DNA of 37,023 bases from an uncultured Lachnospiraceae bacterium (GTDB lineage Bacteria; Bacillota; Clostridia; Lachnospirales; Lachnospiraceae). A model generated the notes under the pieces. That model did no database searches, had not been told where the DNA came from, and saw only the letters and a program-made list of their open reading frames with translations. This document shows positions 1 through 37,023 of this stretch, in pieces. The translations under genes and the position numbers were made by a program. Position 1 is the first letter of the stretch, and each line of letters begins with the position of its first letter. Location: contig CAKNHF010000029.1 of assembly GCA_930972465.1 (NCBI GenBank), positions 1 through 37,023 on the forward strand. Direction: 5' to 3'.

Positions 1-30
1 GTGGCGGATTATAAGGAGGAGCAGGAATGA
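1..30 (+). CDS. 3' end of an unidentified upstream gene (partial)
   Basis: Frame 1 is open from the window edge and ends in a TGA at 28-30, reading VADYKEEQE. The stop overlaps the ATG of the ABC ATPase (ATGA at 27-30), the usual sign of translational coupling. In many Firmicutes a GntR-family (YtrA-like) regulator precedes such an ATPase/permease pair, so that is a possible identity, but nine residues cannot show it. Confidence 0.35.
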   Translation: MADYKEEQE

Positions 31-713
31 TACTGGAGTGTAAAGATCTGACGAAGATATTTGTTGGGAAAAGAGCGGTTTCAAATGTAAACCTGAGCCT
101 GGAAAAGGGCAGGATATACGGACTGCTGGGAGAGAACGGAAGCGGGAAGACGACCTGGATGAAGATGATTGCAGGGCTTACGAAGCCGTCGTCAGGAGAG
201 ATCCTGTACAAAGGCCATAGGCTCTGCTACCGGGATAAGGCTGAGATCGCCTATATGTCCACGGAGCCTTTCTACTATGACTATATGAAAGTCGAGGATG
301 TGGGGCAGTATTATCAGGACTTTTTTGAAGATTTTGACCTGAAGAAATTCCGGGAAGTGATCAGCCGGTCCGATCTGGACGAATCGATGAAAGTGAGAAA
401 TCTGTCAAGCGGCATGAGTGCAAAACTTAAGATCGCGGCGACCATATCCAGGAAAGCGGCGCTGTGTCTTCTGGACGAACCGCTGAACGGGATCGACTAT
501 AAGGCAAGGGAAGAGATTATTTCTCTTATCCTTGATGAGGCCGGGGAAGAGAATACATTTGTCATCTCCACACATCTGCTTGAAGAGATTGAGAGCTTTG
601 TGGATACGGCAATATTTATTAAAGCGGGTGAAGTGGTGAAAACGGCGGATCTCGAGCGGGAGAGGATCGAGAGCGGACGCTCACTCACTGATATCTATAT
701 GGAGATCATGTAA
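27..713 (+). CDS. ABC transporter ATP-binding protein (ABC-2 type exporter)
   Basis: A 228-residue nucleotide-binding subunit that would power export by the membrane protein encoded next to it. Visible motifs in order: Walker A GENGSGKT at residues 35-42, a degenerate signature LSSGM at 126-130, Walker B LCLLDEP at 146-152, and the switch histidine H183 in STH. The Q-loop region (around 77-82) reads YMSTEP and has no clear glutamine, as in many YtrB/CcmA-like ATPases. The length is short but normal for this group. The start ATG follows AAGGAGG at 13-19. It overlaps the preceding frame by 4 nt and is 14 nt from the permease gene, so the three are probably co-transcribed. The substrate is unknown; peptides, antibiotics or lipids are handled by relatives. 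Confidence 0.9.
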   Translation: MILECKDLTKIFVGKRAVSNVNLSLEKGRIYGLLGENGSGKTTWMKMIAGLTKPSSGEILYKGHRLCYRDKAEIAYMSTEPFYYDYMKVEDVGQYYQDFFEDFDLKKFREVISRSDLDESMKVRNLSSGMSAKLKIAATISRKAALCLLDEPLNGIDYKAREEIISLILDEAGEENTFVISTHLLEEIESFVDTAIFIKAGEVVKTADLERERIESGRSLTDIYMEIM

Positions 714-727
714 GGAGGAGTTTTGAG

Positions 728-1498
728 ATGGGAAAACTGATAAAATACGAATGGAAAAAGCAGAGAATGTCCAGAATGGTGATATTGATCGGGCTGGGCG
801 TCTGCCTGCTTTTATTTCTGGGAGGACTTCTTTTCCAGAGCGATCTGACACTTGCGGCCTCAATTCTGCTGCTGGCATTCGGCTCCATACTGGTTCTTTT
901 CTATACAGGGATAGAAAGTATCCTGGTTCTGAACAGAGATCTGCGGACAAGACAGAGCTATATGCTCTGGATGGTGCCGAAATCCGTGTGGGAGATTTTG
1001 GGGGCAAAATACATCTGTGCCTTTCTGCAGATGCTGTTTGTATTCGGACTGTTTGTTGCGGCGGCATGTATTTGCTCTGCTGCGGCGCTTTTCAGCAGCG
1101 GAGGCATACAGGAACTGGCAAAGGCAGTGGAGACACTGGTGCAGGCATTGACCAATGAAAAGCTGGACTGGGGAATGATACTGATCAATCTGATCTGGTT
1201 TGCAGTTTACATGCTGATCGGCTGGACAGAAGTGATCCTGGTGGGATTCCTGGCGGTTATCATTTCAAGAACGGTGCTGATCCGTTCAAAGCTTGCAGGC
1301 TTTCTTTCCGTGATTCTCTTTTTCGTGATCATTTATCTGGTTGAAAGAGGCCTCTCTCTGCTGGGGACGCTTCCGTGGGGATATGATGCGGGAATCGGGG
1401 GCAGATTCGTTCTGTGGCAGATCGTTTACTATCTGTTTGTCAGCATAATACTGTTCCTTATATCGGGCTGGCTCTCGGAGAAGAAACTCAGCGTTTAG
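728..1498 (+). CDS. ABC-2 type permease, membrane subunit
   Basis: A 256-residue integral membrane protein with about six hydrophobic segments (roughly residues 17-37, 43-62, 94-118, 149-170, 173-215 as two closely spaced helices, and 230-248). Charged or polar stretches lie between them. No catalytic motif is visible; it is called a permease from its topology and its position directly after the ATPase, with AAGGAGG at 712-718. It is the likely partner of the preceding subunit in an exporter. Its TAG stop (1496-1498) overlaps the stop of the opposite-strand pseudouridine synthase gene, so there is no room for a terminator between the two convergent genes. Confidence 0.8.
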   Translation: MGKLIKYEWKKQRMSRMVILIGLGVCLLLFLGGLLFQSDLTLAASILLLAFGSILVLFYTGIESILVLNRDLRTRQSYMLWMVPKSVWEILGAKYICAFLQMLFVFGLFVAAACICSAAALFSSGGIQELAKAVETLVQALTNEKLDWGMILINLIWFAVYMLIGWTEVILVGFLAVIISRTVLIRSKLAGFLSVILFFVIIYLVERGLSLLGTLPWGYDAGIGGRFVLWQIVYYLFVSIILFLISGWLSEKKLSV

Positions 1499-2418
1499 AC
1501 TTCCGGAGACCGGGCGGAATCAGGGCTGCCGAGCACTGCCTTCATATCCTCCGGCAGGGGCGCTGCAAAGGCAAGCTCCTGCCCGGTAATGGGATGGCGG
1601 AAACTCAGGCGGTGGGAGTGCAGTGCCTGGCGGGAAATGAACTCCATATCGGGATTATAGAGATAATCCCCGATGAGAGGGTATCCGATATATTTCATAT
1701 GGACACGGATCTGATGGGTGCGGCCCGTCTCGAGAATAAGCGAGACGAGGCTGTGCCCGTTTTTTTCTTCCCTGACGCGGTAGTGAGTGACCGCCTTTTC
1801 CCCGTGCACAAAATCAATCTTCCGTTCAATAAGGGAAGTTCCGGCCCGCCCGATGGGAGCGCTGATCGTCCCTTCCATCGGTGTGATCCGGCCGCGCACG
1901 AGCGCCAGATATTCCCTTCTGACTTCATGGCGGACCGCCATCTGCGAGAGGATGCTGGAGCTGACCAGATGCTTTGCGATCACGGTCAGACCGGAGGTAT
2001 CCCGGTCCAGCCGGTTCGTGCACCGGAAGATAAAAGGTTTCCCCTGCTGTTCATAATAATACATCAGTGCATTGGCAAGGGAATTGCGGTAATTGTTGAG
2101 GGAGGGATGGGTAGGCATCCCGGCGGGCTTGTTGACAACAATAAGGTCATCGTCCTCATAAATGATATCGAGGGGAAGTTCCACGGCAGGGATGTTGGGG
2201 GAAGAGTCGTTCTCCTGTATGTGTACGGTGAGGATATCCCCGTCAGAGAGCATAGACTTCATATATGACCATGTCCCGTTGATGAGGATGCTCTCAGGCA
2301 TCTTTTTGAGCTGTGTCAGATTCTGGTAAGAATAACCCTTCCTGCGAAGGAACTGCTCCACGCGGAGAGTCTTTTCTTCATCTTTGATTCTAATTGGGTA
2401 AGTAATGATACGGTTCAT
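1495..2418 (-). CDS. RluA/RluD-family pseudouridine synthase
   Basis: Isomerises specific uridines in structured RNA, usually 23S rRNA or tRNA, to pseudouridine. The 307-residue protein has an N-terminal S4-like RNA-binding part (about 15-75) and a catalytic domain. The catalytic motif is RLDRDTSGL at 136-144 with the nucleophilic Asp expected at D138; the residue before it is Asn rather than the common His. RTHQIRVH at 233-240 is the conserved family motif. The length matches RluD-type enzymes of Firmicutes. The start follows AGAAAGG with 7 nt spacing. The exact target uridine cannot be told from sequence. It is convergent with the ABC permease gene, with the two stop codons overlapping by 4 nt, and one copy of the GGGGTCAGGCCCC repeat lies just upstream. 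Confidence 0.88.
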   Translation of the reverse strand: MNRIITYPIRIKDEEKTLRVEQFLRRKGYSYQNLTQLKKMPESILINGTWSYMKSMLSDGDILTVHIQENDSSPNIPAVELPLDIIYEDDDLIVVNKPAGMPTHPSLNNYRNSLANALMYYYEQQGKPFIFRCTNRLDRDTSGLTVIAKHLVSSSILSQMAVRHEVRREYLALVRGRITPMEGTISAPIGRAGTSLIERKIDFVHGEKAVTHYRVREEKNGHSLVSLILETGRTHQIRVHMKYIGYPLIGDYLYNPDMEFISRQALHSHRLSFRHPITGQELAFAAPLPEDMKAVLGSPDSARSPEV

Positions 2419-2424
2419 GAATTG

Positions 2425-2473
2425 CCTTTCTGTCAGAAATTTCTGAAAATGCTGCTCAAAGGGGCCTGACCCC
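2425..2473 (-). repeat. Interspersed GGGGTCAGGCCCC repeat, locus 1 (single copy)
   Basis: Core GGGGCCTGACCCC at 2461-2473 with an arm on its left that contains the perfect 14-bp palindrome TCAGAAATTTCTGA (2433-2446). Read on the minus strand, core plus arm align base for base with the repeats at 16971 and 29798 (CCCCTTTG, three variable bases, then a CGTTTTCAGA-like block). Only one core is present here and the opposite arm is not complementary. It lies upstream of the pseudouridine synthase gene and of the sugar-transport promoter. Confidence 0.8.
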
Positions 2474-2492
2474 TATGATACCATATTATCTT

Positions 2493-2553
2493 GAAATAGT
2501 GATATATTTCTGAAAATTTTATCATGTCGTTTCTTCCCGCATTTTTCTATAAT
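2493..2553 (+). promoter_or_regulatory. Probable activator-dependent promoter of the sugar ABC operon
   Basis: A perfect -10 box TATAAT lies at 2548-2553, 42 nt before the start codon of the binding-protein gene. No acceptable -35 box sits 16-18 nt upstream, which suggests dependence on an activator. A small inverted repeat, GAAATA (2493-2498) and TATTTC (2505-2510), lies roughly 55-65 bp upstream of the expected transcription start and could be its site. The AraC-type regulator at 6996 is a candidate, by proximity only. Confidence 0.5.
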
Positions 2554-2594
2554 AACCGCAACGAGGAAAAAACAACAAAAAGGAGGAAGGTTTT

Positions 2595-3941
2595 ATGAAG
2601 AGGAAAAGAATGCTTGCTTTTGTTCTGGCGGCAGCTATGGTCGGAGGGCTGGTGACAGGCTGCGGCAGTTCAGATGACTCGGGTGGAGGAAGTTCATCCG
2701 GCGGCGGGAGTACATCCACAGGAAAGGTCTATTACCTGAACTTCAAGCCGGAGCAGGCGGATCAGTGGGTGGAGCTCGCTGAGCAGTATACGGAGGAGAC
2801 AGGAGTACAGGTTGATGTGCAGACAGCGGCTTCCGGTACATACGAGTCACAGCTCAAGTCAGAGATGGCGAAGGATGAGGCTCCGACGCTGTTCCAGGTA
2901 AACGGTCCGGTGGGACTTGCTACATGGAAGGACTACTGCTATGACCTGGCGGACAGCGCAGTGTATAAAGATGTATCGAGCGACGACTATGTGCTCAAAG
3001 ACGGAGATCAGGTGCTCGGTATTGCATATGTGATCGAGACATACGGGCTGATCTATAACAAGGCGATTCTGAACGACTATTTCAGCGCAGACTGGTCCAC
3101 CGTGAAATCCATCGATGACCTGAATAACTTCGAAGCTCTTAAGACAGTGGCGGAAGAAATCCAGGCACACAAAGATGATCTGGGAGTCGAAGGCGCATTT
3201 ACATCAGCGGGAATGGATTCGTCCTCAGACTGGAGGTTCAAGACCCACCTTGCAAACCTGCCGATCTACTATGAGTACAAAGACAGGGGAATTACATCAA
3301 CAGATGCGATCGAAGGCACATACCTCGATAACTACAAACAGATCTGGGATCTTTACATCAACAATGCGACATGTGAACCGTCCATGATTTCCTCCAAGAC
3401 AGGCGACGACGCTACATCCGAATTTGCTCTGGGAGAGGCAGTCTTCTATCAGAATGGCACATGGGCATACAACGATATCAAGGACAATGAAGTGGCGGAT
3501 GAAGACCTCGGAATGCTTCCGATCTATATCGGTGTTGAGGGAGAGGAAAATCAGGGACTCTGCACCGGTTCCGAGAACTACTGGTGTGTAAACAAGAACG
3601 CATCAGAAGAAGATATCCAGGCAACGCTCGACTTTATGCAGTGGGTAGTTGAGAGTGATGAAGGCCGCGACATGCTGGCAAATCAGATGGGATTTGTGAC
3701 TCCGTTCACCACATTCTCAGATTACCTTCCGTCCAATCCGCTTGTGCTGGCAAATGAAGAGTACGATGAAGCGGGAAAGACTCCTGTAAGCTGGAACTTC
3801 ACGACAATGCCATCCGAAAACTGGAAAAATAATCTGGGAAGCGCTCTCCTGGAGTACGCACAGGGTACAGGCGACTGGGACGGCGTTGTGACAGCGTTCG
3901 TAGACGGATGGAAAACAGAGTACGCAGCGGCAAACGAGTAA
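2595..3941 (+). CDS. Sugar ABC transporter substrate-binding lipoprotein
   Basis: Extracellular receptor of a carbohydrate importer (binding-protein family 1, MalE-like). Of 448 residues, the first 22 form a lipoprotein signal: basic KRKR, a hydrophobic stretch, then the lipobox LVTGC with lipidated Cys23. A flexible Ser/Gly linker (about 25-43) follows, then the two-lobed binding domain. The family features include an NGTWAYNDI block about two thirds in and tryptophan-rich segments able to stack on sugars. The start follows AGGAGG at 2581-2586. It is followed by the two permeases at 4041 and 4883, but by no ATPase, so a shared MsmK-like ATPase elsewhere is presumably used. The sugar cannot be named from sequence. 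Confidence 0.9.
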   Translation: MKRKRMLAFVLAAAMVGGLVTGCGSSDDSGGGSSSGGGSTSTGKVYYLNFKPEQADQWVELAEQYTEETGVQVDVQTAASGTYESQLKSEMAKDEAPTLFQVNGPVGLATWKDYCYDLADSAVYKDVSSDDYVLKDGDQVLGIAYVIETYGLIYNKAILNDYFSADWSTVKSIDDLNNFEALKTVAEEIQAHKDDLGVEGAFTSAGMDSSSDWRFKTHLANLPIYYEYKDRGITSTDAIEGTYLDNYKQIWDLYINNATCEPSMISSKTGDDATSEFALGEAVFYQNGTWAYNDIKDNEVADEDLGMLPIYIGVEGEENQGLCTGSENYWCVNKNASEEDIQATLDFMQWVVESDEGRDMLANQMGFVTPFTTFSDYLPSNPLVLANEEYDEAGKTPVSWNFTTMPSENWKNNLGSALLEYAQGTGDWDGVVTAFVDGWKTEYAAANE

Positions 3942-3953
3942 GCGGCTATAAAA

Positions 3954-4022
3954 AGGAAATTTTTAAGATTTCCTCCTAAAGTAACGAGAAAAGGGCTCCG
4001 GCAGTTTCTGACGGAGCCCTTT
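3954..4022 (+). promoter_or_regulatory. Tandem intercistronic hairpins after the binding-protein gene
   Basis: Hairpin 1 pairs AGGAAAT (3954-3960) with ATTTCCT (3968-3974). Hairpin 2 pairs AAAGGGCTCCG (3990-4000) with CGGAGCCCTTT (4012-4022), an 11-bp perfect stem. No run of T follows hairpin 2; instead the ribosome binding site of the first permease begins about 5 nt later. This is probably a partial terminator or 3'-end stabiliser giving more binding protein than permease, as known for other binding-protein operons. Confidence 0.75.
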
Positions 4023-4040
4023 GCAGGAAGGAGAGAAAAA

Positions 4041-4883
4041 ATGCAGAAAGCTATAAAAAAATATTTTCCGATATTTGTACTCCCGACGATGATCGCCTTT
4101 GCGATCGGATTTCTGGCTCCGTTTATTCTTGGGATCTACCTTTCGTTTTGTAATTTCACAACAGTAACGGATGCGGAATTTATCGGGATCGGAAATTATC
4201 TGAAAATACTGGGGGATGCAGAGTTTATCCATTCGCTGTGGTATACGGCTCTGTTTACAATTGTTACGGTGATCCTGATCAATGTGCTTGCCTTTGCGGT
4301 GGCGCTGCTCCTGACAAAAGGAATCCGCGGGACAAACGTGTTCCGTACGGTATTTTTCATGCCGAACCTGATCGGAGGCATCGTGCTCGGCTATGTATGG
4401 CAGCTTCTTCTCAACGGCGTGCTTGCACATTTCGAGAGAACGCTGACTTATTCAGAATGGTTCGGATTCTGGGGACTTGTCATCCTGATGCTCTGGCAGC
4501 AGATCGGATATATGATGATCATTTACATTTCCGGTATTCAGAATATCCCGGGCGAACTGATCGAAGCGGCAAAGATCGACGGGGCAAGACCGTCCCAGAT
4601 CCTGCGGCATGTGACCATCCCGATGGTCATGCCGTCCATTACGATCTGTACATTTCTGACGCTGACCAACGGTTTCAAACTCTTTGACCAGAACCTGGCC
4701 CTGACCAACGGAGCGCCGTCGAAGATGTCCGAGCTGCTGGCGCTGAATATCTATAATACATTCTACGGAAGAGCAGGATGGGAAGGCGTCGGGCAGGCAA
4801 AGGCGGTCATATTCTTTATCATAGTGGGAGTGATCGCACTGATCCAGAACAAGCTTACAACGTCTAAGGAGGTGCAGCAGTAA
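4041..4883 (+). CDS. Sugar ABC transporter permease (MalF/UgpA-like)
   Basis: Inner-membrane subunit of the carbohydrate importer. The 280-residue protein has six predicted membrane helices, beginning at about residues 9-33, 66-92, 104-124 and 142-166 and ending at 255-269. The cytoplasmic EAA loop that docks on the ATPase is clear: EAAKIDG at 175-181 followed by P194. The start is preceded by GGAAGGAG. Its stop (4881-4883) shares one base with the start of the second permease, so translation is coupled. It pairs with the following MalG-like subunit; the sugar is not identified. Confidence 0.92.
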   Translation: MQKAIKKYFPIFVLPTMIAFAIGFLAPFILGIYLSFCNFTTVTDAEFIGIGNYLKILGDAEFIHSLWYTALFTIVTVILINVLAFAVALLLTKGIRGTNVFRTVFFMPNLIGGIVLGYVWQLLLNGVLAHFERTLTYSEWFGFWGLVILMLWQQIGYMMIIYISGIQNIPGELIEAAKIDGARPSQILRHVTIPMVMPSITICTFLTLTNGFKLFDQNLALTNGAPSKMSELLALNIYNTFYGRAGWEGVGQAKAVIFFIIVGVIALIQNKLTTSKEVQQ

Positions 4884-5722
4884 TGGGAGCAAGAAAAGCA
4901 AAACACGGCTGGCCGCTGACAATATTTTTTACGATCGTGAGCCTTCTGTATGTGTATCCGATCGTGCTGGTGTTTATTAATTCGTTTAAAAAGAAAGCAT
5001 ATATCAGCAAATCTCCGTTTCAGATCCCCACGGGGAACATGTTTGTGGGGCTGGAGAACTATATCCGCGGCATTGAGCAGACCGGCCTGGTCGAGGCTTT
5101 CGGGTGGAGTATTTTCATCACTGTATTTTCCGTGGCGGCGATCATCCTCTGCTGTTCCATGTGCGCGTGGTATATCAGCCGTGTACACACAAAAGTGACG
5201 AAAGCAATTTATATCTTGTGTCTGTTTGCCATGATCGTGCCGTTTCAGATGGAAATGTATACATTGTCAAAGATCGCAAACATGCTCCATATGGGGAATC
5301 CCTGGGGGATCATCATCATCTATCTGGGGTTCGGCGCGGGACTTTCGGTCTTCATGTTCACCGGGTTCATGAAATCCATTCCGCTGGAAATAGAGGAAGC
5401 GGCAATGATCGACGGATGTACACCGCTCCAGACATTCTTCCGTGTGGTTATGCCGATCGCGAAACCCACCTGCATCACGGTCGTGATTCTGCAGGCCATG
5501 TGGATCTGGAACGATTATCTTCTGCCGTCCCTTGTGCTGGATCAGAGAAAATATAAGACCATCCCCATGGCAGTGCAGTACCTGAAAGGCGGATACGGTT
5601 CCGTTGATATGGGCGCCATGATGGGGACCCTGGTGCTGGCCATCGTACCGATCATCATCTTCTACCTGTTCTGCCAGAGATATATCATCGAAGGTGTGGT
5701 AGCAGGAGCTGTCAAAGGGTAA
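4883..5722 (+). CDS. Sugar ABC transporter permease (MalG/UgpE-like)
   Basis: Second channel subunit of the importer, 279 residues, with six predicted helices starting at about 12-33. The EAA loop is EEAAMIDGCTPLQTF at 171-185, and the C-terminus RYIIEGVVAGAVKG is the typical MalG-like ending that contacts the ATPase. AAGGAGG lies at 4866-4872 inside the previous gene, and the ATG overlaps the previous stop by 1 nt. The operon ends here at a GC-rich hairpin; there is no ATPase, glycosidase or sugar kinase gene after it. The ATP-hydrolysing subunit must come from another locus if this importer is functional. Confidence 0.92.
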   Translation: MGARKAKHGWPLTIFFTIVSLLYVYPIVLVFINSFKKKAYISKSPFQIPTGNMFVGLENYIRGIEQTGLVEAFGWSIFITVFSVAAIILCCSMCAWYISRVHTKVTKAIYILCLFAMIVPFQMEMYTLSKIANMLHMGNPWGIIIIYLGFGAGLSVFMFTGFMKSIPLEIEEAAMIDGCTPLQTFFRVVMPIAKPTCITVVILQAMWIWNDYLLPSLVLDQRKYKTIPMAVQYLKGGYGSVDMGAMMGTLVLAIVPIIIFYLFCQRYIIEGVVAGAVKG

Positions 5723-5735
5723 GATGGAAAGGGGA

Positions 5736-5757
5736 CGAGCCCGGCGGGCCGGGCTCG
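5736..5757 (+). terminator. GC-rich hairpin ending the sugar ABC operon
   Basis: A perfect 9-bp stem, CGAGCCCGG (5736-5744) with CCGGGCTCG (5749-5757), closes a 4-nt loop, 13 nt after the permease stop. Only a pyrimidine-rich stretch follows, without a real T-run, so termination may be inefficient. It lies between two convergent genes and could act on transcripts from both sides. Confidence 0.55.
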
Positions 5758-5815
5758 CCTCCTTCTGTCTCGCCTTCTACATCCTTTTGGCCGGAACAAG
5801 CCCAGCCGCGGCGGA

Positions 5816-6700
5816 TTATCCGTTCTTCCGGAAGATACGATCCTCCCGCGCAAACACCGGGGCAAACTGTTTCAGCCCGAACCTGCGGACAAACAATTCA
5901 CATTTGCACAGGAAGAGATAATACGGATTCAGCCCCTCCCCGTACAGACTTTCAAAGTTCCCCTGCCCTTTTGAAATGATCACATCGGCATCCAGAAGGA
6001 TCCGGCGGGCGCCAGAACTCAGCTCCTTCAGGACCGTACCCGGCGCGGCGCTCCCGTTTCCGACGCAGGGGACGAGCGCAGTCAGCCCTGTTGCCGCGGC
6101 ATCTTCCATAGTCGCGTCGTTGAGCACATCAGCGCCCCGTACCATTGCAGTGATCTGCAGGCTGGGAAATTCATTTTTCAGATGTCTGATAAAAATCTTA
6201 TCCAGAACAATCTCACCGCAGTTATCCGTAAGATAGACAAGCGTTTCCGCGCGTTCAAGATCCGATCTGAACTTCCTGTATTCATCCTCAGGAACCTGCT
6301 CGCAGGAGGTTTTTTCAAGCAGAGAGGTCAGCACATCTTTGTTTACATTTTCAACAGCAGAAAAATCAATATAATTGCCGGCACAGACATACTTAATGCA
6401 TTCCATCAGCGGATCGCCGGAGTCTTTGATCTTTGATTCGATCTCGTTCTCCATACTGAGAAGAAGTTCATTATATAATTTTTTCTGTCCGGAAAAATCT
6501 TCCGCCGTGCCCCAGAAAACCCGGTACAGTTGATCGATCTTTTCTGCAAGGGAGGGCGCTGACTCGGTCTGAGCGTTCTCATACAGAAAGCCCAGGAGCT
6601 GATGCATGTAGTCAGATTTCCTGTCCTCATCGGGAAACTGCCGGATCAGCTTTTCCTGCTTTGAGAGAAGGCAGGAAATACACATGGAAGCTGCGCGCAT
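5816..6700 (-). CDS. DUF89 family protein (ARMT1-like, putative metal-dependent phosphatase)
   Basis: A 294-residue protein with the DUF89 active-site pattern: DNCGE at 159-163 (the metal-binding Asp-Asn pair), GADVLNDAT at 189-197 with a third acidic position, and KGQGNFE at 244-250. Two cysteines close together near the start (C7, C10) resemble the CxxC start of bacterial members. Family members hydrolyse phosphorylated metabolites such as sugar phosphates and are thought to repair or pre-empt metabolite damage; the substrate here is not known. AAAGGAG precedes the ATG, with a rather long 11-nt spacing. It is convergent with a sugar importer and divergent from a sugar-type two-component system, which fits a role with a sugar phosphate, by context only. 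Confidence 0.8.
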   Translation of the reverse strand: MRAASMCISCLLSKQEKLIRQFPDEDRKSDYMHQLLGFLYENAQTESAPSLAEKIDQLYRVFWGTAEDFSGQKKLYNELLLSMENEIESKIKDSGDPLMECIKYVCAGNYIDFSAVENVNKDVLTSLLEKTSCEQVPEDEYRKFRSDLERAETLVYLTDNCGEIVLDKIFIRHLKNEFPSLQITAMVRGADVLNDATMEDAAATGLTALVPCVGNGSAAPGTVLKELSSGARRILLDADVIISKGQGNFESLYGEGLNPYYLFLCKCELFVRRFGLKQFAPVFAREDRIFRKNG

Positions 6701-6893
6701 AAAAAATCACACTCCTTTGTATTAAATAAATGTCGGGGGAAAAGCCCTAATTATGATGCCTGCGGATTGTTCTGTGGTGTGCGTTCACACAATCCAAATA
6801 TAGTTTATTATATCAACAGACTCTGCTTTTTTAAAGCTGAGTACCCCGTATTTTTAAATAACTGTAAACTGTACTTTTTAAATATCGCGCGTG

Positions 6894-6971
6894 TGGATTT
6901 ATCGGTACCGGTATATTATAATGGAGAGGATGACGGCAGACAGTCGGAGGAGATCCTCTGGCCGGTACCGG
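6894..6971 (+). promoter_or_regulatory. Promoter and paired CGGTACCGG sites of the two-component operon
   Basis: A -10 box TATAAT lies at 6917-6922 with a weak -35 match (TGGATT, 6894-6899). The 9-mer CGGTACCGG occurs twice, at 6903-6911 inside the spacer and at 6963-6971 in the leader, exactly 60 bp apart; the second copy is part of the 10-bp palindrome CCGGTACCGG. Between them the leader can form a 7-bp hairpin (AGAGGAT 6925-6931 with ATCCTCT 6953-6959). The pair looks like an operator, possibly for autoregulation. The divergent 6701-6890 segment is AT-rich and shows no convincing gene. Confidence 0.55.
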
Positions 6972-6995
6972 ACAGAGTGAGAAAGGAATGAGAAC

Positions 6996-8540
6996 ATGCT
7001 GACAATTCTGATCGTGGATGACGAGAAACTGGAGAGAAACGGGATCAAGTTCCTTCTGAAACGGGAGGAGGAAGAGTTCCGGATCCTGGAGGCGTCAAAT
7101 GGAAAGGACGCCCTTGGCGTGCTTATGAAAGAGACGGTGGATATCCTGTTTTCGGATGTGAAGATGCCTTATATAAACGGGCTGGAACTGTCAAAACAGG
7201 CAAGGGAACTCTGCACGGATCTTGAGATCGTTATTTTCAGCGGCTACAACGATTTTTCCTATGCGAAAGAAGCACTTCGATACGGCGTAGTGGACTATGT
7301 GCTCAAACCGGTGGATCCGGACGAATTTCACAGGACTCTGGAGCGCGTCATGGGACATATAGAGGAGCGGAAAAAAGAGGAAGAAAAGCAGAATCGTCAG
7401 GCGGACTGTCTGCGGAAATACTTTTTCATAAACTATCTTTACAGCGGAAACAGAGAAAATCTGGAGCATCTTGAGAAACTTTTTAATGGAGGGAAAGAAG
7501 AACTGGACCGCTGTACAAGAATGATACTTGCGGGCGCGTCGAACGGTTTTTTTGAGACAGAGGAAGAACATTTCATCGGTAATCTGAAAGAACAGTTCCG
7601 CAGAGATATCGGATACATAAATCTGAATTCAAACGAGTCATTATTTCTGTTTACAGAGAAATATACGGATTACCGGGAGCTTGCCCGGCAATTGTATGAA
7701 TTTTTTCGGAAGCAGTATGACTGTGAATGTTATTTTGCAGTCAGCGGTCCGATCAGCGAGATAACAGAGATACCGGAGGAGTTCAGAAAACTGGAACTGC
7801 TCCTTGGAGAACAGTTTTATCAGCCAGGGCAGCATGTGTTCGTTACCGGGGAAGAAATGGAAGAGCCGGAAGATATGACTGAGGAGTCAGAACTGATCGA
7901 CCAGATCAGCCGGGAGATCCGCTACCGGGATGTGATCCATCTGAGACAGGATTTCGGAAAGCTGGAGAAAAAATACAGAGAAAACAGACAGTTTTCAGAG
8001 ATGTATGTTAAATTTGTCTTTTCCAGTATTTTAAAAGAAATCTATGAACAGATATCGCCTGGGGATGAAAAGATGCTGTCGAAAAAAGTGGACAGACTGT
8101 ACCGGTGCAGAAAGATACAGGATGTGGTCGATATTGTGTCCGAAGCAGTTTCCGAGTTCGAGAAGAGCATGGAGGAACAGAAAGGCGGACTGCGCGAAGA
8201 GATCGCGAAGGTAAAGTCATATATCCAGCATCATTACAGTGAAAATAATATCGGAGCGGAGGAACTGGCCGGCATGGTCTACCTTTCCCCGGGATATTTA
8301 AGCGCCGTGTTCAAGGAGGAGACCGGGATGACGCTGAACCGGTATATCCGGGAAGTGCGGATGAACAAAGCAAGGGATCTGCTTGCGGGGACGAACATGA
8401 AGATCACGCAGATCGCCAGGGAAGTGGGGTTTTCCAACAGCTCTTATTTCTGCAGGAGTTTCAGGGAGTACTTCGGCTGTTCTCCTGAATCGTGCCGGAA
8501 AGGAAAGGTGACAGATGAAGAAGCTTCTTCAGGCGTTTAA
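6996..8540 (+). CDS. Response regulator, REC plus AraC-type DNA-binding domain (YesN-like)
   Basis: Transcription factor of a two-component system, 514 residues. The receiver domain (about 1-120) has the acidic pair D8/D9, phospho-acceptor D54 in LFSDVKMP, and K104 in VLKPVD. A long middle region (about 125-400) has acidic and coiled stretches. The last 110 residues hold two helix-turn-helix units typical of AraC regulators (YLSPGYLSAVFKEETG and IAREVGFSNSSYFCRSFR). The start follows AAAGGAA at 6982-6987. The gene overlaps the kinase gene by 26 nt. YesN-type proteins usually activate nearby carbohydrate transport genes, so the importer at 2595-5722 is a natural candidate target, unproven. Confidence 0.93.
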   Translation: MLTILIVDDEKLERNGIKFLLKREEEEFRILEASNGKDALGVLMKETVDILFSDVKMPYINGLELSKQARELCTDLEIVIFSGYNDFSYAKEALRYGVVDYVLKPVDPDEFHRTLERVMGHIEERKKEEEKQNRQADCLRKYFFINYLYSGNRENLEHLEKLFNGGKEELDRCTRMILAGASNGFFETEEEHFIGNLKEQFRRDIGYINLNSNESLFLFTEKYTDYRELARQLYEFFRKQYDCECYFAVSGPISEITEIPEEFRKLELLLGEQFYQPGQHVFVTGEEMEEPEDMTEESELIDQISREIRYRDVIHLRQDFGKLEKKYRENRQFSEMYVKFVFSSILKEIYEQISPGDEKMLSKKVDRLYRCRKIQDVVDIVSEAVSEFEKSMEEQKGGLREEIAKVKSYIQHHYSENNIGAEELAGMVYLSPGYLSAVFKEETGMTLNRYIREVRMNKARDLLAGTNMKITQIAREVGFSNSSYFCRSFREYFGCSPESCRKGKVTDEEASSGV

Positions 8541-10218
8541 AAATCTGAAATTCAGATATAAACTTACGCTGCTCGTCCTGGCGGCGGGACTGCTTCCGGT
8601 AGGCATCATCGTGGTCTATATGCAGAGCGGCATGATGGAACTGCTCCATGAAAATGAGGTGGACAATCTGGAAAAGTCGCTGCAGCAGGCAGTGGAGACC
8701 ATTGAAAATCAGGAACAGATTTACGAGAACCTTGTAGATTATCTGTCCTATTCCCAGGATCTGAGAGATATCCTCACAATGGAACCTCAGTCGGATTATG
8801 ATACATATAAAGAATATGTGGATGTGGCGGATCCATTGCTCCAGATGCCTCAGCTGTATCACAGAGAGATCCGGGAGATTACTCTTTACGCGGAGTCCAT
8901 CGAGGTGCCCCACGGCAACACGCTGATGCCCCTGGGCCGGGCAAGGGAGCAGGACTGGTATGCGCAGCTTGACGGCGGTTCCCTCATGCAGTGGACTGTC
9001 ACCCGGGGCGCGAATCAGGAGATCACTGCATCCAGAAAATTTTATGACGGTGATGACATTACGGCCGTGCTCTCCATGAGTCTGGATTATAAATCGGTGC
9101 TGGAACCTTTTACCAACATCCTTCTTGACAACACAGGAGGGATCGTTCTGGATGCCGACGGCACTGTGGTCTATGCAGGATATTCTATGGATGAGGAGTA
9201 CAGACCGTCACAGTCAGAGTCTCTGGAATATATTCAGGACAATTATACCTGTTCCTTACAGGAGATGGAAGGCACGGGATGGACGTTCTGCATGTACAGG
9301 CCGACAGAGATCATAACACGGTCCGCGACCGCTCTCCTGATCCGGAATATCCCTCTGGTGGGAGTGTGTATCGTGCTTCTGGTGTTTCTCGGGTATATCT
9401 TTTCAAGACGGACTGTGTCCTGCCTGGAGAGGCTGACGGAGAATATGAACCAGATCCATCTGGGATTCCGGAAAGTTACGGTCAGCAGCAATTCCAACGA
9501 TGAGGTGGGCGTTCTCATCCGGTCCTTCCGCCGCATGATGGAGCAGATGAATCATCTGATCTCAGAGGTGTATGAGGCGAAGATCCGGCTGCAGAACTCA
9601 GAGATGAGAGCTCTCCAGGCACAGATCAATCCTCATTTCCTGTATAATTCACTGTCGATCATCAACTGGAAGGCTCTGGAGGCAGGAGAAGATGAGATCA
9701 GCAAAGTTACGCTGGCACTGTCAACCTATTACCGGACCAGCCTGAACCGGGGCGAGACGATGACCACAGTGGAAAATGAGCTGAATAATATCCGTGCATA
9801 TCTGAAGATACAGCTCATTATGCATGACAACAGCTTCCATGTAATCGAAAAAAATTCTTTGGATCATGATGCGATGCAGATTCAGATTCCGAAACTGATC
9901 CTTCAGCCCTTTGTGGAAAATGCCATCGACCACGGTCTGGATCTGTCGGAGAAAGAGGAAAAGCAACTTACGGTCTCTGTAAGGGAAGAGGAGGATGTGC
10001 TCATATTTGAGGTCGGAGACAACGGCGCCGGGATGAAACCGGAAAAGGCGCAGGAGATCCTGAGCTATCAGTCTCCCGGGTATGGCGTGCGGAATGTATG
10101 TGAGCGTATCAGAGTTCTTTACGGCGAGGCCGGCAGTGTCCGCGTGGAGAGCGCAGAGGGAGAAGGAACAAAGGTGACGATTCGGATTCCGAAAAAAACA
10201 GAAAAGAGGACAGAATGA
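8515..10218 (+). CDS. Sensor histidine kinase (YesM-like, HPK7/LytS-type)
   Basis: Membrane sensor that phosphorylates the AraC-type regulator. The 567-residue protein has a first membrane helix at about 17-36, an extracellular sensing region of about 235 residues, a second helix at about 277-297, and a HAMP-like linker. The phospho-acceptor is H374 in the motif QINPHFLYNSL, followed by an ATPase domain with N-box VENAIDHG (467-474) and G-box DNGAGM (502-507). The start is at 8515, inside the end of the regulator gene, after GGAAAGG. The end overlaps the next gene by 4 nt (ATGA). The arrangement implies one co-translated signalling unit. The extracellular ligand is probably a sugar or a sugar-loaded binding protein. 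Confidence 0.93.
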   Translation: MKKLLQAFKNLKFRYKLTLLVLAAGLLPVGIIVVYMQSGMMELLHENEVDNLEKSLQQAVETIENQEQIYENLVDYLSYSQDLRDILTMEPQSDYDTYKEYVDVADPLLQMPQLYHREIREITLYAESIEVPHGNTLMPLGRAREQDWYAQLDGGSLMQWTVTRGANQEITASRKFYDGDDITAVLSMSLDYKSVLEPFTNILLDNTGGIVLDADGTVVYAGYSMDEEYRPSQSESLEYIQDNYTCSLQEMEGTGWTFCMYRPTEIITRSATALLIRNIPLVGVCIVLLVFLGYIFSRRTVSCLERLTENMNQIHLGFRKVTVSSNSNDEVGVLIRSFRRMMEQMNHLISEVYEAKIRLQNSEMRALQAQINPHFLYNSLSIINWKALEAGEDEISKVTLALSTYYRTSLNRGETMTTVENELNNIRAYLKIQLIMHDNSFHVIEKNSLDHDAMQIQIPKLILQPFVENAIDHGLDLSEKEEKQLTVSVREEEDVLIFEVGDNGAGMKPEKAQEILSYQSPGYGVRNVCERIRVLYGEAGSVRVESAEGEGTKVTIRIPKKTEKRTE

Positions 10219-11912
10219 GCAAGAAGAAATATTTGCCCGCAGGGCTGCTGACAGTGGCGGCTCTGCTGATCATCGGACTGTTTGTTTACAGCAGCGGGCA
10301 GAATGAGGACAAAGAAAAGCAGGAAACAGGAACCGCTGCGGCTGATCCGACTGAAGAAGAACGGATGTGGGAGGAGGCGTCACACACACCGCTGGGAAAA
10401 TATCCGGAGACAGTGGAGTACACCCTGGGGAAGATCGCGGGGAGCAATAACTCTAACCTCCCGGTTGGGGACACTTATGAAGACAATGCCTACACCAGAT
10501 ACCTGAAAGAGGTACTCAATATCCAGAATGTGGATATTTTTGAACTGGAGTCGGATGGCTCCTATGAGGAGGCGCTGCAGGTGGCGATCTCGGACAGAGA
10601 GATTCCGGATGTGCTGGTGGTGAACGGGTGGGATAACCTGGAACGGCTGGTGGAAAACGGACTTGTGGAAGACCTGACTCAGGTTTATGAGGAGTGCACT
10701 ACGGACACGATCAAAGAGATGTATGAAAGCTACGGGGACGACCTGCTGGATTCTGCTGCATTTGACGGAAAACTCTATGCATTTCCGAACACTGCTATCG
10801 ACGACGGGGAGATGCTGCTCTGGCTCCGGACAGACTGGATCGAAAAGCTGGGGCTGGAAGAGCCCGGGTCAATGGATGAGGCCATGGAGATCATCAGAGA
10901 GTTCGTTGAGAGAGACGCATCGGGCAGCGGACAGACCGTAGGTCTGGCGTGCAGTACGGAAGTAATCTCAGGATCCAGCGACACCTATGGCGTGGACGGT
11001 ATTTTCACCAGGTTCGGCGCTGCTCCGGAAAAATGGGTTCTTGACGACAGTGGCCAGGTGGTGTACGGTTCTCTGACCTCCGGGACAAAGGAGGCGCTGG
11101 GGTACCTGAATGGACTTTATGAGGAGGGCATACTGGATTCCAGGTTTCTGCTGAGAAAACCGGAAAATATCGATGAACTGATCAAAGAAGGATTCTGCGG
11201 AGCTGTGTTCGGACGCTGGTGGGCGCCCAACAATCCGCTCAGCATTTCTTACAGTGCCGATCATACCGCAGAATGGAAACCATATCTGTTTGAGGAGGAT
11301 ATCGCTGACCGCCCCCAGACTTTTGAGTCCTATGATGACCGGATGTACGTGGTGGTGCGGAAAGGATATGAACATCCGGAAATCGTGGGAAAGTATGTGA
11401 GCGCCATTTTTGATCATGCGCGGTATGAAGACGACCTGTATGCAAATGAGGTCAACGAGTATTTCTCTATCAATGTCGATCCGACGGCGCGCCCTATGAA
11501 TATCAATGTAGATTATATAGACGCCCTCTACCGGTGCGGGGAGAATCTTCAGAAGGCGCTGAACGGAGAAATCAGTGTGACGGAGCTCTCCGGGTTGGAA
11601 AAATCCTATTATAATACATGCAGATCTTATCTTAACGGAAATCTGACTACGGCGAACGGATGGGCTGCATATGCGTCACGCATCCAGGCAGTGGAAGTAT
11701 TGAACGCGGCGGACGCGCGAAAGATCCCGGCGATTTCTATGGGGGATACAGACGGAGAGATCCCACAGAATCTGCAGGATCTGGAGCAGGAGACTTTCCT
11801 TCAGATCATCGTGGGAGAGAAACCTCTGGATTACTTTGATACTTTTGTGGTAAAATGGTACGAAAACGGCGGCCTGGAGCTGACAGAATCAATAGAGAGG
11901 AATACACGGTAA
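10215..11912 (+). CDS. Extracellular solute-binding protein, membrane-anchored, in a two-component operon
   Basis: A 565-residue binding protein of the LplA-like family 1 type. Residues 7-26 form a hydrophobic N-terminal segment preceded by KKK; there is no lipobox and no cysteine in the first 40 residues, so it is either signal-anchored or secreted, unlike the lipoprotein at 2595. An acidic linker (about 28-55) follows, then the ligand-binding domain. It overlaps the kinase gene by 4 nt and has no permease genes of its own. Similar binding proteins placed next to YesM/YesN pairs can deliver ligand to the kinase, so a co-sensor role is plausible. It might alternatively feed an importer encoded elsewhere. 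Confidence 0.82.
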   Translation: MSKKKYLPAGLLTVAALLIIGLFVYSSGQNEDKEKQETGTAAADPTEEERMWEEASHTPLGKYPETVEYTLGKIAGSNNSNLPVGDTYEDNAYTRYLKEVLNIQNVDIFELESDGSYEEALQVAISDREIPDVLVVNGWDNLERLVENGLVEDLTQVYEECTTDTIKEMYESYGDDLLDSAAFDGKLYAFPNTAIDDGEMLLWLRTDWIEKLGLEEPGSMDEAMEIIREFVERDASGSGQTVGLACSTEVISGSSDTYGVDGIFTRFGAAPEKWVLDDSGQVVYGSLTSGTKEALGYLNGLYEEGILDSRFLLRKPENIDELIKEGFCGAVFGRWWAPNNPLSISYSADHTAEWKPYLFEEDIADRPQTFESYDDRMYVVVRKGYEHPEIVGKYVSAIFDHARYEDDLYANEVNEYFSINVDPTARPMNINVDYIDALYRCGENLQKALNGEISVTELSGLEKSYYNTCRSYLNGNLTTANGWAAYASRIQAVEVLNAADARKIPAISMGDTDGEIPQNLQDLEQETFLQIIVGEKPLDYFDTFVVKWYENGGLELTESIERNTR

Positions 11913-14062
11913 TGGATATTAATCAGAGACTGACAGAAGAATTAGGAGTAAAGCGCTGGCAGATAGACGCTGCGGTCAAGCTTATTGATGAAGGGAATAC
12001 GATCCCTTTTATTTCACGATACAGAAAAGAAGTGACCGGCTCGCTAAATGACGAGCAGCTCAGAAAGCTCCATGAGCGTCTGGTCTACCTTCGCAACCTG
12101 GAAGAGAAGAAGGAGCAGGTAATCGCGAGCATTGAAGAGCAGGGAAAGATGACGGAAGAACTGAAGCGTCAGATCCTTGCGGCGGAAACTCAGGTGGCGG
12201 TGGACGATCTTTACCGTCCCTACCGCCCGAAGAGGCGAACCCGCGCCACGATCGCAAAGGAGAAAGGGCTGGAGCCTCTTGCGGCTCTGATCACTCTTCA
12301 GAAGACCAGAGAACCGCTGGAAAATGCGGCAAAAGATTATATTTCTGAGGAAAAAGGCGTGGAGACGGCGGAGGACGCCATTGCCGGTGCAAAGGATATC
12401 ATCGCGGAAGCCATTTCCGACAATGCGGACTACCGGAGCTGGATCCGGCGGACAACCATGAAAAAGGGAAAAGTGACTTCCACCGCGAAAGACCCGGAAG
12501 CAGAGTCTGTCTATGAGATGTATTATGAATTCGAGGAGCCTGCCGCGAAGCTGGCGGGACATCGGATCCTCGCACTGAACCGGGGAGAGAAGGAAAAGTT
12601 TCTGACTGTGAAGGTGGAGGCTCCGGAGGATGACATCCTTGCTTATCTTGAGAGAAAGGTGATCCGTTCGGATAATCCGTATACGACGCCGGTTCTGAAG
12701 GAGACAGTGGAGGACAGTTATCACCGTCTTATCGCTCCGGCCATTGAGCGTGAGATACGCAACGAACTGACGGAGAAGGCGGAAGACGGGGCCATTGAGG
12801 TCTTCGGGAAAAACCTGCATCAGCTTCTCATGCAGCCGCCGATTACCGGACATGTGGTCCTTGGTTGGGATCCGGCGTTCCGTACAGGCTGCAAACTGGC
12901 AGTGGTGGATCCCACCGGAAAGGTGATCGGAACTACCGTAATTTATCCCACGGCTCCGACGACGCCTCAGAAGATCAAGGCCAGCAAGGACCTGCTGAAA
13001 AAAATCATACCGAAGTACAATATCACCCTGATCTCCCTTGGAAACGGTACGGCTTCCAGAGAATCCGAGCAGTTTATCGTGGAGCTTCTGAAAGAGATAC
13101 CGCAGAAAGTACAGTATGTCATTGTAAACGAAGCAGGGGCTTCGGTTTACTCGGCCAGCAAGCTCGCCAGCGAGGAATTTCCGAAGTTCGACGTGGGACA
13201 GCGAAGCGCCGCATCCATTGCAAGAAGACTTCAGGATCCCCTGGCGGAACTGGTGAAGATCGATCCCAAGTCCATCGGCGTGGGACAGTATCAGCATGAT
13301 ATGAACCAGAAAAAGCTGGGTGAATCCCTGAACGGTGTGGTGGAGGACTGCGTGAACAAAGTGGGAGTGGATCTGAATACGGCATCCGCGCCGCTTCTGT
13401 CCTACATCTCCGGAATCAGCAGCACGATCGCGAAGAATATCGTGGCGTACCGGGAGGAGAACGGCCGCTTTGCAGACCGTCAGGAACTTCTGAAAGTACC
13501 GAAGCTGGGGCCGAAGGCATTCGAACAGTGCGCCGGATTCATGCGGATCCAGGGAGGGGACAATCCTCTTGACTCCACTGGAGTACACCCGGAGTCTTAC
13601 GAGGCCGCGCAGAAGTTGTTAAAGAAACAGGGCTTTACACCGGAGGATGTGGCGGAACACCGTCTGTCCGGTCTTTCCCTCACGATAAAGGACTATAAAA
13701 AGATGGCGGAAGAGCTGGGAATCGGTGAGATCACGCTGCGGGATATTGTAAAAGAGCTGGAAAAACCGGCGCGGGATCCCCGCGATGAGATGCCAAAGCC
13801 TATCCTGCGCACGGATGTGCTGGAGATGAAAGACCTGAAGGAGGGAATGGTGCTCAAGGGAACCGTGAGAAATGTCATTGATTTCGGCGCGTTTGTGGAT
13901 ATCGGAGTCCATCAGGACGGACTCGTTCACATCTCCCAGATCACCGACAAATATATCAAACATCCGCTGGAAGCAGTGAGCGTGGGAGATATTGTAGACG
14001 TGAAGGTGATGAGCGTGGATCTGAAGAAAAAGAGGATCCAGCTTACGATGAGGGGAATATAG
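11912..14062 (+). CDS. tex: Tex family RNA-binding transcription accessory protein
   Basis: Conserved cytoplasmic nucleic-acid-binding protein, related to eukaryotic Spt6, thought to act on transcription. The 716 residues show the expected order: N-terminal helical region with the signature IPFISRYRKE (31-40), a YqgF/RNase H-like domain beginning near GWDPAFRTGCK (about 315), helix-hairpin-helix repeats around 487-560, and a C-terminal S1 domain (about 640-714). An upstream in-frame start at 11855 would overlap the previous gene by 58 nt; the ATG at 11912 is preferred because homologues begin with a similar short N-terminus and AGAGAGG lies 11 nt before it. It overlaps the stop of the binding-protein gene by 1 nt. 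It ends at the strong hairpin terminator at 14072. Confidence 0.95.
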   Translation: MDINQRLTEELGVKRWQIDAAVKLIDEGNTIPFISRYRKEVTGSLNDEQLRKLHERLVYLRNLEEKKEQVIASIEEQGKMTEELKRQILAAETQVAVDDLYRPYRPKRRTRATIAKEKGLEPLAALITLQKTREPLENAAKDYISEEKGVETAEDAIAGAKDIIAEAISDNADYRSWIRRTTMKKGKVTSTAKDPEAESVYEMYYEFEEPAAKLAGHRILALNRGEKEKFLTVKVEAPEDDILAYLERKVIRSDNPYTTPVLKETVEDSYHRLIAPAIEREIRNELTEKAEDGAIEVFGKNLHQLLMQPPITGHVVLGWDPAFRTGCKLAVVDPTGKVIGTTVIYPTAPTTPQKIKASKDLLKKIIPKYNITLISLGNGTASRESEQFIVELLKEIPQKVQYVIVNEAGASVYSASKLASEEFPKFDVGQRSAASIARRLQDPLAELVKIDPKSIGVGQYQHDMNQKKLGESLNGVVEDCVNKVGVDLNTASAPLLSYISGISSTIAKNIVAYREENGRFADRQELLKVPKLGPKAFEQCAGFMRIQGGDNPLDSTGVHPESYEAAQKLLKKQGFTPEDVAEHRLSGLSLTIKDYKKMAEELGIGEITLRDIVKELEKPARDPRDEMPKPILRTDVLEMKDLKEGMVLKGTVRNVIDFGAFVDIGVHQDGLVHISQITDKYIKHPLEAVSVGDIVDVKVMSVDLKKKRIQLTMRGI

Positions 14063-14071
14063 TCAGAATAG

Positions 14072-14122
14072 TCTGATAACAGTGTGCAAAGGGGTCAGGC
14101 CCCTTTGCACACTGTTATCAGA
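14072..14122 (+). repeat. Interspersed GGGGTCAGGCCCC repeat, locus 2 (long hairpin)
   Basis: A perfect 23-bp inverted repeat (14072-14094 with 14100-14122) around a TCAGG loop. It starts 9 nt after the tex stop and its outer arm supplies the stop codon of bioY on the other strand (14118-14120). The arms differ from those of the repeat at 26750 at matching positions on both sides (see findings). Confidence 0.92.
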
Positions 14123-14129
14123 TTTTTTT
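14072..14129 (+). terminator. Intrinsic terminator of tex formed by the repeat
   Basis: The 23-bp stem of the repeat is followed directly by seven T (14123-14129), a textbook intrinsic terminator for the plus-strand tex transcript. In the other direction no T-run follows, so it should not terminate bioY efficiently by itself. Confidence 0.9.
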
Positions 14130-14684
14130 GACTGTTGTCAGAAGTTTTGGTCCTATTATTGCCGCCGCGATTATTTTGAGGATATCTCCGGGAAGATAGG
14201 GGATGACGCCTGCGCTGAGTGCTGCGGAAAAGGAGAGACTCATCTGTCCGGCAAGCCATACTGTGCCGAAGGTGTAGCATACTGCAAGACCGATAATCAT
14301 TCCGAGGATGGAAGAGAGTCTTTGCCCGGGTATGTGTTCCATAAAGAAACCCTGGATCAGTGCGAGAAAGAGAAAACCAATGAGATATCCCCCGGTAGGG
14401 CCGGCAAGCTTTCCGAGTCCGCCGCTGAAACCGGAGAATACGGGCAGCCCGGCTGTGCCGAGACAGAGATATACAAGGACGCTGAGGGTTCCGGATTTCA
14501 TACCGAGAGTATAGACCGTGATGTATACTGCAAAGTTTGTGAGCGACAGAGGGACAGGGCTGACGGGGATGGGAATGGAAAAGGGTCCGAGGATACAGAG
14601 GACCGCTGTCATGAGTCCGATCAGTGTGAGATTCCGGGTTCTGTTATATGATGCTGATCCTCCGTTTGTGATTTCCTCTGACAT
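14118..14684 (-). CDS. bioY: Biotin transporter S-component BioY
   Basis: Substrate-binding membrane subunit of an energy-coupling-factor (ECF) biotin transporter. The 188 residues form about six membrane helices. Family features are the N-terminal block LTLIGLMTAVLCILGPFSIP, the PVPLSLTNFAVY segment, and the glycine-rich LAGPTGGYLIGF stretch. The upstream in-frame start at 14801 is rejected because it would include the promoter; ATG 14684 has GGAAGGAG 8 nt away. The ECF ATPases and EcfT are not here and must be encoded elsewhere. A BirA-like box over the -35 (14771-14801) suggests repression when biotin is plentiful. The stop codon lies inside the repeat-derived hairpin, so the last codons run through its T-tract. 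Confidence 0.93.
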   Translation of the reverse strand: MSEEITNGGSASYNRTRNLTLIGLMTAVLCILGPFSIPIPVSPVPLSLTNFAVYITVYTLGMKSGTLSVLVYLCLGTAGLPVFSGFSGGLGKLAGPTGGYLIGFLFLALIQGFFMEHIPGQRLSSILGMIIGLAVCYTFGTVWLAGQMSLSFSAALSAGVIPYLPGDILKIIAAAIIGPKLLTTVKKI

Positions 14685-14704
14685 ATTTGAATCTCCTTCC
14701 TGTG

Positions 14705-14736
14705 TTGCAAAATATTTTTCGAGAAGTATTTTGCAA
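14705..14736 (-). promoter_or_regulatory. Inverted repeat in the bioY leader
   Basis: A perfect 10-bp inverted repeat, TTGCAAAATA (14705-14714) and TATTTTGCAA (14727-14736), separated by 12 nt. It lies just downstream of the predicted transcription start and 4 nt upstream of the Shine-Dalgarno sequence, so it could be a protein site in DNA or a leader hairpin in RNA. Its sequence does not match the BirA box found further upstream. Confidence 0.6.
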
Positions 14737-14748
14737 TAATATGGAATC

Positions 14749-14777
14749 AGTATACGGTTATGAAAGTGAAATGTCAA
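14749..14777 (-). promoter_or_regulatory. bioY promoter
   Basis: On the minus strand a consensus -35 TTGACA (14777-14772) is followed after exactly 17 nt by -10 TATACT (14754-14749). The predicted start of transcription is near 14742, giving a leader of about 58 nt. Confidence 0.8.
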
Positions 14778-14801
14778 CCCGAAATATAAAATGGTTAACA
14801 A
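14771..14801 (-). promoter_or_regulatory. BirA-like biotin operator over the bioY -35 box
   Basis: Read on the minus strand: TTGTTAACC, 13 nt, GGTTGACAT. The first half matches the Firmicutes BirA half-site TTGTTAACC fully; the second matches GGTTAACAA at 7 of 9 positions, and its deviation creates the -35 hexamer TTGACA. Binding would block RNA polymerase directly. The assignment rests on motif plus the identity of the downstream gene. Confidence 0.72.
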
Positions 14802-14855
14802 TAAACGCCATCATATATTTTTCATAAAAAAGTTATAAATACTGTTTATCTGCCG

Positions 14856-14864
14856 TGTTATAAT
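14856..14864 (+). promoter_or_regulatory. Extended -10 promoter of the DUF5685-dnaJ operon
   Basis: TGTTATAAT (14856-14864) is an extended -10 element (TG, one base, TATAAT), 41 nt before the start codon. No good -35 is visible at the standard distance, as is normal for extended -10 promoters. It is divergent from the bioY promoter. Confidence 0.65.
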
Positions 14865-14904
14865 ATCACCACGATAAAATGTAATAAATTCTGGGAGATT
14901 GAAT

Positions 14905-15741
14905 ATGTTTGGATATGTTACCATTTGTGAACCGGAACTGAAGGTGAAGGATCTGAAAAAATACAAGGCATATTACTGCGGGCTTTGCCGTATTCTGAAA
15001 GAAGAGTATGGGTTTATGGGACAGATGACGCTGACGTACGATATGACATTTGCGGTTATTCTTCTGTCCTCTCTCTATGAGAGCCAGACCGAGACACAGA
15101 TGCACCGGTGCAAGGTTCATCCGGTAAAAAAACAGTACATGCTCACAAATGGGATTACGTCTTATGCAGCGGCAATGAATGTTCTCCTTGCATATTATCA
15201 TATGGAAGACGACTGGAACGATGAGCACAAGGTGAGCAGTCTTATGACGAAGAGCCTCATCCGCGGAAAGGCGGCAAGGATCACCGGGCAGTATCCCCGG
15301 CAGAGTGCGGCGATCCGGAAATGGCTCCGGGAACTTGCGGTTTGTGAAGAGGAAGAAAGCACAGATATTGATCGCACAGCGGGCTGCTTCGGACATCTCA
15401 TGGAAGAACTGTTTGTGTACCGGGAGGATATATGGGAAAAGAATCTGCGGCGCATGGGGTTCTTTCTGGGCAAATTTATTTACATTATGGACGCGTATGA
15501 GGATCTGCCCGAGGATCTTGAGAAAGGGAGGTACAATCCGCTGAAGAAAATTTACGGGCAGGAGAACTATGAAGAGAGGATGCAGCAGATTCTCTGCATG
15601 ATGATTGCAGAAAGCACGGCTGAGTTTGAACGTCTGCCGTGCCTTGTTGATGTGGACATTTTGAGAAATATATTGTATGATGGTGTCTGGAGTCGTTATA
15701 ATAAGATACAGATGAAGAAAAGCGAGGAACGAGGAAAATGA
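14905..15741 (+). CDS. DUF5685 family protein
   Basis: A 278-residue protein of unknown function, recognised by its N-terminus: MFGYV, then [16 protein letters not shown] with the CxxC pair C25/C28, and a third cysteine C69 in HRCKVHP. The rest is mainly helical, with the segment [13 protein letters not shown] and the end rich in basic residues. No signal peptide or clear membrane segment is seen. A TTG at 14899 would add two residues; ATG 14905 is preferred because GGGAG (14893-14897) is then 7 nt away. It overlaps the J-domain gene by 4 nt, so the two proteins are probably made together and may act together. The cysteines could bind metal; this is a guess. Confidence 0.8.
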
Positions 15742-16406
15742 CAAAAAATCCATATGACGTGCTCGGCGTATCGCCGAATGCGTCTGATGATGAGATAAAG
15801 AGAGCGTACCGTGATCTGACGAGAAAATATCATCCGGATGCCAATGTGAATAATCCTCTTGCGGATCTTGCAGAGGAAAAGTTCAAAGAAGTCCAGGAGG
15901 CTTATGACACGATCATGCGTGAACGCGCTTCCGGCGGGACAGGAGGACAGTCTTCCGGCTCGGGCAGTTATTCGTACGGCGGTTCGTCTTCGTATGGTTC
16001 GTCCGGAGGAACCTATGATAATATGCAGGCTGACCCGAGACTGCAGGCGGCCGCAAATTATATTAACAGCCGTCGTTACCGCGAGGCCCTGAACACGCTG
16101 GATCAGGTGCCGGAGCGTTCCGCGCTGTGGTATTACTTAAGCGGATGCGCCAACGCAGGAATCGGAAATAATATACTGGCCAGAGATCACGCGGCACAGG
16201 CTGTGAATATGGAGCCGAATAATATGCAGTACAGGCAGCTCCTGAATCAGCTTGATTTCAGCAGCAGAAGATATCAGGGCAGTCCATACGGCGGAGGCTA
16301 CGGGCCGGGCGGATCTTCCTGCGGAACCGGAAACATGTGCTGCGACCTCTGGATCGCGGACCAGCTCTGTGAATGTATGGGAGGAGATCTGTGTTCATGC
16401 ATGTAA
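15738..16406 (+). CDS. J-domain protein with cysteine-rich C-terminus
   Basis: A 222-residue co-chaperone-like protein. Residues 1-65 form a J domain with the HPD motif at 32-34, which in this family stimulates the ATPase of a DnaK-type Hsp70. A Gly/Ser/Tyr-rich linker (about 68-95) follows, then a helical region (about 100-170) resembling a pair of TPR-like repeats. The last 37 residues hold seven cysteines, including CC, CEC and CSC. It lacks the zinc-finger and substrate-binding domains of true DnaJ, so it is a specialised class C member, perhaps binding a metal or membrane partner by the tail. It overlaps the DUF5685 gene by 4 nt and the next gene by 10 nt. Confidence 0.88.
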
Positions 16407-16930
16407 AGGCAAAGACAATGGCATTCGGCGGTCTTCTGCTGGCTTTGACCGTCGTGTGCATGGCTCTTGGAAGTATTATTGAGACGAGTACATTATTCCT
16501 TCTGGCAGCGGCCTCTTTTTTTGTCGGGATCGTTATCCGCGAATTCGGGCTTAGAGTGGGCGCTGCGTTTTATATTGCGGCTGTTTTTCTTGGATTCATT
16601 ACAGCGCCGAACAAATTCTATGTACTTACATTCGCTGCCATGGGATTCTACATCTGGGCAGTCGAGGCTGTATTCCGATGGCTGGAAAAGCGTCCCGGGA
16701 CCGGGAATCGAAAAACAGCATTCTGGGTACTGAAATATGTAATCTTCAATATCATGTATATTCCGATCGTATTTATTTTCCGGGATATGCTTTTTTCCCG
16801 CTCGATATCAGGCGCCGTAATGATCGGCGTGCTGCTCGGTGGACAGATAGGCCTTTTTATCTACGATCAGGCATATGAGTACGTGCAGGCTCATATATGG
16901 GGAAAGATACGTGGACGGGTGATGCTATAA
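16397..16930 (+). CDS. Hypothetical multi-pass membrane protein
   Basis: A 177-residue hydrophobic protein that I do not recognise. About five or six membrane segments are visible (roughly residues 8-26, 30-46, 53-70, 75-94, 109-130 and 136-157), separated by short charged loops such as [10 protein letters not shown]; the C-terminus [11 protein letters not shown] is basic. An in-frame ATG at 16373 lies inside the J-domain gene. ATG 16397 is preferred because GGGAGGAG (16379-16386) is 10 nt upstream. It overlaps the J-domain gene by 10 nt, so it is the third gene of that operon. The size and topology resemble small S-component-like transport proteins, but no motif supports that. Confidence 0.72.
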
Positions 16931-16949
16931 ATGTGAAAAAAGTGTGAAC

Positions 16950-17011
16950 GGGGCCTGACCCTTTTGCAAAGGGGTCAGGCCCCTTTGAGTACCGTTTTCA
17001 GAAAATTCAGA
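16950..17011 (+). repeat. Interspersed GGGGTCAGGCCCC repeat, locus 3 (inverted doublet)
   Basis: Two cores in opposite orientation, GGGGCCTGACCC (16950-16961) and GGGTCAGGCCCC (16972-16983), 10 nt apart, with TTTGCAAA between them; they can form a 12-bp hairpin. The right arm (16980-17011) continues CCCCTTTG, variable AGT, ACCGTTTTCAGA, and aligns with the arms of the other loci. It follows the membrane-protein stop by 19 nt and has no T-run. Confidence 0.85.
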
Positions 17012-17211
17012 AAAAAGGAAAGAGCCACATTTCTGTGACTCAAAGGGGGAAAAAGTTTATGAAAAAGTGTTCTTTTTAAGAACAATTATAGTATAGAAAA
17101 GAGTTGTGTAAAAAGTGTGATCAAGTTTTGAATGGATTATGAACAAACAGATAAAAATATGTTAAGCGGATTCATATGTCTGGCCTGACAGTGGAAAATT
17201 ATGAAAAACTC
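17012..17211. other. Gene-free AT-rich stretch before the riboflavin locus
   Basis: No convincing coding frame. It contains a 7-bp inverted repeat with a 3-nt gap, TGTTCTT (17068-17074) and AAGAACA (17078-17084), and a small hairpin around 17022-17040 (GAGCCACA and TGTGACTC). The first could be a protein-binding site; nothing near identifies the regulator. Confidence 0.4.
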
Positions 17212-17240
17212 TTGAAATACTGCTTATAAAGAGTTATATT
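17212..17240 (+). promoter_or_regulatory. Promoter of the FMN riboswitch-ribU transcript
   Basis: TTGAAA (17212-17217), 17-nt spacer, TATATT (17235-17240). Transcription would start near 17247, about 16 nt before the riboswitch. Confidence 0.72.
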
Positions 17241-17262
17241 AATATACGGAAAAAGTAATAAA

Positions 17263-17384
17263 TCTTCGGGGTCGGGTGAAATTCCCAACCGGCGGTATAG
17301 TCCGCGACCCGCGCAAGCGGCTGAACCGGTGACTTTTTATATGGAGAATTCCGGTACCGACAGTAAAGTCTGGATGAGAGAAGA
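17263..17384 (+). ncRNA. FMN riboswitch (RFN element)
   Basis: Conserved RFN blocks are present in order: CTTCGGGG at the 5' end, GGGTGAAATTCCCAACCGGC (17273-17292), a central stem-loop arm, GAACCGGTGAC, CCGACAGT, and AAGTCTGGATGAGAGAAGA at the 3' end. The closing stem P1 pairs TCTTC (17263-17267) with GAAGA (17380-17384). It senses flavin mononucleotide. It precedes a terminator and the riboflavin transporter gene, so it is an OFF switch acting on transcription. Confidence 0.96.
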
Positions 17385-17436
17385 AATTCGCTTTTATTGA
17401 ATGGAAAATTCAATAAGAAATGTCATGAGAGCATAT

Positions 17437-17465
17437 GACCCCGAATCTGATGGTTCGGGGTTTTT
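17437..17465 (+). terminator. FMN-controlled intrinsic terminator
   Basis: ACCCCGAA (17438-17445) pairs with TTCGGGGT (17454-17461), 8-nt loop, followed by a T-run (17461-17465). The segment GACCCCGAA (17437-17445) is also the exact complement of TTCGGGGTC at 17265-17273 in the riboswitch, giving a 9-bp antiterminator. A separate 9-bp hairpin, TTATTGAAT (17394-17402) with ATTCAATAA (17408-17416), stands between. Confidence 0.9.
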
Positions 17466-17593
17466 CTATGTCCGCAATGACGGGATTTCCTGGAAGATTT
17501 CCTTTTTTCAGTTTATTGCCCGCGGATGCAGCGCGGGGATCATCAGCGCATTTGAATCAGAAAACATGCGTAAAGAAAAAGGAGAGATGGAAA

Positions 17594-18220
17594 ATGAGTA
17601 CAGAAACAAAAACAGCAGTTCATTCAGAACCCAGACTGGGCGTGAAGGCTCTCGTAAAGATCGGAATGCTCGCGGCGGTGGCGATCATACTGATGCTTTT
17701 TGAGATTCCCCTTCCGTTCGCACCGTCATTTTATGAGATTGATTTCAGTGAAGTCCCCGTTCTGGTGGGATGTTTTGCAATGGGACCGTTCGCGGGAGCT
17801 CTGATCGAGTTCGTGAAGATTCTTCTGAACTTCGTTGTCACAGGAACAGACACGGCAGGGGTAGGTGAAATCGCCAACTTTATTATCGGATGTTCACTCT
17901 GCGTTCCGGCTGGTCTGATCTACCGCAGGAACAGGACGAGAAAAAATGCGCTGATCGGTATGGCTGTCGGCACTGTGACAATGACGGTGATCGGATGCTT
18001 TATCAATGCGTTTGTGCTTCTCCCGACTTATGCCGTAGCTTTCGGCATGCCGATGGACGCGCTGGTAAGCATGGGAACAGCAGTGAACTCACATATTACA
18101 AATCTGTTTACATTCGTAATGTTTGCCGTTGCGCCGTTTAATCTTCTTAAGGGCGTGCTCGTGTCGGTTATCGTATTTCTTATATATAAGAAGATCAGTC
18201 CGGTGTTCAGAATGCACTGA
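17594..18220 (+). CDS. ribU: Riboflavin ECF transporter S-component RibU
   Basis: Membrane subunit that binds riboflavin for an energy-coupling-factor importer; the shared ATPases and EcfT are not in this window. The 208 residues form about six helices. Family marks are the block LLMFEIPLP-like IILMLFEIPLPFAPSF, DFSEVPVLVGCFAMGP, LIEFVKILLNFVVTGT and GEIANFIIG, which form the flavin-binding side. Frames that open earlier (17401, 17435) run over the terminator and are rejected; ATG 17594 follows AAGGAG (17579-17584). The FMN riboswitch and its terminator control expression, so flavin-replete cells should stop transcription before the gene. A terminator follows at 18262. Confidence 0.95.
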   Translation: MSTETKTAVHSEPRLGVKALVKIGMLAAVAIILMLFEIPLPFAPSFYEIDFSEVPVLVGCFAMGPFAGALIEFVKILLNFVVTGTDTAGVGEIANFIIGCSLCVPAGLIYRRNRTRKNALIGMAVGTVTMTVIGCFINAFVLLPTYAVAFGMPMDALVSMGTAVNSHITNLFTFVMFAVAPFNLLKGVLVSVIVFLIYKKISPVFRMH

Positions 18221-18261
18221 TATGACTGAAAAAGAGAAATATATTGAATGATTTCTATACA

Positions 18262-18291
18262 AAAAGCAGATTCCGGGCGGGATCTGCTTTT
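18262..18291 (+). terminator. Terminator after ribU
   Basis: AAAAGCAGAT (18262-18271) pairs perfectly with ATCTGCTTTT (18282-18291) around a 10-nt GC-rich loop, 41 nt after the stop. The A- and T-rich stem ends could serve both strands. Confidence 0.8.
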
Positions 18292-18339
18292 GTATTATAT
18301 AGTAAAAATTGGAGAATGAGAAAAACAGAAATAAAAAAG

Positions 18340-18368
18340 TTGACAAATTAAGAATTTTATAATAAAAT
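18340..18368 (+). promoter_or_regulatory. Promoter of the SleB-like hydrolase gene
   Basis: Consensus -35 TTGACA (18340-18345), 17-nt spacer, TAAAAT (18363-18368). It leaves a very AT-rich leader of about 100 nt with no coding frame. Confidence 0.75.
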
Positions 18369-18475
18369 AGCCTCCGTAACAAATTTGTAATATCTGTAAT
18401 AAAAACGAAAACAAATACATATATTTTAATTAGGATATATGTAAAGATATTGCAATAAGTTAAGAGGAGGAGTAT

Positions 18476-19135
18476 ATGAAACATTATAGAAACAGGCGGA
18501 TTCTCATGTCTTTATATGCCGCCGCGACGAGTATAACGGTCCTGACAGGCTTTACAAGTCTGGCCGCCGAAAGAGATACGGTCAGTGTGCGGCCGACGGT
18601 TTCGAAAGAGGAGACCGCGGAGTGGGGATTTTCCGATATTGCAGGGGAGATGCATGAAGAGATCCTTGATGACACAAGAACGGCCGCCGAAGAAGCGCAG
18701 CAGGCCTACATCAGAAAACAGGAAGAAGAAAGAAAAGCGGCCGAGGAAGCAGCGCGAATTGCGGCTGAGAAAGCGGCGGCCGAAGCTGCGGCAGAGGCAG
18801 CAGCCCAGGCGGACAAGGAGCTTCTTGCATCACTGATTTTCTGTGAGGCAGGCAATCAGCCCTATGAAGGACAGGTTGCTGTAGGAGCGGTTGTCATGAA
18901 CCGTGTAAAGAGCAGCTCCTATCCTGATACGATTTCAGATGTTATTTATCAGTCCGGACAGTTTACGCCGGCGATGACAGGATGGCTGGACTCCGTTCGG
19001 GCAAGCAGCGGATATACTGAATCTGCGATGCGGGCGGCGGAGGATGCCCTTGCAGGAAGCAATCCGGTCGGCGACTGCCTGTATTTCAGCACAGGCGGCT
19101 GGGGAATGCAGATCGGAGATCATTTCTTTCATTAA
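18476..19135 (+). CDS. Secreted cell wall hydrolase, SleB-like (Hydrolase_2)
   Basis: A 219-residue exported enzyme that should cleave peptidoglycan glycan strands. Residues 1-31 form a signal peptide (basic MKHYRNRR, hydrophobic core, cleavage expected near LAA). A Glu/Ala-rich coiled-coil-like spacer spans about 64-112. The SleB domain covers about 114-219, with FCEAGNQPYEGQVAVGAVVMNR, in which E124 is the expected catalytic acid, then QFTPAMTG and the terminal GDHFFH. The start is fixed by AGGAGGAG at 18465-18472. The charged spacer differs from the usual wall-binding PG-binding repeats of spore SleB. It stands alone between its own promoter and a hairpin. A germination role is not implied. 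Confidence 0.9.
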   Translation: MKHYRNRRILMSLYAAATSITVLTGFTSLAAERDTVSVRPTVSKEETAEWGFSDIAGEMHEEILDDTRTAAEEAQQAYIRKQEEERKAAEEAARIAAEKAAAEAAAEAAAQADKELLASLIFCEAGNQPYEGQVAVGAVVMNRVKSSSYPDTISDVIYQSGQFTPAMTGWLDSVRASSGYTESAMRAAEDALAGSNPVGDCLYFSTGGWGMQIGDHFFH

Positions 19136-19174
19136 TATAATATGAAATATAAAATCTTATATAGACAGCGGACA

Positions 19175-19216
19175 GAAGCTCCGGATAAGAACATGCAGGC
19201 TCTTATCAGGAGCTTC
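19175..19216 (+). terminator. Hairpin after the SleB-like gene
   Basis: GAAGCTCC (19175-19182) pairs with GGAGCTTC (19209-19216), and GATAAGA (19184-19190) with TCTTATC (19201-19207), a 15-bp stem with one mismatch and a 10-nt loop. Only TTC follows, so it is a weak terminator or a 3' stabiliser. Confidence 0.6.
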
Positions 19217-19287
19217 TTCGTATGATATACTGAGTGTATTGTGCTGAATATATTTCTGAAATTACTGTTTTTTGGAGGAAAATGGAA

Positions 19288-19857
19288 ATGAAGGTAAAAG
19301 TGAAAAAATATGGGACTCGTGATACAATCCCGGCTGTAAATATATGGAACCAGGTGGTTGAGGAGGGCATTGCATTTCCCCAGGAGGAAATGCTGACGGA
19401 AGAGACAGGGAGGACGTTTTTTGAGGAACAGTCTTTTACCGGGATCGCATACGAGGAAGAAACAGGTGAAATCGTGGGTCTGTATATCCTGCATCCCAAT
19501 AATATAGGAAGATGCGGGCATATATGTAATGCAAGCTATGCAGTAAGAAAAGATCTGCGTGGAAACCGGATCGGTGAGATTCTGGTCACACATTGTCTGA
19601 AGACGGCAAAGGAGATGGGATTTGGAATTATGCAGTTTAACGCGGTGGTGCGCAGTAATACCCATGCCCTCAGCCTGTATAAAAAACTTGGATTTGTGCA
19701 GCTCGGGATTATCCCCGGCGGATTCCGGATGAAGGACGGGCATTATGAGGATATCATTCCGCATTACTATGTTTTAACAGATGGGGGGAAGACTCACGTC
19801 TCTACAGGCGGTGAGGAACAAACATGTATCAGTGGCGGGTGTCAATCCTTCATCTGA
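19288..19857 (+). CDS. GNAT family N-acetyltransferase
   Basis: Transfers an acetyl group from acetyl-CoA to an amine; the acceptor is unknown. The 189 residues show the coenzyme A pyrophosphate-binding motif VRKDLRGNRIG (87-97) and the later N124-THALSLY-KKLGF block (124-135). The tail after about 165 (TDGGKTHVSTGGEEQTC) is low-complexity and probably not part of the fold. Starts at GTG 19234 and ATG 19282 are possible; ATG 19288 gives the best distance (9 nt) from GGAGG (19274-19278), while 19282 would be only 3 nt away. The gene is single and convergent with topB, from which it is separated by a 34-bp palindrome. Confidence 0.85.
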   Translation: MKVKVKKYGTRDTIPAVNIWNQVVEEGIAFPQEEMLTEETGRTFFEEQSFTGIAYEEETGEIVGLYILHPNNIGRCGHICNASYAVRKDLRGNRIGEILVTHCLKTAKEMGFGIMQFNAVVRSNTHALSLYKKLGFVQLGIIPGGFRMKDGHYEDIIPHYYVLTDGGKTHVSTGGEEQTCISGGCQSFI

Positions 19858-19886
19858 TAAACGCTCCGTAAGGGCGCTGAACGTCC

Positions 19887-19920
19887 GGTGCCGTGTACTT
19901 TGTACAAAGTACACGGCACC
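19887..19920. repeat. Perfect 34-bp palindrome between convergent genes
   Basis: Bases 19887-19903 (beginning GGTGCCGTGTAC) are the exact reverse complement of 19904-19920, with no spacer. It lies 30 nt past the GNAT stop and 12 nt past the topB stop. As RNA it would fold into a long hairpin on either strand, but no T-run follows on either side. It is unlike the GGGGTCAGGCCCC family in sequence. Confidence 0.9.
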
Positions 19921-19931
19921 CGTCAAATCCT

Positions 19932-22148
19932 TCACAATTTTATGTTCTTAAATGCATCCGCAAACGCAGTGTTGATCGGTTCGTTTGCCTCTTTTGCCTG
20001 CTTTTTCATATAATTGGAGACATCCCGTTTATTGACGCCGCGGCCTTCTTTCTCCCGGCGTTCCTGGAAAGCGGTGAGTTTTTCTTTATGGCCGCAGGAG
20101 CAGACAAATTTTTGTGCATCGCCCTTTCCGACCAGTTCCATCTTTTTGTGGCAGACCGGGCAGCGGGCATTGGTGCGCCGGGAGATAGTCTCCCGGTATC
20201 CGCATTCTCTGTCCTGGCAGACAAGCATCTTTCCGTGTTTTCCGTTGACTTCCAGCATGAATTTCCCACACTGGGGGCACTTGTGCCGGGTCAGATTATC
20301 GTGGCGGAAGGTGCCGGAGGCACTGCGGATTTCCTGGATCAGGGATCTGGTGTAATCCTCAATCTCGGACATGAATTTCCGGTCGGATTCCTTCCCCTTT
20401 GCGATCGCCTGGAGACGGAGTTCCCACTGGGCGGTCAGTTCAGGGCTTTTCAGATCAGCGGGGACAAGAGAGAGGAGCTGCCGTCCTTTGGAAGTGATAT
20501 GGATTTCATTCCCCTTCTTCTCCATAAGAAAACTGTTGAACAGTTTCTCAATGATATCCGCGCGGGTGGCGACTGTTCCGAGCCCTCCGGTCTCACCCAG
20601 TGTACGGACCAGTTTCTTATCTTTATGCTCCATATATTTTACCGGATTTTCCATTGCCGCGATGAGCGTGCCTTCTGTGAAATATGCCGGCGGTTTTGTC
20701 TTTCCTTCGGTGATATTCAAAGCGGTGACAGTCAGGTCAGTACCCTCTCGGATCTCGGGGAGAGCTGAGACGGACAGGCTTTGATCTGAGAAAAGACCGG
20801 AGGGATCGCCGGATCCGTCGTCCTCCTCCATATCCTGCCATCCGGCCTCGTATATTTCTTTCCACCCGGCTTTCCGGATCACATTTCCCTTTGCATGGAA
20901 CTGCTCCGTCCCCACAGTTCCCGTGACGGACGTCTCTTCGTACTCACAGGCCGGAGAGAGAACAGCGAGAAAACGGCGGACGACCAGGTCATAGATCTTT
21001 CTCTCGTCACTGCTCATATGTTCCAACTGAACATACTGCTCCGTGGGGATGATGGCGTGATGATCTGAAACTTTTGCATTGTCGACAAAAGATTTATTTG
21101 CCCGGATCTCCTGCATGGAGAGGCGGGCCGCCGCTTTTCTGTAAGGCCCCACGGCGCATGCTTTCAGCCGTTCCTTCAGCGTTCCCACCATGTCCGACGT
21201 GAGATACCGGGAATCTGTTCTGGGGTAAGTCAGGACTTTGTGGTTTTCATACAGCCGCTGCATGATGTTCAGGGTCATCTTTGCAGAGTAGCCGTATCTC
21301 TGATTTGCCTCCCGCTGGAGCGCTGTCAGGTCATAGAGAGCGGGAGAGAAGGTTTTCTTTGCTTTTTTCTTTACTTCTGTGACATGCAGTTTTTTTCCTG
21401 CGTTGCGGTAAATGGCATCGATCCTTTCCCGGTCAAAGGTGCGTCCGGAATTCGTTTTGCTGTCCGCCCAGGTAAATGTGATCTTTCCGGCGGAAGCCTT
21501 TAATCCGTAATAAGTCTGCGGCCTGAACTTCCGGATCTCCTCTTCCCGCGCCGCGATCATGGCGAGGGTCGGAGTCTGGACTCTGCCGCAGGAGAGCTGA
21601 GCATTGTACTTGCAGGTCAGCGCCCGGGTAGCATTGATGCCCACAACCCAGTCGGACTCAGCCCGGGCAACCGCCGCGTGATAAAGAATTTCATAATCCT
21701 TCCCCGGACGGAGATGGGCGAATCCCTCCCGGATTGCCTTGTCTGTGACCGAGGAGATCCACAGTCGTTTCAGAGGCTTCTGGTTCCCTGCCTTGTCAAG
21801 GATCCAGCGCGCGACGAGCTCCCCTTCTCTTCCGGCGTCAGTGGCGATGATAATGTCAGAGATATCCTTCCGGGAGATCTGTTCTTTTACTGCGTGATAC
21901 TGCTTTGAGGTCTGCTTGATGACGACCAGTTTCCAGTGCTTCGGCAGCATGGGAAGGGTATCCATGTTCCAGGTTTTATACTGCTCTCCGTATTGTTCCG
22001 GATCTGCAAGCGTCACCAGATGGCCCAGAGCCCAGGTGACGACATAGTCTTTTCCTTCCATGTATGAATTGGTTTTCTTTCCGCAGCCGAGAACACGTGC
22101 GATATCTCTTGCCACGGACGGTTTTTCCGCAATCACAAGATGCTTCAT
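19932..22148 (-). CDS. topB: DNA topoisomerase III
   Basis: Type IA topoisomerase that relaxes and decatenates DNA through a single-strand break. The 738 residues start MKHLVIAEKPSVARDIA with the TOPRIM domain; its acidic motif DAGREGE is at 104-110. The catalytic tyrosine is expected at Y308 in LTYPRTDSRYL. Near the C-terminus two cysteine clusters resemble topoisomerase zinc fingers (CPQCGK and CQDREC; CPVC and CSCG). A start 11 codons upstream is rejected because CAGGAGA (22164-22158) fits ATG 22148. Length is normal for chromosomal Firmicutes TopB. It lies 56 nt after the YitT-family gene on the same strand and is probably co-transcribed. The stop is beside the 34-bp palindrome. Confidence 0.95.
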   Translation of the reverse strand: MKHLVIAEKPSVARDIARVLGCGKKTNSYMEGKDYVVTWALGHLVTLADPEQYGEQYKTWNMDTLPMLPKHWKLVVIKQTSKQYHAVKEQISRKDISDIIIATDAGREGELVARWILDKAGNQKPLKRLWISSVTDKAIREGFAHLRPGKDYEILYHAAVARAESDWVVGINATRALTCKYNAQLSCGRVQTPTLAMIAAREEEIRKFRPQTYYGLKASAGKITFTWADSKTNSGRTFDRERIDAIYRNAGKKLHVTEVKKKAKKTFSPALYDLTALQREANQRYGYSAKMTLNIMQRLYENHKVLTYPRTDSRYLTSDMVGTLKERLKACAVGPYRKAAARLSMQEIRANKSFVDNAKVSDHHAIIPTEQYVQLEHMSSDERKIYDLVVRRFLAVLSPACEYEETSVTGTVGTEQFHAKGNVIRKAGWKEIYEAGWQDMEEDDGSGDPSGLFSDQSLSVSALPEIREGTDLTVTALNITEGKTKPPAYFTEGTLIAAMENPVKYMEHKDKKLVRTLGETGGLGTVATRADIIEKLFNSFLMEKKGNEIHITSKGRQLLSLVPADLKSPELTAQWELRLQAIAKGKESDRKFMSEIEDYTRSLIQEIRSASGTFRHDNLTRHKCPQCGKFMLEVNGKHGKMLVCQDRECGYRETISRRTNARCPVCHKKMELVGKGDAQKFVCSCGHKEKLTAFQERREKEGRGVNKRDVSNYMKKQAKEANEPINTAFADAFKNIKL

Positions 22149-22204
22149 AATGTAAAATCTCCTGTCTGTATAAATGTGCATTGAACTGATGGGCAGAGAG
22201 AACT

Positions 22205-23047
22205 CTAGACACTGTGGAATCCCTTGCCTATGATCTCACTTGTATTTGAGATCAGAATGAAAGCGTCAGGTTCGTTCTGCTTGATGAAATTTCTGAGCCG
22301 TACCGCCTGAACCCGGTTCAGAGCTGTCAGTATGATGTGCTTTTCTTTGCCGGAATAGGCGCCCCGCGCTTCAAATACACTGGCGCTGCGTACGAGTGTG
22401 TGTACGATAAAATCACAGATCGGTTCCGGGTGATTGCACACGACAGTGAAATATTTCGAAAGATTGAAACTCTCGATAAACGTATCCACCATGAAAGAGC
22501 GGATCGCAAGACCGAGCAGCGAGTAAAGACCGGTCTCCACGTCGAATACAAAGAAACTGAAAGCAGTTATAACGGCGTCGGTGACCAGCAGAGCGCGTCC
22601 GATGTCAAAGCTGGAATATTTTTTCAGGATCATGGCAATGATATCCGTGCCTCCGCTGGAAGATCCGATGTTGAACAGGATGGCGGAGCCCAGAGCCGGA
22701 AGCGCGATCGCAAAGCAGAGTTCCAGCATGGGCTGATCCGTGAGCGGCGCGTCAAGAGGCCAGATTCTTTCCATGACCGAGAGGGCGACGGAGAGAAGTA
22801 TGCTGCAGTAGGCGGTTTTGGCGGCAAAATTTTTCCCGAGGACAAAAAGACCTACCACCAGAAGAATCATGCTGGCGATAAGGTTGAAATCACTGGCGGA
22901 AATAAGGCCTGTTTTTGCCACAAGAACAGCCAGACCGGTAATGCCGCCGAAAGTAAAGTTATTTGTAAATTTGAAAAAGTACGTTCCGACTGCCATGATC
23001 AGCGTGCTGAAAGTAAGAAGCAGAAAATATTTTAATTTGCTTTTCAT
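22205..23047 (-). CDS. YitT family membrane protein (DUF161 plus DUF2179)
   Basis: A 280-residue protein with five or six membrane helices in the first 200 residues and a soluble C-terminal domain. Family marks include FTFGGITGLAVLV (about 31-43), NIGSSSGGTDIIAMIL (about 126-141) and the C-terminal DUF2179 segment (about 205-280) with the LTALNRVQAVRLRNFI helix. The function of the family is not firmly known; some members have been linked to small-molecule transport. The start follows GGGGGAGGG. It has its own promoter at 23085-23113 and is followed by topB after 56 nt. There is no evident functional link between the two. Confidence 0.9.
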   Translation of the reverse strand: MKSKLKYFLLLTFSTLIMAVGTYFFKFTNNFTFGGITGLAVLVAKTGLISASDFNLIASMILLVVGLFVLGKNFAAKTAYCSILLSVALSVMERIWPLDAPLTDQPMLELCFAIALPALGSAILFNIGSSSGGTDIIAMILKKYSSFDIGRALLVTDAVITAFSFFVFDVETGLYSLLGLAIRSFMVDTFIESFNLSKYFTVVCNHPEPICDFIVHTLVRSASVFEARGAYSGKEKHIILTALNRVQAVRLRNFIKQNEPDAFILISNTSEIIGKGFHSV

Positions 23048-23084
23048 CTGTTGTACCCTCCCCCCGATTTATATAGCTACAAAA

Positions 23085-23113
23085 ATTGTAATCTCTGGAA
23101 TATAAAAAGTCAA
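23085..23113 (-). promoter_or_regulatory. Promoter of the yitT-like/topB operon
   Basis: On the minus strand TTGACT (23113-23108), 17-nt spacer, TACAAT (23090-23085), about 37 nt upstream of the start codon. The enolase promoter in the opposite direction is not clear; no good hexamer pair was seen between 23115 and 23190. Confidence 0.7.
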
Positions 23114-23179
23114 CGCATTAACGGGAAGACGCCGGGAAATAATAAGTTACCAGTTACAGTCCGGTTCCTTACCGGCTGA

Positions 23180-24490
<1,311 letters not shown>

Positions 24491-24565
24491 AACGCAGAAA
24501 AGCAGGACAGAGCAGCGGCAATACGGATATAAAATCAGAGATAGAACAGTGCGGGAAAGCTCTTG

Positions 24566-24618
24566 TTGACAAAAGAAGATAAGTCCTGTACTATTGTATT
24601 AAATCTATAATACAATAG
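24566..24618 (+). promoter_or_regulatory. Promoter with large palindromic operator for the PH-domain operon
   Basis: TTGACA (24566-24571), 17-nt spacer, TACTAT (24589-24594). The -10 is overlapped by a perfect 11-bp inverted repeat, CTATTGTATTA (24591-24601) and TAATACAATAG (24608-24618), separated by 6 nt and also covering the transcription start. This geometry is that of a repressor site. GntR/YtrA-type regulators of Firmicutes bind similar AT-rich palindromes, but the regulator is not identified. The 24491-24560 stretch holds no gene. Confidence 0.8.
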
Positions 24619-24651
24619 CAGGGCTCTTTCTCTGCTGATCAGGAGGGCGTT

Positions 24652-25182
24652 ATGGGGAAAGAATATGAAGAGGATGGAAACGAAACAGGGAAAGTGAAGT
24701 ATGAGAAACTTTCAAAGCGTGCGCTCCATTGCATGTACATGGCCGGTATCATCGGAGGCATGGTCGTTTTCGCGGTCATCGGGGCGGTCAATGCATTCTG
24801 GCTGTTTCCGCAGGATATCACAGTGGGAAAATGGATCTCTCTGGCACTCGCAGTTCTGACGCTGCTGGATATTGTCGCCGGTCCTTACTTCCGGTATTAT
24901 CGATACCGATACAGTATCAATGATGAATGCATCGATATCATCGAAGGGTATCTGTTTGTAAAGCGGAGCATTGTACCTATTGAACGCATCCATAAACTGC
25001 AGACCGCAAAGGGGCCTTTTGACCAGATTTTTAAAGTGGCGAAAGTAATCGTGACGACAGGAGGAGGGGATGTCACCCTCTCATTTGTGGAAGAGGAAAA
25101 GGCGGAACAGATTGCGGAGAGTCTTCGCAGGAGGATCAATGAGATCGTGAAGGAGCAGAGGTCGGAAGATGGAAGAAAATAA
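24652..25182 (+). CDS. PH-domain membrane protein (YdbS-like)
   Basis: A 176-residue protein with two N-terminal membrane helices (about 27-52 and 60-80) followed by a bacterial PH domain (bPH2, about 85-165). The family pattern RYRYSINDECIDIIEGYLFVKRSIVPIERIH lies at the junction; within it, IVPIERIHKLQ is the characteristic stretch. It is always found with a larger YdbT-like partner, as here. The molecular function is not established; B. subtilis ydbS/ydbT have been connected with resistance to certain lantibiotic-like peptides. The start follows AGGAGG (24641-24646). It overlaps the next gene by 14 nt and is governed by the palindromic operator upstream. Confidence 0.82.
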   Translation: MGKEYEEDGNETGKVKYEKLSKRALHCMYMAGIIGGMVVFAVIGAVNAFWLFPQDITVGKWISLALAVLTLLDIVAGPYFRYYRYRYSINDECIDIIEGYLFVKRSIVPIERIHKLQTAKGPFDQIFKVAKVIVTTGGGDVTLSFVEEEKAEQIAESLRRRINEIVKEQRSEDGRK

Positions 25183-26737
25183 AAAGTTTCGGAATCATAT
25201 ATCTATCATTATAGAGCAGATCGGAGGGGGAATCGTTGCTCTGGCAGTTGTGGCGTTTTCGATCCTCGTGCAGAATGCAGAGGAACTGGCCGGCACGGAT
25301 TTTTCCTTCCTGCAGGGAAGAGCACTGTTTGTCTTGCTGATTGTGGCGGCGCTTCTTGCCGTCTCTGTAGGAAACCGTATTTTTGCCTGGGCGAATACCT
25401 ACATATATATAGAAGAGAATGCTGTCGTTATCGAACGGGGCAGGGTCAACAAAAAGAAAAATACGATCGGCATCCGAAACATTTCCAACATTAATATAGA
25501 GCAGAATCTGTTCGAGATGATTCTCGGCACCTGTAAAGTGAAGCTGGATACGAACAGCAGGACAACGGCGGACAGCACGGATGTGAAGATTGTTCTCAAG
25601 AAAGCGGATGCGGCTGCCTTTAAAAGACAGATCACCCGGAAGATGCAGGCGCAGATGCAGGCAGAGAAAACGGCAGAAATTGAGGACACGGGTTTGCGGG
25701 CAGAAACATCTGGAACGTTTGAACGGAGGGAAGATTTTGCATACTGTCCGGGTCCTGCTGTATGGGATGAGGAAGACAATGAAGAATTTGATATCAGAGC
25801 AGAGATTGGAGATGTCTTCCGTCACGGGCTTTTTTCTGTTAATATTTTCTCTCTGCTGATTCTGGTGGGTGCCGCTGTGGGAACAGTGACGACCGTACTC
25901 CGGATGCTGGAACAGCCGGAACTGATGAGCTCGCTCCTTGGAGCTGCGGCAGGGATTATTGTGGCGGCGGGGATTGTGCTGTCTGCACTGTGGGATACTG
26001 TGAAAGATTTTATCCGTTATTATGATTTCCGGGCAAAACGCCGCGGCGATAAGATCTATATTAAATACGGATTTCTGAAGAAGATGGAATATACGATTCC
26101 TGTGGATAAGATTCAGGCGCTCAAAATACGGCAGTCTTTTGTGGCCAGAATATTCCGAAAATATATGGCAGAGATTGTGAATGTGGGAATGGGAGATGAG
26201 AAGGAGGAGCAGAATTCTTTTCTGATTCTATATACCACAGAGAAGAAGCTGAAGGAACAGCTTGAACTTCTGCTGCCGGAATTTGCAGGGACCGCAGAAC
26301 AGAAAGTAGCCCGTCTTCCGGCGTCCGTGTGGGCGGCGTGGGCTGTTCCGGGTGTGATATACTCAGCTCTGGTTTGTGCATCGGCGGCAGTATGCACAGC
26401 GGTTATGGGGGAGCACGAGCTTCTTATCTGGCTGAGCGCGGCCGGGCTGATTCTTCTCCTTCTGATCTGTATGGCACTTAAGTACGTGACAGACGGTACC
26501 GGAACCGACGGAACATTCCTGAAACTCTGTCACGGATATTTTGGGAAAAATTACATTTCCATACGATATCAGAATATTCAGTATATGGAAATAAAACAGA
26601 ACTTTATTGCCAGGGCGTTTGATATCCGGAAAGGCGAGATACACCTGCTGGCATCCTCTGCAAATTCGGCTCATGACATTCCCTACTTTAAGGGCAGAGC
26701 AGATCAGCAGATAAGAAGAGGGATGCTGAAACGGTGA
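25169..26737 (+). CDS. Triple PH-domain membrane protein (YdbT-like)
   Basis: A 522-residue protein built from repeated units of a pair of membrane helices plus a PH domain. Helix pairs are visible at about 15-35/50-75, 225-245/255-275 and 385-405/415-435, each followed by a PH-type segment: NTIGIRNISNINIEQNL in the first, YTIPVDKIQALKIRQSF in the second, ISIRYQNIQYMEIKQNF in the third. This is the YdbT arrangement and length. A linker rich in Glu (about 170-215) separates the first two units. The start at 25169 overlaps the YdbS-like gene by 14 nt. Function is unknown beyond membrane localisation. The repeat at 26750 follows 12 nt after the stop. Confidence 0.82.
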   Translation: MEENKKFRNHISIIIEQIGGGIVALAVVAFSILVQNAEELAGTDFSFLQGRALFVLLIVAALLAVSVGNRIFAWANTYIYIEENAVVIERGRVNKKKNTIGIRNISNINIEQNLFEMILGTCKVKLDTNSRTTADSTDVKIVLKKADAAAFKRQITRKMQAQMQAEKTAEIEDTGLRAETSGTFERREDFAYCPGPAVWDEEDNEEFDIRAEIGDVFRHGLFSVNIFSLLILVGAAVGTVTTVLRMLEQPELMSSLLGAAAGIIVAAGIVLSALWDTVKDFIRYYDFRAKRRGDKIYIKYGFLKKMEYTIPVDKIQALKIRQSFVARIFRKYMAEIVNVGMGDEKEEQNSFLILYTTEKKLKEQLELLLPEFAGTAEQKVARLPASVWAAWAVPGVIYSALVCASAAVCTAVMGEHELLIWLSAAGLILLLLICMALKYVTDGTGTDGTFLKLCHGYFGKNYISIRYQNIQYMEIKQNFIARAFDIRKGEIHLLASSANSAHDIPYFKGRADQQIRRGMLKR

Positions 26738-26749
26738 ATTGACAGATAA

Positions 26750-26802
26750 GTCAGAAAACGGTGAGCAAGGGGGTCAGGCCCCTTTGCTCACCGTTTTCTG
26801 AC
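26750..26802 (+). repeat. Interspersed GGGGTCAGGCCCC repeat, locus 4 (long hairpin)
   Basis: The left arm (26750-26773) and right arm (26779-26802) form a 24-bp stem with one G-T pair (26769 with 26783) around the loop TCAGG. It begins 12 nt after the YdbT-like stop. Only a short ATCTTTT follows, so it may terminate weakly. Arm differences from the 14072 element are matched on both sides. Confidence 0.92.
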
Positions 26803-26825
26803 ATCTTTTAAAGTCCGCGGGTTAG

Positions 26826-26834
26826 TGGTATACT
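26826..26834 (+). promoter_or_regulatory. Extended -10 promoter of the M16C peptidase gene
   Basis: TGGTATACT (26826-26834) has the TG-n extension and a good -10 hexamer TATACT. No useful -35 lies at the standard distance. The leader would be about 27 nt. Confidence 0.55.
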
Positions 26835-26867
26835 AAGGAGTATGAAAAAAGACAAGGAGACTATAGT

Positions 26868-29795
26868 ATGAGTGTAAATGATCTGACAGCATATGAAGTG
26901 ATACAGAAGGCAGATTTATCGGATCTGCAGTCAGAGGGCATCCTGCTGAAACACAGAAAGAGCGGGGCGAGGATTCTGCTGATGAAAAATGACGATGAGA
27001 ATAAGGTGTTTGCCATCGGATTTCGGACACCGCCTTCGGACAGCACAGGGGTTCCGCATATCATGGAGCATTCGGTATTGTGCGGCTCGAGAGATTTTCC
27101 GGTGAAAGATCCGTTCGTGGAACTGGTTAAGGGATCCCTTAACACGTTTCTTAACGCAATGACGTATCCGGATAAGACAGTATATCCGATTGCAAGCTGT
27201 AATGACAAAGATTTTCAGAATCTGATGCATGTATATATGGATGCGGTTTTTTATCCGAACATCTATGAGCATGATGAGATATTCCGGCAGGAAGGATGGA
27301 GCTATAAGCTGGACGAGCCCGACGGTGAACTTACGATAAGCGGCGTGGTATACAACGAGATGAAAGGCGCGTTTTCTTCACCTGAGGGAGTTCTTGACAG
27401 GGTGATCCTGAACTCTCTCTTTCCGGATACCTCTTACGCAAATGAATCCGGCGGAGATCCCGAGGTGATTCCGGAACTGACATATGAACAGTTTCTTGAT
27501 TTCCACAGAAAATATTATCATCCGTCCAACAGCTATATCTATCTGTACGGAAATATGGATATGGAAGAAAAGCTGCGCTGGCTGGACGAAAACTATCTGT
27601 CTGATTTCGATGCGACTGAAGTGGATTCGGAAATAAAGTATCAGGAACCATTTTCCGAAATGAGAGAGGTCGTGCAGGAATATTCCATTACCAGCGATGA
27701 GAGTGAGGCGGACAACACTTACCTTTCCTATAACAAAGTGATAGGAACCTCTCTTGACGAAAAACTGTATCTGGCATTCCAGATTCTGGACTATGCGCTT
27801 CTGTCCGCACCGGGTGCGCCGCTAAAAAAAGCGCTTGTGGATGCGGGAATCGGGAAGGATATCATGGGATCCTATGACAACGGGATCTATCAGCCTATCT
27901 TCTCGGTTATTGCGAAGAATGCAAATATGGAACAGAAAGAAGACTTCGTGCGCGTCATAGAAGACACTCTGCGAAATATCGCGGAAAACGGCATGGATAA
28001 AAAGGCATTGCGCGCCGGGATCAACTATTATGAGTTCCGGTTCAGAGAGGCGGATTTCGGAAATTATCCGCGAGGTCTGATGTATGGGCTTCAGCTGTTT
28101 GACAGCTGGCTTTATGACGAAGAAAAACCATTTATCCATATGCAGGCGATTTCCACGTTTGAGTTCCTGAAGAATCAGGTGGATACAGGCTACTTCGAGG
28201 AACTGATCAGAAAGTATCTTCTCGACAATACTCATGGCGCCGTTGTTATTATCCGTCCGGAGCGCGGGCGCACTGCCAGGATGGACAAAGAACTTGCAGA
28301 GAAACTGCAGGCATACAAGGAGAGTCTTTCCGCGGAAGAAGTGGAGAAACTTGTAAATGCCACCCATGAGCTGGAACAGTACCAGGAGGAAGAGTCAAGT
28401 CCGGAAGATCTGGCAAAAATTCCCGTTCTGAAGCGGGAGGATATTTCCAGAGATATTGCTCCGATATTCAATGAAGAAATGGAAATGGACGGAGTAAAGG
28501 TGGTTCATCACAATGTGGAGACAAATGGAATCGGATATGTCACACTGATGTTTGACCTGTCGGGAATCCGGGAGGAACTTCTGCCCTATGTGGGAATCCT
28601 TCAGAGCGTTCTCGGGATCATTGATACGAACAACTATGAATACGGAGAGCTGTTTAACGAGATCAATGTCAATACAGGCGGAATAGGAACGTCGCTTGAG
28701 CTCTATACAGATGTTACGAAAGTGAAAGAAAAGGAATTTCGCGCTACATTTGAGATGAAGGGCAAGGCGCTTTATCCGAAGATGAATGTGATGTTTAAAA
28801 TGATGAGGGAGATCCTGATGGAATCCCGTCTTGACGATGAGAAACGCCTGAAAGAAATACTGGCAATGCTTAAGTCAAGACTTCAGATGTCGTTCCTGTC
28901 GTCCGGTCATACTACGGCGGCTCTGCGCGCGCTGTCCTACACATCACCTATGGCAAAATTCAAGGATGATACGGACGGAATCGGATTCTATGAAACAGTC
29001 AGGATGATAGAGGAAGATTTTGACAGCCATAAGGCAGAACTTATCCACAATCTGAAAGAGATTTCACAGAGAATCTTCCGCGCAGACAATATGATGGTCA
29101 GCTGTACTGCTGCAAAAGAAGGGCTTGCAGCCGTACAGGAAGCTTTTCCGGCGGTGCGCGGTTCACTGCATTCCGGGGAAAAACTTCTGGAGGAACCCTG
29201 CATACTCCACTGTACGAAGAGAAATGAGGGATTCAAGACATCATCGAAGGTTCAGTATGTGGCACGGGTCGGAAATTTTATTGATGGAGGAGCAAAATAC
29301 AGCGGAGCCCTTCAGATTCTGAAAGTTATTCTCGGATATGATTATCTGTGGCAGAATATACGGGTCAAAGGCGGTGCGTACGGATGCATGAGTAATTTCA
29401 ACAGGATCGGTGAAGCATATCTCATTTCCTACCGGGATCCCAACCTTAAGAGAACCATGGAAGTATATGAGGGTGTTGTCGATTATCTGAAAGACTTTAA
29501 TGTAAGTGACAGAGATATGAATAAATTCATCATCGGAACAATGAGCAATCTGGACCGCCCGATGAATCCGGCGGCAAAAGGAGCCCGCTCTATGAACCTG
29601 TATATGAATCATGTATCAGAAGAAATGATCCGCACAGAGCGCGGGCAGATTCTGGACGCACGACAGGAAGACATACGAAATCTGGCAGGAGTCCTGCAGG
29701 CTATGCTGGATCAGCACCTTATCTGCGTGATCGGCAGTGAAGACAAGATCGAGGAACAGAAGGATATGTTCCTTGAAGTCAGGACATTGTGTTAA
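26868..29795 (+). CDS. M16C family zinc metallopeptidase (PreP-like)
   Basis: A 975-residue cytoplasmic peptidase of the presequence-protease type, which degrades peptides inside a two-part chamber. The inverted zinc motif HIMEH (H64, E67, H68) is followed by SVLCGSRDFPVKDPFVELVKG, a typical M16C N-terminal segment, with the third zinc ligand expected about 75 residues later. There is no signal peptide. Other conserved blocks are YNEMKGAFSSPEGV and, near the C-terminus, RVKGGAYG, the substrate-binding R/Y motif of the second half. Length is normal. The start follows AAGGAGA 7 nt away. The stop TAA (29793-29795) runs directly into the repeat at 29798. Confidence 0.93.
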   Translation: MSVNDLTAYEVIQKADLSDLQSEGILLKHRKSGARILLMKNDDENKVFAIGFRTPPSDSTGVPHIMEHSVLCGSRDFPVKDPFVELVKGSLNTFLNAMTYPDKTVYPIASCNDKDFQNLMHVYMDAVFYPNIYEHDEIFRQEGWSYKLDEPDGELTISGVVYNEMKGAFSSPEGVLDRVILNSLFPDTSYANESGGDPEVIPELTYEQFLDFHRKYYHPSNSYIYLYGNMDMEEKLRWLDENYLSDFDATEVDSEIKYQEPFSEMREVVQEYSITSDESEADNTYLSYNKVIGTSLDEKLYLAFQILDYALLSAPGAPLKKALVDAGIGKDIMGSYDNGIYQPIFSVIAKNANMEQKEDFVRVIEDTLRNIAENGMDKKALRAGINYYEFRFREADFGNYPRGLMYGLQLFDSWLYDEEKPFIHMQAISTFEFLKNQVDTGYFEELIRKYLLDNTHGAVVIIRPERGRTARMDKELAEKLQAYKESLSAEEVEKLVNATHELEQYQEEESSPEDLAKIPVLKREDISRDIAPIFNEEMEMDGVKVVHHNVETNGIGYVTLMFDLSGIREELLPYVGILQSVLGIIDTNNYEYGELFNEINVNTGGIGTSLELYTDVTKVKEKEFRATFEMKGKALYPKMNVMFKMMREILMESRLDDEKRLKEILAMLKSRLQMSFLSSGHTTAALRALSYTSPMAKFKDDTDGIGFYETVRMIEEDFDSHKAELIHNLKEISQRIFRADNMMVSCTAAKEGLAAVQEAFPAVRGSLHSGEKLLEEPCILHCTKRNEGFKTSSKVQYVARVGNFIDGGAKYSGALQILKVILGYDYLWQNIRVKGGAYGCMSNFNRIGEAYLISYRDPNLKRTMEVYEGVVDYLKDFNVSDRDMNKFIIGTMSNLDRPMNPAAKGARSMNLYMNHVSEEMIRTERGQILDARQEDIRNLAGVLQAMLDQHLICVIGSEDKIEEQKDMFLEVRTLC

Positions 29796-29797
29796 AG

Positions 29798-29865
29798 GGG
29801 GTCAGGCCCCTTTGCATACCGTATTCAGAATATTCTGAATATGCTTGACAAAGGGGCCTGACCCC
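29798..29865 (+). repeat. Interspersed GGGGTCAGGCCCC repeat, locus 5 (inverted doublet, REPIN-like)
   Basis: Cores GGGGTCAGGCCCC (29798-29810) and GGGGCCTGACCCC (29853-29865) are exact reverse complements of each other, 42 nt apart. The middle holds a perfect 20-bp palindrome, TATTCAGAATATTCTGAATA (29822-29841). The whole could fold as one long hairpin or as three small ones. It lies between the M16C stop and era, with the first core 2 nt after the stop. Confidence 0.9.
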
Positions 29866-29892
29866 TGTTGAAATATTTAAACAGGAGGCTGT

Positions 29893-30789
29893 ATGAGAGA
29901 GAATTATAAATCCGGATTTGCTACGCTGATCGGAAGACCGAATGTGGGGAAATCTACTTTGATGAACCGCCTGATCGGACAGAAGATTGCGATTACGTCA
30001 AACAAACCGCAGACAACGAGAAACAGGATACAGACGGTTCTTACAACGGAGAAAGGTCAGATCGTGTTTGTGGATACGCCTGGAATTCACAAGGCGAAAA
30101 ACAAGCTTGGGGAATATATGGTAAATATAGCGGAGCGGTCCCTGAATGAAGTGGATGTTGTGCTCTGGCTGGTGGAACCGACCACATTTATCGGAGCGGG
30201 AGAAAGGCATATCATTGATCAGCTGAAGAAAGTGAAGACGCCGGTGATTCTTGTGATCAATAAGATCGATATGGTAAAGAAGGAAGAAATACTCCCGTCA
30301 ATTGACGTTTACCGGAAAGAGTATGATTTTGCAGAGATCGTACCGGTTTCTGCCCGCACAGGAGACAATACGGATGAACTTGTGAAGGTGATTCTGAAAT
30401 ATCTGCCGTATGGTCCGCAGTTTTATGATGAAGATACCATTACAGATCAGCCGGAGAGGCAGATTGTAGCGGAACTGATCCGGGAGAAAGCGCTTCACTG
30501 TTTAAACGAGGAGATTCCTCATGGCATAGCGGTGGCGATCGATCGGATGAAGATGGAGCGAAAAGTTATGCATATCGATGCGACGATCATCTGCGAAAGG
30601 GATTCACATAAAGGAATCATCATTGGAAAACAGGGCAGCATGCTCAAGAAGATCGGCAGCACGGCTCGCTATGAGATCGAGCGGATGCTGGACTGCAGAG
30701 TGAACCTGAAACTGTGGGTGAAGGTGCAGAAAAACTGGAGAGACAGCGATTATCTGATGAAGAACTTCGGATATCGGGAAGACGAATAG
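29893..30789 (+). CDS. era: GTPase Era
   Basis: Ribosome-assembly GTPase that binds the 3' end of 16S rRNA. The 298 residues contain G1 GRPNVGKS (14-21), G2 TTRNR (41-45), G3 DTPG (61-64) and G4 NKID (123-126), then the C-terminal KH RNA-binding domain with GIIIGKQG (about 237-244). Length is standard. The start follows AGGAGG (29883-29888) with a short 4-nt spacing. The next genes are a YqzL-like gene and recO, the order known in Bacillus. A terminator at 30824 separates era from them, and they have their own promoter. Confidence 0.97.
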   Translation: MRENYKSGFATLIGRPNVGKSTLMNRLIGQKIAITSNKPQTTRNRIQTVLTTEKGQIVFVDTPGIHKAKNKLGEYMVNIAERSLNEVDVVLWLVEPTTFIGAGERHIIDQLKKVKTPVILVINKIDMVKKEEILPSIDVYRKEYDFAEIVPVSARTGDNTDELVKVILKYLPYGPQFYDEDTITDQPERQIVAELIREKALHCLNEEIPHGIAVAIDRMKMERKVMHIDATIICERDSHKGIIIGKQGSMLKKIGSTARYEIERMLDCRVNLKLWVKVQKNWRDSDYLMKNFGYREDE

Positions 30790-30823
30790 CGCAGGAAATG
30801 GAATGAGAAACGGAAGAATCTGA

Positions 30824-30851
30824 AAATATATTGCAAGCAATATATTTTTTT
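30824..30851 (+). terminator. Terminator after era
   Basis: AAATATATTG (30824-30833) pairs with CAATATATTT (30838-30847) around the loop CAAG, followed by four more T (to 30851), 35 nt after the stop. The stem is AT-rich and may be only moderately strong. Confidence 0.75.
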
Positions 30852-30969
30852 GAAGAAAACGAATGAAATACAGCGGTGCCTGAAAAGGTGTATGCCTCTG
30901 ATGGGCAAAGATGCGTGTCAAGGCTTACGGATGAAAAAACGCTGGTATTTTTTACGGGGTATACTGTTT

Positions 30970-30997
30970 TTGGAATCGGAGAACCTAAAGGTATAAT
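30970..30997 (+). promoter_or_regulatory. Promoter of the yqzL-like/recO operon
   Basis: TTGGAA (30970-30975), 16-nt spacer, perfect TATAAT (30992-30997), 27 nt before the first start codon. The stretch from 30852 to here shows no gene. Confidence 0.65.
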
Positions 30998-31024
30998 CTT
31001 TAACACTTAAGAAGAGGTGAGCCG

Positions 31025-31282
31025 ATGAGAGAAACATACTGGAATAAATTCATGATGACAGGAAGCATTACAGATTATCTCAGTTATAAAATGGAAAACG
31101 ATTCCTCCTGCGGCAGCGGAGGAAAAGATTCAGAGAGAGAACTTTTCCGCGGCAGAACCGCGGAAGGATATACAGAGCCATCTGCCGGACATGAAGCAGG
31201 ATCCGGCAGGAGAAAGGAACAGCGTGAATCAGATCGTACTTACAGGGATGGTGCTTTCCACGGCGCCAGTGGGAGAATATGA
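31025..31282 (+). CDS. YqzL-like small protein with extended tail
   Basis: An 85-residue frame. Residues 1-23 resemble YqzL, a short protein lying between era and recO in Bacillus: aromatic W6 and F9, then TGSITDYLSYK (12-22). From residue 24 on, the sequence is low-complexity, rich in Ser, Gly, Arg and Glu, and unlike the short usual YqzL. The last 59 nt overlap the beginning of recO in another frame. AGAGGTGAG precedes the start at 31025. The overlap would couple recO translation to this gene. The long tail may be non-functional read-through of a lost stop. The function of YqzL is not known. Confidence 0.6.
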   Translation: MRETYWNKFMMTGSITDYLSYKMENDSSCGSGGKDSERELFRGRTAEGYTEPSAGHEAGSGRRKEQRESDRTYRDGAFHGASGRI

Positions 31283-31964
31283 CAGGCGGGTCGTGATACT
31301 CACGAAAGAGCAGGGGAAAATCTCCGCGTTTGCAAAGGGGGCGAGAAGACCCAACAGCCCTCTTGTAGGCGCAGTGAATCCGTTTGCATTCGGAGAATTT
31401 ACCATGTATGAGGGCAGAACTTCATATACGATTCAGTCTGCCAGCATTTCCAATTATTTTGCCGAACTCAGGTCGGATGTGATCGGAGCATACTATGGAT
31501 TTTATTTTCTCGAATTTGCCTCATATTATACAAAAGAATATAATGACGAGCGGGAAATGCTGAAACTGCTGTATCAGACAATGCGGGCTCTTATAAACCC
31601 TCATATACCAAATCTGCTCATAAGATACATATTTGAGCTGAAAGCGCTGTGCATTAACGGGCAGGCGCCCCAGGTATTTCAGTGCGTCGTCTGCGGGGAC
31701 AGTGAAAGACCGGCTGTGTTCAGCGCGGCAAAGGGAGGACTGGTTTGCAGCGAGTGCGGGAGTGATGTGATCGACGGCATCATTCTCGACAATTCGACAT
31801 TATATAGCATGCAATATATAGAAAGCAGCAAAATAGAGAAACTTTACACTTTTACAGTGACGCCTCAGGTGATGGAAAAACTGGGAGAGGTCATGAAGAG
31901 ACTGCGGGAGATATATGTGGACCGGAAATTCAAGTCGCTGGAAATTCTTGAAACATTATTATAA
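31224..31964 (+). CDS. recO: DNA repair protein RecO
   Basis: Recombination mediator that anneals DNA and, with RecR, loads RecA in the RecF pathway. The 246 residues begin MNQIVLTGMVLSTAPVGEYD, matching the usual RecO N-terminus with its OB-fold (about 1-80). Four cysteines, C154, C157, C175 and C178 (CVVC and CSEC), form the zinc-binding site seen in many RecO proteins. The frame is open from ATG 31191, but a GTG at 31224 fits better: AAAGGA (31213-31218) lies 5 nt before it and it gives the family N-terminus. It overlaps the YqzL-like frame by 59 nt. glyQS follows with its own promoter. Confidence 0.92.
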   Translation: MNQIVLTGMVLSTAPVGEYDRRVVILTKEQGKISAFAKGARRPNSPLVGAVNPFAFGEFTMYEGRTSYTIQSASISNYFAELRSDVIGAYYGFYFLEFASYYTKEYNDEREMLKLLYQTMRALINPHIPNLLIRYIFELKALCINGQAPQVFQCVVCGDSERPAVFSAAKGGLVCSECGSDVIDGIILDNSTLYSMQYIESSKIEKLYTFTVTPQVMEKLGEVMKRLREIYVDRKFKSLEILETLL

Positions 31965-32009
31965 TATGAAAATCTCAGAATGTTGCAGCTGTGAAAATGC
32001 GGGATTCTC

Positions 32010-32038
32010 TTGAAAAATAGATATACACACTTTATAAT
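32010..32038 (+). promoter_or_regulatory. Promoter of glyQS
   Basis: TTGAAA (32010-32015), 17-nt spacer, perfect TATAAT (32033-32038). The leader to the start codon is only about 32 nt, which leaves no room for a T-box riboswitch. Confidence 0.82.
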
Positions 32039-32076
32039 AAGTACCGATTGAGTAAAAAGAATGTGAGGAACATGAA

Positions 32077-33477
32077 ATGGTTGAAAAGACAATGGATAAG
32101 ATTGTAGCACTTGCAAAATCAAGAGGGTTTGTATACCCGGGCTCTGAGATATACGGCGGACTGGCCAATACATGGGATTATGGAAATCTTGGCGTTGAGC
32201 TCAAGAACAATGTCAAGAAAGCATGGTGGAAGAAGTTCGTGCAGGAGAACCCGTACAATGTAGGAGTTGACTGTGCGATTCTGATGAACCCGCAGACATG
32301 GGTGGCTTCCGGGCATCTGGGCGGATTCAGCGACCCGCTGATGGACTGCAAAGAGTGTCATGAGCGTTTCCGTGCAGACAAACTGATCGAAGATTACTGC
32401 GAGGAAAAGGGCATCGAGCTGGAAGGATCCGTAGACGGGTGGTCTCAGGAACAGATGACAGCTTTCATTGAGGAGCATCAGATCCCCTGCCCCACCTGCG
32501 GAAAGCACAATTTCACTGATATCCGTCAGTTCAACCTGATGTTCAAGACATTCCAGGGCGTGACAGAAGACGCGAAGAATACAGTCTATCTCCGTCCGGA
32601 GACGGCCCAGGGAATCTTCGTAAACTTCAAAAATGTTCAGCGTACATCCAGAAAGAAACTGCCCTTCGGTATTGCGCAGATCGGTAAATCTTTCCGAAAC
32701 GAGATTACGCCCGGGAACTTTACATTCCGTACAAGAGAGTTCGAGCAGATGGAGCTGGAGTTCTTCTGTAAACCGGATACAGACCTGGAGTGGTTTGATT
32801 ACTGGAAGAGCTTCTGCCTGAACTGGCTGTCCTCTCTCGGGCTGAAAGATGATGAAGTGCGTTACCGTGATCATGATAAGGAAGAGCTTTCCTTCTACAG
32901 TAAAGCGACCACGGACGTGGAGTTTCTGTTCCCGTTCGGATGGGGCGAGCTGTGGGGTATCGCGGACCGTACAGACTACGACCTGACGCAGCATCAGAAC
33001 GTATCCGGACAGGATCTGACTTATTTTGATGACGAGACCAAAGAGAAATACATCCCGTATGTCATTGAGCCGTCTCTGGGGGCAGACCGTATGGTGCTGG
33101 CGTTCCTGTGCAGCGCTTATGATGAAGAGAATATCGGAACAGAAGAAAAACCGGATATGAGAACCGTGCTCCACTTCCATCCGGCGCTGGCTCCGGTGAA
33201 GATCGGCGTGCTGCCGCTGTCCAAGAAACTGGCTGAGGGTGCAGAGAAGATCTACGCGGAACTGAGCAAATATTACAACTGCGAATATGACGACCGCGGA
33301 AATATCGGGAAACGGTACCGCCGACAGGATGAGATCGGAACTCCGTTCTGCGTGACCTATGATTTTGATTCCGAGGAAGACGGAGCGGTGACAGTCCGCG
33401 ACCGGGATACCATGGAGCAGGAGAGAATCAAGATCGAAGATCTGAAAGCATACTTTGAGAAGAAGTTTGAGTGGTAG
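32077..33477 (+). CDS. glyQS: Glycyl-tRNA synthetase, single-chain dimeric type
   Basis: Class II enzyme that charges tRNA-Gly. The 466 residues correspond to the one-subunit bacterial/eukaryal type, not the two-subunit type of many bacteria. Visible marks: N-terminal [12 protein letters not shown], two CxxC pairs (C91/C94 and C138/C141) that may bind zinc, [11 protein letters not shown] at about 171-181, motif 2 [21 protein letters not shown] at 206-226, motif 3 near [10 protein letters not shown], and an anticodon-binding domain at the C-terminus. An ATG at 32072 is in another frame; ATG 32077 follows TGAGGAA. No T-box is present upstream, so regulation by uncharged tRNA is not evident. A strong terminator follows at 33494. 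Confidence 0.96.
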
Positions 33478-33493
33478 AAAGACGAGGGATGAG

Positions 33494-33527
33494 GGGGAAT
33501 ATTTCCATGAGAGATATTCCCCTTTTT
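33494..33527 (+). terminator. Terminator after glyQS
   Basis: GGGGAATAT (33494-33502) pairs with ATATTCCCC (33514-33522), 11-nt loop, followed by five T (33523-33527), 16 nt after the stop. Confidence 0.9.
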
Positions 33528-33581
33528 GTCTATACTGAATAATCAATATTGAGTGATCAAAACGGAAAGGTGGAACAGAAA

Positions 33582-34988
33582 ATGGCAGGAAAAAATATAT
33601 GGACAACCTACAATGAATCTCAGCTTGCAGAGCTGGACGCGATCAATGAAAAGTATAAAGAGTGTCTTGACGCCGGAAAGACGGAGAGAGAGTGCGTGGA
33701 ACTGTGCGTCCGCATGGCGGAGGAATCCGGGTACCGAAGCCTTGAAGAGGTGATGACATCGGGGAAAAAGCTGAAAGCCGGAGATAAGATCTATGCCGTG
33801 AACATGAAAAAGATGCTGGCGCTTTTCCGCCTCGGCGAGGAACCGATTTCTTCCGGAATGAATATTCTGGGAGCTCATATCGATTCGCCGCGAATTGATG
33901 TGAAGCAGAATCCTCTCTATGAAAATGAAGGACTTGCCTATCTGGATACCCATTACTACGGCGGTATCAAGAAATATCAATGGGTGGCACAGCCTCTGGC
34001 GCTGCACGGCGTGATCGTGAAAAAGAACGGAAGGGTAAAGAAAGTGAGTATCGGCGAGGAGGAAAATGATCCGGTATTCGTAATCACGGATCTTCTCGTA
34101 CATCTTGCCCAGGAGCAGATGGAAAAGAAGGCTTCCAAAGTCATCGAGGGGGAAAAACTGGATCTGCTTATCGGAAATTGTCCGGTAGATGAGGTGCTGG
34201 AAGGAGAGAGCAGAAAAGAGCAGAAAGAGGCGGTTAAGGCAAATGTCCTCCGTCTGCTGAAGGAAAAATACAGTATGGAGGAAGCGGATTTCACCTCTGC
34301 GGAGCTGGAGATCGTGCCGGCGGGAAAGGCCCGTGACTGCGGTCTTGACCGGAGCATGATCCTCTCCTACGGACAGGATGACAGAGTGTGTGCATTTACC
34401 TCTCTGTTCGCTATGCTGGATGTGACGGATGCGAAGAGAACAGGCTGCTGTCTTCTGGTGGACAAGGAAGAGATCGGAAGCGTCGGCGCCACAGGCATGC
34501 ACTCACGTTTCTTTGAAAATACAGTAGCCGAGCTGATCGCTCTGACAGAAGGGGAATCGGAACTGAAAGTACGCCGCGCCCTTGCCAATTCCAGGATGCT
34601 CTCCTCGGACGTCAGCGCGGCTTATGATCCCATGTACGCAGAGGCGTTTGAGAAGAGAAGCTCTGCGTTCTTTGCCAACGGTCTGACCTTTAACAAATTT
34701 ACGGGAAGCCGCGGAAAATCCGGATCAAACGATGCAAACGCAGAGTATATTGCTACCCTTCGAAAGGCTCTGGACGATGAGGAAGTGGCGTACCAGTTTG
34801 CGGAACTTGGCCGCGTGGATCTGGGCGGCGGAGGAACCATCGCCTATATTATGGCCAATTACGGAATGGAAGTAATCGACAGCGGCGTGGCTGTCCTGAA
34901 CATGCATGCGCCCTATGAGGTGTCCAGCAAGGCGGATGTGTACGAAGCAGTAAGGGGATATCGTGCATTTCTGAAGATGCAGAAGTAG
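33582..34988 (+). CDS. M18 family aminopeptidase
   Basis: Cytoplasmic zinc aminopeptidase that removes N-terminal residues, often acidic, from peptides. The 468 residues contain GAHIDSPRID with the metal ligand H99 and adjacent D101, LVDKEEIGSVGATGMH with catalytic and metal-binding acidic residues near 294-298, and a C-terminal GGGGTIAYIMANYG-type block followed by a late histidine near NMHAPYE. Members form large dodecamers. A TTG at 33549 opens the frame, but ATG 33582 is preferred because AAAGGTGG (33567-33573) is 8 nt away. The gene is bounded by terminators on both sides and so is monocistronic; its promoter is not clear. Confidence 0.92.
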   Translation: MAGKNIWTTYNESQLAELDAINEKYKECLDAGKTERECVELCVRMAEESGYRSLEEVMTSGKKLKAGDKIYAVNMKKMLALFRLGEEPISSGMNILGAHIDSPRIDVKQNPLYENEGLAYLDTHYYGGIKKYQWVAQPLALHGVIVKKNGRVKKVSIGEEENDPVFVITDLLVHLAQEQMEKKASKVIEGEKLDLLIGNCPVDEVLEGESRKEQKEAVKANVLRLLKEKYSMEEADFTSAELEIVPAGKARDCGLDRSMILSYGQDDRVCAFTSLFAMLDVTDAKRTGCCLLVDKEEIGSVGATGMHSRFFENTVAELIALTEGESELKVRRALANSRMLSSDVSAAYDPMYAEAFEKRSSAFFANGLTFNKFTGSRGKSGSNDANAEYIATLRKALDDEEVAYQFAELGRVDLGGGGTIAYIMANYGMEVIDSGVAVLNMHAPYEVSSKADVYEAVRGYRAFLKMQK

Positions 34989-35018
34989 AAGACCGAGAGA
35001 CAGACAAAATGACATAAA

Positions 35019-35070
35019 GCTGTAAAAAGACGGGAACGGTTAAGAAAACCGGCTCCCGTCTTTTTGCAGC
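35019..35070. terminator. Bidirectional terminator after the M18 peptidase gene
   Basis: AAAAAGACGGGA (35024-35035) pairs with TCCCGTCTTTTT (35054-35065); the stem extends outward through GCTG (35019-35022) and CAGC (35067-35070) and inward through CGGT and ACCG. T-runs lie at the 3' side on both strands, so it can stop transcripts from either direction. Confidence 0.88.
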
Positions 35071-35099
35071 TGCGACGAGCCGACGCCGGGCTATGAGCC

Positions 35100-35240
35100 T
35101 TATCCCCGCCAGTCATCATACTTTACGTAGTGACGGATCACTTTCTTCGCCCTGCGGTACTGTTCCAGAGTCACATCGCGGTCGCCCTGTTCAGGCTGTT
35201 TCTGTGAATGCAGTGACAAAGGAGGCGGAGACGTTTTCAT
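35100..35240 (-). CDS. Possible small protein, 46 residues
   Basis: An ATG on the minus strand (35240-35238) opens a 46-codon frame ending in TAA (35102-35100). It reads MKTSPPPLSLHSQKQPEQGD and continues with a charged helical part, TLEQYRRAKKVIRHYVKYDDWRG. The second half looks like a genuine protein (amphipathic, Tyr/Trp/Lys rich) rather than random sequence. No strong Shine-Dalgarno is seen. A bidirectional terminator lies just beyond its stop, as expected for a gene convergent with the peptidase gene. It fills part of the otherwise empty 34989-35399 interval. I do not recognise it and assign no function. Confidence 0.42.
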   Translation of the reverse strand: MKTSPPPLSLHSQKQPEQGDRDVTLEQYRRAKKVIRHYVKYDDWRG

Positions 35241-35313
35241 GATCACAGGTGCATAGTGTCGCAGATATACAAAAAATCAGGGTAAAGATTGTGTACATTT
35301 ACAGACAAAACGC

Positions 35314-35342
35314 TTGACGCATGCCGGGTAAACCATTAAAAT
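35314..35342 (+). promoter_or_regulatory. Promoter of ppdK
   Basis: TTGACG (35314-35319), 17-nt spacer, TAAAAT (35337-35342), with about 50 nt of leader. A strong GAGGAGG (35383-35389) precedes the start. Confidence 0.75.
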
Positions 35343-35399
35343 ATTATATGCGAAATATTGCGGAAATATTTGCAAATTTTTTGAGGAGGTCATTGGAAC

Positions 35400-37023
35400 A
35401 TGGCAACAAAATGGGTTTATATGTTCACAGAAGGTAACGCGACAATGAGAAACCTTCTTGGTGGAAAAGGCGCCAACCTCGCAGAGATGACAGGTCTTGG
35501 ACTCCCGGTACCACAGGGATTCACTGTTACTACAGAGGCTTGTACTCAGTACTATGAGGATGGAAGACAGATCAACGATGAGATCATGGCACAGATCATG
35601 GAGGCTATGACAAAACTCGAGGAGATCACTGGAAAGAAATTCGGAGACAAAGAGAATCCGCTTCTCGTTTCCGTACGTTCCGGTGCAAGAGCTTCCATGC
35701 CGGGTATGATGGACACGATCCTGAACCTTGGTCTGAACGAAGAAGTAGTTGAGGCGCTGGCGTCTGCATCAGGCAACGAGCGCTGGGCTTGGGACTGCTA
35801 CAGAAGATTCATCCAGATGTATTCTGACGTAGTTATGGAAGTAGGTAAGAAATACTTCGAAGAGCTCATCGACAAGATGAAAGAAGAAAAAGGCGTGAAA
35901 CAGGACGTTGAGCTGACAGCAGAGGATCTGAAGACTCTGGCAGGACAGTTCAAGGCTGAGTACAAAGAGAAGATCGGCTCAGACTTCCCGTCTGACGCGA
36001 AAGAGCAGCTGATCGGCGCTGTTAAGGCTGTATTCCGTTCATGGGACAACCCGAGAGCAAACGTATACCGTCGTGACAACGATATCCCGTATTCATGGGG
36101 AACAGCTGTCAACGTACAGATGATGGCATTCGGTAACATGGGAGATGACTGCGGAACAGGTGTTGCATTCACACGTGACCCGGCTACAGGAGCAAAAGGA
36201 CTGTTCGGTGAGTTCCTTACAAACGCACAGGGCGAGGACGTTGTTGCCGGCGTTCGTACTCCGATGCACATCTCCGAGATGGAAGAAAAATTCCCGGAAG
36301 CTTTCAAACAGTTCAACGAAGTGTGCCACACACTGGAGACACACTACAGAGATATGCAGGACATGGAGTTTACTGTAGAGCACGGTAAACTGTACATGCT
36401 CCAGACACGTAACGGTAAGAGAACAGCTCAGGCTGCTCTGAAGATCGCATGCGACCTTGTTGACGAGGGCATGAGAACAGAGGAAGAGGCTGTAGCTATG
36501 ATCGATCCGCGTAACCTTGATACACTGCTTCACCCGCAGTTCGATGCAGCGGCTCTGAAGGCTGCTACACCGATGGGCAAAGCGCTCGGCGCTTCACCGG
36601 GAGCTGCGTGCGGTAAGATCGTCTTTACAGCAGACGACGCGGTAGAGTGGGCTGCAAGAGGAGAGAAAGTCGTTCTCGTTCGTCTTGAGACATCACCGGA
36701 AGATATCACAGGTATGAAATCTGCTCAGGGTATCCTGACAGTCCGCGGCGGTATGACGTCCCACGCAGCCGTTGTTGCACGTGGTATGGGTGAGTGCTGC
36801 GTATCCGGATGCGGCGACATCGTTATGGACGAGGAGAACAAGAAATTCACACTTGGCGGAAAAGAGTTCCACGAGGGAGACGCGATCTCCATCGACGGTA
36901 CAACAGGTAACATCTACGACGGAATCATCCCGACAGTAGACGCTACAATCGCAGGTGAGTTCGGACGTATCATGGACTGGGCTGACAAGTACAGAACAAT
37001 GAAAGTCCGCACAAACGCTGATA
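35400..37023 (+). CDS. ppdK: Pyruvate phosphate dikinase, 5' part (runs off the window)
   Basis: Interconverts pyruvate, ATP and phosphate with phosphoenolpyruvate, AMP and pyrophosphate. In anaerobes it links glycolysis to pyrophosphate. The window shows 541 codons of about 875. Residues 1-340 are the ATP-grasp nucleotide-binding domain, with LLGGKGANLAEM near 19-30 and SVRSGARASMPGMMDTILNLG near 90-110. The phosphohistidine swivel domain follows; the catalytic His is H455 in GGMTSHAAVVARG, the same position as in the well-studied Clostridium symbiosum enzyme. The pyruvate-binding barrel is missing only because the window ends. Codon use is narrower than in neighbouring genes (mainly ACA, GGT, GTT, CGT), as in highly expressed genes. 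Confidence 0.97.
   Translation, partial: MATKWVYMFTEGNATMRNLLGGKGANLAEMTGLGLPVPQGFTVTTEACTQYYEDGRQINDEIMAQIMEAMTKLEEITGKKFGDKENPLLVSVRSGARASMPGMMDTILNLGLNEEVVEALASASGNERWAWDCYRRFIQMYSDVVMEVGKKYFEELIDKMKEEKGVKQDVELTAEDLKTLAGQFKAEYKEKIGSDFPSDAKEQLIGAVKAVFRSWDNPRANVYRRDNDIPYSWGTAVNVQMMAFGNMGDDCGTGVAFTRDPATGAKGLFGEFLTNAQGEDVVAGVRTPMHISEMEEKFPEAFKQFNEVCHTLETHYRDMQDMEFTVEHGKLYMLQTRNGKRTAQAALKIACDLVDEGMRTEEEAVAMIDPRNLDTLLHPQFDAAALKAATPMGKALGASPGAACGKIVFTADDAVEWAARGEKVVLVRLETSPEDITGMKSAQGILTVRGGMTSHAAVVARGMGECCVSGCGDIVMDEENKKFTLGGKEFHEGDAISIDGTTGNIYDGIIPTVDATIAGEFGRIMDWADKYRTMKVRTNAD

Follow-up and report, generated by a model that had tools for sequence, protein, structure and literature searches.

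The window, a 37,023-nucleotide stretch from an uncultured Lachnospiraceae bacterium, carries two long hairpin-forming repeats, copy 1 (51 nt) between convergent genes and copy 2 (53 nt) between codirectional genes, together with other members of their repeat family and a palindrome of a second family:

2436..2473, minus strand: single-tail copy, with the core at 2461-2473 and the tail TTTGAGCAGCATTTTCAGAAATTTC
14072..14122, no strand assigned: palindromic copy 1, built as tail'-core-tail; the genes on either side, Tex-like and BioY-like, converge on it
14091..14103, plus strand: core GGGGTCAGGCCCC of copy 1
16950..17008, plus strand: head-to-head pair, made up of core' with 1 mismatch (16950-16962), spacer TTTGCAAA (16963-16970), core (16971-16983) and a tail reaching to ~17008
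19887..19920, no strand assigned: palindrome of a second family, GGTGCCGTGTACTTTGT/ACAAAGTACACGGCACC; an identical palindrome adjoins the gene for a REP-associated tyrosine transposase (RAYT) in relatives G066, G055 and G045
26750..26802, no strand assigned: palindromic copy 2, between codirectional genes
26770..26782, plus strand: core of copy 2
29798..29865, no strand assigned: tail-to-tail pair (core-tail-tail'-core'), 68 nt, with core starts 55 nt apart

The first-pass annotation had reported that the 23-base arms of copies 1 and 2 differ at five positions, four of which are matched by a change on the opposite arm while the fifth gives a G-T pair. Recomputed with a script run on the window, all five differences are present (positions 3, 6, 10, 14 and 19), and the pair-by-pair comparison of copy 1 with copy 2 confirms the matching, with T-A/A-T, T-A/A-T, A-T/G-C, T-A/A-T and A-T/G-T in order. 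Fold energies are -42.7 kcal/mol for copy 1 (shuffle mean -12.3) and -46.2 kcal/mol for copy 2 (shuffle mean -14.5). On the plus strand a T-run follows copy 1, with a terminator-like call at 14075-14119; the predicted pattern of an intrinsic terminator, a GC-rich hairpin and then a T-run, is clear there but weak at copy 2, where the T-run itself is only weak. No Rfam family matches the elements at the gathering threshold.

Both hairpins belong to a family of short palindromes of mobile type that is dispersed through the genome of this gut bacterium. The core GGGGTCAGGCCCC occurs in 59 exact copies, 27 in one orientation and 32 in the other, in the 2.81 Mb Mediterraneibacter genome (G000), against 1 for a reversed control pattern, and the window holds 7 core matches at up to 2 mismatches where 0.51 are expected. 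Each repeat unit consists of a short hairpin-forming core, GGGG-TCAGG-CCCC, flanked on one side by a conserved tail of ~21-25 nt. The usual copy has the core and just one such tail (NNTG-NNN-CACCGTTTTCAGAATATTC), its other flank being unique; the hairpin foot is mostly CANN/NNTG, and the tail scores of the copies form two groups. Some units stand singly, others form head-to-head or tail-to-tail pairs, and 14 of the 59 copies lie between convergent genes. The single-tail copy at 2436..2473 is without a long-arm hairpin (RNA fold of 2433-2473 on the minus strand, -11.3 kcal/mol, z -0.57).

Functional RNA structure is as a rule inferred from compensatory changes, and those between copies 1 and 2 had been read as a sign that structure, not sequence, is conserved between copies, with a genome-wide comparison of copies proposed as a check. 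Carried out by pair counts and permutation, this comparison divides the family. Palindromic copies, taken as those with at least 21 of 25 arm positions matched, number 7 of the 54 copies analysed and 7 of the 37 that stand alone, copies 1 and 2 among them. Within these seven the covariation is strong and real: 97.0% of stem cells are paired, against 83.3% with the 3' letters shuffled and 36-50% with the partner slid by 1-3 columns; changes on both sides occur at 10 of 24 pairs; and permutation of arms gives p = 0.0002 (positions 5-25). Matched arm changes in palindromic copies thus exceed chance. At arm positions 5-20, however, pairing is 98% (110/112 cells) in the seven palindromes and 37% in the other 30 stand-alone copies (179/480), as also in all 47 non-palindromic copies analysed. 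Because pairing is confined to 7 of 37 stand-alone copies, the long hairpin is not conserved by the family. Conservation across copies lies in sequence, that of the core and one tail, contrary to the earlier reading, and the pairing kept throughout a set of copies that marks a conserved structured RNA is not seen here (0.98 in 7 copies, 0.37 in 30).

Among the 112 cells at positions 5-20 the seven palindromes have 4 mismatches, 2 of them G-T, too few for wobble excess to serve as a test of selection. The pair directly adjoining the core is G-T in 4/7 palindromes, and the pair next but one to the core is a T-T mismatch in 3/7; simple fold-back copying of an arm would have matched both, an observation that goes against such copying. 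In the 31 one-tail copies, tail and opposite flank are unlinked at positions 5-7 (23/93 matches, 20.0 expected, p 0.23), and at positions 8-20 there are 103/403 matches where 105.6 are expected. The idea that the variable triplet of one-tailed copies pairs guide-like with their target flank was rejected, since none of 12 offsets gave a signal (lowest p 0.22).

Matching of the arms begins at the core, and several units (C2:101776, L133, L141:475 and L144:468) lose it where the outer tails diverge. Matched runs of at least 6 nt from position 5 are present in 9 of 30 double-tail units, 1.55 being expected (p 0.0002). These 30 units are those found with a relaxed tail motif; a stricter motif gives 18 and misses tails such as CGTCTGA, and for long runs p is 0.0002-0.0004 with either. 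Identity past the first arm mismatch is 130/192, or 0.68, beside a between-copy baseline of 0.60 (13/17 in units with runs of at least 3), and the lack of a clear fall to that baseline may speak against arm copying. Of the 78 units in the stretches of relatives' DNA analysed, 4 have 21/25 matched positions or more, one of which, L152, does so only because both arms enter core-like sequence.

Ten orthologous locus pairs were compared between two related species (G042 and G064). Arm changes at orthologous sites are mostly one-sided, and those at L117/L156, L121/L157 and L125/L171 are uncompensated. In one pair the spacer lying between inverted cores is flipped (32/33 as reverse complement, 22/33 direct), the core is flipped at L129/L169, and the quasi-palindrome TCTTAACA/TGTTAAGA is retained at L124/L172 and L125/L171. 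The spacer at L134/L165 differs symmetrically (TGTTAACA in one, TCTTAAGA in the other), so that pairing is kept; this change fits compensatory selection and arm copying equally well. The one-sided changes, spacer inversion, core flip and symmetric spacer change are consistent with hairpin-templated copying. In the ten locus pairs the signature of template switching amounts to a single inverted spacer and a single flipped core, homogenisation being deduced from within-copy matching, and inversions at ~25 bp inverted repeats could also stem from recombination or mis-assembly.

Of the seven palindrome sites of G000 (14091, 26770, 56149, 34884, 18072, 21713 and 70719), the first three were compared with relatives. 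The elements at 26770 (copy 2) and 56149 are absent there, and the 14091 site holds different elements in five of the relatives compared. At the place of copy 2, none of the 11 relatives' loci examined has a core-like sequence (up to 2 mismatches), L184 being partial. No before/after pair, in which a single-tail copy gives rise to a palindrome of G000, was seen at the three sites.

Repeats of the GGGGTCAG type, with like tail motifs, adjoin a RAYT gene at 5 of the 30 RAYT loci examined in relatives: L103 and L107 have them on both sides, L087 and L096 at the 3' end, and L105 on one side. The other 25 loci have no such repeat in the flanks covered, which extend at most 1.5 kb to each side. Among 58 genomes of the genus, 45 match NF047646 at E <= 0.001 and only 3 exceed the curated cut-off. 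The RAYT proteins of relatives are 252-262 aa long and have a conserved C-terminal extension; Pfam returns Y1_Tnp and one sub-threshold DUF, with no helix-turn-helix (HTH) detected. A search of the G000 assembly found no RAYT gene. A gene near RAYT in relatives, which we take to be a transketolase, is likewise absent from this assembly (best 36% identity), which indirectly suggests that the RAYT locus of G000 lies in an unassembled part of the genome. The failure to find RAYT in G000, the 3 of 58 genomes over the NF047646 cut-off and the 25/30 loci without a repeat are points against spread by RAYT. A PF01797 gene of G000 (C10:57841) was first taken as RAYT and dropped after its translation was read; it is presumably an ordinary IS200/IS605-type TnpA. 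The mobility as a hairpin that had been suggested for these elements thus holds in part: they are mobile-type palindromes, linked to RAYT in relatives (5/30 loci), but the long hairpin is not their conserved feature.

The matched arm changes seem to point to copying between arms rather than to a guarded RNA structure. We consider it fairly likely that these are RAYT-type repeats spread by RAYT, in which palindromes are made by arm copying at the core through template switching or hairpin priming. The elements would have been dispersed by a RAYT, the gene of which the incomplete G000 assembly lacks; at the core, template switching or synthesis primed by a hairpin would then copy one arm from the other and give a perfect palindrome; any change in one arm would immediately be carried into the opposite arm, and sequence lying between inverted repeats, as spacer or loop, would flip. 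The covariation would arise as a by-product of mutation and would not prove that an RNA or single-stranded DNA structure is under selection; it probably reflects mutation mechanism rather than structural selection. Selection of the long hairpin itself, whether as a terminator or processing signal in RNA or as a single-stranded DNA substrate of the transposase, with compensatory substitutions keeping the arms paired, is conceivable but rather unlikely. It would explain the double-sided changes (10/24 pairs) and 97% paired cells of the seven palindromes, the symmetric double change that keeps pairing at orthologous L134/L165, and the position of copy 1 between convergent genes and before a T-run, but it is at odds with the 30/37 stand-alone copies without paired arms, with the 4/78 units of relatives at 21/25 (L152 via core-like sequence) and with the uncompensated arm changes at three of the locus pairs. 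That the elements are merely intrinsic terminators of shared ancestry is very improbable: the call at 14075-14119 and the 14/59 copies between convergent genes fit, whereas copy 2, between codirectional genes and with its weak T-run, does not, and this reading would explain neither the long conserved tail on one side nor the BIME-like arrangement in pairs nor the link to RAYT.

A further reading makes the palindrome an active mobile unit, made and spread by parvovirus-type hairpin transfer by RAYT (nick, self-primed extension and re-integration), in which every round regenerates perfect arms and flips the core. The absence of the 26770 and 56149 palindromes from relatives' orthologous sites, by which palindromes may have arrived as whole units, the flips of core and spacer and the HUH/tyrosine transposase encoded in relatives agree with it, but most copies are single-tailed, no intermediates were seen and the flips can be explained by template switching without a dedicated enzyme, and we regard this reading as unlikely. 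The particular scheme in which a RAYT-type HUH nuclease nicks the tail, and the core folds back and primes synthesis, each round rewriting an arm and flipping the core, seems improbable. Parvoviruses replicate their genome ends through hairpins, and, if the scheme were true, a domesticated bacterial transposase would replicate palindromes in much the same way.

The palindromic copies taken alone give a strong covariation signal (by pair counts), whereas family-wide pairing is confined to a minority and orthologous sites show flips of the sort that template switching would produce, which calls for caution in covariation screens of repeat-rich genomes. The family also provides a testable case for the origin of REP-type palindromes, and a GGGGWSAS/RAYT repeat family is hereby described in Mediterraneibacter.

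Among open-licence papers, searches for core-like strings gave matches for AAAGGGGTCAG only, with no relevant title among the matches listed; nothing relevant was among the matches listed for RAYT in Lachnospiraceae, or found for template switching with extragenic palindromes. The published signature of template switching comprises arm homogenisation and spacer inversion (PMC8604942), and the process is reported to produce compensatory changes (PMC8794818). The repeats share with quasipalindrome correction the arm homogenisation, the loop or spacer inversion and the apparent compensatory changes, but form a bacterial mobile repeat family, compared at species level only. Like GTAG-type REP, BIME and REPIN elements, they are short multicopy palindromes with head-to-head and tail-to-tail pairs and a RAYT gene nearby in some relatives, but no GTAG (or CGTC) tag is found at the hairpin foot. 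According to partial texts, TIRYT-associated TIR repeats and TIRtrons carry a GGGGWSAS motif (PMC3733652) and TIRYT transposases are subclass 2.1 HUH proteins (PMC6006769). The core start GGGGTCAG fits this motif (59 exact copies), and the repeats, which flank a RAYT-like gene in some relatives, are self-complementary and occur as single units, pairs and clusters; the RAYT protein of relatives has a C-terminal extension, where TIRYTs have a C-terminal HTH. Set against TIRYTs as those texts describe them, the conserved one-sided tail, the Lachnospiraceae host and the exchangeable cores beside RAYT genes (GGGGTCTGACCCC versus GGTGCCGTGTAC) are features of the repeats described here. The elements are best read as RAYT-type short palindromic repeats of the GGGGWSAS or 'TIRYT' kind, REP/BIME-like, and apparently a new family of a known kind of repeat.

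The hairpin elements at 14072-14122 and 26750-26802 lie where the first-pass annotation had placed them, differ at exactly the five arm positions that it described, and fold into near-perfect hairpins, with 24 pairs in the first and 25 in the second. Both carry a short conserved core, GGGG-TCAGG-CCCC. Core-like matches number 7 in the window (0.51 expected), and the genome that holds it (G000, Mediterraneibacter; 2.81 Mb, 64 contigs, 86% complete) contains 59 exact cores. At gathering threshold, Rfam gives a single match in the window, a riboswitch, and a further palindrome belongs to a second repeat family:

14072-14122, hairpin, copy 1 (core 14091-14103)
17258-17389, FMN riboswitch (RF00050), 99.3 bits
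19887-19920, perfect 17-bp palindrome GGTGCCGTGTACTTTGT/ACAAAGTACACGGCACC, identical to the palindrome beside the gene for a REP-associated tyrosine transposase (RAYT) in the related genomes G066, G055 and G045
26750-26802, hairpin, copy 2 (core 26770-26782)

When up to one core mismatch is allowed, the G000 loci examined hold 62 copies, of which 8 were dropped for having another core inside the left arm; in 17 of the 54 analysed a further core lies within 70 nt, and the remaining 37 stand alone. Outward from the core, the right side reads NNTG, a variable triplet and then CACCGTTTTCAGAATATTC, or is of a second type with TCAAATTATCTGACAATTC. This tail is present on one side only in 31 copies (7 of them members of tail-to-tail pairs); the opposite flank is unique, and in several copies a stop codon or ribosome-binding site is reached at once. 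Near-perfect palindromes, with at least 21 of 25 arm positions matched, comprise seven copies, all standing alone; the 30 other stand-alone copies all fall below 21. The remaining copies form head-to-head pairs (inverted core-TTTGCAAA-core) or tail-to-tail pairs, whose core starts are 55 nt apart in four cases and 47 in one, an arrangement that resembles BIME/REP organisation. In a crude ORF count, the gene context of the 59 exact copies was codirectional for 30, convergent for 14 and divergent for 4, and 11, an unreliable figure, fell inside an ORF of at least 60 codons.

The first-pass annotation proposed that structure rather than sequence is conserved between copies. Covariation is strong in the seven palindromes, but the family as a whole shows the reverse and does not support that proposal. 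In the palindromes, standard pairs fill 97.0% of the cells of a 24-pair stem (83.3% after shuffling) and 10 pairs have changed on both sides. Counted outward from the core, arms match within a copy at 19/21 cells for positions 5-7 (11.1 between copies) and 89/91 for positions 8-20 (71.0); positions 1-4 show no within-copy excess (21/28 against 21.0), and positions 21-25 are not far better within copies (26/35 against 23.4). At positions 5-20 the paired fraction is 0.98 in the palindromes and 0.37 in the other 47 copies, and it is again 0.37 among the 30 non-palindromic copies that stand alone. Since, moreover, tail and opposite flank show no link in one-tailed G000 copies, and only 4 of 78 units in stretches of four relatives (G041, G042, G056 and G064, the copies of the last three partly covered) reach 21/25 matched positions, what is conserved is the core together with one tail, and copies with matched arms form a minority.

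Three of these palindrome sites were compared with relatives (L-numbers denote individual loci). At 26770, core-like sequence (at most 2 mismatches) is absent from all 11 relatives' loci, the L184 stretch being incomplete, and the flank TTTTAAA is retained in several (e.g. L180, L181, L185); the intergenic stretch around the 53-nt palindrome can thus still be recognised. The palindrome at 56149 is missing from all five relatives searched. The 14091 site (window 14072-14200; orthologues L187-L193), between Tex-like and BioY-like genes, looks repeatedly rewritten, because five relatives hold different elements there: three have head-to-head cores AAAAGGGTCAGGCCC...GGGRCCTGACCCTTTT and two have variants, and three additionally carry the second palindrome, GGTGCCGTGTAC, or one close to it. 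Two more distant genomes have no core at this site. Elsewhere in G000, a tail-to-tail pair follows a gene end at C1:60072, and after the corresponding gene end G066 and G055 carry other elements (AAAGGGACAGGCCC/AAAGGGTCAGGCCC; L206, L210, L212).

The mutational history of these elements is instructive. Matched arms might arise by serial compensatory substitution, or hairpin-templated copying could make the arms of a copy match. Template switching between inverted repeats reportedly causes arm homogenisation and spacer inversion (PMC8604942) and yields compensatory changes in RNA stems (PMC8794818). In 30 double-tail units drawn from 119 (ten G064 loci orthologous to G042 dropped, arms with another core excluded), matched runs of at least 6 nt outward from position 5 occur in 9, against 1.55 expected; in C2:101776, L133, L141:475 and L144:468 the apparent end of the matched block is where the outer tails diverge. 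G042 and G064 have ten locus pairs in common, with alignments 89-95% identical. In L115/L154 (422-480 in both; two related species), the 33-nt spacer that separates the inverted cores lies in opposite orientations (32/33 identical as reverse complement, 22/33 directly), and in L129/L169 the core is flipped and the core-proximal stretches are changed on both sides, the outer tails being unchanged. L134/L165 shows a symmetric double change in an 8-nt spacer, plus a 14-nt duplication; this change fits serial substitution as well as copying, and a quasi-palindromic state of this spacer is present at other sites. Arm changes are uncompensated in L117/L156, L121/L157 and L125/L171, single in L124/L172, small and one-sided in L134/L166, and absent near the core in the L122/L158 and L127/L164 alignments. 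Because of the matched runs, the flips and the published template-switch effects, we prefer hairpin-templated copying to serial compensatory substitution as the probable source of matched arms, although no before/after pair was found for copies 1 and 2 at their orthologous sites. A tail-to-tail pair at C1:77501-77568 (in L082 and L083) has the same core variant, GGGGACAGGCCCC, in both halves. Copying of one half from the other would produce this, as would pairing between the two halves.

RAYT model matches (E <= 0.001) occur in 45 of 58 genus genomes, three of them over the model cut-off, and among solved structures the profile's closest relative is that of TnpA-REP, 4er8 (E 0.00095). Within the stretches examined around 30 RAYT genes (L085-L114), five loci hold GGGGTCAG-type repeats: they flank the gene on both sides in L103 and L107 and lie at its 3' end in L087 and L096, and on one side in L105; L087 has a further one about 0.6 kb past the RAYT start, beyond another ORF. 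The RAYT gene adjoins what we take to be a transketolase-like gene in L103, L104 and L107, with one ORF intervening in L087 and L096. The G000 assembly has no RAYT match. It also lacks the transketolase-like gene (best match 36% identity), so a RAYT locus has probably escaped assembly. G065 has 37 repeats, and its contig ends right at the expected RAYT start, after a GTGAAC-GGGGTCTGACCCC-GTTCAC repeat; G056 (6 repeats) has the transketolase-like gene with no RAYT nearby. At least 19 exact copies of GGGGTCAGACCCC occur in six of 58 genomes, five with RAYT matches and the sixth being G065. Having a RAYT is not in itself predictive of these repeats, because other RAYTs adjoin GGTGCCGTGTAC palindromes. 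The RAYT-flanking repeats at L104:1000-1180, L094:973 and L102:2276 share a tail (GTCGAA..TCTGACAA..CTGAT) with the downstream repeat of L103/L107 and differ from it in core (GGTGCCGTGTAC against GGGGTCTGACCCC); the tail is conserved and the core exchangeable.

Repeats flanking TIRYT genes are described as carrying the motif GGGGWSAS, being partly self-complementary and occurring as dimers or clusters (PMC3733652; PMC6006769). The G000 core fits this motif (PMC3733652). Classical REPs have a GTAG tag, which is missing from the family. Pfam detected no C-terminal helix-turn-helix of subclass 2.1 in the relatives' RAYT proteins. We file the G000 repeats as an added member of an already known kind of repeat.
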